NCBI GenBank assembly: GCA_001630475.1
Contig: KV419424.1
Span: 126,931-190,930, forward strand
From: Sistotremastrum niveocremeum HHB9708
Lineage: Eukaryota; Basidiomycota; Agaricomycetes; Sistotremastrales; Sistotremastraceae
DNA length: 64,000 nt
Direction: 5' to 3'
Shown here: piece after piece, positions 1-64,000 of the stretch
How the letters are laid out: every line of letters begins with the position of its first letter
Numbering within the stretch: the first letter of the stretch is position 1
Position numbers and translations under genes: made by a program
Notes under the pieces: model-generated
What the model saw: only the letters and a program-made list of their open reading frames with translations
Told to the model about the DNA's origin: nothing
The model's database searches: none

Positions 1-1655
1 ACAAGTTGGGCCATTCGCAGACGCAAGTATTCCTCCTGAACACCTTCAAGCTCTCCAGAAACTTGATCCGCGTCATTCTCGGGCTTTTGGATCCTGGGGC
101 GAGTAGTGCGCCATCGATGTCGATCCGCGTAAAATGTCCCAGGGTATTCCTCTGACTCAGCGATATGAGCGAGCTCAGCCCTCTGTGATTCGCGTGCAGC
201 ATTTCGGGCATTGCGCGAGCCCTTCTCTCTCCGTACCGCCTTCTCCAATTTTTTTAAGCGAACGGCTTCCCTTTCTTCAAAAAGTTTCTCTCTCTGGAAA
301 GGCTGTCAGCGGGGATATTGGTTCATCGAAATGAGAATAAATAACCTGTTCAAATGCGTGGCGTTCCCAGGAGTCTCGACGTTTTCGCCTCTCACGCTCC
401 AACTCCAGATCCGACTTCTGGACCTGACCAGGGACGGGATCTACCTCTTCTGCTACTGTCAAAGATGCTATGTCAAACAGAAAGATGGACGGGTGAGATC
501 CTTCAGTCAGCCACAAACAGAATAAGAGAGCTAACTCCGCGTTTTTGGCGTTGACCGTTCGCCGTTGTGTACACGAAGGGATCTGTCTCCGCCAGAGCTT
601 CCCTCTCGGGGACTAGATTCGCTTTTCTCGTTCTCCTTCTCGTTCTCCTTCTGGCGCTCCACACGGAGTTGCTGGAGTATTTGTGATACGGGACCGAGTT
701 GGCCCGTACGTTGATGCGAAGAGGAGGAGGACAGTCCCTCGCCCGCTTTTCTCAAAGAAGCCTGACGTTTCCGGAGGCACGCAATGATCACATCGATCTG
801 TTGGACGGCCGTCACATATGCCGTCCTATCGTCCTGGATATCAAAATTGCGATGGTGAGTAATGGCCATATAAACGAAGATGGTTTTTTCGGAGAAAGCA
901 TACCTCGGTTTCCTGCGTCTCCTGCTCATATATGCGCATTTGAGCGGCTGCTAGTGCGTCAGGCTGTATGACAAGCCCTGTATGACCTTTCCCGGTTTTG
1001 AGGTCGGGCAGTTCGACGCCATTCAGGAGATTCTGAGTCCTGACCATGGCTCTCATCTTGTGCTCGCCTTTGAAGTAGGCATACCCGTATGGTAGAGGGG
1101 TATGGTAGACTGTTCGTCTCTTGAACGACACTGGCCCACATGTCTGGGTTGAGCCACGTGAATACAAGATACGAGCGATGGCACTAGCAGAGAACATTAT
1201 TACCTGCAACAGTGCGAGGATATCTTCGTCTGTGACGCCGTCTGCAATAGATGTAACTTTCAGTGCGTGTAGAGTCTGCGTGTATAACCAGGTCATATTA
1301 ACATCTTGTGAAATGTGACCTGAGAACAGGGGCGAACCTCAAAGTCAATGGAATCAGAGCGTCGTTCGGATTTTTTGGGCGATTCCTGCTTCACTGCTCG
1401 AGGAAGACTGGGACGAGCCATTGCGACCAAGATCGCGGGGCGACGTGTAAAGGTTGAAGGAGATCTTATGGACGTCTGATCCGAGCTGATATCGAGAGAG
1501 CCTAAGCTCGGCACTGGCAAGTCAAAGAGAACGAGAGCAGGAAATTTCAAGGTCAATGCAGTTGAAATGGACGAGGAATTAGCGCCGAGTCTCTGTGTCT
1601 CTGAATTTGTGCCAGCCTGTTCCGAACGGGGTGGCCTTGAATGCGGGCTCTCCAA
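1..1655 (-). CDS. Unidentified protein, 3' end beyond window
   Basis: A spliced minus-strand gene is supported by consecutive coding-like exons joined by plausible GT-AG introns. The likely start is MESPHSRPP at 1655. A Ser/Pro-rich N-terminus is followed by a segment with LPYGYAYFKGEHKMRAM and LPDLKTGKGHTGL, then an exon with AYVTAVQQIDVIIACLRKRQ, then a Glu/Arg-rich, probably helical region (LELERERRKRRDSWERHAF). The reading frame is still open at base 1, so the C-terminus is missing. Candidate introns lie near 1276-1312, 857-901, and in the 270-340 and 520-560 areas. I do not recognise the family; a HORMA-like reading was considered and dropped. That it is a real gene is fairly sure; exact exon ends are not. 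Confidence 0.5.
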
Positions 1656-1849
1656 GTGGCTGCCAGTGTGGGAGCTTTATACTGGTGAGTCCATATCTTC
1701 ATCCCTCGGCTTGCCTGATTTTCAGAATTGGACTTCACAGATCGCCGAAACCAGTCGCTCACCACTGTACCTGAGACCGCCGTCTGATCAGCCGCTCGCT
1801 ATATCACGCGCCGTAGGAAACGAGCTTCGAACAGCAACACTGAACGTCA

Positions 1850-2830
1850 TCGAGGCTGAGATACAGATACCGATGTACGCTCGTTCTGTCTATTACCGAA
1901 TTTGTCTAATATGCACCTTGATGCTTAGCCTGTGGCCGAAACTATCGCGTTGACCAATCACTCACCTATCGTCGGCGCGACCAGCACTTCAATCATTGCC
2001 TATGATCTTCTAGTCTATGCCGTTGGAATTCCCGACGTCTCAAGAAATACGCCTGCCTCATGAAGGAGCTTGGCGATGCTGAGAAGGTCAGTGTATCACT
2101 TTACTTCCGTGTATACGTTGTCAGCTGATCTAATATCTCTCTCAGTTTCAAGGCCACTTGATGGCCTGCGTCGAAAGCGCTGCCTTCTCCGGACAGTCTG
2201 AGGAGGAGATGGACCAATTGTTGTACATGGTTGTCGTTGGCGGTGGTCCCACTGGTATTGAACTCGCGAGAGAGATCCCCGATTTCCTCGAGGTATGTCC
2301 CCAAAGGGCTCTCTCAAACCTCGTTGCTCAGCTTCTGTCTAAGACGACATCAATCATGGTTCCCGAGCTCGCTGAGCGCATCAAAATTACTTTGATTGAA
2401 ACCCTTCCTTCCGATCTGCCCATATTCTCAAAGCAGCTTATATGGACTATACGGACACAACTTTCAAGATGCAAAGATCGACATCGCGACTGAGACCGTG
2501 GTCCAAGAGGTCAAATCCCAAAGCGTTATCGCAGCGAGCAACGGTCTGCGACGTGATTTGCCTATGCGTATTCTTCTTTGGGCCGGTGTATGTTACACTT
2601 TCTTCTCATACTGCTGCCTATACTCATGTGCACCTCACAGGCAACACCCTCCGTCTTCTTACCAAGAAATTGATGTCCTACTACCATCGACGCAGTGCAC
2701 AACCACCTCCGCCTCGTTCCCTTCAACTCCCCTGATCCAGCCGCATCGCCTTCCATGTTCGCCAGGACAGTGCGCTCAACTTCAGCGGGCAGCTACCAAT
2801 TGACCTTCGGGGGCATTTTCGACGGAGCAA
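1850..2830 (+). pseudogene. Relic of external alternative NADH dehydrogenase (NDE/NDH-2 type)
   Basis: Pieces align in order with fungal rotenone-insensitive NADH:ubiquinone oxidoreductases, single-subunit FAD enzymes of the inner mitochondrial membrane. Seen: YDLLVYAVG, then KYACLMKELGDAEK, an intron-like gap, ESAAFSGQSEEEM, the dinucleotide-binding segment MVVVGGGPTGIEL (about 2229-2267), ERIKITLIETLPSDLP and FKDAKIDIATETVVQEV. The frame changes between YAVG and KYACL, where residues normally present are missing, and again inside the FSKQLI/YTDTTF segment near 2437-2445. After the LLWAG block near 2580 similarity fades within about 100 bases and no C-terminal half is readable. This is a decayed gene copy, not an active one; an intact paralogue elsewhere in the genome is expected but not visible here. 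Confidence 0.6.
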
Positions 2831-3853
2831 TCAACGCTTGATCAGTTTCTTCGGATGGGTGCGATCGACTCGTGATCGACCATTGTGGGGTCATGACCAC
2901 TGCCGAGAAATATCCGGAAGAAATATCCGGAAGAACACTTCGACCAAAGATTGCGATAGGCAGGTACCTCTTAGTCGAAGTCAGCCTATTGCCTTCGATA
3001 CTCTGACACGACCTCTGGTATAAGCATCTCATGATACTATCTGTCATCCAACATCCACCATGAACCGCCCACTTCTTCGGCGTCGCCAAACATGCAACGA
3101 GCCGCTGGAACGCGACAGACAAACCGAGACAGATGGCGGCGGGGGCCCCGAACTGGAACATGGGAATGCCTCTACGAGAGCTTTCCTGAGAGTGGAAGGA
3201 CGAGGCAGTCGCAGTTGTACCTGGCTGCGTTGACTACGCCACCCACCAGTACTGTACGTCCAACTTGCGAAATGCATACTCTAATCCATTCATGATGAAA
3301 AACAGTGAATTGGGATGGTTACAAGTGATCATGAGTGAACGTTGTGGCAAACACAGCAGAGTCGTAATTGTGTCCGATGGTTGGCATGATGGGCACACCA
3401 CTATCAAGTCCGAGTCAAGTTGCCCGAATATCAATGTTATGCCGCATCAGATTTTCGCGAGCTCTTTCTGAATCCTTACCAGACGTCTTCACGAAACTGG
3501 AACCATCTGTTCAAATTCATCAGCGGTTCAGGGTCGTGCATACTATGAATGCGAGGAAATGTCTGCTCTGAGGTAAGTGTCGCCATTAATGTCATTTCAC
3601 TGTTTTTGATCTAGAGACCAGACAATTGTGTTTTGCGAGTAGTGATACAGTGACAGCTATTGATATGAAGGCTTGACAGTTCCCGCACGGGGTCAAGGTT
3701 GTCGAGGTGCAGCGTAACATCGTCTGGTCTCACATCGGTTTGAAATTTGGTCGACAATAGCAGATGGGGATACCAGTATCTCGCTAGACAATGTAGACAT
3801 CTTCAGAATATACAAATCAACTAATGCAAAGACATAACGATGTTCAGAATGGA
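2831..3853. other. Degenerate intergenic sequence, no gene recognised
   Basis: Short open stretches exist on both strands, for example around 3060-3290 and 3430-3570 plus, but all are interrupted and none matches a family I know. A small tandem duplication, ATATCCGGAAGAA, occurs twice near 2911-2936. The stretch may be further decayed coding sequence continuing from the NADH dehydrogenase relic. I see no promoter, RNA gene or terminal repeat. Confidence 0.35.
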
Positions 3854-3878
3854 CTACCAGAAGTCAAGACCGGACCAG

Positions 3879-5141
3879 TCACACCCAATATGAGTTGGCG
3901 GACTCTTTAGCCTTGCCTTTGCCCTTCTGGGGATACGGTTGGCTTGCTTTTCTATACCACTTCTTTTCTTTCTTGTGTTCCCGCTGCCTCTGCTCGATCC
4001 TGCTGCCACCTGGACTCCCCTCACTGATGTCTGAGTTAAACCCAACGACCGGGGGCTCATTTTCCGTGGGAATTTCGCCCGAACGCTTTTCTCGCTGATT
4101 TTTGAGCCATTCTGTGTAACGGGAGCGTAAGTGTCTAGGCTTCCGATCGACCACTTTCTTCATCATATCAAGTTGTTCTTTATGTTCTTGTCGCTCTACC
4201 CATTCAGTTTCCTGCCTGTCCCTCATTGTCTCACTCCCGGGGAAGGAGGCCTCAAACAGCCCAAGATCACGAAGCGCATCTGGCTTGTAGTCCTACAAAG
4301 AACATGAAATAAGATGAAGTGGAAGAGAGAAATAGGCACAAACATAGAAAAAGCCAGCAGGCTCCGCTTGAAAGTTGAAAGAGCGAGGGAACATGGACCC
4401 GAGGAAGTTCTTCGGCCCTAGCGTCGCCATTCGGTCGAGATCGTCGAGCTCTGAGCGTCGATGCTGATTCGAACTTCCGGCCTATTAAGGGAAACCCAGA
4501 TCAGTACAATTGTTTGTGCAGTTTCCAGTTGCACAGATGCTTTCCTCAAAGATGTTTGACGGAAACTCGTCTGTATGCAGTAATTCACCCCTAGGATCTC
4601 GGTTGGCAAGCTTGGCTCGCGATTTCCGTGGCATTGATAAGTTAAAAAGTGTCTTTTCTGAGAGGGGGTTCCCATCCTCGATTATGTAGTCCGATGGCCA
4701 GGAAGATATTGAACTGTTTGAGTCCGTGTCAGACGGTAATTCGTCGTCGTCCAGATCGTTGGAGTGCTTGTGAACAGAGAGACCGGTAGAGGCGAAGCGT
4801 TGGGGTTTGGAACGAGTCGAATGTGGAGTGTAGTGTTCTCGAAGAGAGTTGTGTGATATATGTGAATCCTTTTTGGCCTTATGGGAAGTGTTCTCCGCCG
4901 GAACTTTGTATACAGAACCAGCAATGGGGTTGTAAGAGAGTTCAGGATCCAAAAGTACGACCTGTCTCCGAGTCTGTTCTCTAGAGCTCTGCGCATTTGT
5001 CAAGTCCACTAGATTCTCGCGTTGTAGATGTGGTTGGTGTCGAAGTCGTAGTTCATTTGAGCTAGACGGAACCCTTCGTTGGGACGGGGTGACGGCTACA
5101 CGCTTGAGATGCGAGCTAGAATTTAGGTGGTTTGACATCAA
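3879..5141 (-). CDS. Unidentified Ser-rich protein
   Basis: Three exons give about 390 residues. Start MMSNHLNSSSHL at 5141 opens a long Ser/Arg/Asn-rich, probably disordered region with an acidic patch (DLDDDELPSDTDSNSS). A GT-AG intron near 4443-4490 joins DL|ELDDLDRMATLG, and a second near 4294-4345 joins PAGFFY|DYKPDALRDLG. The C-terminal exon is charged and probably helical (RSRYTEWLKNQREKRSGE) and ends in a Lys-rich tail before NSYWV and stop. No catalytic motif, signal peptide or membrane segment is seen. It reads like a lineage-restricted basidiomycete nuclear or cytosolic protein; function unknown. Confidence 0.6.
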
Positions 5142-5404
5142 GAATTCAAGTTACGACGAAAAGAGGTATTGGTGTCGAATATCGGTCGATAGTGATGAAA
5201 CAAGAAGAGCGACTGAAGTCGGAGTTTGTAGCCCGCAGCCATGAACCGCTAACTCAATCTATGCTATATAATGCGAAAGAGAGCATGAAATCCGAGAGTG
5301 TTTGTTACATTGTATAGTCAAGTCATCATAATACAGGTTTTTCTCAAGCTTACAAAACAAAGAGAGTGGGATAGTGTCGGCTGCAGAAATGTTACTACCA
5401 GTTG
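5142..5404. other. Intergenic, nothing recognised
   Basis: AT-rich spacer between the 3' end of the RNase III-like gene and the start of the next minus-strand gene; it should hold the latter's promoter. I see no repeat or RNA gene. Confidence 0.3.
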
Positions 5405-6902
5405 CTACAACAGTCTTGTCGTCACAGGGCAAACAAAAGCTGCGCGGGAGGATGACCTACGGCTGGAATGATATGGAGTGAGTGTCTTGATGATTTCAAC
5501 AAGAAGGAGAATACCCACGCAAGGACCATCTAGGAGGTCATGAGCGACATTGGCAAGCAGTTCGAATAGTCGTTCAAGCACAAATAGTTGATGACCATTA
5601 TGCGACTCGAAAAAGCCAACAGTGGCTATAAACAAATTGGCCATGGCACGCGATGAGAGTTGCTTGTGCTGGTGGTGCACGTGGTGGTGAAGGCCGAGTG
5701 CGTAGGCAAGATGGGCCAATACGACGGGACCAGTCACAAGCTGTTCCAGTCGCTGCATACAGATAGGTTAGGATTGAACAGAAAGTGGGTTACCGGAACA
5801 TACCATGATGTGCGTCGGGAGGTCCACAGGCAGCTTTTCCACCAGCAGGTGCAACCGTGTCCTCAACCAGCCCGTGAATGTGACAGACAATGTCAGCCCT
5901 TCACCCAGTTCCATTACATGGGAGTGGAACGTGATGAGCGTGCCATTGTTGTCGAAGCGAATGCGAGGGCCTTCCCGAGGAAGGGCTCGTAGTATGATGT
6001 GCCCCAGCTTCCTGATTTGCATGCGCTCCGTCTTAATGAATCTCACGAGCGAACGTAAAGCACCTGCATGTCTTGGATGGACATCGGGGAGATCCCAAAT
6101 CGCCTTCTGTCTCTCTGAGAGCGGCGAATGACGCAACTGTTGGTTGACAATCGAGGTATGTAGCGCCAGCATGATGGGATCAAGCAGGTGTCCCACAGCT
6201 GCCATACCCCCAGCACAAAAGGTCACGCCAAGCACTCCTTCGACAAAATTAGCCAGATATTTTGGCGGCGCTTCCTTGCTTGAAGGATCCCATCTCCTAT
6301 TTGCGACGGAGTCCCCCCACGGTACGGTGACGTCTGGGTGATCCATCAGATCTGTTTGATTTACGAGGTGAGAGAGAAGGTAGTTTTGCTGAATCCGGCG
6401 ACTCATGTCCTGTGGATAGAACAGTCAAAACTTGGATATTGGAGACATTGCCAACGTTACTGACATGATGTTCCATTTTGGTTTGAGCCAACTGTTCTAA
6501 TTTCTTTGGAATATAAATTTTCATGACAAGGTCTCCAATGGTCTCCATCATCTTATTGGTAGGGCGGTCATCTGTAGATCATGATGTATCAGTCTGACTG
6601 AAAACATAGATACCACATATGATCTACTAACCCTCGACGATTGGGACTGGTGGCGCTGGTGAATAGTCCTTTGTTTTCTCTGTCGGGTGACAGTTCCCGG
6701 CAATGTCGCGCAACTTTTTGTTGAGGGAGCTCATGGCATTGGAAATGCCGGGTATTGTTTTTCCGACTCCTAGACGATAGATGTTCCGTTTTGTACGTTC
6801 CAGACTTTCAACGTGTCCTTGGGGGCAGGGGCGTTCCTGGGGCTTTCTGGGGGTTGCATGATTATATTTCCGCTCGAGTTCTTTCTTTCGGTCCGGCGGC
6901 AT
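5405..6902 (-). CDS. RNase III-domain protein, probably catalytically altered
   Basis: Four exons splice in frame: 6902 to about 6632, then VEDDRPTNKMMETIGDLVM..EHH, then DMSRRIQQNYLLSHL..LPTHIM, then RLEQLVTGPVV to stop, about 445 residues. NKMMETIGDLVMKIYI fits the first RNase III signature (N-x-x-x-E-x-x-GD), and PPKYLANFVEGVLGV fits the second (LADxxEAxxG), with spacing typical of a single RNase III fold. The first signature keeps Glu and Asp; in the second the usual Asp is Asn while Glu is kept. No clear dsRNA-binding domain follows. The 5' end is uncertain: the frame stays open upstream (DALSPLDKYAKAT), and further coding-like sequence continues to about 7190, so the true start may be in an earlier exon. 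It could be an rRNA-processing or RNAi-type nuclease or an inactive derivative. Confidence 0.55.
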
Positions 6903-7194
6903 GGTAGCTTTGGCGTATTTGTCGAGAGGTGAGAGTGCGTCCTGATTGTTGTAGGTACAAGAAATATGAGAGATGTAGGGCCTGCGTTATCCTGGGTATA
7001 AGTGGATGCGGGAGGGTGCTGGTTATAGTTGGGGACAAGAAACGGATGAGGAATCCGTACTTCGTGTCACAACACCTGTGCACGCCAGCTCGTGAGCGTT
7101 CCCAGTCGATCCTCACTCTCATCTTCCTAATGCGTGCTTTCTGGTGCCTCGGCGCAGCTAATGTAGTGCTGGGTTTCCAAAGATCCGAATCCAA

Positions 7195-8050
7195 AGTAAT
7201 CTCATGTTATCACAGCGAGCAGTGCTGCAGCTCAAGCAGAGTCATTCGCCAGCTGCGTCGTCTCAGCCAAGAAAACCTGAACATCTCAAGCCGGCGCTGC
7301 ATTCTGGTATCCTCAGTCGAGTTTGAGCGCCAGATACTCCAGGTCCTGCCTTCAAGAGGCGTCATGGTGGTTAGGGATGCTCGGAGTAACAGATCGGTAT
7401 TTAGGTAGATGTAATCCAATGCAGTCCACAGAATGGGTATTGCGGAAAGGGCAGATAAGCTCTACATAAAAGAATATTCCGGGATACAGAAGCACAGTGA
7501 AAGGGATGGATGGTGCAGATGTAGACGCATGCTCTGATAATCTCCTGAACAGTGAGAGCCCCAGCTTGTGCCGCCTATGTGAGTCCCGCATTCCGCTTGA
7601 CTTCTTCGGGATTTCACCAGTTCAGAGTATTCGTCACGTATGTATGCAGCAATCCGTTGCCTTGGGTGGTCTGACAGTAAGTCGGAAATTGTTTCGCCGT
7701 CATGTCGAGGGAATCAGCAGTGGCCACGGATGCCAGTAATTATCCAAAGACTGGTAGGCTAGCATGAACCATGTTCACTCGGAAAGTCAATAAATCTTAC
7801 TTCTGTTACAGGTAACAACTCCAAAGTTTTCCTGAGAAGAAGAGCTATCACTAAACACTGCGCATGTACGGGTTGATCAATCGACTTCCACTTACAAACT
7901 GAAGTAGAGACATCATGGCACGCATCTACCGTACGATCTCAGGTCAACCAAACCTGAGGAAATCACGGAGCAAGAAGTTGTGACGTTTGGCCTTCTCGAG
8001 AAGCCGAGGAGCGCGATGATCAGTCAAGTGTCACCGCCGCAACAAGTGAC
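7195..8050. other. Gene-poor stretch, no supported gene
   Basis: Several short ORFs occur on both strands but none has recognisable motifs or consistent splice junctions. The part next to 7195 may hold 5' exons of the RNase III-like gene (minus strand). From about 7740 the sequence is AT-richer spacer leading into the repeat region. Confidence 0.3.
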
Positions 8051-8070
8051 TGATGAGCCCGTGTGGGTTG

Positions 8071-9783
8071 TGGGGCCCTGTTTGGCGCTGTTTGTCCCCT
8101 TCAGCTTGCCTTCACCCGAATCACCGAGCCCGCTACCTGTCCGACAGGCCATACAGACTCCGCTCTCCCATCTCTTCCTCGTACTCCCACCTCCCCCATC
8201 CAACAGCCCTCCCCACTGTTGGATGTGCGCGCATTCGTACGTCGTTGCTTGCGCAAGCGAGCGGCGGCTAGATAACTCTGTGTTGTGGCTTATGCGGAAG
8301 CATCAAAACCGAGGCATGTCATGATAGGCGCGCCCGGGCCACTCATGGGGTTAGCGCTGTTCCTCTCTCTCTCTCTTGTCGACGTGTCCTCGTTCCCCAC
8401 CCCCTCTCTCAAAGCAGCTCTTGGGCAGCCTTGTGTGCGCCGATCATGCATTGCGATATGCATTTGGAGATTTATTCGGGACTGGCTTATGCGAAAGCAT
8501 ACCAACTTGGTCCATGTCGAGAGGCATGGCCAGGCCAGTTCTGCGCTGGAACACTTGTGGTGTGGGGCCGACGGACAGAAACCGTGCGCTAGTCCCTTCA
8601 GCTTTGGTATGTGTTCCATTCGTCGTCTGTCTATTTACTAACAAATACTGCCTCAGCTCGCAACCTCCTTCCACGAAACACCGGCGCTCTGGCTTTTTGA
8701 CATCCTTGGTGCTATCACCATGGATTGGTAAGTACTACCGGGAGCAATCATCGTACAGCGGTGCGACGCTCATTTGACTGATTTCTCTCTCTCTACCTTA
8801 CACTATACACGTCGTGTACACTCTTATTATACAATTGATTATGCATACGTCTGGTTCAATATTGAACATCTGCTGTAAACCTTGCACTCGATATTCTGCG
8901 CCAGTAGTAGACACAGCGAAGCACTGCAGTCACTGCGCATGCGCCATTATTGTCATGCAAGCATTGAGAATCAAAATATGGTCATACAACATAGTGGAGA
9001 GATCCAACAGAAGTAGCTCGATGAATATATTTCGTGCCCGAAGAGTACCAGACCGTCCAGACGGGTTTTTTGTTCAATCACAAGCGGATCCAGGAGCTTT
9101 CGCATTTGCGAAGGCCACGAATTCAGAACTAAGGGATACGTGATAAAGTAGAGGTAGCGAGGAAGACCAGACATGGGTGCTCAAAAGGCGTCTGTAGCCA
9201 TGACGAATGAGACCGAGCGGGTTCAGGCAACACTTGAAGCTACGGTGCGGACAAGAGAAGTCGTCGGGGAAAAGCCCACCACCAACACTGGGAGTTCAAG
9301 ACACGAATCGGTTGAAAGGTCAGCATTCGGACAAACCAGAAAGGAGACTGCGTGAGCTGAGAAGAGCGTATAGGAACTTGAGGATTGCGTCGAATGCAAG
9401 TGTCAGAAGAAGTTACAACGTGCCGTCGCCATGTTGTATACATGCAACTGACAGAGTGTGGCAACCTGAGGCAAACACCCATCCCTGTCCGTTGCATAAT
9501 TGTGAGCGTTGATCAAGAGTCGGAATGCCCTCTCACCTATGGGATTCTCAAGCTGATTCGGCCTTATCTTAGCATCTTTCGAAATAGATTGCCAATTCAT
9601 CCAATCCTCGTGTTCGAGAGGCGTTGACCCGAGACAAAGTATTTCGGTGTATTGTTCGACCTCCGGTCAAAGATAGAAGCATAGGACAGATGATAGCCAG
9701 GAAAGAGCGACTGAGAGCCTGGATTAAGCTGCCGCGGCACCATAGTGATAGGGGTCGGACGTGCAGGCATCCATGTCTAACAG
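8071..9783 (+). repeat. Local repeat, copy A (runs into assembly gap)
   Basis: This segment is related in direct orientation to 10529-11890 along its length and, in its first 500 bases, to the copy split at 12434-13680. Shared landmarks are the 'ggcgcgcccgggccactcat' block (8328 / 10588 / 13488), a CT-rich tract followed by gtcgacgtgtcctcg, and the ggccgacggacagaaacc block (8569 / 10852). A candidate exon-intron-exon passage (VPSAL| |LATSFHETPALW, intron about 8609-8656) and a short IDYAYVWFNIEHL stretch suggest the unit derives from a multi-exon gene that has decayed. No transposase, reverse transcriptase or terminal repeat was found. It could be a degenerate host gene family or an unclassified element. 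Confidence 0.6.
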
Positions 9784-10528
9784 NNNNNNNNNNNNNNNNN
9801 NNNNNNNNNNNNNNNNNNNNNNNNNNNNNNNNNNNNNNNNNNNNNNNNNNNNNNNNNNNNNNNNNNNNNNNNNNNNNNNNNNNNNNNNNNNNNNNNNNNN
9901 NNNNNNNNNNNNNNNNNNNNNNNNNNNNNNNNNNNNNNNNNNNNNNNNNNNNNNNNNNNNNNNNNNNNNNNNNNNNNNNNNNNNNNNNNNNNNNNNNNNN
10001 NNNNNNNNNNNNNNNNNNNNNNNNNNNNNNNNNNNNNNNNNNNNNNNNNNNNNNNNNNNNNNNNNNNNNNNNNNNNNNNNNNNNNNNNNNNNNNNNNNNN
10101 NNNNNNNNNNNNNNNNNNNNNNNNNNNNNNNNNNNNNNNNNNNNNNNNNNNNNNNNNNNNNNNNNNNNNNNNNNNNNNNNNNNNNNNNNNNNNNNNNNNN
10201 NNNNNNNNNNNNNNNNNNNNNNNNNNNNNNNNNNNNNNNNNNNNNNNNNNNNNNNNNNNNNNNNNNNNNNNNNNNNNNNNNNNNNNNNNNNNNNNNNNNN
10301 NNNNNNNNNNNNNNNNNNNNNNNNNNNNNNNNNNNNNNNNNNNNNNNNNNNNNNNNNNNNNNNNNNNNNNNNNNNNNNNNNNNNNNNNNNNNNNNNNNNN
10401 NNNNNNNNNNNNNNNNNNNNNNNNNNNNNNNNNNNNNNNNNNNNNNNNNNNNNNNNNNNNNNNNNNNNNNNNNNNNNNNNNNNNNNNNNNNNNNNNNNNN
10501 NNNNNNNNNNNNNNNNNNNNNNNNNNNN
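9784..10528. other. Assembly gap (745 N)
   Basis: Unresolved bases lying between repeat copies A and B; the end of A and the start of B are hidden inside. Gap placement within duplicated sequence suggests an assembly break on the repeat. Confidence 0.99.
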
Positions 10529-11890
10529 GCTAGATAACTCTGTGTTGTGGCTTATGCGGAAGCATCAAAACCGAGGCATGTCATGATAGGCGCGCCCGGG
10601 CCACTCATGGGGTTAGCGCTGTTTCTTCCTCTCTCTCTCTCTCTCGTCGACGTGTCCTCGTTCCCCACCCCCCTCTCTCTCAAGGCAGCCTTCGAGCAGC
10701 CTTGTGTGCGCCGATCATGCTTTGTGGTAGTTCGCTGTCGCAATGCATGTGGAGATTTATTCGGGACTGGTTTATGCGAAAGCATGCCAACTTGGTCCAT
10801 GTCGAGAGGCATGACCAGGCCAGTTCTGCGCTGGATCACTTGTGGCGTGGGGCCGACGGACAGAAACCTTGCGCTAGTCCCTTCAGCTTTGGTATGTGTT
10901 CAATTCATCGTCTGTCTATCTACTGACAAATACTGCAACAGCTCGCAACCTCCTTGAACCCAGGGCTTCTTGTTTTGACAACCTCGATACTCGAACTGAT
11001 GCCTGGGCTGATCGTCATACAGGAGTGCGACATTTGTTTGACTGACTTATCTCTCTACTGTACACTATAGCATCATGTACCACTCTTATCATAGAATCGA
11101 TTATGCATACGTTGGATACAGTATTGAACATCTGCCATATACCTTGCCCTCGCTATCTTGCAGTTGTAGCCACAGTAAATATAGGGAAGGAACTGAAGGG
11201 GTTACTTCGGCGTTGCGAACGGCACGAACTCAAAACCGGGGATCACATAATAAAGGAGACGTATCGAGGAAAACCAGACGTGCCTGCCGAAAAGATGTCT
11301 GCCCGTGATGATTGTGAAGGAGGCAGAACTTGAAGCTATGCCGCTACGGTGCGGAAAAGAGAGGTCGTCGAGAATAAGCCCACCACGAGTACCAGTAGCA
11401 CAGGACAAGAAAAGGTTGGGAGGTTCGCACTCGGTCAGACGAGAAAGGGGGTTGAGAAGAGGGTATACGAATTTGAAAGATTGCATCCAAAAATGAAAGT
11501 GCCAGAGAAAGTCGCGGCGTCCCGCCGCCATGTGTGTAGACATGCTTCTGACAGAGCGGGGCGAGGGAGCGACGTCCCTATCACTTGCATAACTTTGAAC
11601 ATTAATCGGGAGTCGTAATGCCCTCTAACCATGGAATTCTCAAGCTGGTCCTGCCTTTATCTTGGCTTCCGAGATTGAGCACCAGCTATTCCGAATTCCT
11701 CTTTCAAAGATACCGACTCGAGTCACGGCAGTTGTTTGCATCGATTGGACTCTGTACCAGGGTGCCCCAATGGTGTGCACGAAAGTTGACGATATTGAAA
11801 GAGCGAATGAGATCTTGGATCGATTACGACCTGCAGATGCAGAATCGTGGTCACAGGAATGGGAGGTGCAGGTGCACGCCCAGTAGATCA
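10529..11890 (+). repeat. Local repeat, copy B
   Basis: Direct, diverged duplicate of copy A, colinear over more than 1.2 kb with substitutions and small indels. It keeps the CT-rich tract (about 10625-10680), the block ending in a candidate splice donor (about 10890) and the downstream coding-like stretch with ATVRKREVVENKPTT (about 11340), which matches ATVRTREVVGEKPTT in copy A near 9240. A stretch at 11662-11886 stays open for 74 codons but resembles nothing I know. The left boundary is lost in the gap. Confidence 0.6.
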
Positions 11891-12433
11891 CAGCTGTCTT
11901 TCGAGGTTAGTTCCGATGGCTCTCTGAACAGTGGTTGCTTACCTCTTGCTCAAGTCGCAATGGGTACGTGAATGACGAGTCTTGATTAAGATATCGAGGC
12001 GTTGGAGCAACCACAAATTGTTGGAGATGTGTGTCGTGCAAAGCACTGACTGAAGCGCAAACCGGAAGAGAATTCGAAAGTCGTTCTTCGACATTGGACA
12101 TTGATATTTTGAGGCAAAGTGAGGATGGAATGAGAAAGAGACGCTGGAGATTATTGAAGTCGGGTCGAAAGGCATGAAAGATGTGATTCTGGTAACCATT
12201 GTTCTGACTTTTGAGGAAGACTATGGCTATTCATTGAAAATCGAATTTTTGACTCTCGCTGGCATTTCTTGATATGTTCTAATCTTCACTTCCGGGTTGT
12301 GAGCCATGGCTACCGTCGTAGGGAACTCCGGAGGCCCCGGTGATGCGGAAAGTATGGAAGAGCGAGGTTGAGCATCGTCAAGGACGGAGCGTAGCCAGAG
12401 CCTGAACGGTAGCAACTGTCGCGAAATGGATTG

Positions 12434-13680
12434 TAGGGCCCTGTTTGGCGTTGTTTGTCCCCTTCAGCTTTGACTTCACTAGTCTCGTCCCCAGACCACT
12501 ATAGACGTTGTTTGCGCGTATTTGTTTTCTGTCAACGCGCACGTCTATAGGGTCTGGTCCAATGTTATTTTTCATGACATCATACTCTCGGCTCAACTCT
12601 CGGCACATGACCCCGGCCAGTCGCGGGAATCATCTTCAGTGTCCAAGGATCATGCTGTATTCACACGAAATTCAGCCGTTTTATTGCATTGAAGCGTCGC
12701 ATGAGCCTCCCAAAGCCCAAATTATTCCCCAACAGCCTGAATTTGAGTTATACCACGAGATAATGCTTATCTGTTTTGCATTTGCCGCATTGAAGCTCAC
12801 CTACCCGACGACAACGAGGAGCTAGCTGCTCAGAGTAGTTGCCAAATCGTGTTCACAGTGTGTGAAGACATAAAAGGTTTCTCATCGCAGGCCGTCGCTC
12901 TGACAGTCCTCAACTTCTTGCCCTCAGAAGAGAAACTCCACTCCTGTGGACCTCAGAAAAAATCCACGGACAAAGACAAGGAGGTATAATGTAGACAAAG
13001 ATGTCTCCGAGTCTGTTTTATCCATCTTGCGTCAGTCTGCGCTTGGTCGGGGCACAAGCTATCTCGTTTTGCTACGATTATTACGGTGCAGACATGATCT
13101 CCGAAGCTCGGCCGAGACCTTGAGGATGCCCGAGCTCATGTTCGGATTGATGTTTGCCGAGGCGATGACATCATGCGAAAGTTGGTTTGGACCAGACCCT
13201 CTAGAGACGCGCTTTGACAGAAAACAAACAAGCGCAAACTCTCTAGTGGGTCTGGGAACGAGACTATGACTTCACCCGAATCACCGAGCGTGCTACATGT
13301 CCAACAGGCCATACAGACTCCGCTCTCCCATCTCTTCCCCGTACTCCCACCTCCCCCATCCAACAGCCCTCCCCACTGTTGGATGTGCGCATCTTCGTAC
13401 GTCGTTGCTTGCGCAAGCGAGTGGCGGCTAGATAACTCTGTGCTGTGGCTTATGCGGAAGCATCAAAACCGAGGCATGTCATGATAGGCGCGCCCGGGCC
13501 ACTCATGGGGTTAGCGCAGTTTCTCTCTCTCTTTCTCTCTCTCTTGTCGACGTGTCCTCGTTCCCCACCCCCCCTCTCTCAAAAGGTAGCCCTTTCATTG
13601 ATATTCATCGTCGGTCTATCAACTAACGCGTGTAACCCTAGCTCACCCCCACCATCCTCGTAAAGCACCAGGGCTGAGTC
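12434..13680 (+). repeat. Local repeat, copy C, interrupted by a MITE
   Basis: The left piece (12434-12479) matches 8071-8115 of copy A: the ggccctgtttggcg block followed by tttgtccccttcagc. The match resumes at 13267 with ttcacccgaatcaccgag and continues to about 13586. The interruption is exactly the 787-bp element described separately. After 13586 the sequence resembles the intron and next exon of copies A and B (13587-13680) but skips the intervening 400-bp segment they carry, so copy C has a different internal structure. Confidence 0.6.
12480..13266. mobile_element. Non-autonomous Mutator-like (MULE) MITE, 787 bp
   Basis: Terminal inverted repeats of about 105 bp (12480-12584 and 13160-13266) begin TAGTCTCGT and CCAGACC and match in inverse orientation at roughly 80 percent. 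Identical 9-bp direct repeats TGACTTCAC flank it (12471-12479 and 13267-13275). Copy A of the host repeat has a single TGCCTTCAC at the same point (8107-8115), which is the expected empty site. Long TIRs with a 9-bp duplication are the signature of Mutator-like elements. Each TIR also folds on itself (CAGACC..CTATAGACG near 12492-12506 against CGTCTATAGGGTCTG near 12542-12556). There is no transposase ORF inside, so it would have to be moved in trans; the 550-bp core matches nothing I recognise. Confidence 0.85.
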
Positions 13681-14030
13681 CTCGGTGACTTTCAATTATC
13701 ATTTGTTCCATTATCCCTCAATCGCACGGTATTCTGAGCACTTGCTCTGGTTGATCTTTACTCTCCACTCCACGATAGGTCTGTATTAAACTGACTTCCT
13801 TGCCTGAGCAGTCATCCTTCGTTTATTCTTACTTCCTGTAGTATAGCAGTTTTGTCTGCCGTAGCCTTACACTGTATATGGTTATTGGCGCACTTGTCGT
13901 CCATTACTATCAGTAAATTTATGTCGAAATGCCAATATCGAAATGATCACTCGTCTGGGCCGATCGTTCAACCCAGCAGAGTTAAAACTGTCTAAGCGGA
14001 TAGCTACGCAAGAACTACAGAATAGAAGAG
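13681..14030. other. Intergenic spacer
   Basis: AT-rich sequence between repeat copy C and the 3' end of the CCNDBP1-like gene. No ORF, RNA gene or repeat recognised. Confidence 0.35.
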
Positions 14031-15292
14031 TTATCCATCGGTGTTTCTGGAGATCACTTTCACGGCCTCCTTCTCGCGCTCGATCTGCTCAGTGCACACC
14101 TGGAACCACTTGGCGTCTTTAATCGCAGCTGCTGACGGTGCTGACTCGGAGTCCTCTTCCGCCACAGAGTGGATTCGCGTCAGGGCTCCCAGCGAGGCTA
14201 TAAACTCATCCGCAGCTTCCGAGATCATTTCCAAGTCGTGAGAAGGATGGAGCGCAGAGACAAGGTCGTCGACCGTCGAAAGGAGGCTTGATGAGCATTC
14301 CAAGATCTCGTCAAACCTAGAAGCAGGCCAGGCTGCCACCGCGTCCCGTCGAAGCCGATGCGACAGTAAACGAGCATGTAAGAGGTTAGTGAGCCGGAGG
14401 AGCCGTTGTACCTGTGTTAATTTTGTAAGATGTATGGGTATATCTTGAGACCGATGCCTCATGTACCTTTTCGCATCTGGTCTTTTCAATTTCCGTCAGC
14501 TCTTCTTTTTTCCCGACTTCAAGATCAAGATCCAATTCATCCCAGCCATCGTCTTCGTCCTCTCCAGATATGATGCCACCGAGCTCTGACAGAGCATCGT
14601 CTAGAGCACTCTGATTCTCTGCCCATCTCGATCGAACGGCTCCAAGGTTGTCTCCCACATCTCGAACGGTAGCAGCGGCTTTCTCCAACGACTCATGAGC
14701 CGAACCTGTCCGCAAGAGGTACTCTTTTGAATCGGATCCCTTGCTTGACGCCAGGGATATGAGGGAGCGCACGAGGGCTAGCAGAGCGGAGAGAACGGAT
14801 GAGGTTTCCCATCGAACGGCTTTCGTAAAGACCGAGCCGTGATGTGAGGGACTGAAGGAGGAGGTGCAAGTGATGAATTGATTTGTCTGAAAGCCTCTGG
14901 TTTAGTGTTACAAGTTTTTTCGAACGACGGGCTTACCTTCTGCTCAAGTTCCGCCGTAGATGCGACAGCTGCGTCCCAGCTCGCCGGGGGTTTCATGGCC
15001 AATGACAACTTGGTACATGCGTTGCGTAGCAGCGTTGTCAGCTTAATGTAATCATCTGTCAGTGCCTGCAAAGGCTGCTCTTCGACATTTTGAGTTGAAG
15101 TGAGTGAGTCGACGTGATTGATGGATGTAGTGATCAGGACCGCGAGGGCTTCCAGAGAATGCAGGGCTGGATAAAGACTGGTCAGATCGTATGAGGCGTG
15201 TTCTCTTATAAACTTGGTATTTTCTTACTTTTGTCCATTGTCGGCAGCGAAGGAGATCGGGACGTTCCAGGCTCCGACTCATTTCCCAGCAT
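14031..15292 (-). CDS. Cyclin-D1-binding protein 1-like (GCIP family)
   Basis: Four exons splice cleanly to about 370 residues: start MLGNESEPGTSRSP at 15292, MDK|TLHSLEALAVL, ELEQK|TNQFITCTSS and TRCEK|VQRLLRLTN, stop at 14031. The product is a mostly helical protein with an acidic central segment (SGEDEDDGWDELDLDLEVGK) and C-terminal helices. Helix content, the early LTTLLRNACTKLSLAM segment, the WDEL acidic linker and overall length resemble the CCNDBP1/GCIP family (helix-loop-helix type proteins linked to cell-cycle control in animals). The match is by general pattern, not by an invariant motif. A CGTTGT-type microsatellite (about 15291-15325) lies right at the start codon. It is divergent from the YME1 gene. 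Confidence 0.55.
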
Positions 15293-15587
15293 CGTTGTCG
15301 TTGTCGTTGTCGTTGTCGTACTCTTCGCTGCTTGACTGTCTCTCTGGTGCTCGCGCACGATGTGGCAGCCCACTCTGCTGTCGTTCCCTAAGGTGGCTTT
15401 TGAATTAATGCACTGACCCAATAACTCACACCTCGATAGTCCTTTCGCCTCTCGCCAGGATGTTCGCGCCTTGTCCATATCCCAAGCACACGCCCTGAAC
15501 AAGCGGCAGTCCGTGCTCGGTCTAGAGTTCTGAGCACAACGGTGATTCACTTCGTAGGCGTATTGAGAAATTGGCTCACAAAACTAT

Positions 15588-18500
15588 AGACATTCTCGAG
15601 CCGAAATACAAACCTATGTCTGCCACGACCGAGCCCCCCGAATCGATCGTTCCTCTCTTTCCTTTCGACCCCGTCTCATCATCATACACCTTATTCACCT
15701 ATCAACCCCTTATTATATCGCTCACTGTCCCTTGGATCATTATTTTCTCGCCCGTCACGATTTTCAAGCCCCGAGACCATCGCTTCAGTAGGAAGGTTGG
15801 AAGCCGAGGCCAACGCTGCTCCGTTAGATGAAGCGAAGCAAATCGCATTATATCAAGGCCTTCTGAGGCTAGACATGAAGGAGGGTCTCGACAGGCTTCT
15901 AGCCAGATGGGAGCGAATGTGTCAATTTGTGCGTATGAATTCTTGGATTTGTTCTCTGCATATTCAAAGTAATCCAGGATCGACATTCACCCTTGATCCG
16001 CTCGGATACACTCTTCCAACTCTACTGCACAGCTTTGGCCAAGTCAGGGCTGCAAAAGTCCATTCTTCCCGCTGCTCGCCATCGCGAATCACTTCTCGCT
16101 CTGCCACCTCCATCGCCGGTCCAGCCGGCTACGTCGAATAGTCAGCCTACCCCCACGGTTTCTTCCAGTGAACAAATAGCGCAGGCCGCCCTCAGTGGGC
16201 AGCTGGCACCGTTAGGTACTCCATCGGCCTCACCAGTTGGAGTGGGTGCTACCCCGGCTGCGACGGTTGCTCAGATCCTCAGCCAAGGTGGCACTGGAGT
16301 TGTTGGTAATCCAATCCACGTCAGTGTCAGCGAACGTCAGCATACATTCCCTTATCGTCACCTATCTCCCGTCTGACGCATGCATCTAGCGAAAGGTGCT
16401 GCACTTTATAGGATTATTCGGTTCATCGTCTTGACAGGCGTCGGCGCTTTCTGTACGTCTTTGTAGGGCTCCTAAATTTCTGATAAGCTGAGCTGAAAAC
16501 GACAGTCATTCTTACCTTCTTCGCCGTTCTACTGGAGAACTCTGGGCTTCTCAAAGCTGGTCCTCAAACAACTCAATTCGAGCCTACTCAGGGAAAGACT
16601 GTCAAGTTCAGCGACGTTCACGGAGTCGATGAAGCTAAAGAGGTCAGCTGACAGATGGCATTCCCAAAACAAATAACTCAGATGTGACATAACATAGGAA
16701 TTGAAGGAAGTCGTACAGTTCCTCAAGGACCCTACGAAGTTCTCTACTCTTGGTGGCAGACTGCCCAAAGGCGTTCTTCTCACTGGACCTCCCGGAACCG
16801 GTAAGACGATGTTAGCGAGGGCAGTTGCTGGAGAAGCAGGTGTTGTAAGTAATTTGCGTTGGGTTTCTCCAGCGGATCACTCATCAAGCTGCCTAGCCTT
16901 TCCTATATGCATCAGGGTACGAAGCCGTGTGAAAGTGACTGCCACACGAACTTATCCTTTTGTTGTAGAGCCGAATTCGACGAAATCTTCGTGGGAGTAG
17001 GCGCCAAGCGCATTCGAGAATTGTTTGCTACGGCACGCAAGAAACAACCGGCTATCATCTTTATTGATGAGTTGGATGCGATTGGCAGCAAGCGCAGTCC
17101 CAAAGACCAGCATTACATGAAACAAGTATGTCGAATCTTAGGTACTCCTTCGTGAGACTTATGATAGTGAAAGACCTTGAATCAACTGCTTGTCGAACTG
17201 GATGGATTTGCCCAAACCGGTATATGATTTTTGCCGACCTGCATACATGCATATAGCTTACCCATCATTGTCAGAGGGCGTCATTGTTATCGCAGCGACC
17301 AATTTCCCTCAGACGCTAGACAAGTAAATATGGCAATCAGAAGATTCATGGAGCTTTACTGATTTGTCACTAGCGCTCTTGTTCGTCCTGGACGTTTTGA
17401 TAAGAAGATTGCTGTGCCTTTGCCCGATGTCAAAGGTAATTACTTGTGTCTTGTGATGCTATGATCTACATCTAAAGATGTCCAGGCCGAAGTCAAATAC
17501 TCAAACACCACATGGCAAACATTATCTCTTCTACGGGTATGTCAACCCTTTCCAGGTATCACTTCACATTCTTATCGGTGTGCCAGACGTCGATCCTATG
17601 ATTATTGCTCGTGGAACGGCTGGATTCTCTGGTGCAGACTTGCAGAATATGGTCAAGTTCGTGCCATCGATCATACGCACGTTGATCCTTTGTTGACAAG
17701 TCTGACAACAGCCAGGCTGCCGTCCAAGCTTCTCGAGACGGCTGTCAATCAGTAGAACTCAAACACTTCGAATGGGCAAAGGTTCGATCACTTCTCTTGA
17801 TAGAAGGACGGCTTCTGAAGCTGCCACGCAGGATCGAATTATCATGGGCGCAGAACGCAAAACGCAATACATTGATGACAAAGTGAAGAAGCTCACGGCA
17901 TACCATGAGGTCAGCGGCGCCGATAACTCTGGGGAATTGATATTCAGAAGAATATATACAGGGCGGGCACGCATTGGTTGCACTGTATACCGAAGGAGCC
18001 ATGCCGTTACACAAGGTAACATGTGTCCCTCGAGGTCATGCATTGGGAATGGTGAGTATATGGAATAGCATGGAAAGAGCCTCGGTGGTGACAACTGCTC
18101 TGTAGACAACGCAACTTCCCGAGGGTGATCGCTTCTCGGTATCCCGGAAAGAGTTCTTAGCGGAGATCGACGTGTGCATGGGTGGCCGAGTAGCCGAAGA
18201 ACTCGGTAAGCGAAATTCTTAATCGAAGAGCGAGATTCTGAGCGATATGGTTTCATTTCACAGTCTATGGGTATGACGCGGTCACGAGCGGTGCTTCCTC
18301 AGATCTTGAGCATGCCACTGATACTGCAAAACGTATGGTGACGGTAAGACATTTTCTTTTTTTTATTTGTTGATGAGCCAAAAGCTTATCGGAGCAATCT
18401 CGCAGAGTTATGGACTGTCGGATAAAATTGGCCCTGTGTATATCTCGGAGTCCGACATGTCGTTGAGTCCTCAGATTCGTGAAGATATCGAGCGGGAAGT

Positions 18501-18795
18501 ACGGAGGTATGTGGTTCCGCTCGGATGCATTGGCTGGTATAGAGTTTGACGGTTGCCGCAGCATCGTGGAAGCTGGCCAATCGCGTGTGCTCAAGTTACT
18601 GAAAGAGCGAGAAGTGGAATTGCACCGGGTATGTTTACTGCTTCTGGTTTACGTCAGGATGCAAGGGTTGATTTATTCGTCATTGTGCAGCTTGCAGACG
18701 CGTTGATAGAACACGAGACGCTAGACTCGAACGAGGTGCGAAGGGTCGTGCGAGGGGATAAAGTTCGGGAAAGCGAGGAGTCGACCAAGTTATAG
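15588..18795 (+). CDS. YME1: Mitochondrial i-AAA protease (YME1 type)
   Basis: ATP-dependent zinc metalloprotease of the mitochondrial inner membrane with its active site facing the intermembrane space. In order: presequence-like Ser/Arg-rich N-terminus ([19 protein letters not shown]), a helical region ([16 protein letters not shown]), one membrane segment ([13 protein letters not shown]..), AAA domain with Walker A GPPGTGKT, Walker [12 protein letters not shown] and [11 protein letters not shown], then peptidase motif HEGGH, split by an intron at 17910-17961, and the family C-terminus. Several introns of 50-80 nt interrupt it. A single membrane segment and the sequence type point to the i-AAA rather than the m-AAA class. 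The initiator ATG was not found in frame; the coding frame is open from about 15588, so a short 5' exon is probably missing. Stop at 18793. Confidence 0.88.
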
Positions 18796-19139
18796 GATGC
18801 GCTTGGGTTGCCGGCTGCCTGGCCGGGGCGCGTGCAGCATTTCCGGGAACGTTTGAGGCAGCGGGCTCGTGGGGTGGATCTAGCTCTTCGTCTCGCCCTG
18901 GATTCTTGTCCGAATTCTAATTCTTGTTCTTGTTCTACGGTCTGTTCTGATGAGTAGTGGCAGCATTGAATGACATACGACTAATACCTATTTCACCGTG
19001 CCCTGGTGAGATGGATGTGAAGAGCGGTCGAGTGATGCGCGACGGTGAAGAGAAGAGGCACTGGTCTGGTTTGAGAATAGCCATCAAATTGGATGTCAGC
19101 GTTGACGTGTATTCGAGAAATGCTAGTTTCAAATTCTAA
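18796..19139. other. Intergenic spacer
   Basis: Separates the YME1 stop from the small Cys-rich gene; should contain the YME1 3' UTR and the latter's promoter. No motif stands out. Confidence 0.3.
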
Positions 19140-19841
19140 ATGGCGCATATACGCGTGGCTCACCGTCCCTTGGCCATTCTCACCGACGACGATCATCAGT
19201 ACGTAGGGTTCGTCCAGCCCTATAAAGTCGGCCACCCCTTCCCCTTTCACTGCCCTCTCAACTGCGACACCAACATCAAGGGACGCTATCTTATCCCGAG
19301 CATTACTCCATAACGACCACCCAGTATGTCTCACTTGCGCTCGCTATATCTCCTCTGCTCACCGCCCACTAGTACGCCCTCATCGTCTCCTCTAACGCCT
19401 CCCTCAAGTTGCTCCCGCCCCGCGAGCTTCTTGAAACGTTGTCGGCATCTTTTTGCCCGGTCCCGCTCCTCACTGCACCAAGATCTCGGCCCCGATTCTT
19501 GTATCCTCTTTCTGAGCTATGTGCCATAGGTGCGCTCAACCCATGTCTTTTAATCCTCAATTTTGACTGATTTACTGTGGCAGAGTGCTCAACTTCACCC
19601 GGCACAGCTGCACTCACCTCGAGCTGCAGAGCCAGGCAACCGTTGATTGTCGACAAACCGACTGCTTTCTCTCCTCTGCTCACCCTTCCAAACACACATC
19701 ATGCTCCTGTCGACGGTACTATGCGTGAGTGTTTCGAAATATTACATTCGCAGAGCACCTCTGAGCCACCCGATCGTATTCAGGCAGCCACAGCGAATAG
19801 TGACAGGAGAGTCGCCACAGAAGTGTAGACAATGCCGCTAA
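19140..19841 (+). CDS. Small Cys-rich protein, candidate zinc-binding, five exons
   Basis: Five short exons join with matching phases: 19140-19198, 19281-19323, 19373-19529, 19586-19724, 19754-19841, giving 161 residues. Donors and acceptors are GTACGT/AAG, GTATGT/TAG, GTGCGC/GAG and GTGAGT/CAG. The N-terminal half is ordinary globular-looking sequence (HPYALIVSSNASLKLLPPRE). The C-terminal third is rich in Cys/His: RHSC, VDCRQTDC, SAHPSKHTSCSC and a final KCRQCR, which suggests one or two zinc sites. I do not recognise the family. The coherent phase at every junction and the Cys pairs argue for a real gene. It converges on XPD, whose stop is 86 bp away. Confidence 0.6.
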
Positions 19842-19926
19842 GACAAAATGCACCATTGTATCGACTCGCTCGAACTGTGCCTCCCTCCTCTCCAGCAAGT
19901 CGTGCCACGAAAAAGAAGCGTCCGTA

Positions 19927-22900
19927 TTACGGATCGACCTCCATTTCGGCCAAGATTTCATCTGGAAGACCACCATCACCATACTCATCTTCGTCCATCT
20001 CCTCATCTCTCTCCGCTTGCATGCCCATATCAATCTCCGACGCTTTCCTTTTCTCTTGCGCCTTGAGTACATCTTCCAATGTCCACAGTGAAATTCCCGT
20101 TTGGTTCTCAGTACTGCTCTGCGAGATAGTCCTCATAAAGAGCTTTGACAACACCAGTGCCATATCCGTAGACAGATTTGCTGCAGTGTCTGTAATGTAT
20201 TGGTTGATCCATCGAGGTAATTTCGCTCGCTTGTCAGATCTGGCGAATCTCTGCGAAGATCACCATATTAGGCTTTTCCATTGATCGAAGCTGAGCAGAG
20301 AGCGCGTCTTCTTCACCTTATCGGCGAATACCATCAACCCCCAATCTGTTTTCCCACGCAGGACTCGTCCTACACATTGAGCCGCGTTACGCATGGCGTC
20401 AAAGCCTAGAAACTCTGATTCTCGTATCCGATATGCATCGCGAAGATATTCCAAGCGAGCCTGTCAACTCAAAATTCAGCCCAAGTCCGACACCGAACGC
20501 TGGCCGACTCACCTTCAGGATACGGCTCTCGGTGTATTGGTAAGGTACACTACCTTGCGTGAGCCCTTTTGGCACAACTTTAGCCGAAAGAGAAACTTAC
20601 CCAAACATAATGACGGCACGGCCATAGTTATGATCAAAATCAATGCCCTCAGACACCTTGCCTCGAGCTACTGATAACAGGATAGCACCCCTACCGTTGT
20701 CGCATGCCTGCATTAACCCTATTTAAAAACAACCATGTGCAAAGGTACACCCGCCCACTTACGCGGCGATAGTTCTCCAAAGCAATGCTAGTCTCGTTCG
20801 CGTCTGGGGTCTCCACAAATATGAGCTTGTGCTTCCAAACCTCGTTCAATATGCCCTGCAGAAAAAGGATTAGCGCAAGTGATATGACCACTGCAAACGC
20901 CATACCATGTCATTCCATGCGGCTACGATAGATTCCATATAAAGGTAGCTTGGAAAGAAGGCCACTATTCCATCCGGTACGATTTTGCTATACTCGATCA
21001 AAATACTCCCAAAATTTCGGACGACAGCCGGGTCGTTCCGCACTTCGAACCGAGAGCTGATGGCAACTTGATCGCTCCCTCGCGTAATTATCTGTACGCG
21101 TATTCGCTTAACTTAGTCGCCGAATCAAGGGCTCTAGGAAGAAATACGTACAAGCGGCAAGAAAGAGTTCCGGCTCAGTGTCATGGCATATGTCTCCTGG
21201 ACAACAGGTGTGAACTGCAGCATTTTAGGATACATATCCAAGGGAGAAATCGTCCCAGACGTGATGACCACACTGCTGAAACGTTCGAATACGGGTTTGA
21301 TGGCGAGCGAAGGGTCGAGGCATGTGAAGTGAAAGATGGGATTGGGAACAGTTGAGCTCTCCGTTTCGAAGGGTTCAAGGATCAGGAGAAAACCTACTCC
21401 AATAAGGATCAAGGAGAGCACGAGAGTACACAAATCCCACCTTTCTCATAAGTAGCAACAAGTGTGGCGAAGCTGGCCACTTTTTGGAGAGCATAATACT
21501 CGTCGAGTTGAGTGAGACTGAGTGTGCGAACCAACGACTGTAAACGTTCTGCACAGAACCTGCGACGAAGATTATGAGAACATTCAGGCTGAGAGTGGTC
21601 ATCATACTTCAAGGGTCTTCGTTCAATGAACGTAATGTCCTTCAAGTGCTGGAGGAAGGAGAGGGGGGTCTCCGCAACGACATGTAAAACACGCATTCGA
21701 GTCTACAGCGCAGTTAGCTCACCTAATGAATTCAGAGGTGTAGGTGAGCGTACCTTCAGATATTCCACAAACCGCTTCAAGAAAGCCACAAAGTGCTCGG
21801 CTTTCCTGATATTTCCAGGAATGGCTTCTTTTAATAGATCATCAGGGAGGACTACGGAGCATCCAGGTCAGACTTGGTAGGGCCTGAGGATGAAATCACG
21901 GTACCAGGATTTGACATGAAAGCGTCCTCATCTCTTGCCGCATCAGCCTCCTGCAAGCCTTCAACGAGTTTCGCATATTCGTCTTGAAGTTTTGAGGCAT
22001 CAGTCACTTTTATCCTAATTGGATGTCAGATGTAGTGATATGCCTTCCGTGACAAATCTCACTCTTCGATCTTCTCCCCGAGTCGTGATACACTGCGCGC
22101 TGCAGAATCCAACATAGGCCGGGTCAGGTCGATACTCAAAGACTCGATGCAAACGTTGTCTGAATAACCAGTGTCAGAAGACAAAGAGGCCAAGAATATA
22201 GTGATGCCTACCGATGTTGTGGGCTTCGTCGAAGACAACTATTGAATCTTTGGACAATTCCTTCGAGACTTGCTCCGCGACTTTTGGGTCCAGTAGATAA
22301 TGGAAAGAGTAAATGACGACGTTGACGAAAGGCATCTGTTTGACTGTCAGACTGGTTTGTTGTAGTTGAAACGTACATACCATTCGACGAATAGCAAAGT
22401 ACGGGCATAATCCCTTTTCTCGGCCATGCTGTTCGACATCCGAAAGTGTCCATATGCCACGCCCAAGCTGTGTTCCAGGTTCCAGTTCATTAAGACCCTA
22501 ATGGATAAGTGTGAGGGGAGAAGCAGAAGTATCGCGAATTATTCACCTCGTGCCAATCGCACAATGGGACCGATCCAGGATTTGCCCGACCTTTCTCACA
22601 AGCAGCGGCAGATGTTAGATCTCTACATCGAGCATCCACAACACGACCCTTCTTCTCCTTGGACACCTAAACATCGCGTTTCACATTGCTCTTTTAAGGT
22701 TTGTGGCAAACATGACGTACTTCGGGATGCAGGCATAGATTTTTCCGACTTGTCAAACCCAATCCTGTGAAGTTTCTCTCGTTTTCCTTCTCTTCTTCTG
22801 TCTCTGCATGCTCAATCCGATACGCCATAAGCCTCTTCAACTCTGCGAGAGCCTTCTCGATTTCAGGTACAGTTCGCGAGCAGTAGATCAGTTTGCGTTT

Positions 22901-23318
22901 TGTTGGATAGAACTACTCCATGTCAGTCACACATATGAACATAGACAGTGAATGACATACCTGCTGGTATGAGACAATGAGCGAAAGGAGGGAAACGGTC
23001 TTGCCTGTGCCCGAAGGCATTTCAAGTACACAATGTCCCTTCAAGGCCAATCAGCCTGCACTGTTCCCCAAAGATGCAGCCTATGATGGACGCACGGAGG
23101 CATCCAATGTTCGCTTCAAGTCGCACATATACTCCCATTGCTCTGCGGAATGAAACAAGACAAATCTTTAGTTCGTTTCTCGAAAAGCTGCTTGTTCAAC
23201 AGAGCACGCACCTGGATATATTCGGTCGTAAGGAAACACGACCTACTTCCTGATCAATAACAGGCTAATGCGATACCAAGAAAACTCGTACAGGAAGGTC
23301 ATCGATGTTGAACTTCAT
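19927..23318 (-). CDS. RAD3: TFIIH DNA helicase XPD/RAD3
   Basis: 5'-3' superfamily 2 helicase of TFIIH, acting in nucleotide excision repair and transcription initiation. Start [10 protein letters not shown] at 23318; the second exon gives [15 protein letters not shown]. Seen in order: Walker [10 protein letters not shown] (about 23000), [13 protein letters not shown], iron-sulphur domain cysteines in the LCLHPEV and [11 protein letters not shown] region, [17 protein letters not shown] box VVFDEAHNI (about 22215-22245), [46 protein letters not shown], then [16 protein letters not shown] and a C-terminus ending in EMEVDP. The order and the FDEAHNI motif match XPD rather than CHL1/FANCJ relatives. 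More than ten short introns interrupt the gene. No key motif is missing. Confidence 0.92.
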
Positions 23319-23571
23319 AACCAGAATGCCGGAGCCGCGACGCGAAGGTTTCCAAGTTCGCCGGATGCCTTCCGATGACTCAAAAAAAAACAAGTTTATA
23401 TTCGTCCACTTTACACACAGTCCGTCCGAGTGCCAACAATGTTCCAGTTAAGACACGTAAAATAGGGATAGTCTACAGTACTACAAAGGTCCAGTCCCAG
23501 CACCCAAGAAAGAAGTAAAGTACATGGAGGGTAACATTACGCATATAAAGCGCCTCCAAATGACAACTTCA

Positions 23572-25739
23572 TCACCTCAAAAGGTTTGCCGCATTGAGCA
23601 GGGCTTGCTGAGCTGCAGCCTTGGACAAGATAGTGTTGATGTTGCTTTGCTCCGGGGATCTGAAGACACGCTCATGAGTTTGGTTCACGATTTCAGGTGA
23701 AATCTAGACTTACCCAACGGCTGGGGCATAACCATCCTGGGGTGACACTCCTGCCTGATCGCCAGTAGGCGCCGTTGACCCAATATCGCCTTCAGTACTA
23801 GTAACAACCCCTCCTCCGCCACTTTGCTGGAGACCATCCTGTCCCCATTGGTACTGCAATATGCCGTCGACTCCTGCTTGCAGAGCGGTGGATACCCATG
23901 TACTATATGTGCTATTCTGTATCCCGTCCGAGACGCCAGTGAAATTCGCTAAAAACAAAGAAAACAAGGGTGGTCACACTACCGCTCAAAGGAAATGAAC
24001 GACTTGTTACGTACCTCCTGTTCCAGAGCTGGAGGCAGTTCCAGCGCCACTCCCAAGGCTTGACGTTGAACCAACCACTTGCGTGGAATTGAAAGGCACA
24101 AAGAATTGGGAAGTAGCGTTTGTGATGAGACCGAATGATGTCAATATAGAGGGTTTGCCAGCACTGAGGTAGGAACGGAATGAGCCGAGCCCTTACAAGA
24201 ACTGAGTTAGATGTGCAACTCACGCATTCGCCGCTGCCCCCTGGGCCTGGATCCACGATATGCCTTGATCCAGCGTGTTCTCCGTGGCATTTATGTTTGG
24301 ATTGAGTGGTCCGTAAGTATTCTGGTCAGGGAACAATTGGCTGAAGAAGGAATGAAACGTGGACTCCGTGAAACATGTACGAGAGGACTCACAAGGTCGA
24401 GAAGCCGATATCAGGAATGTTCAATATATCCTGGCTATCGATTCCGAAAGAACCATCAAAGGCGGGGCCGACCTCCGGCGTCGTCTGGCGCTTAGTCTTG
24501 GTAGGAGCACGCCATTTTCCGCGTATTGATCGCCCCTGCAACACATTCTTCGCATCCTGCGCTGCTCGTTTCTTCTCAATGTCTTTACGAATCTCGAGAA
24601 GTGCGCGAGACGTGAGTTGCTTGCCCCGTCGCTGATTCACGGCTTGAGAAACTTTCGGGGGAGGCGGAGTTGGGAAAAGCTTTGGACAATCTGCAATGTG
24701 TTCCAAGCAGAAGAAGCCTTGGGTCCTATAAATAATACATATTCAGAGGGTCGAATCACAGGGAGAAAACTCGACACGTACCCGGCAGATATCAGGTGAT
24801 TGGGGTCGAGAGAGCGAATGAACTGAGCGATGTCCGCTAGCCAACTCGTGATCGTAACAGTCGTACATGTCCCTCTGTTAATAGCGATGAAAAAGAGACC
24901 GAGAGACCCAAATACACGACGTACGTGGAGGGAAGTGTACTGTTACACCGGGGATCGTTGGCAATCTCCCATGCCGCCAGGGTTGTACTGTTGGCATAAC
25001 GCGGCACAAGAACGGAAAGGTAGTTCTTGAATGCGTTTCTGACCGTGAGGTTCGTGAAAAATTCGTCGTGTTTGGCCTGGGTACCGATGATCTGCCTAAC
25101 GTAGAGATCGATGCCACCATAATCATTGGAAAGATATCCGTGTGGGAAGGTGAAGTTTGAGGTCGTATTGGTGGCACGTTTGGCGAGTGTCGCGTTGACG
25201 TTGGGAAGGCCAGCCGTGCCGTTAGTATCCTGAGGGTTCCAGTTGTTGGTCGTGGTGAATATGACCTTGAGACCGAGAGACTCGGACGCATTGAGGACTG
25301 CGTCGAGCCGTTCGAAGCCATTGGATCCAAGATTAGGGACGCCGATGCCGTTGGTGAAGAGCTGGAGGAATGTCGCATTATTGGCTGGAGGCTCTGTGAC
25401 ATCGTTGAAGGCCCTGCAACGAGTCTATGACTGGTGTAGACGCCAACAAGAAAGCTAGACGCACCAGACTCGAACCACGGAGGCATTTGTGGCTTTGATA
25501 GCCTTCAAGGTCGTAAGAAGGTCGTCAGTAGAGTTGAGCATCTGCAGCCAGTACGCATTTGTGCCGACAAAGTGGAATGGTTTTCCGAGAAGAGAGAACT
25601 GGTTGCCTGCGCTGCCCACAAACGTCGAAGGAACTGCTCGTTTGAGAGGCGTTGTGCGAGTGGGGGTCAACGCCGCCCATGATGAGGACGCTAGAAAGGC
25701 CAGAAACCAGAGGACGCTGGCGAGGACCATGCCAGGCAT
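23572..25739 (-). CDS. GH5 mannanase-like secreted protein lacking catalytic Glu
   Basis: About 610 residues. A signal peptide MPGMVLASVLWFLAFLASS leads into a GH5 barrel typical of fungal endo-beta-1,4-mannanases: PFHFVGTNAYWLQML, NASVVRVW, VIFTTTNNWNPQDTNG, HDEFFTNLTVRNAFKNYLS, WEIANDPRCNST, SLDPNHLISAGTQGFF. In active members the acid/base Glu lies in NEP, here NDP; the nucleophile Glu normally in EE(F/Y)G is replaced in KPSILTSFGLITN. A basic, probably disordered insert (RRGKQLTSRALLEIRKD..) lies before AFDGSFGIDSQDIL, and a Gly/Ser-rich tail follows the last helix. Extracellular or wall location is inferred. It is either a pseudoenzyme or uses altered chemistry. Divergent from the TPR-like gene. 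Confidence 0.75.
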
Positions 25740-26055
25740 TTTCTGAGAGCTGACAAGTCCACTCTTGAGAGCAAGGAACAAGTAGGAAGCCGGGCATGGT
25801 ACGGCGTATCGAGACCTGATATATTTGAAATTGAAAGGCGATGCCGTGGTCCCTGCACGCCCGACAACGGCCCCGGCGCCCAAACCGCGAGGCCCAGCTC
25901 CTCCGATTCGTTCTCATTAGCGTCGATCACGTCCATTTGCTCCCGCCCTCAGCAACGTCGAGCACGTCCGCCGCGTTCACAAAAGGCGCGTCTGGGGATC
26001 GTCTCCACTGCTGCGCGACGTGCTAGTGCCTTGCGTGCACTTGGTCAGGAACGCC
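25740..26055. promoter_or_regulatory. Divergent promoter region, GH5 / TPR-like gene
   Basis: The 316 bp between two outward-reading start codons must hold both promoters. It is GC-rich on the right half; I see no clear TATA box or named factor site. Confidence 0.35.
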
Positions 26056-27564
26056 ATGTCGCGACACTACCGGAAGCTAACGCCAATCTGGCATGCTCGC
26101 CCTGGCCCCCCTTCTCCAGCAATTCGCTATTATTCCAAGCCTGTCGTCTCTAAAGGCAGCCCGTCAATGGGCCACAATCCATATACTGGTCAATTTGCCA
26201 ACCATCTCGCTGGGGTCCTCTCTGTCCTCGGCCGCCTCTTAAAATATGGTGCCGTCGGTAGCATCACCCTAGTCGCTGCTTCCTTAATAACTTTCGAAGG
26301 GACCCATCTTTACGTTGAGAATTTCTCTCTTCGTGACAGTGTGTCACCTGAGTCAGATCACGAGGAACAGTATGGTTGGGTTACAGATTCCCACCGCTGG
26401 ACCGCTGGTACTACCAAGAATGCTGGCACGGATCCCGAACTGAGCTGGGGTGCAAGACATCTGGTGCGAGCGGCATGGATGTGCCTGAATTGGAACACCA
26501 ATCCATTTACCTCCATATCCGTACATAACCAGTCGCTCCAGCTGGACGGCTCGTCCCAGACCCTTGATATCCGATTGCTCAATGCCCAATCCTATCTCGC
26601 CGAAGCCATCAAGAAGTCCGGCAATTCAGCCAACCGTTCCAGTCTACTCACTATTCGAGCAGAAATCCTCGAAACATTGGGGGCGCCTTCCCTCCTCTGG
26701 AAGGCAGATCAATTGTACGAGGAGCTGGAATCCTCACTCCCTGCAGATAGCGCTTCAGCTGCACAAATTCATTCTAAACGAGGTGATATAGCTGCCCGTT
26801 TAGGTCAGAACGACGAAGCAGTCAAGGCATGGCGCCATGCGATCGATATGATTGCACTCCCATCACCTACCCAGCAAGGTCAAGTCCCCCGAGCGTTACC
26901 GAAAGAACCACTGGCCCAGCGAATCATCGCTCAAAACCTGGTATCACTCTCATCGTTTTACTCTACAAATAAACGACTTCCGGAAGCACTGGCGGTTCAA
27001 TCTGCGGCCTTGTCTCTCCTCTCAAACACGTCTCAGCGTACGGCGACGACGGTACCACCTGCTCAACAATTGCATGAGCTCTACCTCACCCACCGTGCTG
27101 CGCTTCTGACGCTTCAGCACTCTGAAGTTACCTATGCACTATCTAAAAAACCGACCACTCCACTCACACTGCTGACGCAAGCTGCTTCATCTTCCGAGCA
27201 TGTTGCTCGAGTGTTGTGCGACGTACATCCCGATCCTTTGACCACCAATCCATCGGACATACCTTATCCGCCTTCTACTTTACCGGTCTCTTTTCGTTTC
27301 ATCAGTTCTGATGCACTTCGAAACCCCGCAATCGCGTTACTACGGGATGCACGGCGCTCGGCTGCCCAAGCTTGGAACCTTGCCGGCATCCTTCATGAAC
27401 GAGAAGGGTCGAAGCACCAGCTAGCCGCATTCGAGTGTTATGAAAGAGCTTTGGCTTGGTGTGGAGGCGAAAAGGCCGCCGAAGGAACGTTGGAGAGTGA
27501 ATGGACGGGTATATGGCAAAACTATGTTAGAATGAGAGAGACAATAATGAAAGCACACAAATAG
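26056..27564 (+). CDS. Mitochondrial TPR-like membrane protein
   Basis: Single-exon gene, 502 residues from the ATG at 26056; the frame opens slightly earlier with only GTG. The N-terminus is Arg/Ser/Pro-rich and amphipathic (MSRHYRKLTPIWHARP, RYYSK), as in a mitochondrial presequence. One membrane segment follows at about residues 60-80 (GAVGSITLVAASLITF). The rest is helical pairs of TPR type, e.g. RGDIAARLGQNDEAVKAWRHAI, YSTNKRLPEALAVQSAAL and HQLAAFECYERALAW. The family recurs in fungi as an uncharacterised TPR protein; a role as an inner-membrane scaffold or assembly factor is inference only. Absence of introns is notable in this intron-rich window. Confidence 0.7.
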   Translation: MSRHYRKLTPIWHARPGPPSPAIRYYSKPVVSKGSPSMGHNPYTGQFANHLAGVLSVLGRLLKYGAVGSITLVAASLITFEGTHLYVENFSLRDSVSPESDHEEQYGWVTDSHRWTAGTTKNAGTDPELSWGARHLVRAAWMCLNWNTNPFTSISVHNQSLQLDGSSQTLDIRLLNAQSYLAEAIKKSGNSANRSSLLTIRAEILETLGAPSLLWKADQLYEELESSLPADSASAAQIHSKRGDIAARLGQNDEAVKAWRHAIDMIALPSPTQQGQVPRALPKEPLAQRIIAQNLVSLSSFYSTNKRLPEALAVQSAALSLLSNTSQRTATTVPPAQQLHELYLTHRAALLTLQHSEVTYALSKKPTTPLTLLTQAASSSEHVARVLCDVHPDPLTTNPSDIPYPPSTLPVSFRFISSDALRNPAIALLRDARRSAAQAWNLAGILHEREGSKHQLAAFECYERALAWCGGEKAAEGTLESEWTGIWQNYVRMRETIMKAHK

Positions 27565-27786
27565 AATTCGAGAATATACAAATGTACTAATCCCAAAGGC
27601 TCTCGTAACATCGGCTATGGCATCTGGACTACAAAAGCCGGTCTGGCCGACTCGGAAACGGGCCTGGAAGGGATAAGCTTCCCGGCCCGGCGACCTTAAG
27701 TCTCATCCGAATCCCGCCCTCCGAAAGCTCAGTCGGCGGGCGCGATTGCTGTCCCTCTTGACCGTCGACGAACACAGGCGGTGGCC

Positions 27787-30026
27787 ATGCTCAAATCGAC
27801 GACAGGCTGGCTCAATTCAACGACCTGGCGATACATATTTACTCCTGTCTTTCTCATCAGCGCGCTACATTATGCATCTCCTTCGCCAAGCAGAGGACTC
27901 ATAGTGTCTGGATTGACGTACCTGCTTATAGTCATAATTATCGCTGTCTGGGACTCTCGCGACGCACAGCAAAAGCTCGCGGAAGATGCACAGAGATTGG
28001 GCGCGGTACCTATACCAAAAGTCAAAGGTCGTCTTCCTGGCAACCTCGATATCCTGTTCGCGCTCGTCCGTGGCGATAGAGATGATTATTGTGGCGAAGT
28101 CTTTCGGAGATGGAGCGAAGAATATGGTCCAACATACAATATGAACATACTGTGGGCTGATCAGGTATTCAATTGCCTCCTATCACCGTTGTCCCATAGC
28201 CCCTCGATCGATGACATCCCCTTGTCGCTAGATTATCACAGGTAGGGCTGAACAGCACACAGCCATTCGACTTACTGAATACATGACTTAACGATAGTCG
28301 ATCCCGAAAATGTGAAATACGTCGTGGCTACCTCATTCTCCAATTTTGAGAAAAGCAGGAAATTTAACGAAATGTTCCGGGAGTTCCTTGGAGATGGAAT
28401 ATTTACGGTGGACGGCGATGCTTGGAAATTACATCGAAATCTGGCCCGCCCATTTTTCGTCAAAGATCGTATCTCTGACTTTGACTGCTTTGAGAGGCAT
28501 TCCAGCAACCTGCTCAGATTGGTATCCGACAAGGCGGAGTCAAAGGGCGACATTGACATGCAGGTAATAATCTATAGCGCAGTCTACATTTCGCTCACCG
28601 CCCAAAACGTTTCAATAGGATCTTTTTGCACGCTTCTCCCTGGATTCAACAACAGACTTTCTCTTTGGCCACTCCACAAATAGTCTGCTCGGTCATGAAG
28701 ATGCCTCTCGGAAAACAGACCAGTACTCTCAGTTCTCGGCGGCGTTCAAAGCTATGACCCACTTGTGCATGTCGCGAGTGCGAATGTGATTACGGTTTTG
28801 TGCGGAATGCATTAGGTTCTGATCGGCGGTCTAGAGGCTCTACCTGGCGATGGTTCGAAATCTTTGAAAACAAAAGTCGGGAGCCTATGAAAATAATCAA
28901 CTCCTTTGTGGATCCAATATTGACAAGAGCCGTACAAGAGCGGAGCGTCTTGTTAGACAAAAATGTGGAACACGAGAATTTCTTGCAGCACCTCTTGGCT
29001 GCGGACTTGGGTAGGATTGTCTGAAGCTTGATCAACGCATTCTGACTAGCTCAGATACCGAGCTTGTCAGGGACGAGCTTCTCAACATTCTCCTGGCGGG
29101 GCAAGATACTGTATAAGTTCTGTCTTCCAGGTTTCATTGCACTCAACGCTCCAATAGACGGCATCGCTGCTCACTTTCACAATTTACTGCTTAACACTGT
29201 ATCCTTATATCGCTGTCAAAGTTCGGGAAGAGATAGATTCTCAACTGCATGGACGACCGCCAACCGTGGAGGACATCAAGGAGCTCAAATATTGTAAGTT
29301 ATGTTATCATTATATTCTATCAGTTAGTTCACCTTGTATGTAGTACGTTCCTGCATGAATGAAACACTCAGATTGTTCCCACCCGTGCCTTTCAATATCC
29401 GACGAAGTAATTCCATTATATGCTACACTACAGTGGTTCTGATCACAGAAAAGGCATTCAATCATGCGCACTGCCGTCACCATTATCGAAAACCAAACCA
29501 TTATACATGCCCGCAGGGCGCTCTATATCCTATTCACCTTTACTCATACAACGACGCCATGATATATGGGGTTCTAATGCTCTACAATATGATCCTAATC
29601 GTTGGCTCGTCGGAGACGCCAAAGTCCATGTCACAAACCCATTCGCCTTTCTCCCGTTTAACGGAGGACCACGCATGGCAAGCTCCCCGTATTCCAGGAA
29701 ATTCCATATAAACTGATCCGCCGGCTTCTCTCAGTGCATTGGCCAGCAAATGGCACTGAACGAAGTGTCATATCTTACAATCCGATTGCTCCAAGAATAT
29801 ACCTTTGAATTTGCTCCCCGACAGGGCTCGGCCCTCCCACCATCGTGGAAAGCATCGGACATTGGCCGGGAAAACGTCGAAAAAATCTGGCCGGTAGCTT
29901 CACTGACCCTGATGGCGAAGGTGAAACATGTCTTCTCTCGGCCTATCTCGATCATTTGCTCACGTTTTTCTAACCTTGCCGTTGACACGAAAGAATGGAG
30001 TGTGGGTACGCGCTAAACGCCGATGA
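27787..30026 (+). CDS. Cytochrome P450, CYP63-like
   Basis: Haem-thiolate monooxygenase of about 580 residues, anchored by N-terminal hydrophobic segments (YIFTPVFLISALHY, GLTYLLIVIIIAVW). Motifs: WKLHRNLARPFF (C-helix), I-helix AGQDT|TAS (junction about 29110/29157), K-helix ETLRLFPPVPFNIR, KPLYMPAG, WGSNALQYDPNRW, haem loop FNGGPRM|CIGQQ. Introns are unusual: a 10-nt exon at 28232-28241 restores DQ-IIT-VDPENVKY; the intron inside the haem motif (29678-29734) has a GC donor; a 48-nt intron near 29414-29461 restores frame before SIQSCALPSPLS. One junction near 28770-28850 is ambiguous. The last intron yields NGVWVRAKRR and stop. With these junctions the gene reads as intact. The sequence type matches white-rot CYP63 proteins, which oxidise xenobiotics and alkanes. 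Confidence 0.82.
28232..28241 (+). other. 10-nt microexon of the P450 gene
   Basis: ATTATCACAG lies between a TAG acceptor and a GTAGGG donor. Including it joins WADQ to IIT and VDPENVKYVV in one frame; skipping it breaks the frame and removes residues conserved in the family. Confidence 0.75.
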
Positions 30027-30125
30027 TCGATCACAAAAACCACTTGTTGCCACCACGAATGCTATAGTGGGACCGATCACCAAGTGGCGACACGAGGCCA
30101 AGTGGAGCAGAAAAATTCCGGCGTC

Positions 30126-33100
30126 TCAGACATAGCGCAGGGCATCGATGCCAAGGCATTTTCGTGCCTGTATGATAGCAGCCAATTCTTTGATGCATTC
30201 TTCGAGGATGACAACGTTGTCGAGTAGTTGAGATAGAGTCACGGATGTGCTCGTCGCCTTTTCTTCCATCTTCTTCTCCGCACTCTCCAGGAATGATTCG
30301 TGATGTTCAGCCTGCCCTCCCCAGCTGCTTTCCGCTGCAAAGACATCGTCCGTCGTATCCCAAGCTCGGACCTTGGATGAATGATCGGCTGGACGAGGAA
30401 CAAGAAGTGGCTCGATCTTGATGGCACTAGTAGATTGGTAATGGGCAATGAACGGTGTAGTGGCCACTACTTCCACTCGTGGTCCGGGAACCTGAGCCGT
30501 TTGGGAGGTGGGCGGTGAATTGGGTTTGGATGTTGACTTGCTTTTTGTTGGGGTCAAGAAAGACATGAAACTCGAGGTCTTGCTTTTGGCTTTGGGTCGA
30601 GAGGGAGTAGTGGGCGGAGTGCTCACTGAGGCAGACAAGAGAGATGGTTTCGATGATGATCCATCCAGTTCTGTAGAGCGGTCCAATGCCACATTCAGCG
30701 CGTCGTTAAGGTTCTCAGAGAAAAGAAGTCCCTGTCGTCTCTCTGTAAGATATCGGTCAAAGTCATCGACCTCGATCCGATATTTATCAATTTGCGAGAT
30801 GAGGGCACTGAGAATGGTGTGAACCAGCGGGAATGATTGTTGATCCAAGGACGACGCGGGGATATTGAGATCTCCCATTGCAAATCGTTCCTGGAAGTCG
30901 TAATCCACGGAACGATCGTCCTCGTCGTCATATATAGGTTCAGAGGATCGAAGATCGGAGGGTATCAAGTCTAGAGATGCAGTGTCCAGCGTCAGCCACC
31001 CGGCCAGCGAGCGGCTAGGACAAAGTGCCAACGAAACCAGCATCCCCGTTAGAGCTAAGTTATAGTCGGGGGGATGTGAAAAGAACGCGCGGAGGGAATG
31101 CAGAGTGAGGGAGAGGATGGTATCACTTGTGTCAAGTCGATGACCTGGTGTAACGGCGAACTGAGGGTTTTCGTCGATATCGTGTTGATAGCAGCGGTGG
31201 AAACATAGCGAGTCTATCGCGTCATGCAGGTAATGAGCGAAGCCTGTGCTGAATGACCCATCGCCGTCCTGCGGATCGACTCGGGAGACGAGCGACAGAT
31301 ATAGTCTGAGCTCGCGTTCATGTGACAGGAATGTTAGAGCAGGAGCTTGCTCTGCCAACTCTTCGCCTCGGTTCATGGGTGCCAATGCCGCATCATTCGG
31401 CGAATCTTCGAAGAGCTGGGCTAAATTTGCACGTCCCGTGAACTGAGTAGCGTGAGGAAGAGGTATGAAGGTGAAGAGTTTGTCGACACTGATCGGGCAG
31501 TGATACAGAGTCACAGTCTGCAGGAGGTTCAGCGCTGCTGTCGCAGCATGTGCGTTATCCGACGACAGATTCGCCAGAAGGAGATCTTTCAGCGTAAACC
31601 GACCGAGGGACTTGAAATATTCGGATTCATGCTGGGCTTCAGGAGCCTCTCTCTCTAGCAAAATCATAGCACTGCTCTTTCGTCGTTTGAGCTTTGTGTC
31701 TTTGCCCGCCTTCTTCGACTTTCTCGATTTCCTGGCGAGTTCTTGTCCGAGCTTGATGATGACACCCGAGCGTCTGCGCCGGGAAACATCAAGATCGTCT
31801 TCCTCGCTCATGAGGAACTCGATGATGGAATCGACGAGTGGACCTTCATGTAGGCATCGCAGCATGACTTCGATGTAGCTCATGACGGCGACGGCACTAC
31901 CATCGAGATCTGAGCATTCCAGAATAGATGGGTACATAACATTCTCGAGGAATACCCGACGAATGGCTTGCAATATTGACTGGACGATAGCAGAGCCTAG
32001 ACGAGCAGACGCAGCATGGTTTTCACTTGCTCCGTCAACGTCGTCGGGATTGTTCTCTCGTAGAACATCCTGGATGAAGTCCGTCAATTTAATGAAATGC
32101 TCCAAACGGGATCGAAACTCGGGACTGGAAGAGGGTTCAGCATCTAGGCTATGCTGTGAATCATCTCGACCCAATCGCATGGACGCAGGACCGGTGGCAT
32201 CATCCGACTCTGCACGAATCTCCAGCTTGGAAGGCAGAAGCGAATAGACTGCACTCAGTCCAGCCGCTAAGACGTCCGAGAAGTCGCCTTCGAGGATATA
32301 TTCTGCAAGGGCTAAAGCAGCTTCAGCCACAGGATCATAAGAAGCGCTCCCGGGAGGAAAGAGAGAAGCGGTTGGTGTGATTTCCCCATCAAGTTTATGA
32401 GTGGGTTCTCCCGCGGACATTGCTACGTCCATGAGAAATAATAACCCTGCTCTTGCATAGTCGCCAATCCGACCTTCTCGGTGTACGAAACGTAGGAGGT
32501 AATTGAATAGAAGAAATTCATATTCGGGTTTGTGAGGAGGGGCGGAGGCTGAGGTCGGTGCCGAAGTAATTGTAGCCTGAGAGCCTGCTGGTGAAGGCGA
32601 ACGAATTGTCTCAGCGGTCTCTATTGATTGTGAACTCTCCTCTTCTTCGTCGGAATTTTCTTCGTCTTCCTCCACAGAGAAGAGTGTTTGGGATTGATAG
32701 TAATGTTTATCGTAGAAAAATATCATAAGAAGTTCTCGATATGTTCTGATGCGGCTGCACAACGTGCAAAGCAGATCGACGACTGACAAGTAGTGAGGTA
32801 GAATCATTGTTTCATTGAAATGGTCGACTTACGATCTTCCTCATATTCTGACGGCTGGGGTTTGACCGTGTTGCTTGCGGCACCGACGACCCTGCCTCTC
32901 CCATCCACTTTTTCTTCCAATTCATCGCCGACGCAAGTCCGGAGTAATCTCAGAACAGGCCTGTGAACGGCTGTATGAACTAGGAATTGTTCATCAAGAA
33001 GGACAACCATGGACGAGACGGAGCGCAGCACTTCTGCTTGAATGCCGGAAGGCCTGTCTGCCTCACTGAGCTTGACGAGCGTTCCCAGAACATCTACAAT

Positions 33101-33507
33101 AAATATCAGATATATCCCGAGTACAATGCTGAGCGAATTTACCATTCTTGAGCAGATATTCCAAGCAAGCTCCTGTGGTTCTGCAAAAGGTTGAGATGTC
33201 GAATAGAGGTGGATGTGTGCCACGCACCCCTCCTTTGAACGCGTTGATTCCCATACAAGGGTGTCTGTCATAGACTTGAGGTGTGCTGGAACATCTGTAC
33301 TTTGAATGCCACGGGACAGCTGGCGTTCATCTGGATAGAGAAGGGTGTTCTGTGCAATGGTTGAGCATGTTCGTCATATATTGCTTTGGACAGGCCACCA
33401 GCCTTTGTCGTCGTCCATGAATTATGGAAGGCTGCCAGATGTTGGTCTGGCGTTGGTTTAGGAGACGATGGGCCTGCAGAACGCAGAAATTGGGAGAAAT
33501 AATTCAT
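30126..33507 (-). CDS. FHIP-family protein (RAI16-like; FTS-Hook-interacting)
   Basis: About 1,050 residues in at least five exons, starting MNYFSQFLRSAG at 33507, with a long last exon (32807-30126). The first third carries the family-typical helical block: LVWESTRSKEG.., ACLEYLLKNG, LVDLLCTLCSRIRTYRELL, FFYDKHYYQ, then an acidic Ser/Glu linker and FLLFNYLLRFVHREGRIGDYARAGLLFLMD. FHIP proteins bridge FTS/Hook to early endosomes for dynein-driven transport in hyphae. Downstream come more armadillo-like helices and disordered Ser/Pro segments (KSKSTSKPNSPPTSQ) before a helical C-terminus. It is on the same strand as, and 48 bp from, the DnaJ gene stop. Identification rests on the RAI16 block. 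Confidence 0.8.
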
Positions 33508-33555
33508 GGTACATGTACAAGTGACGTCCGACAACAACACGCGACTCCGAGACGT

Positions 33556-34651
33556 CTACTTTGCTTTCCGCCGTCCGCTGCTCTTCTTCGTCGCCGTCGT
33601 CGACGCCGACGCCTTCTCGCCAAACAGACTCTGCTGCAGTTTCTCGAACTCGTCATCGTCAATCTCTGGAGCCGCCGCGACTTTGGCTTTCTTCTTCGAC
33701 CCTCCGTCGTCCCCTTTGGCCCGCTTCTTGCCCCGACCTCCTTCGTTGGACTCGCCACCGTATTTGGCTGCCAGTGAATCGACGACGCTGTTCATCTTGC
33801 TCCTGTTCTTCTGAATGAGAGCCCGCAGAGCCGCGTGCTCATCGTCCTCTGCTTCCGCACCGTCCTGCTCCGTCTCCTTGCCATTTCCAGCCTTCTTCTT
33901 TCCTTTGGCCTTTCTCTGCCCTGGCTTTCCACTCCCATAGAACTCGTCCCAAACTCCCAGCTCCTTTGCTGTTTCTTCAGCCTCCTTGGCCTCTTTCTCT
34001 CCAGTCTTTTTCCGTTTGGATTTGGCTTTTTCATCTTTGAGACTTGCCTCCCAGGCCGGAAACGCGATCAGTTCGCCGTCTTTAATGGCTTTGGAGATCA
34101 TCTCGATAAAGCGCGGTTCGTCGGTGTAATTGGAATGCGGTATTCGCGCGAGTATTTCGTCGATAGATCCCTCTGTCTCCAAGTAGGCGGAGCGTACATC
34201 CGTAATTTCTTCGGCAGAGCCTGCAACAAAATTTAGCGTTCCTGTATAATATATCGTTGAGTGCTTCACCTTGATATTCCTTCTTCAATTCGTCCAGTCG
34301 CCCTTTGGTAACCTTCTCGAACAACTCCTCGAAATATGCCTCCCATCCATCTTCCCCCGCTCCCAATTCGAAACCTTCATCTGTCTTCCCAGTCGTGTCA
34401 TATCTCTTCCGCCTCTTCTCGTCGCTCAAGACCGCGTACGCGAAGCCGACTTGCTGGAACTTGAGGGCGGCAGCGTTACGCGCCTCCTCGGACGAATTGA
34501 CGTGTTTGTCAGGATGATTGAGGAGGGCAAAGCGTCGATACGACTTTTTGATGTCGTCCAAGCTCGCTTCCTCAGTTAGCGAAAGGACAGCGTACAAGTC
34601 CACGTCTTCATCGTCGGGGAAGAATTGAGAGATGGGGTCGTGATCATCCAT
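33556..34651 (-). CDS. J-domain protein, DNAJC9-like
   Basis: Two exons, about 345 residues. The N-terminal J domain (residues about 15-85) carries the Hsp70-activating HPD in [13 protein letters not shown]. Then come [13 protein letters not shown] and a helical region ([23 protein letters not shown]), spliced near 34215-34270 to [20 protein letters not shown], as in DNAJC9. The C-terminal half is Lys/Glu-rich with probable nuclear localisation sequences ([32 protein letters not shown]). DNAJC9 is a nuclear histone H3-H4 co-chaperone in animals; the fungal role is inferred. Head-to-head with the cis-prenyltransferase gene over 45 bp. Confidence 0.8.
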
Positions 34652-34696
34652 GGTTTAGCGACGCGTCGATTACGTAACGCGTCGACGTGTTTCAAG
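34652..34696. promoter_or_regulatory. 45-bp bidirectional promoter with two MCB-type ACGCGT boxes
   Basis: ACGCGT occurs at 34661-34666 and 34677-34682, flanked by matching GTCGA sequence, so the pair forms a near-palindromic block around ATTACGTAA. ACGCGT is the MluI cell-cycle box bound by MBF in yeasts, driving G1/S transcription. Both flanking start codons lie within 15 bp of a box, so at least part of the 5' UTRs or promoters must overlap the neighbouring coding region. Confidence 0.55.
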
Positions 34697-35709
34697 ATGA
34701 AGTGGTTAACGGACAACCTCGAACGCTTTCTCATCTGGGTATTATCATCAGGACCTTTACCTCGTCATGTCGCTTTTGTCATGGATGGAAATCGACGCTA
34801 TGCTCGTCAGCATCAAAAACGAGTTTTTGAAGGACATAGTGATGGCTTCATGGCTTTGAGACGAGTGAGGATGCATCATTTTTGTCGTATATATGTCTCA
34901 TGCTTTCAAGGTTCTCAGGATATGCATGTTACTTGGTGTTGAAACTGTTACGGTCTACGCTTTCTCCATTGAGAACTTTAAGCGTTCGCAGGAGGAAGTC
35001 GAAGCCCTCATGTCACTGGCTGAGGACAAGCTGATTGAACTCTGCGAACATGGGTCAGTATAAGCGTGTCCTCTAAATATTGGCCACTAAATATCTCATA
35101 GGGATCTTTTAGATCAATATGGCGTCCGTCTGAACGTTCTTGGAAAACGGGATCTTCTTCCTGAATCAGTCCGGGCCGCTGCAGAGCGAGCTGAAAGCCT
35201 AACCCGACAAAACGACAAGTACGATTCATGTTACAGACTTTCTGTATTTGAGACTGATTGGACACAAGAGCAATGCTGAATCTTTGCATGCCCTATACAT
35301 CTCGTGAAGAAATGGCCACAGCACTCCAATCCACTGTCGAAGAAGCTCTCGCTTCAGATGTTGACCTCAGGTAAATACTGTCTCAGTGATTTGTGAACTT
35401 CTTAAACTGATTTCTCGCAGCTCACTGTCAGAAAAAGATGTCGATAAACATTTGTATACGTCACAAGTTGGCTCTCCTCCCGTCGACATCCTCATCCGCA
35501 CCAGCGGCGTAAAACGCCTCAGCGACTTTTTACTTTGGCAGGTATGGCCATTTTTCTTCAATAGATTTCCATCTCTTATGCCTCCTATGCAGTGTTGCGA
35601 GGATACTCAGATACAGTTCACTCCGACGTACTGGCCCGATTTCGGGCTGCGAGACATGATACCCATTTTATTAGATTATCAACGGTCAATGTGGTCGAGA
35701 CAGAGATGA
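34697..35709 (+). CDS. RER2: Dehydrodolichyl diphosphate synthase (cis-prenyltransferase)
   Basis: Makes the long polyprenyl diphosphate chain for dolichol at the ER, from farnesyl and isopentenyl diphosphate. Motifs: [14 protein letters not shown] with catalytic Asp, [61 protein letters not shown], and [10 protein letters not shown] near the end. Five introns interrupt it; the exon from about 34911 reads [11 protein letters not shown]. Length about 250-280 residues is normal for the catalytic subunit; a NUS1/NgBR partner would be encoded elsewhere. RER2 versus SRT1 paralogue cannot be told apart here. Confidence 0.88.
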
Positions 35710-35929
35710 CACTTATATCAGCCGGTTTTTATATGCCTATTTCTAATGATACACCGTAAGATACCAGATAAAAGATACGAAGAACGAGATCACGAATCAA
35801 ATCGAAAGTACAGAGAAGGGAACTAAAGCGAAACAAACATATTCACATACAAAAGACGTCAGAAAATCAGAGAACAAGAAACTCAAGCCAGAGATCGACA
35901 GAAGGGAAAAAAAGTCTAATGGCGGAAGC

Positions 35930-38505
35930 TTACTCGAGCACTTCGAACCTACTTCTCTTGCCCTCCCTATCATCAGAATCATCATCAAGGCCTCGTTTGT
36001 GGCTTTCCATGAGACCGCCGAGTCCCAAACCCAAACCAAGACCGCCGGAATCAATCATAGCTCCGTCCACACCTACTCCACCATTGTTGACGAGGTTCTG
36101 AAGGATCATCTGATACTGCTCGTCGCTGAGGCCCATACCAGCAAGAGGATTGATCACGCCGTCCCCTCCATCTCCGTCGTCCTCGCCGTTAAGTCTCATA
36201 GTGGGGTCTCCCAGAACTATGCCAAGATGCTGTTGTTGATGCTGAGCAGCTGTCACTTGTATGGCCTGTTCGAATCCGGTATCGCTGAGAGGCGGTATAC
36301 CGATGCTGCGAGGGACTTTAGCCATCTGTTGGATGACCTTCAGATGCATCAAGTGTTTCTCAAGCATGCCTAGCAAGTTTTCTTTTGTGAATGGTTTTGG
36401 CAGGATGTCGTTCATGCCTCGAGAGAAGTAAAGCATGACATCGTCGGGGTTAGAGTTGGAGGTCATAGAGATAATGGGAGTCATATGGTCAAACTGTCGA
36501 ATCATAGTAGTAGCTGTCACTCCGTCAAGTTTTGGCATAAAGATGTCCTGCATGACTTGAGCTGAGGTCGTTGTAAAGGGTCATATATGCGTACCATGAG
36601 GACCAAATCATATTTTTCGAGATTCATTTTGTTTACTGCGCCCTCGCCGTCGACAGCGACGTCAATCGTGCAGCCGAACACCTGCAAGAACTTGCTACTC
36701 AGACGACGAGACACGGCGTCGTCTTCCACAAGCAAAACGCGAGGCGCGACGGTCCATGAGGGAACGAAGGTCGATCTACGAACACGGAGACGAGTAGATG
36801 ACCCAGAGGATTGCGGGTCACCAGAGGATAAGGATGAAGATTCGCCCTCATCATCTTGGGTCGAAGATCCGGCGATAGCGTTCGAAAATCCGTTAGAGAG
36901 CTCGGAAATGCTCAAAGCATTCGTCTGACGAGAGCCAGGATTAGCGGGTACTGTCTCTTCGTCTTCTGCTCTATCGCCGCCATTCACGCCGTTCATATTC
37001 CATTGGTCGTTATCATCTTGTCGAGGCCTTAACTGACCGACGGTGAAAATCTGCAGTTCGCCGTTGCTCGCGCCATTTTGGGTTTGAGCCTGTCGAACGT
37101 TTCCGTTGAAATCACCGCCGTTGATGCTGGGGAATGACTGGGGTGAATTGTTCGAGTCGGCGGATCCTTCTGCGCTACCCGATCTCCTTCGATTCAATTC
37201 ATCCTCCAGAGTCTGAAGAGCCATACGCCGGGCGTCAGCAGAGCGGGTATCCGTGACAGGCGCGCTGTTGGCGCTCTGCTCGGCGAGCAAGAGAAGATTA
37301 TCTTTTGCTTGACGAGCTGGTTGACTCTGATTGAAATCGAGCGATGCGCTCTGAGTGCGACGGTTCATGGCTGCAACACGGCTAATATCTTCCTCCGTGA
37401 AGCTGCCGGACGGATAACGAGACGATCCTCCACTATGATGCATGAAGTGCGCTTGGGGAGGCGCAGAGGCGGGGCCCGGTCCAGAGTTATAGCCGTTAGT
37501 CTGAATATTCGGAGGCGTGTCGCGCTCATTCTCCGAATTGAGACAGAGCTGGATAAGACTTTTCATGATGCGATCCTGCTGTGCCATGACTCGCTGGAAG
37601 TTGACGATCTCATTGAGAACAGAGGCATAGTTGGCTTCGAGATCGCGAATGCGCTGAGACATCTCTTGGACCCGATCCTGCATCTGCTGATCGACCTGCG
37701 GAGCCGCCTGCACCAGGGGCGCTGGATTGTGGGCGCTGGCATGCTGTGGCGGAGGGGCGACAGCCTGGTTGGCCTGTGATTTGCGCTGAGAAGGCACCTT
37801 TCGCTTAATGTTCTCGAGTGCATCGCGCCTGTCCGCTTGGAAATCTGGGTGCCGGAAAGTCCAAGCGTGATCGCCGCCGGTGGTCCCCTCTGGGTTTTTT
37901 ACTTTGTGAAAGTCGTACTTGTTGAGCTGGCGGACGAAGGAGGCGAAATTTGAATGCTTGAACATTCGGGGGAGGATGGACTTTGTAAAGTCGTTCATGT
38001 CTTTGACGATGAAGCAGTCGCCGCTCGGGCCCCAAGAGACGACATGGGAAAAGGAGGGATCCTCGAGCATCTTGTAGAGCTTCTTGACAAAGTCTGATGT
38101 AGGCGGCATTGCCTCGGTGGGCGGGACAGGCATCGGGGCCTGCATGGAGGGCGCTGAATGCTGCTGTTGGTGGCCATTGTCTCGACCATAGTCCTGATAG
38201 GAGCCATTGCGATGGATCTCTGGGAGTTTGGGCTTGGAGTCGTGAGGGTTTGAATTTTCGCCATAGGGGCCAGAGGGGACGGGGAGGGGAGGGCCGTTGC
38301 GTTGATTTGGCCAGGGAAGAGAAGGATGGAGGGAGTGAGCATTTGGCGGGAAGCGGGACTGGGGAGGGAGGCGATGCTGGAGATGGGCGGCGGCGGAGTT
38401 GAGGGGCGGGGGCGAGGGTACGGGGGGCGGGAGTCGGGAGTCGGGGAAGAGGACGTTGTGCTGGTGTTGTGGCTGCTGTGTCGGGCGTTGCTGAGCGTAG
38501 TCCAT
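35930..38505 (-). CDS. SKN7: Skn7-type HSF/response-regulator transcription factor
   Basis: About 840 residues in two exons. A Pro/Gln-rich N-terminus precedes an HSF-type DNA-binding domain (about residues 135-240: FVKKLYKMLEDPSFSHVVSW, SNFASFVRQLNKYDFHKV, AWTFRHPDF). A coiled coil (about 285-330, MSQRIRDLEANYASVLNEIV) and a long disordered linker follow, then a receiver domain (VLLVEDDAVSRRLSSKFLQ, LVLM|DIFMPKLDG, MTSNSNPDD, DILPKPFTKENL). The phospho-acceptor Asp is the first codon after the intron at about 36554-36598. The tail is Gly/Leu-rich. Skn7 proteins are end points of a His-Asp phosphorelay in osmotic, wall and oxidative stress. All receiver key residues are present. Confidence 0.88.
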
Positions 38506-38597
38506 CGTCGAGGCGGCAAACGTGGGGCGGGGCAGATCTAGAGCCAGACCCAGTCGAGGCCCTCAAGCGCTGCTCTATTAACTCGCTTACGTAAGTG

Positions 38598-39950
38598 CTA
38601 CCACACGGATCGACCCGAATGGAGTTTAGCCCGCACCGCCTCCGCCACTCGTGCTTCTTCTTCCCACAGTTGTCCAACGTTTCCAGCTCCGACGCCGCCC
38701 TCCGCCCGCGCGATCACATGTCCGCAGATTTGGGCCAGATAAGCGTCTGCCTCCGCTTCTTTGAATGATCTATTTCCCGATATGGCAATCTCCCACTCGG
38801 CTTCCCCCATCGATATCAGGCACAGCGCCGGCAGCAGACGGTACGACGGCCCTATCTCCGGCCACTCGTAAAGCGCCCAGTCCCCCCAATATCCATGTCT
38901 TTTTAGCAGTCGACGCTTGACTTGTCCATTTCCCGACTCATCGAGCATCTTCTCGACAATGTCGTCCACGTTAGCCTCTGCGCCTCTTTCGGTCATAAAG
39001 CCGTACTCGACGTACAGCTTGCTGTTCCCATGCGGTCCATAGCATAGAAAGACCTCGTCGCCCGCTTGCTGTCCGTGATTTTTCGCAGAATGAAAGGTTA
39101 AGCTGTTACTCCGTGTTGTCATAACGTTGCCTCCGTCTCCTTCGTCAGGGACATGGTTCGCGAAGTCCAGCACGGGGCACAGAGACAGATTATCTGGGTG
39201 AGACTTGACCGGCCGAAGCTGCTGATACACGCTTCGTGTGTTCACTGTCTCCTAATCAGTCTAGTCGACGGCATTTACGATTGACGCACCATTCAACCAC
39301 GCCCATAAAGCCCGTCCGGTGTCACTGCGGTCTATTCCCAAGGCTTCGAGTTGCGGGAATCGCTCGGCGACCGTCAATATATTCGCCCAATCTGCTCTGA
39401 ATTTTTGAACAGCTTTCTCGAGTGCTGCTCTGGTCGCCGGCGGGACATTTTCTCTGCGTTCTTCAATTGCAGCTTGCCATATAGGATGCCACTCAAAGTC
39501 CGAGGGAAGAACGTCGATATAGGGCCCGAACAGTTCGTCCATCGACGCCTTGTCAGCATTGGGACGCCAGAGAAACAGATGCAGGGTTATCAGCTGGGTG
39601 GCAGTGATGTCCTCTAATTCCCCATTGCGATTGTATAGGTAGGGGTAGGCCGTTCGCAGTGTTTTGTAGTTCAATAGAACGCTTGCTGGCAGCGTGAAAA
39701 GTGGGGTTCCTTTCTGAACATGCGTTTAGTAAATCAGCTTATGGAGAAGCGCTGATTGTACCTCGACGTCCTGAGTGAGTACCAGCCCCCTCCCTCTGTC
39801 TTCGGCGATCAGTCGGCTGGAAATGTCAATGCGACCCGCCGACCGTCCGTACCTGCTATCTCTTGAGGGCGTACGAGTAGATCATTAGAGCCAGTCTTCA
39901 TCCCGTTCCGCCCAAGCCATTCGACCAAGCGTGACCATTGCCCATCCATG
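38598..39950 (-). CDS. SET-domain lysine methyltransferase (Rubisco LSMT/SETD type)
   Basis: About 390 residues, start MDGQWSRLVEWLGRNG at 39950. N-terminal exons include LVLTQDVEKGTPLFTLPAS (SET start), then LNYKTLRTAYPYLYNR and AFNDVL-like helices of the insert region. NLSLCPVLDFANHVPDEGD matches the LxPxxDxxNH core of class VII SET enzymes, followed by GDEVFLCYGPHGNSKLYVEYGF (SET C-terminal motif with the catalytic Tyr context) and a helical substrate-binding tail. Such enzymes methylate Lys in non-histone targets such as ribosomal or cytosolic proteins; the substrate is unknown. Divergent from the SDR gene over 129 bp. Confidence 0.78.
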
Positions 39951-40079
39951 ATTCGATAAGATAGTCAGTCGGCAGACGAACGGAACGGGTTTCCGCGTCC
40001 GGTTGACGACACTCAGGCTCTAATAAAACTTGCGCCTTCACTCATCTCCCACCATCTCATTTACATTTCTCAAAAAATA

Positions 40080-41254
40080 ATGTCGGTATTCAGCTCCTCC
40101 AGATTGATTGGCAAGACCGTCTTGATCACTGGCGCTAGTGGTGGCATCGGTCAGGTACATATATAGCTCTCATATATGCCGTTTAGACGCTCAAGTGCTT
40201 AAATCGTATAGGCAACCGCTCTCCTCTTCGCAAAGGTATGTTACAACGACCATCCACAGCCTGAAGCATCTCTAAACTTGGAGTCATAGGCGGGATCCAA
40301 TCTCATCTTGCTGGCACGAAGAGAAGAAGCTCTTCAAAAAGTCGCTGAACAGGCTGCTGCTGCTCACAAGGCCTCTGGTGTCGTTGGCGGCGGCAAGATC
40401 GCAACGATCAAGCTTGATGTGAGCAACATCGGAGCCGTCAACAACCTCTGGTCACAGATCCCACAAGATCTCAGAAATGTGGACATCCTTGGTGAGCAAT
40501 CATCAAATCTCTCGTTGAAGACGCTGATCTCGCATAGTCAACAATGCTGGATTCGTTCTTGGGGTGGAACGCGTTGGCAGCATCTCGGAGAAGGACATTG
40601 AAGCCATGTTCCAGACGAACGTACTAGGTTTGATTGCTATGACCCAGCTCTTGGTCAAGCGTGAGTCGAGCGCTCCTTCGAGCCTGCGTGTTCTCAAGTC
40701 GGCATAGATTTCAAGGAACAAAAATCGGGACATGTTATCAACATTGGATCGGTGGCAGGACGAGAGCCATATGCTGGGGGTAGCATTTACTGTGCCACAA
40801 AACACGCCGTCCGCGCCTTCACTGGAGCAGTCCTCAGAGAGCTTGTGGATACTCCCATTCGCGTCACGGAGATCCAACCTGGTATGTGACACGTCTGGTA
40901 TTGATGGTACAAAGCTGACCATAGTTATCAGGTATGGTAGAGACAGGTAAATTGACCAGACTTGGACACTAGCTTGTATACTCACTGCAACTGCCAGATT
41001 TCTCGGTCACCAGGTTCAGAGGCGACAAGTCAGCTGCTGACAAAGTGTATGAAGGCCTGCAGCCTCGTGAGTCCTATTCGCATAGTGTTCAACGAAGAGA
41101 CATTGACGACGGTTGATCAGTCGTCGCGGAAGACATCGCGGAGGAGATCGTATGGGCAGCAGCGCGTCCGCCTCACGTCAATCTAGCCGAAGTTTACGTG
41201 TTGCCAGTCAACCAGGCCTCTCCCACTCTCAACTACAGACCTGGAAAGCAGTAG
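40080..41254 (+). CDS. Short-chain dehydrogenase/reductase (YMR226C/YdfG type)
   Basis: About 275 residues, NADP-dependent SDR fold: TGASGGIG cofactor motif, NNAG, NVLGLIAMTQ, catalytic Ser in INIGSVAGREPYAGGSIY and YCATK (Tyr, Lys), then IRVTEIQPGMVET|DFS. The GG-S-x-Y and PGMVETDFS pattern matches the classical 3-hydroxy acid dehydrogenase group including yeast YMR226C, which oxidises L-allo-threonine and related substrates; the native substrate is not certain. Exons are very small: 24 nt (40212-40235, ATALLFAK) and 15 nt (40932-40946, the GMVET codons). Introns average about 55 nt. Cytosolic; no signal peptide. Confidence 0.85.
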
Positions 41255-41425
41255 ATAGAATACCGTAATCAATATAGTCCAGTCGCAGAGAATAGATGTG
41301 AAAATGCCCAAGTTCAAGAGAAGAGCGTGACGAGTCACGTGGCGATCGCGCTGTTGACCCGTGGTTGTCACCTTCCTTAGCACTCACTTTCACACTTTCG
41401 CTCTCTTGGTTTCATTTCTCTCTCT

Positions 41426-44400
41426 ATGGATGCTGGACCAACGCAGCTCGCTGTTGGTCCCTCGCCGACTACGATACCCCCAATAGATCCATTTTCGGAC
41501 AGCGATTCAGATGATGACCGAACAATTTCCGGAAAGGTGTTTCTTGGACCACGAAAGAGCGTCGAGAAGCTGTTTGAGCCGATCGTGAATGCACCGCACA
41601 CAGTGGTGGGACCTAGGATGGCTGATTTCTTGGAGGGAGGGAGCGAAGCCATTGGTTTGAATCTGGAGGGGTTGAGACAGAAGAAGGCGCAGGATGAGGA
41701 GGCGCCTTCTCCAGCTGGTCCGAAGATTAGTGAGGTCATGGAGGAGATGCCAGACTTTAATGCTGCAGGTATGTAGTCCTCTATTGCCAACATTAATGGC
41801 CAAGCATGCAAACCAGCCAACTGACTCTGAACCCTATCGCAGAGCCAGAGAAGGAAACAGTCCAACCCCTGGATCAGCCTCCGCCTTCAACTGAAGCTCA
41901 CCCGCCACAAACCCCAGTTGAACAAGACGAAGGCATACAAGCCGACATTGTGCAGCCAGATGTCATGAACACTGAGCTCGACCAGTCGTCTGACCAGACA
42001 GCGCCTACTCAAACGCCTACGCCTTCTTCTGAACCTTCAATTCCTTGCACCACAACCATTCCTTCTGAAGACTATTCAAGCGAGGAGTCACCCGATGCAA
42101 ATCTTCGACGAGCGTCGGGAGCTAGTGACTTAATCTCCTTTGAGTCTATGACTACCGAGCTCCGGGAGCCCAAAACTCAACCAGAGCAGACCGATGATAC
42201 TGACGGTCCAGCTCATATCGACGATTGGCTGGCTCCCACTCCATCTCCGCTCGTCACTACATTCACTAGACCTACGGCTCACCCCCTTTCTTCCGCGAGA
42301 TCGCCGAAGGGAGAATCATCTTCTGCAGCCCAACGCACCTCTCCGAGAACCCCTGCTCGACCGATCGCGCAGACGCCAAACAAGAAGTCTAAACTCCTGT
42401 TCCCGCCGTCTGTCGAATCATCTACGCGTAAACTGTCATCGAAAGGCAAAGAGCGGGCCGTTCTTGGTCGATCAGATTCCGACAACTCTATGTTTTCGGG
42501 CGAAGAGGACAAAGATTCGCAGACGAAGAAGGAGCGACGTGAGGCTATGAAAGCAGAGCGGTCGAAGAAGACTGCAGAGGAGACAGAGCTGAGAACCAAA
42601 CGACTGAGGAGTCTCAGTCCAGAAGTAGATGCGTTTCTTGTCGAGCTTCCAAAATCGCCGGGGAAAACCACTATTCCACTTCAGAGTCCAGATAGGCTCA
42701 GCTCCCGCACGCCTGATCCTGTTGAATCTGAAGCCGAAGAAAGGGCACGAAAGAGACAGCGCAGGAGTCCTGAACGCCAACTGTCTCCAGCAAGATTGCA
42801 GGATGCCAGACTGAAGAGTCTGAGCCCGTCCAGCGCAACCCTGCTCATGAACATTATTGCACCTACCCCCGCCCAATCTCCTGGACATGTATTAGAGGAA
42901 GCGGGCTTCGTTACACCGGATCGACCTACACGCGTTATTTCTTTCGATCCCTTTGAAACGCCTTCGCCCTCCAAGCGGCCCACCAAGGCAGGACCTGCTG
43001 GCACCCCTGCTGGGCGAGTTGCAGTTTCACCAGAGAAGCGAGTCTTTGTGAATCCACTAGACAATCCCAATCGCACTCCCGCCCGCCGGATCTTTGGCCT
43101 TAATCCAACTACATTGGCGAACGCTAGAGGCGCATCCGAAGAACCAACGGGATCGCGAGCTGGCTCTCCAAGTCCACGGCGACCACCACGAGCCGCAAGT
43201 GCCGAGCCCTCACAATCCACAGCGCCGCCAAAACTCCCCTTTGCTATCGTAGCCTCAAAAACACTTGCCCCCGTTCCAGAGGCACCATCTCAATCTACTC
43301 TTCGTGCAGCATCTAAGATACCCAGAACAGGAACGAAGCCCTATAGTCGCCCTGTTTCGCGGCTACCGCTCCCTTCTTCTAAGACAATGGATAAGACCAC
43401 ACCACCACTGCACGCACAAGCAGCACCTGTAGGTTTACTTCGGATATTTTCTCGCAGATGTTAAAATGACTTTTTGCAGAGCCGAATACCATCGCCCGTC
43501 AAGGTTGCACGCCTCGTCGTACCTACTTACAACACAGATAATTCCAGTTCACCATCACCTCTCAAACGGAAACGAGACGGCCCCTCGGATGGAGCTCCTT
43601 CGAGAGCACTGGTCGCACGTACTGTCGTTCCCGGCATGTTCAACAAGAACGGCGAGCCTGCTACTACCAAACCTCCCTCATCTACCCAATCCTCTGCAAT
43701 AACTATCGTTCGCGGGCCCATTCCTGCTCGTATAGTAGTCCGGAAACCGCCGATCGCAACTATCGAACATCCACATCCACAGCCTGAGCCTTCGGAAACG
43801 CCCTCCGATCCTTTGGATAATGCACCACCACAACCGGAACCTACAGACGATCTTCCTCCCTCAGATCCTCCGACTTCCTCAGATAATGAGGAACAAACTC
43901 TCGGAAGACCAGCAACTCCCGTTGACAATGTCGCCAAAGAAGACCCTCCAACGACTGACCAGCAACCATCAGGTAGTCGTGTCTCCAGGAATCCGAAGCG
44001 GGCTGTTAAAGTGGTCTCGACGGTAGCTCCTGTGACACCCAAGAAGTCGACCGGGAATCCCGTATCAAAGAGAGCTAAAACTCCCAAACCCGGAATGTCC
44101 AGTCCGCCTTCGGCGCTCGGCATGACTGATAATGCGCTGAGAGCTCTGACCGGCGCCAATACAGCCCGAAATCAAGAATATATTATCGAGCTGGAGCGAC
44201 ACATTGTTCGAAAGCCTGGAAAGCGGCCAGATAGTCCTACGACGAAGATTAGGACTATCACGGAGAAGAGAAAGGAGGAACAGAAGGGCGAGAGAGCAGC
44301 TCGACGGCTGAAAAGGGCACGAGACATTGGGGACTTATCAATCGAGGAGGAACAAGAGCTGCTGCGACAAGTGCCTGATGATGATGCCGATTTTGAGCAG

Positions 44401-44815
44401 GAACCCTTGACTCATGTACGAGGACCGGGAGAGTCGTCAGATTATGAGACCCCGACGAAGCCGGACCGGAATGGGAAAGCCGTGAAATGGTACAAAGCTC
44501 TTGCAAGAGGGGCCAGTGTAGGTCCTTCAGATCAAGGCAGTGAGACATCAGCAGAGGCTGCTGCGCGGAAGGGCATTCTGGCCCGCAACGCAAAGGTGCG
44601 TGTCATTTAATCTAGGTGCGAACGTTACTGAGTCTATGTTGCAGATGCTTGGACTGGATAATCTGGGCAATTTACCTGATACCAATACGGTGATACCAGA
44701 CGTCGTACCTGCGAAGATTGTTTATACCAAATATGTGTACGACGACGACGACGAACTCTTGGAAGAGCTTAATTTGAAGCCTGCGAAAGCCCGGACGAAG
44801 AAAAAGAAGGCATAA
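41426..44815 (+). CDS. Large disordered protein, function unknown
   Basis: About 1,075 residues over four exons with consistent junctions (AA|EPEKETV, AP|SRIPSPV, NAK|MLGLDNL). Most is low-complexity Ser/Pro/Thr with many Ser-Pro and Thr-Pro sites, typical of kinase-regulated scaffolds. Ordered-looking pieces are the N-terminal SGKVFLGPRKSVEKLFEPIV and the segment ALTGANTARNQEYIIELERH with a following basic stretch. The C-terminus is acidic then Lys-rich (KARTKKKKA). It may be a nuclear or cytoskeletal adaptor, but I do not recognise any domain. A CACGTG box sits near 41336 upstream. Confidence 0.65.
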
Positions 44816-45100
44816 GGCACGTCGGGCATCATATCACTATTCATATTGTAGATCATTGGTTGTTGTATATATCTACTGTATCTCATCATATTACTGCTAT
44901 TTGTTGGACACCGGGTCACTAAGCTGTGCGCAGAACGGCAATGGCGGTGTTGATGCACGCGGCGGGCGCCACCAGGCAGAGCTTCGGCAAAGTTGAGCCA
45001 GTTTCGGTGACCGGACTATATTTCCTGCCTTTTACCGTCTCGTTCGCTCTCCTCGCTCCTCGCCCACGTCTCCTCCCTACGTTCATTCACTCCCGTCATC
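44816..45100. other. Intergenic spacer
   Basis: 3' flank of the disordered-protein gene and promoter of the 7-TM gene; the last 60 bases are CT-rich. Nothing else recognised. Confidence 0.3.
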
Positions 45101-46767
45101 ATGGCCATAGAGCCGTTCCTAAGCACAAGTCCACAGCGAGGCTTCACGGGCATAGGTACGATTTGCTGGTTGCATGCCCCGCCTCTCCTAACTAACCGGA
45201 TTTCTAGTCGTATTTCGTGAGTTGGAATAACCTTTGAAGGCTAGGCGGAACTTGTCATTAATGAGGTTCAGAGGCGATCGTTGTCCTCGCCATGATCGCG
45301 ACCGTGTTTGGTCTGGTGCGTCATGAACATTAACTGCCTCCCCTGGACTTCATTTCTGACCTGGCTCTTATGACTCCATAGATTGTGGAGAACGTTGACG
45401 TGGGGGATCAAGTTTCCAAGACCGTGCCATGCTATTTCGCCATATTTGGTCTTGCAGAGTGTGTCTGGTCTCGTGCCACGAGGCTGCCGCGTCCAACTCA
45501 ACTTATCCAGACTCTTTGAACTCTACCTTACACTCGATGCCCTCTACTTCAGGAACATAATAGAAATGGTACGCTGGATCTCACTCGCGCGTCGATTCGT
45601 CTAACCCTATACGCAGTTCGGTATACTGGGTTCGTCAATGTGCTATGTTCCCCGCGGAAGTTCTGATACGGTCGACAGCTTTCCACGGAGGAATGTTGGT
45701 CTATTCTGCCATTCAAATTCATGAAACCAAGAACGCCGTCCTGCATTCGGCACAGTGCGGCTCGGTATGTACAAAATGCATATCAGACTCTCGGCTATTG
45801 ACGGCCAATTCCTTCAGCATTGTGAAAGCCTCCCTGCTCTCTGGTCGAAAGTCGAAAAGCTTCTGATCGTCGTCCCTGCGATACTCGGAGCATCACTTTT
45901 GGGTCTCTGTTTCGTCGCCCGCGCCCTTTATGATGAATTTGGGTGAGCCACATCATCGTCAAATTCTGCTGCCGTGTGCTTAGACAGGGTAGATGGGCCA
46001 TTTTCCACCATCTTGGTGCAAACCCTGCCATGAAAAGTGCGCAAATCAATTCGAATTTACTTACGTCATATTCACCTTATTTTAGGGATGTACCGATGGT
46101 ATCAAATCATGATCATCTTGGTTAAAATGGATTGGTTCTTTTTCACAGGCTTGACGCTCCAAGTACGAGGGATTTTTTATATATCTTTTGTTAAAAGGCT
46201 TATTCGTTTCAACCGCGATAGCTTCTCGTAGTCGTGCTGAACAGAGATTCAGCAGAGTTCGGTGTCACTATCGCGGCTATTCCGGTCGTGATGATCTTGC
46301 TCGTTGGCTCTGCTATTGCCCTGAAACGAGAGATAAAGTGGCTGATGGCCTTTTCACTGCTCTTGTTCTGCGCTTCTCAGGCCTACTTCAGTCCGTTCTC
46401 TTTCCATCACCAAGCCTGCACAAGTTAATCTCTACCCTATAGTCTTCAAGTTCGTGAGGTATTACAGTCCGTCAACGGAGGCACAGTATGTTTCGACACG
46501 AGCAACACTCTCCGTCTTCAGTAAGCGTGACACTTTTTATTGTCCCGCCTGGCTCACGTTCTCTCAGCAATTATCTCCTTCCTTCTGGTATTTGCCAGCT
46601 TCGCCATTGGTCTTCGCTGTTTCGCAGATTTCGATAAAGGCCTTCGGCAATCCAAGACCAATGAGGCACCTCAAACTAGACCTAAACTCGGACATTCTGC
46701 CCCGGGGTCGCCCATGTATGAGCAGAATCAGTCCTATGGATTACAGAGACAGATTTCTATTGAGTAA
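45101..46767 (+). CDS. Polytopic (about 7-TM) membrane protein, Agaricomycete type
   Basis: Ten or more short exons splice in frame from ATG 45101 to the stop at 46765, about 330 residues. Hydrophobic spans: IVVFQAIVVLAMIATVFGL, YLTLDALYFRNIIEM, FHGGMLVYSAIQ, LLIVVPAILGASLLGLCFVA, YQIMIILVKMDWFFFTGLTL, FGVTIAAIPVVMILLVGSA, MAFSLLLFCASQAY, IISFLLVFASFAIGL. The tail (RPKLGHSAPGSPMYEQNQSY) is cytosolic. A 9-nt exon at 45208-45216 completes the first span. The FKLVKMDWFFFTG and IAAIPV motifs recur in uncharacterised Agaricomycete membrane proteins. Transport or receptor role unknown; a GPCR assignment would be a guess. Confidence 0.65.
45208..45216 (+). other. 9-nt microexon of the 7-TM gene
   Basis: TCGTATTTC is bounded by a CTAG acceptor and a GTGAGT donor. 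It joins GI to VVF and QAIVVLAMIATVFG in one uninterrupted hydrophobic span; leaving it out keeps the frame but shortens the helix by three residues. Confidence 0.65.
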
Positions 46768-46922
46768 AGTTACGATTCATTTAACGGATTTGAGGACGAT
46801 TGAAGATACCACTATTCCTTGTAAATGTAATACGAACAATGAGTTACCCACAACTTCGAAGTCTATGTGTACTTGTACGGTGTTGGGATGGGGCTTTGAT
46901 ATGCCAAAAAGAAATGCAAAAA

Positions 46923-47015
46923 TGGACCCGGCGAGGATTGAACTCGCGACCCTTGCATAGCTAAGGTTTAATGCTGCCCATAAGTACAAAGCTCTACCAG
47001 CTGAGCTACGGGTCC
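46923..47015 (-). tRNA. tRNA-Ile(UAU) with 20-nt intron
   Basis: 93 nt fold into a full cloverleaf: acceptor GGACCCG/CGGGTCC with A73, D stem GCTC/GAGC, anticodon stem TTGTA/TGCAA (one G-U), variable loop GGGTC, T stem GCGAG/CTCGC with TTCAATC loop. The anticodon loop starts CT-TAT, giving UAU, decoding AUA as Ile. The intron is 46959-46978, after position 37, the canonical place, as in yeast tRNA-Ile(UAU). Base 37 is G; A is usual for ANN-decoding tRNAs because t6A forms there. Otherwise all conserved bases I could check are present. Confidence 0.85.
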
Positions 47016-47231
47016 GATCACCTTAACGATCAGTCTCAACGTACATAACGTGACCAGTCAGAAGGAGGAAACCCCGAGCGGCTATTCGGATCCCCACCAA
47101 CTTCGCTCGCGACGAACATCATCGTCAGACCAGTGGCTGGACTCGGCCCTGCGTCGCATGCTACTCTCTGCTGTCTCCTTAAGTTTACCATTACAATCGC
47201 CACTTCTTAGACCCCTATCGCGTTCATCTAA

Positions 47232-48733
<1,502 letters not shown>

Positions 48734-48880
48734 GCGTGTCCTCGTTGTCTCACGATGTATATATCATCCCGAGCTTATAGGCTTAAGCAGCACTACTATC
48801 ACATGAGCGGAACACGGCTCTACACTATAAGACTAGCATTCCATATCCCTATATCCCTATAATTCCTAATCACCACCACC

Positions 48881-50232
48881 ATGTCCACTGACGAAGAGCT
48901 CCCCAGCACCGATCTTATCACGCTTACCAGGTTAGCGATGGCGTCCAGGAACGTCGCCGCAGTCTGACCGTCACACTAGAGATGTCCTCGGCGAGCAGTT
49001 TCGTCTCGGTGCAGAGGCCACTGGTGACCTCACTCTGCTCTTGACTGCCATCCAAGTCACATCCAAATTCATCGCAACGAACGTCCGTAAAGCGAGACTG
49101 ATCAACTTGTACGTCGCAATCAACTGGTGCTCACGCTCTTGAATCACGTCGCCTCCCTCAGAGTGGGTCTTGCTGGAGACACCAATGCCAGCGGAGAGGA
49201 ACAGAAGAAACTGGATGTCCTATCTAACGATATCATGGTCAACGCTCTACGAGCCTCGGGCAAAACAGCTGTTCTAGTCTCAGAGGAACTCGAACAGGCC
49301 ATTATCATCGAGGGACGTCATAAAGGCAAATACTGCGTCGTCTTCGATCCGTTAGATGGCAGCAGCAACATCGATGCCGGTGTCAACATTGGTACCATTT
49401 TCGGTATCTACAAGATTGTAAGCTGCCGTATCTTTCTCTAATCTAGCAATCGCTGATGCTTTCTACTTAGGCGCCAGGCTCATCCGGTCAGATCTCGGAC
49501 GTTTTGCGACCAGGAAGTGAGATGGTTGCGGCGGGATATACAATGTGAGTTCTGAGGCGGTCCGGGGGCCAACAGAAGCCAGATCTGACGGACTCAAAAG
49601 GTACGGGTCTTCAGCAAATCTGGTCCTGACGACTGGAAAGGGTGTCAATGGATACACTCTCGATAATGCCCTTGGCGAATTCATCCTTACACATCCCAAC
49701 GTAAGCACCCAGCTCGAAATGGCCAGATTAGATTCACTAACCGTAATCTCTTAGATTAAAATCCCTCCCCGTGGCAAAATCTACTCATTCAACGAAGGAA
49801 ACTCGATGTACTTTTACCCTCCCGTCCTGAAATATCTCGAATCCATCAAATACCCCGCCAATGGCAAATCACCATATTCATCTCGTTATATCGGTTCTAT
49901 GGTCGCCGACGTCCATCGGACTTTGCTCTATGGCGGTATCTTTGGTTATCCTGATGACAAGAAGAGCAAGAACGGGAAACTGAGGTTGTTGTATGAAGCC
50001 TTCCCGATGGCTCTCCTCACGGAACAAGTATGTCCCTCATGATTCTCTCAAAATTAGTTACCTCATGATTATTATCCAGGCTGGGGGTATTGCTACCACT
50101 GGACGTGGGCGCATTCTGGACATTCACCCTACCGATATTCATCAGAGGACTCCCATATTCCTCGGTTCAAAGGACGATGTGCTGGACGTCATCAAGTTCT
50201 ACGAGCAAGACGCCAAGGCCGAATCCTCTTGA
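48881..50232 (+). CDS. FBP1: Fructose-1,6-bisphosphatase
   Basis: Gluconeogenic phosphatase releasing phosphate from fructose-1,6-bisphosphate; cytosolic homotetramer. About 345 residues over eight short exons. Metal- and substrate-binding segments: [45 protein letters not shown], the signature [58 protein letters not shown]-site residues lie in the N-terminal helix ([10 protein letters not shown]...). Nothing is missing. Convergent with the NUR1-like gene 206 bp away. Glucose repression is expected from the family but no Mig1-type site was verified. Confidence 0.92.
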
Positions 50233-50438
50233 ACATCTTGTGGCATGTAGATGTTGCCGATGCAAATGTACTAATTCAGACGTTATAACCTTTTGCACCT
50301 GTAGCCCACCGAGTAAATCAATAATTGTATGCTACATTTGTAATTACTATTGGGATATCTTTCTACCAGAACGATTGTATAAAATGAATGTACGATGTTG
50401 TCAGTGGACTCGGGAAACGACAGGATGGTGGTGAGAGT

Positions 50439-51940
50439 TTATTCATATATGCGACGGAATCGGCTTGGCGTGATGACCTTGCTACGATCCAAGTCGTACG
50501 AGGTAATGAATTCGGCCTCGTTGGTGCTCGTGGCAACATCGCGACGAACCGGGAAGATACGTGGGTTAACGAACTGGGCTGTAGCGTCAGCCAGTGAACT
50601 ACTTGGGGGACCTGAACGTACCTTTTGGTCATATTCGTTCATGACTTCAGCGGAAATAATGGCACGATCCTTCACCAGTGCTTCATATGTGTACATGAGT
50701 CCATGGACTTGAAGCGATACAAGGCCCAAAATGCAAAGGACTAGGAACCAGTTATTGAAATCCCACGTCCGCCAGAGAAGCGAATGAACGGGTGAGTATA
50801 CACTATAACGCCATAAGCACATAAAGGGCAGATAGGCAGAGCAACTCACGTGAATAAAGTCTTCTCGAAATCGCCAGGGGCCCAAACCTCCAACTCTTGG
50901 ATCTGATTACTTTTGCGTGACAAGTCTTCGGCTGGAGTCGGCTGATTGAAAAGAAACCGGCTTTTGCGAGATCTTAGCGGAAGTAGCAAACAAACATATG
51001 TTAACTTACTAAGTAGACATTAGAGTTGCCCATGCAATCCGCAGAGTCCGCTCGCGCGTGGTAGGCGTCTCCGGAGCCTCGGATTCTAGGCTGGCGTCGA
51101 CAAATTTAGCATGAGGGGAAGAAACGAGGCTTTGGGTCGCCCGACCGGCCGGTTGATGGTGATGAATGCGGTATACGCGTATACGCGTGAATAAATAGAA
51201 GGTTACGAGACCGGAACCGACAAGGAGGAAGAACGAGAAGATGGTCGACTGGAATATGGACCATGAACGATTGCTTGAGTGAAGATTAGTGAAACTCACC
51301 CAATCAAACCACGACTCTTCATACATGTCGTACCATCCTAAATCTTCATCTCGCAGTCCGCGCAGTTGACTCCATCGACAACAGAAATGTATCAGATGGG
51401 CAAGGCCACCAGACCAACGACCCATAGCTTGTGACTCAGGCCAAGGAATGAGTTCAGGTAACTCGGTGATGTTGAACCATATCTGAGAGGGCATGGCGGA
51501 AGCCCTAGGGACGGAATTGAGTTTTGGTAACATTGCCACTCTGAGCACAAAGGACGTACTTTTCCCAGAAAGATTTCTTGCGCACGACGCGTTTAGACGT
51601 TCCATTGCTTGCAGGTGTCCCATTATTCCTTAACCCGCTCAACCTATCGCGTGACCTGTTGACAGGAGTCGAGAAAGTCGACGATTGACCGGATGAAGCT
51701 GCTTTCCAGTCGAATCTAGAACAAAACAACGCCATGAGGTATCAAACCGAGACTATCAATTTGGGGGACTAACGGTAGAGACGCAGAGTGAGAAGGCAGA
51801 CTAGTAATCGGCGACTCCGAGATGACGATATTCCTCTTAGGAACTGGCGTTGGCGTTTTAGGCGTGGTCGGTGCCAGCACCGGTCGAGTCATAGGAATGC
51901 CCGCCATAGGGTTGATAGTCCTGCGCCTCATATTCGACAT
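50439..51940 (-). CDS. NUR1: Nuclear rim protein NUR1-like
   Basis: About 390 residues, start MSNMRRRTINPMAG at 51940, several exons. An N-terminal Ser/Thr/Pro-rich tail precedes two membrane spans (WSIFQSTIFSFFLLVGSGLVTFYLF and WFLVLCILGLVSLQVHGLMY) and the family C-terminus: FTVYSPVHSLLWRTWDFNNWF, VKDRAIISAEVMNEYDQKV and FVNPRIFPVRRDVATSTNE. In yeast Nur1 tethers silent chromatin and rDNA to the inner nuclear membrane together with Heh1. The WRTWDFNNWF and EVMNEYD..FVNPRIFPVRRD motifs are the basis of the call; the N-terminal half is poorly conserved. Confidence 0.75.
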
Positions 51941-52261
51941 GATGGGGGACGGAAGAAAGGGGACTGAGGGCGTTCAGGAGAGTGGCTCGTCTAAGTACCA
52001 AATTTCGGCTGGTGGCACAATCCAAGGCGCTCTCGAGTAATAGGCGCCCTGCCACAAAAGCTTCCGTTGACTGGACAACTCGGCACCGTGTACTTCATTT
52101 TGCTGCATGATTAGATACAAATACATACACATGTTAATATATTAGAGGAGAGTGTAGGTAAGAGGATAGACGTGGAATTGATGAGCAAGATGGCATGGAG
52201 TGGTAAATTGAAAGTGTCTACAAGAAGCTGAAGAATAAGTTGCGAGAAGGTACGTGCTAAG
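51941..52261. other. Intergenic spacer
   Basis: Promoter of the NUR1-like gene plus 3' UTR of the next minus-strand gene. The right part is AT-rich. No ORF or repeat recognised. Confidence 0.3.
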
Positions 52262-55034
52262 TTACTGAGGCGGTTGATTTGGTTGATTTGGAGGATATTG
52301 AGGTTGGGTAAGAGGATGTGCGGCTGCTTGTTGGATTTGAGCCTGCAACTGGGCAACGACAGGCGTCGTCTGGGCTCGCTGAGGTGGAGGAGCGCCATGA
52401 CCGACCTGTTGTTGTTGCTGCTGCTGCTGTTGTCGAATTCGATGCTGCTGGGCGTTGTATGGCTCGTTAAGTCGAGCCAATTGGGACGCGGTGACGGAAA
52501 CAAGGAACCGTTCAGGTTGTGCTTGTTGGGGCTGTTGTTGCATTTGCTGAAAGGGCGGAAGTTGTGGGTGAGATTGAACAAGCGGAGAACGGGCTTGGGG
52601 GTGAGGTGGTGGGAAAGGTTGAGCTGGAGGCCCAGGTATCATTTGCTGAGGAGGAGGAGCACCCTGGAACAACTGTGCCTGAGTGGGAGTACGAGCCTGC
52701 GATGGCTGTCCCACAGCGCCATGAGACCCAACAGTGGGCTGACGTTGGGAAGGCACAGATGACCCGGACGCTCGTCGAGGTGCAGGAAATGGCAATGGCG
52801 CGGGATGTTGTTGTTGCAGTTGTTGTTGTTGAAGCTGCTGCTGCTGCTGCTGTGGGGTCATCTGTTGGGGAGGAGGTCGAGAGCCCTGTGGTTGCGAGTG
52901 CTGGGATGGAGGCCTTGTCCGCGGAGGGCCCAAAACAGGCGAATGCTGCGATACAGATCTCGCCGGAGCCTGTGGATGACCCTGTGGCTGAGCCTGGACC
53001 CGTGGCTGCGGCTGAGCTGGGGCTGGGGCTTGGACGCGAAGTTGTCCTTGAGCTGGTGCAGGCTGTTGTTGAGGTTGAGCCTCAGGACCCTGTGTACGAG
53101 CATGCGTAGCCGCAAACTGATAAAGCTCATGGATGAGTCGCATAGTAGGCTTGAGATCCTCGTCAATCTTATTCAGACCAGACTCAATCATCGTAACGAC
53201 TGAGCTGTGATGTTTCGTCATCAATGCATCGGCGTAAGCGCGCCAGTCCGCTTGGAAGGCAGCGTGGAGCTCGTCGCGGGAATCATGCAATTGATTCTGG
53301 ACCTTCGCTGCGAATGTGTCGTTGGCTTTATCTTGATTGGTCAGTCTTTCACCCAGCGCATCCAACTTGGTCGGAATCTGAAGATCGAGTCGGTCACCCG
53401 GACGGTTTGAAATCCGTAAAAAGAAACACACCTCTGCTAGACTTTCTTTCAAGCCCAAATTCTCGCTCTCGAGAGTTGTGATACGGGCCAAAGCTTCGTT
53501 CAGTTGATTTTGGACAGCTTCCATTCGAGCCACTACTGCCGCATTTCCCGTAGTCTGCTCCTCTTTGACAGCCGAGACGAGAGTGGCATATTTTGCCAGT
53601 TCCTCACTCGCTGCGGTCTGTTTCAACGACAACTCGTTGAACCTGGCCTCGAGCTGCTCTTCAACTTTGTCACGTTGCTCTTCTTTCCTCGCCTCCTTAA
53701 CTTCTTCCAACGACTCTTCCAGATTTGCGACCCGATTCTCAAGTTCTTCCCGAATAGCCGCCTTCTCATCAGCCATATCATCATCCTCGGGCTTCGGTGA
53801 CTCAGTTCCAAGCCTCTTAGACGGCGGTCCCTGAGCAGCGATGATCGCATCGATCTCCGCCCTTTCTTCCTTGTGGAAGGTGAGATGTCCCTGGAATAAC
53901 TGATTCACATTCTCCTCGACGATTTTTGTGAATTCCTCGAGGTACTGCTCGACCCGATCGATTCGTACTCCGAGGTGTTCGATGATTTCTGGATTGATTC
54001 CCGCGCCTAGTGGATCGGGAGATCCGATAAGTGGCCAGAAGGAAGGATCGCTGAGTCTTTCAACGAGTTCGTTAAGAGATCTTTTCGCGTCGTCGCATTG
54101 TTGACCTGCTTCTTCGAGAAGCTTCGTCATGCCGGGGACAGGAGGATTAGCAGCGTGTGCTTGGAGACGTCGAACTTCTCTCTCGAGTTTAGCATGTTTA
54201 TCTCGTGCAAAAACGGCGTCGACGAGGACTCTGGAAGGGGACGATCAGACGAGGCGCGCTATAGCGAAAACGGGCGTACTTTATGCGTTCGACCCAGACG
54301 GAACGATTGCTTTCAGGTAGCCTGAGTGGCACAGACTCAATGGTAGGCGCAGAGACTGCAGGAACTGAAGGCGCCAAAGGAGGCGAGTCTGAAAAGCCGG
54401 GAACGGAGGGAGGGGCCATAGAAACAGGCGGAGGAGGCGGAGGGGCCATGGCGGGACTCAACAGAGGTGGTGGCGCCGGCGGAAGACTCATCGTCGGTTC
54501 GGATGACCATGCGAATGTGGACGTGCTAGGCGTCTGAGGGGCTGATCCAGACGCTGATGCGGAGGTTGATTTGTGTCTTAGCGCAAACGGAGCGGTGGGC
54601 GTACGTTTTGGGCCGTTCGGATTAGGTGGTGGCGTATCGACACGCATGGGAGCAGCCATGGGAGGAGGAGGAGGGGAGTGGATCTCTCTGGCTTTTCCTT
54701 TGTCGAGTGGCCCGTGGCTCGAGGCCTTGGACGACGCGATTGAGCTGCGTCGTGCAGGTGCGGGCGATCTTGAACGTGAGTGCGAGTTGGAACGTTTGCT
54801 TAGGTTTCTGGAGTGACGACTCGCAGGCGATCTGGATCTCTTGACTCGATAGTCGTCTGACCGTGAACCGTGACGTTGATTCCTATGGCGGTCGAGGTCG
54901 CGATCACGAGAAAGGGAGCGGGAGCGGGAACGAGCACGACCAAGAGAACGAGAACGAGAGCGATCACGAGAACGTTGGCGACGACGACGACGAGATTTGG
55001 GAGTGGAGGTGGAGGTGGAGGTGGAGGGAGACAT
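52262..55034 (-). CDS. RS-rich, coiled-coil and Gln/Pro-rich protein
   Basis: About 890 residues in three exons (junctions ERIK|VLVDAVFARDK and SLAE|IPTKLDALGERL). The N-terminal 120 residues are dense in RS/SR dipeptides, as in splicing SR proteins. A Pro-rich stretch follows, then a long coiled coil (roughly residues 290-560: REELENRVANLEESLEEVKEARK, MEAVQNQLNEALARITTLES), then a C-terminal Gln/Pro-rich region with poly-Q runs. No RRM was seen, so it is not a classical SR splicing factor; it looks like an SR-related scaffold. Function unknown. Confidence 0.68.
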
Positions 55035-55583
55035 AGAGTTAGATCAGGGCAGGGTCAGCAAGAAGACAAAGAAGAAAGAACAAAGCAACGTGACGGACCA
55101 ATTATCCCGTTCTTTGGCCAACGTCGCTCCCGCCCATTCAGGGTCAGCTGGATGCGCAAAGTAGCAGGCGATAGCGCTTCTGTCGCATGGAGGAGCGGTG
55201 GCAACTCCTGCGTTCGTAAAGTGCTAATCCAAGGGCATATAAGACACCGAGACAATCGATGCAGCGGGGCTCACTCACTCTGCAGCGCACCTTCTTGCGT
55301 TCAAATGGAAAGTTGGGTGCCACCATCGTCGACAGCGTTCCCGAGCGATCTCAACGACGACGTTATCTCGACAAAGCAAAGCTGATCTCGAAGACCGTCG
55401 GCGCTTTGAGGGGTCGTGCTTGTAAATTTCCGAGACCACGCGCTTGCCTGCCTGGGGAAATGCGGACATCCAATCAAAAAATTTGCAAAGGGAACAAACT
55501 ATGCTATGAACATTGAAGGAGAATGGTGGTAAAACAGATATAAATCCAGTATATAGCTCTGTACATGACAGTCCATGAATGCA
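55035..55583. other. Intergenic region, nothing recognised
   Basis: About 550 bp between two minus-strand genes; it should hold the promoter of the RS-rich gene and 3' UTR of its neighbour. Short ORFs on both strands lack any motif. Confidence 0.35.
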
Positions 55584-56804
55584 TCACCAATCCCAAAACC
55601 CTCGCTTCGGCACTCGACGTGTAGGTCGTTCGCGTTCGATGACGGTCACGGTGCGCTCGACCGTCGACGGTGTGGGCTCTTGGTCGATCGTCACCTCAAT
55701 CGCAGTCGTTGGCCGATTTTTCATAGTCGGGTCAGGAGGAATGTAAGCTTCGGGTGAGGGACTGGCGGCGAGTCGGGTAGATGAAGGCGATTGAACAGGA
55801 GTCGATGAGGTGGGGACAATTCGGGTGTGAGTAACAGTTTTAGTCTCGGTCAGAGTCGTGTCGGTCGTAAGAGGAAGTTGCTGAAAAAAGACAAGAGTCA
55901 GATATGGAATGGACAAGGGCGTAGGAGAAAAACCACCGCAGCCCGGACGAAGGACGGACAAACTATATGAAATAAGGGATAAATGGAATATGTACATGGT
56001 CCTTCCCCTTCGTCCTAAACCGGGCCTGAACGACGAGGAGGCGGAGGTACCTTGCGATTGCGTGAGCCAGGCTCATACACGAATTCCTCGGTCTCGACGG
56101 TGTATGGCGCGGGGTCGTTTCCAAGGGAGCTAGACAATCATTAGAAAAGGGTATAAGAGAATAAAAGATGCATACATGAGCTGTTCCATGATCCAGTTTT
56201 CACGACGCGCAGCGTCGGATTCGCGTTTGCCGACAGTTTCTTCGCGGTGACCGACGTCTTTTTCGCGTTCGCCGATCCTCTCCTCGCGCTGGAGAAGGTC
56301 TTCGACGCGAACGACCTGGTCTTTCCACCAAGGAGGTGGAGGAGCAGTGCCAATAGTTTCAATCTCGCGAACGACTTCCTTGATGATCGTTTCGATGGGA
56401 GGAGGCGCGCTCACGGGAGGTGAGGCGTAGATGGTCGGACAAGGCGCGCATACGGATGCAGAAGACGTGGATACGGGCTGAGAGACACCGCCAATGGAGC
56501 CAGCAAGCAGTTCAGCTTCACGCTTTGCTACTTCGGCTTCGCGAACGGCGACAGCATGTTCTCGAGCAACCAGTGCTTGAGTACGTTTGGGAGTGAGATA
56601 GGTCCAGATCCCGGTAGATGAGGGGTCGGCGGCGGGCTCTGCGACGGACTGAGAGGCGCCCCGAGACGACGGGAGGGAGAGCATGACGGCGAGGACGGCG
56701 AGGATAAGGGAGAGGACGAGGAGGAGGGTGGTTGAGGAGATGGAGCGGTGGTGGTGGTGGCGTTCACGGTCCCGCTCCCGGTGAGAGGAGCTTGGGTTGG
56801 CCAT
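55584..56804 (-). CDS. Membrane-anchored coiled-coil protein, unidentified
   Basis: About 330 residues in three exons (QL|ISLGNDPAPY, NRK|QLPLTTDTT). The N-terminus is hydrophilic with a His/Arg patch (RERDRERHHHHRS), followed by one membrane span (TTLLLVLSLILAVLAVMLSL), so a type II signal-anchor topology is likely. Two helical segments with heptad-like charge pattern follow (ALVAREHAVAVREAEVAKRE and LLQREERIGEREKDVGHREE), then a Thr/Pro-rich tail ending FWDW. A conserved-looking patch EEFVYEPGSRNRK precedes the last exon. I know no family for it. Confidence 0.6.
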
Positions 56805-57169
56805 GTCGCGGATACGGGCAGAGATTGAGGACGACGTGGTTGGCGATGAGCGAGACAGTTTGTGGGCGGGGCAAAGACGAGGTCGATGTTCGGATTCGCC
56901 TATTTAGCCAACTCGAACATCAACAAACTTGTTTGGCTGTCACGCGCTAAACACGAGGCGAACACACGAGGCATCTAATCTCTTCACATCTCTTTTGTGC
57001 TCTTTCCTCGTACACTTTGTACACTTTTCTAATCTAATTAGCATTTTTCTGCATTTTTTTTTGTACACTTGGAAGCTGTATTTGCTCCCGGAGCGCGAAT
57101 ACAAATATTTGCATTCGATGCTTACGTAACTCGCGTCCCTGATCTTCGCTTCCGCTTCCCTTGGCGCGC
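56805..57169. promoter_or_regulatory. Divergent promoter region, coiled-coil gene / Mpv17-like gene
   Basis: 365 bp between outward-facing start codons. The right half has T-rich runs (57040-57065). No named factor site was identified with confidence. Confidence 0.35.
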
Positions 57170-58110
57170 ATGGCCTCCCTCCTCAAGCTATACAAGTGCG
57201 TTTGCTCGCTGTGCCTCTGGATTTGACCATTAATATCATTGTATAGCACTGCATTGTTGCGAAGACCTCTGGTGACCCAATGCGCAACCGCCGCTGTCCT
57301 CTTTGGCGCAGGAGACGTGATCGCCCAACAGGCTATTGACAGAAAAGGAGCCGACCACGACGTTCGTCTGCATATTGCTATAAATCCAGAATGAACTCAT
57401 TGAGATTTAGTTTGCCAGAACGGCTCGATTGACATTCTATGGCGGTACATCTGCTCCTCTCTGTACCTGACGACGACCGACATTGTGATATTCAGGGGCA
57501 CTATTTGGACCGATCATGACAAAGTGGTATCAGTGGCTCGGAGGCATAAAATTTAGCAGTCCATCAAGAGCACTCGCGTCCCGAGTGAGTACATCTGTAA
57601 TATCCCAGGAAATATGTCTGAGTCGTCGTTAGGTGGCCCTGGACCAGCTGGCATTGACGCCAGGTACGCCAAAATGAGACGAGTGGCACGGGTACTGATT
57701 GATGGTAGTCGCCGTTGGGTTTTTCTTCACGAGTATGACATTGTTGGAAGGGCAAGGGTTGACAGAGGCGCAGACGAGACTCGAATCGGTAAGCTTCATT
57801 TGGTTGCAACAAGACGCGGCTCATCCAAGTAGGCATACGTCCCAACCCTTGTCCGCAACTGGTCAGTCGTTCTATTTTCGCAAAGTCCGCAGCATATATC
57901 GAGCGTATTTTAGGGGAGTGTTCGTGCCGACGCAGATACTGAATTTCGCGGTATTCCCGACGCATTTGAGATTTGTCGTCGTGAGCGTCGTGAGTTTGTT
58001 CTGGAGTAAGTGGCATTCGACGAGCAGCGGCCGACGGCTGATGGAATATTCCAGACACGTATTTGAGTTTCGCAAATGCACAAACGAAGAAAAGTGTAGA
58101 AGTCGAGTAG
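57170..58110 (+). CDS. SYM1: Mpv17/PMP22-family mitochondrial membrane protein (SYM1 type)
   Basis: About 200 residues in seven exons. Start MASLLKLYN|TALLRRPLVTQ gives the family N-terminus (LxxYxxxLxxxPxxTxxxxxxxLxxxGDxIAQ): CATAAVLFGAGDVIAQQAI. Then ARTARLTFYGG|ALFGPIMTKWYQWL, the loop LDQLALTPVVVGFFFTSM, and the C-terminal signature VPTLVRNWSVFIPTQILNFAVFPTHLRFVVVSVVSLFWNTYLS. A final intron (about 58010-58055) is needed to give FWNTYLSFANAQ. Yeast Sym1 is an inner mitochondrial membrane channel needed under heat and ethanol stress. It sits just upstream of HSP90, with a MITE between. Confidence 0.87.
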
Positions 58111-58151
58111 CGAATTATCTAATCCGGTTGTAGAACTAGATCGAACGAATA

Positions 58152-58742
58152 AGGTATGCGTCAGTCACAAGTAACAAGCTTATGTAATGCAACCCTGACC
58201 ATTCACAAGGCTCCGGCAACAACCAAATTTGGTTGAAAAGGGAACCGAGAGAGGGTGGAATAGACGTGATTGGGACCACTCTCGGTTTCCGTTTTCTCTC
58301 ATTTTCATTTCTCGAGGAGGAGTTCGACTTTTTTTTCGAACTTCTCCAAATGTCATTTCCTACGAAGTGTGAACCATTCTATAGATTTTTGAAATTTCTT
58401 GCCCAAAATTTTTGCGCGGCTCTACCGGAGATAACATGCCGTCATAGCCAAATATGGAACATAGTTCCCACGATTACTAAGGTTCGGGATCTCGGAATGT
58501 ATCTCCGAATTCAATCTCCGCTCAGACGCTCTTGGATATAAGATGGGGCTCCTACCTGTCCCTGTATCAGATGTTGGCACTCACGGTGGTGATTAACGTC
58601 ACATAGGAAGGTCCCCGGAGCCCCTAGAACATAGAAATATATATATTCTTCTAAAAAATTTTTGCCTTCGGCCAAAATTTGCGCTGTGACGTGACATATG
58701 TCACGCTTACATAAGCTTGTTATCTGTGACTGACGCATACCT
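58152..58742. mobile_element. Tc1/mariner-type MITE, 591 bp, TA target site
   Basis: Inverted ends match over about 36 bp with two mismatches: AGGTATGCGTCAGTCACA at 58152-58169 and its inverse at 58725-58742, continuing with TAACAAGCTTATGTAA. TA dinucleotides flank both sides (58150-58151 and 58743-58744). The core has a second foldback (GAGGAGGAGTTCGA near 58314 against TCGAACTTCTCC near 58337) and two copies of a CCAAAATTT..GCGC motif (about 58403 and 58672). No transposase is encoded. The element lies 42 bp past the Mpv17-like stop and 45 bp before the HSP90 TATA box, so it may have altered HSP90 regulation; that is inference. Confidence 0.82.
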
Positions 58743-58787
58743 TAGAACAAATTCGAAGGAACACAACAGCCACAAATAGTCCCTGCA

Positions 58788-58993
58788 TATATACCGCTCT
58801 TCTCCTCCAACTTTTTCTCCATCGCTTCCCATCTCTCTTCGTTCAGTTTTCGTTTCACTCAGGTGAGCTCGCCGTCCTCCACGTCCCCCACGTCTTTCCT
58901 ACGCGTCTCGTCGCTCCCGTCGACGTCCCCGACAGTCGCGTTTTCCCCATCTTCGAAACTTTCTTGTGCCACTTGCTGACGCCTTTCACGCAG
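58788..58993 (+). promoter_or_regulatory. HSP90 TATA box and 5' UTR intron
   Basis: TATATA at 58788-58793 is followed by a CT-rich stretch typical of highly expressed fungal promoters. A GT-AG intron in the leader is suggested at 58863-58993 (CACTCAG|GTGAGC to CACGCAG|TATCC), just ahead of the ATG at 59008. Confidence 0.6.
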
Positions 58994-59007
58994 TATCCTC
59001 TAATAAA

Positions 59008-61375
59008 ATGGCAACCGAATCATTTGGCTTCCAAGCTGAAATCAGCCAGCTCCTCGACCTCATCATCAGTACGTGTTTCCCACTTGCACTTCGAACGTTG
59101 CCTAACCCACCGCCCAGACACCTTCTACTCCAACAAGGAGATTTTCCTTCGTGAACTCATCTCCAACTCCTCCGATGCCCTCGACAAAATCCGTTATGCC
59201 TCCCTCACCGACCCCTCCGTCCTCGACTCCGAGAAGGAGCTCTTCATCCGCATCGTTCCCGACAAGGAGAACAAAGTCCTCACTCTCCGTGACTCTGGTG
59301 TTGGCATGACCAAGGCCGACCTCGTCAACAACCTTGGTACCATTGCCAAGTCTGGCACCAAGGCCTTCATGGAGGCTCTCCACTCTGGCGCCGATATTTC
59401 GTGAGTTTTCCCCTTTGCTTTGTTCGACTTCGCCCTCTGACATGGGTTTTGTAGCATGATTGGCCAGTTTGGTGTCGGTTTCTACTCTGCCTACCTCGTC
59501 GCCGAGCGTGTGCAGGTTATCACCAAGCACAACGACGATGAGCAGTACATCTGGGAGTCCGCCGCTGGTGGAACTTTCACCATCACCACCGATACTGTCA
59601 ACCCTCCCCTCGGCCGCGGTACCGAAATCCGTCTCTACCTCAAGGAGGACCAGCTCGAGTACCTCGAGGAGAAGAAGATCAAGGATATCGTGAAGAAGCA
59701 CTCCGAGTTCATCTCCTACCCCATCCAACTCGCCGTCACCAAGGAGGTCGAGAAGGAGGTCGAGGATGACGAAGTCGAGGCTGAGGCCGACGAGGAGAAC
59801 AAGGCCAAGATCGAGGAAGTCGACGAGGACGAGGAGAAGAAGAAGAAGACCAAGAAGATCAAGGAGAAGACCGTCGAGAACGAGGAGCTCAACAAGACCA
59901 AGCCTCTCTGGACTCGCAACCCCTCCGACATCACCCAGGAGGAGTACGGTGCCTTCTACAAGTCGCTCTCCAACGACTGGGAGGACCATCTCGCTGTCAA
60001 GCACTTCTCCGTCGAGGGTCAGCTCGAGTTCAAGGCCATCCTCTACGTTCCCAAGCGGTATGTTATCTTCTCTATCATATATTGACGCTTTTCTTATATT
60101 ATTCTAGTGCTCCTTTCGATCTCTTCGAGCAGAAGAAGAAGCGCAACAACATCAAGCTCTACGTCCGCCGTGTCTTCATCATGGACGACTGCGAGGACAT
60201 CATCCCCGAATACCTCAACTTCGTCAAGGGTATCGTCGACTCTGAGGATCTCCCTCTCAACATCTCCCGTGAGACCCTCCAGCAGAACAAGATTCTCAAG
60301 GTCATCCGCAAGAACATCGTCAAGAAGTGCATGGACTTGTTCAGCGAGATCGCCGAGGACAAGGACAACTTTGCCAAGTTCTACGAGGCATTCGGCAAGA
60401 ACTTGAAGCTCGGTATCCACGAAGATGCTCAGAACCGAAGCAAGCTCGCCGAGTTCCTCCGCTTCTACTCTACCAAGTCCAGTGAGGAGCAGACTTCGCT
60501 CAAGGACTATATCACTCGCATGCCCGAGATCCAAAAGTCGATCTACTACCTCACTGGCGAATCCCTCTCCTCCGTCCGCGACTCTCCCTTCCTCGAGGTC
60601 CTCAAGAAGAAGGGCTTCGAAGTTCTCCTGTTGGTTGACCCCATCGACGAGTACGCCGTTACTCAGTTGAAGGAGTTCGACGGCAAGAAGCTCGTCTGTG
60701 TGTCGAAGGAGGGTCTCGAGCTCGAGGAGACTGAGGAGGAGAAGAAGGAGCGCGAGGAGGAGGCCAAGCAGTTCGATGATCTCTGCAAGGCTATCAAGGA
60801 GTCGTTGGGCGACAAGGTTGAGAAGGTCGTCATCTCCAACCGCATCACTGACTCTCCCTGTGTTCTCGTCACTGGCCAATTCGGATGGAGTTCGAACATG
60901 GTATGTTTATTTTTATACCAGCGTTGACATGGTTGCTAATATTTGACTTAGGAACGTATCATGAAAGCCCAGGCACTCCGTGATTCGTCAATGTCATCAT
61001 ACATGGCATCGAAGAAGACGCTCGAACTCAACCCTCACAACGGCATCATCAAGGAGTTGAAGCGCAAAGTGTCTGAGGACAAGGCCGACAAGTCCGTTCG
61101 GGACCTGACCTACCTCTTGTTCGAGACTGCCCTGTTGACTTCCGGCTTCGTCCTCGAGGAGCCCACGTCGTTTGCTAAGCGCATTCACCGAATGATCTCG
61201 TAAGTTTTCGAGTGTTGCTCAGGGTCGGACACGTTGCTGACGTGCTTTTTTCAGACTTGGCCTCGATGTTGAGGAGGATGAGCCGGCTGCACCTGCTGCG
61301 GATGCGCCTTCAGGAGTGAGCGAGGTCGAGTCGGCAGAGCCTGCGACTGCTTCGGCGATGGAGGATATCGACTAA
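59008..61375 (+). CDS. HSP90: Cytosolic HSP90 chaperone
   Basis: About 697 residues in six exons. N-terminal ATPase: [77 protein letters not shown] charged linker ([18 protein letters not shown]) joins the middle domain ([58 protein letters not shown]) and the C-terminal dimerisation domain (LYESALLTSGF-type segment). The C-terminus reads MEDID instead of the usual MEEVD that binds TPR co-chaperones. Strong codon bias (C-ending codons) fits high expression. The last intron is at about 61200-61255. It is an essential chaperone for kinases and receptors. Confidence 0.95.
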
Positions 61376-61660
61376 TCGACTAATCTAATGTTTCTGATTT
61401 TCTGCTTTCGTTCGTTTCTTTCATTCTCTCTTGTTCTACTGCATTTGTTCTCTCGTCGCATCTACTAAATAAAAAAGGCCGACGCCTTGATTCCCCTCGA
61501 AACGAATTAGCAGACAATGGGCGAGGACAATGGGCAGCGTCGCGTTGATACACGAGCAACCAACGAGGCTATTGTGCATGGCTATTGTGTGCTTAGTCAG
61601 CCATCTCTTCTCTCTCTTACGATTGTTATAATAGCTTGTGCCACCGTCTCTCGTTCACCA

Positions 61661-62200
61661 ATGCCTCTCCTTTCTCCGCTTCAGCTCAAACACGACGTCA
61701 GTGCCACTCTGCTATATCTGCTATATCTGCTATATACTCACCTGCTATAACAGTCCCGCCGCCGACAACGTGCGCTCCCGTACGACCTTCGCCAGCGACG
61801 CCCTGAGCCATGTCCACCCTTCTCCTCGCCCCGGTTCTTTGACAGACCAAACTGGCTCGACGAAGCTGATGCCCAGCTCGCCTCGTCGCCGGACGCATAC
61901 GACGTCCCGTGGCGAGATGCATATTCCGTCGCCATAGATGTACCACCATCCCCACCCCGACCCCGCATGCAGCTTCAGGTCCGCACGCGTCGATCGCCCC
62001 GCACCTCGAAAGCATGCGACTTTAATATCCGTGATATATTCTCGCTCTCACCGCGTCCATCGACGCCGAAAAGACCAACTGTACCCGTCAACCTTGACCC
62101 TATTCCCCTCCATCGCTCTTCCTTACGATCCACGTCCACGTCCAGTTCCGAGTCTGACAACGACTCGCTCTTCCACGACGATACCGACTCTGATTTCTAG
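61661..62200 (+). CDS. Small orphan protein, two exons
   Basis: 160 residues: MPLLSPLQLKHD in exon 1 (61661-61696), GTCAGT donor, acceptor CAG at 61751-61753, then exon 2 to the stop at 62200. The intron holds three tandem copies of a CTGCTATAT motif. Exon 2 has RFFDRPNWLDEADAQLAS and SSPDAYDVPWRDAYSVAID, an Arg/Pro-rich middle and an acidic end (ESDNDSLFHDDTDSDF). The frame is open only after splicing, which is why simple ORF scanning misses it. No family recognised; no membrane segment. Confidence 0.55.
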
Positions 62201-62653
62201 ATCCACCAGCATTCGCATATTCAGCTTCATCTTCACTTTCAATCTTACCTCATCTTATCGACGCCTCATTTGCATACTCATCATCCTCCACGACCATCGT
62301 CTTTTTTTTTCATCAGCTCAACGCATTGCATCGCATCGCACGCACTCGTCCCCGTCGTCCCCGGATCGCATATCACGAATCCACGATTATATCTCAGGCA
62401 CTCCATGCATCTCGTCCCTGATCGCCTCCATCTGATTATCTGATTTAACTCTCCAATATTTACCCCGTTTCTTCTTGATTTAACCTTATTCCACTTCATG
62501 TACCATCGCATTTGTCATGTACCTGTCATTGTCACTCTGATCCTACAATACATGTACCTCTTCCCATGATTAATATTTTGCGAAAATTTTGAACTCAGAA
62601 CGTGACTCTAACGGATAGTCCGTCATGAGTCGACCTTCGCTAGCCACTCTCTC
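62201..62653. promoter_or_regulatory. Spacer with SER1 promoter; Gcn4/CPC1-like sites
   Basis: Mostly AT-rich. Two six-of-seven matches to the Gcn4/CPC1 recognition sequence occur close to the SER1 ATG: TGACTC at 62603-62608 and, on the other strand, GACTCA at 62626-62631 (read as TGAGTC on +). Such pairs are usual upstream of amino-acid biosynthesis genes under general control. Factor binding is inferred. Confidence 0.4.
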
Positions 62654-63902
62654 ATGGACCGCCAGCAAGTCGTCAATTTCGGTGCTGGGCCTTCTGCCCT
62701 CCCTACCTCTGTCCTCGAAAAGGCGGCCAAGGGCCTCTTAAACTACAATGACAACGGCATCGGGCTCGTCGAGCTCTCGCATCGCTCAAAAGACTTTGCA
62801 AAGCTCAACGACGATCTCGAGTCTATCATCCGCACTCAACTCGATGTACCCAGCACGCATCATATTCTCTTCACCCAGGGTGGAGGTTCTGGACAGTTCT
62901 CTTCTGTCGTTATGAACCTCCTCGCGAGACATACGCTCTTGCATCCTGACTTGAAACCCGAGGAAAGAGTCATGGATTATATCGTCACAGGCAGCTGGAG
63001 CAAAAAAGCCTACGAAGAAGCCAATCGACTCGCAGGTGGCAAGGCAGTCGCCAATCTCGTCGTCGACGCCCGACGTACCTCCAAAGACGGCAAATCGTTC
63101 GATAACGTGCCCCAGCCATCCGAATGGAAACTCTCTCCTGCGGCCAATACTGCGTTCATTTACTATTGCGAGAATGAGACTGTAGACGGCGTCCAGTTCT
63201 CCGACTCGTCATTCCCTCATCATCTCCTCGAAAACAGCTTCAATCCACCCCTCGTGGCGGACTATTCTTCGTCATTCATGTCCCGTCCCATTCCCCGCAT
63301 CGCAGATCACGCCCTCATATTCGCTGGCGCACAGAAAAATATCGGTCCATCAGGTCTTACTATCCTCATCGTCCGTAACGACGTTCTCGTCGACGTGGAC
63401 GCCGCCTACAAACTTGGGGCGAATCCCGTTCCGCTCACAATGGCCTATAAAACGCTGGCGGACTCAAAGAGTCTGTATAACACCCCTCCCATGTTCGCGA
63501 TGTACGTCTCGTTGTTGGTCCTGCAAGACATCCAGGCAAAGGGTGGCTTGGGGCCGTTGGAAGAAGTCAACAGGCAGAAACAGGCGATCCTGTATGACGT
63601 ATTAGAAGGATACGAAGAGAAGGGTATTTTGAAGTTGAAAGTGCAAAAGGGGAGCAGGAGTTGGATGAATGTCACTTTCGAGTTTGTGGACAAACAAGTC
63701 GAAAAGACATTCTTGGAGTCGGCGGAAAGCAAGGGCTTGAAGCAGCTCAAAGGACACAGATCAGTTGGAGGTGCGTTTCGTTTATTCTTTATGTTCTCGT
63801 TCTGATCAAGTGACAGGTATCCGTGTCTCGTTGTACAACGCCATTACGGAAGAACAAGTAAAATCACTGATTAGTGTACTTCACGCTTCATTAGGAGCCT
63901 AA
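62654..63902 (+). CDS. SER1: Phosphoserine aminotransferase
   Basis: PLP-dependent enzyme converting 3-phosphohydroxypyruvate and glutamate to phosphoserine and 2-oxoglutarate in serine synthesis. 399 residues in two exons; the intron (about 63772-63817) splits RSVGG|IRVSLYNAI. Motifs: VNFGAGPSALPTSVL at the start, ELSHRSKDF, LFTQGGGSGQFSSVVMNLL, VTGSWSKKAYEEA, IYYCENETVDGVQF, and the PLP lysine in FAGAQKNIGPSGLTIL. Ends ISVLHASLGA. Length is normal, no defect seen. The start MDRQQVVNFGAG is chosen because it gives the family N-terminus. Confidence 0.93.
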
Positions 63903-64000
63903 GAACTAAACCTCCCATAACTTCAACTCGATATAAAAATTCGATCTCTCCCAACTGTCCTGAACGATCTCCACTCCACGTGTATTTCCCTCACCGTCTT

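Follow-up and report, generated by a model that had tools for sequence, protein, structure and literature searches.

A 787-bp insertion occupies positions 12480–13266 (+ strand) of the window, the 64,000-nucleotide stretch of Sistotremastrum niveocremeum HHB9708 DNA that was analysed. It is likely to be a DNA transposon of the cut-and-paste type that is non-autonomous, has ends of the foldback type and probably belongs to the Mutator-like (MULE) superfamily. The element lies on contig C31 of the host genome assembly, which was searched throughout (34.7 Mb in 111 contigs). It is flanked by two copies of the target site duplication TGACTTCAC, at 12471–12479 and 13267–13275, which on direct comparison are identical for 9 bp and no longer. 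One copy of a local repeat contains the 787 bp as a single block; other copies of the repeat are without the insert. The first-pass annotation of the window had described a 787-bp insert with a perfect 9-bp duplication and exact boundaries, and this was borne out to the base.

A genome search with the flanking repeat, in the form of copy A, gave 11 matches, two of which are the flanks of the insertion and nine of which are other copies, including copy A. One recognisable target copy without an insert is present in five of these nine: C31:134990 (copy A), C31:124532, C31:94040, C31:96191 and C17:338013. In copy A the single uninterrupted target site, TGCCTTCAC, is found at 8107–8115 (+ strand). 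The empty site already proposed for copy A is therefore joined by four more, and with one target in each of the five the annotation's counter-case, a supposed empty site that lacks a single target copy, did not materialise. C31:97529 (70% identical) spans the insertion point without the insert, but a 7-base gap removes most of the target. At C31:117090 the target is present and the repeat match stops about 6 bases further on, and the matches at C31:104761 and C31:137459 do not cover the insertion point. The filled copy is homologous to copy A at 90.6% identity over 53 bp to the left of the insert and at 92.9% over 294 bp to its right. Both target duplicates of the filled copy contain an A where the six readable paralogues have a C, which indicates that this base change probably predates the insertion. 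Just outside the duplication the filled copy has one extra base compared with five of the six readable paralogues; C31:94040 also has an extra base just outside its target site. The local repeat family that hosts the insertion (window 8060–8380 and 13267–13543; C31:94040–140466) was seen on both strands of C31, where nine places fall within 46 kb if the interrupted copy is counted once, and at one place on C17. A run of 745 N (9784–10528) lies between the repeat copies of the window.

The first 83 bases of the element (12480–12562, + strand) and its last 80 (13187–13266, − strand) are inverted repeats with 83% identity over 84 alignment columns, and their outermost 16 bases differ by one mismatch. 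The inverted repetition agrees with the earlier description; its length does not, since ends of about 105 bp had been reported and the alignable part is 84 bp. The longer estimate may be explained by a common motif near position 95–105. A TGACATCA-like motif occurs at about position 95–110 of the C31 ends and of the ends of related insertions on C2 and C21, with the version CAACGTCA on C39. In the window element the subterminal motif ATGACATCAT is present on the + strand near the left end (12574–12583), where it is similar to that in the C2 and C21 ends, and near the right end (13165–13174), where inward reading gives TGATGTCA. The 606-bp core (12570–13175, + strand) matched only itself in the genome among the best candidates, which were those scored. 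The three longest stop-free frames of the element (121, 106 and 80 aa) gave no Pfam match up to an E value of 1, and the element gave no match in Rfam.

The terminal motif TAGTCTCGTnCCCAGAC is found at 12 places in the genome with at most one mismatch, and the terminal 17–18 nt of the left end are common to the relatives of the element. Taken together with the places at two mismatches, these correspond to at least nine complete insertions genome-wide. Besides that on C31, they are located on C1 (568 bp including a 340-N gap, duplication AAATGATCA), C39 (588 bp, GCTACCGGG), C2 (1252 bp, CGGAGTAAG), C21 (1625 bp, CCGGGATTT) and C7 (591 bp, GCTTGAACG), and three are miniatures on C27 (68 bp, GTTGGAGCC), C25 (67 bp, GCAGCTTCC/GTAGCTTCC) and C33 (61 bp, CCCACCAGG/CCCACCAGC). 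Scoring in the genome searches was restricted to the best candidates, which makes the copy numbers minimum values. The ends of all nine start with TAG(T/A)CTC. Their 9-bp duplication is exact in seven cases and matches at eight of nine bases in the other two, and the target sites vary, with a G+C content of 22–78%. Other copies with 9-bp flanking duplications, for which the annotation had suggested a search, are thus present, and none of the nine showed a duplication of another length, which would have spoken against it.

The insertions on C1 and C39 have 114-bp ends that are 99–100% identical, yet they lie at different loci with different duplications, which suggests that the family moved fairly recently. 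They are the one near-identical pair seen, judged by their ends and as a lower bound. The C2 and C21 ends are 87.7% identical over 219 bp, parts of the interior are also common to both, and each element carries its own, different further insert. The inverted repeats within C2 and C21 are 104–116 bp long at 79–80% identity. Dating of the window insertion from the divergence of its left and right ends was dropped, because C2 and C21 also show about 80% left/right identity and the asymmetry of the ends is thus probably older. A 74-aa frame of C21, considered as a possible coding remnant in C2 and C21, had no Pfam match, and some gaps in the C2/C21 alignment are not multiples of three. An insert of about 270 bp inside the C2 element (L022, about 937–1205; also L053:4331–4599) has 27-bp inverted ends and apparently a TA on either side. 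A copy on C27 is 73% identical, and the insert looks to belong to a further small family of transposons.

When only the two 86-bp ends were used as DNA queries, two and four places were returned; the majority of the relatives were therefore recovered by the pattern search. With up to three mismatches allowed, the terminal motif gave 283 matches against 334 for the reversed control, and matches with three mismatches are background. Of 11 places with two mismatches, C7:742365 and C25:439493 are ends of complete insertions and one, on C34, is a partial end; the remaining eight have no partner end within flanks of about 1.5 kb. One end without a convincing partner in the flank examined is present on C59. 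A lone family end on C40 (L005 from 1501) is separated by about 900 bp from GGTTAG-type repeats that close the contig and probably represent a telomere.

The superfamily assignment rests on the duplication and on the length of the ends, since no transposase was found between such ends. MULEs are described as having duplications of 8–11 bp and terminal inverted repeats (TIRs) of 14–500 bp that are usually long, with some families lacking TIRs, in the part of PMC6446971 drawn on here. The duplications of the nine insertions fall within this range, as do the ends of C31 (84 bp at 83%), of C1 and C39 (114 bp) and of C2 and C21 (104–116 bp). MULE transposase domains are encoded in the genome at least four times. 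The annotation had suggested looking for a full-length MULE with the same ends, and such an autonomous partner was not seen near the four domains: no pair of family ends was present in the 8–9 kb around each of them, in an assembly that is gapped, and on C27 the MULE is located at a contig edge. The terminal motif with up to four mismatches is absent from three of the four loci. The fourth (L054, C17) has four matches with 3–4 mismatches, which is the background level genome-wide, and its own long inverted repeats are unrelated to the family ends. The inverted repeats that flank the C17 MULE locus (L054:1080–1855 and 8519–8901) each comprise two pieces totalling about 190 bp, with 94–98% identity, and perhaps mark a fairly young element. 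An insert in the C21 element (about 280–935, L058/L004) resembles them at 80% over 160 bp. Near the C6 and C100 MULE loci, two elements with similar ends TAAGGCTTCCAACGA (L055:4142–4423, 282 bp; L056:721–1020, 300 bp) have different 8-bp duplications and are perhaps hAT-type miniatures.

With no transposase tied to the family ends, the element could instead be a non-autonomous member of another cut-and-paste superfamily that duplicates about 8–9 bp, such as Merlin, KDZ/Zisupton, P or hAT. We regard this as unlikely. The transposase domain searches covered the MULE and IS1595/Merlin types, and a Merlin-type partner was rejected because the IS1595/Merlin-type domain (PF12762) gave no match in the genome at an E value of 0.001. 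P elements produce an 8-bp duplication, whereas seven of the nine insertions here have exactly 9 bp and the other two match at eight of nine positions. According to the portion of PMC12730594 consulted, Zisupton and the Dileera-lineage Zisupton-1_PGr also duplicate 8 bp, and the hAT duplication is usually 8 bp, with groups of 5, 6 and 7 bp. The Mutator-like label of the annotation is therefore likely as far as duplication and end length go, even though no transposase was found with these ends. Its other label, MITE, suits a short, non-coding element with inverted ends, but many near-identical copies are not seen and the core matches only itself. The family is low-copy and heterogeneous, and MITE is a loose name for it.

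Each end of the window element is itself a hairpin, as had been noted previously, and can fold back on its own. As single-stranded DNA the left end folds at −22.6 kcal/mol (z −7.6) and the right end at −18.7 kcal/mol (z −4.6), and for each end none of 200 shuffles was as good. The left-end hairpin (CCAGACC...GGTCTGG) spans 12491–12557 (+ strand) and the right-end hairpin spans 13192–13255 (− strand). Arms were compared across both ends of five large elements (C31, C39, C2, C21 and C7; ten ends in all), with C1 omitted as its ends are duplicates of the C39 ends. For each end, the outer arm was scored against an inner arm chosen by one rule from every end, with the first seven conserved bases unscored. 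The scores for arms of the same end sum to 78, compared with a permutation mean of 47.6, and none of 20,000 permutations reached 78. The own-end pairing was highest or tied in all ten ends and strictly highest in five, the ties being mainly with close relatives. With seven less redundant ends, one of 5,040 arrangements reached the observed sum, and with six ends one of 720; in both cases this was the true arrangement. An earlier version of the test (1/20,000 and 1/5,040) used a choice rule that favoured own arms, and the single rule for all pairings gave the same answer.

In an alignment of six ends, 93.2% of the cells pair, against 27–41% for slid structures; two of the cells are scored as G-U, a pairing that carries less weight in DNA. 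Three of the 13 pairs have changed on both sides. The covariation score was reached by one of 500 shuffles, but double changes (83 of 500 shuffles had as many such pairs) and further pair types (213 of 500) are not unusual. Kinship among the ends means that the arm-matching and covariation figures overstate independence.

The three miniatures retain the outer arm of each end, and the inner arms are absent. One of their ends corresponds to the C7 left end at 16–19 of 22 bases. The other starts with TAGACTC, as does the C7 right end, and shares the stretch CCCTCTGC with it, although a gapless comparison gives only 13–14 matches in 26. This second end, with up to three mismatches, occurs at three places in the genome and at none for the reversed control. 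The miniatures are read as internal-deletion derivatives that still inserted. That the deletion came before the insertion is suggested by the different duplications at the three sites, two of them imperfect. With outer arms only, the miniatures suggest that the inner CCAGACC arm is not essential for insertion.

Since each end folds alone, and units of 61–68 bp with related termini exist, the 787 bp might be thought to consist of two separate hairpin miniatures that inserted close together as a composite unit around captured DNA. This is very improbable. Neither hairpin includes the outermost 11 bases of its end, which are present on the outer side only, one 9-bp duplication encloses the whole element, and the miniatures consist of two outer ends with no inner arm.

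For a single element with foldback ends, as preferred here, a transposase supplied in trans, which was not found in the assembly, would recognise the terminal 18–30 bp, comprising TAGTCTCGTnCCCAGACC and what follows. It would cut at the TAG/CTA ends and insert the element with a 9-bp stagger. The inner inverted CCAGACC copy, which makes the hairpin, would then probably serve as a further site of recognition, or else be a palindrome that replication maintains. A more tentative proposal, which we put forward as possible rather than probable, is that the quasi-palindromic arms of the larger members stay complementary despite drift, either because a cruciform or a paired binding site for the transposase is selected for or because template switching corrects them in replication, and that the 61–68-bp members form a natural deletion series in which some 25–35 bp per end suffice for transposition with a 9-bp duplication. 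If so, these members would rank with the smallest cut-and-paste units of eukaryotes.

Foldback Mutator-like elements are already known from plants and nematodes, and the family described here adds to that kind. The excerpt of PMC4486113 used here describes FARE1 of Arabidopsis as a foldback element with long palindromic repeats at both ends, such elements now being placed among MULEs. The palindromic ends are alike by description; FARE is a plant element, and the arms here are short (about 13–20 bp). MuTAnT of Medicago, in the same excerpt, is Mutator-like and has long TIRs built of modules that fold back, but it targets TA microsatellites and counts 218 related elements, whereas the present family has varied sites and at least nine complete insertions. 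The Mutator/Foldback element Tm1 of the root-knot nematode, as portrayed in part of PMC3169594, resembles the family here in its 9-bp duplications, composite TIRs, low copy number and non-coding members, and in having a paralogous empty site. Its TIRs are tandem units of about 14 bp, in contrast to the single inverted copy in the ends here, and unlike the present family it has a known transposase-encoding member. Plant MULEs with several TIRs per end, mostly tandem, are also described (PMC3310237, in part). For fungi, the part of PMC6446971 drawn on gives 9–10-bp duplications and 22-bp TIRs for the MULE Mutyl, TIRs of up to 99 bp for other sub-groups and 30–220 bp for a mixed group with Basidiomycota among its members. 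Hop-group and other fungal MULEs, likened here by description, carry transposases, unlike this family.

No report of this family was found among the titles and abstract openings returned by the literature searches. It adds a low-copy, foldback-type, probably Mutator-like fungal family that offers fixed boundaries and empty sites, its members ranging in size from 1,625 bp to only 61 bp. The interest lies in the matching of the hairpin arms and in the 61–68-bp members; the element is otherwise fairly ordinary genome furniture. The size series raises the question of how much of the palindromic end the transposase needs, and a second question is why the inner arm stays complementary in the larger members if the miniatures insert without it.

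Within the window, a scan for 9-bp direct repeats around 16-nt inverted ends with up to three mismatches gave two hits, the 787-bp element (one mismatch) and a pair with three mismatches that joins the two repeat copies. The same scan on 60 Markov-resampled windows, which lose the window's own repeats, gave none. That the direct and inverted repeats of this duplicated region coincide by chance, which the repeat-rich surroundings and the second, weaker hit might favour, is extremely unlikely given the resampled windows and the empty sites, and is already refuted by relatives at other loci with their own duplications. The genes noted include one for an HSF-type domain protein; a match to a response regulator was weak and below the cut-off.
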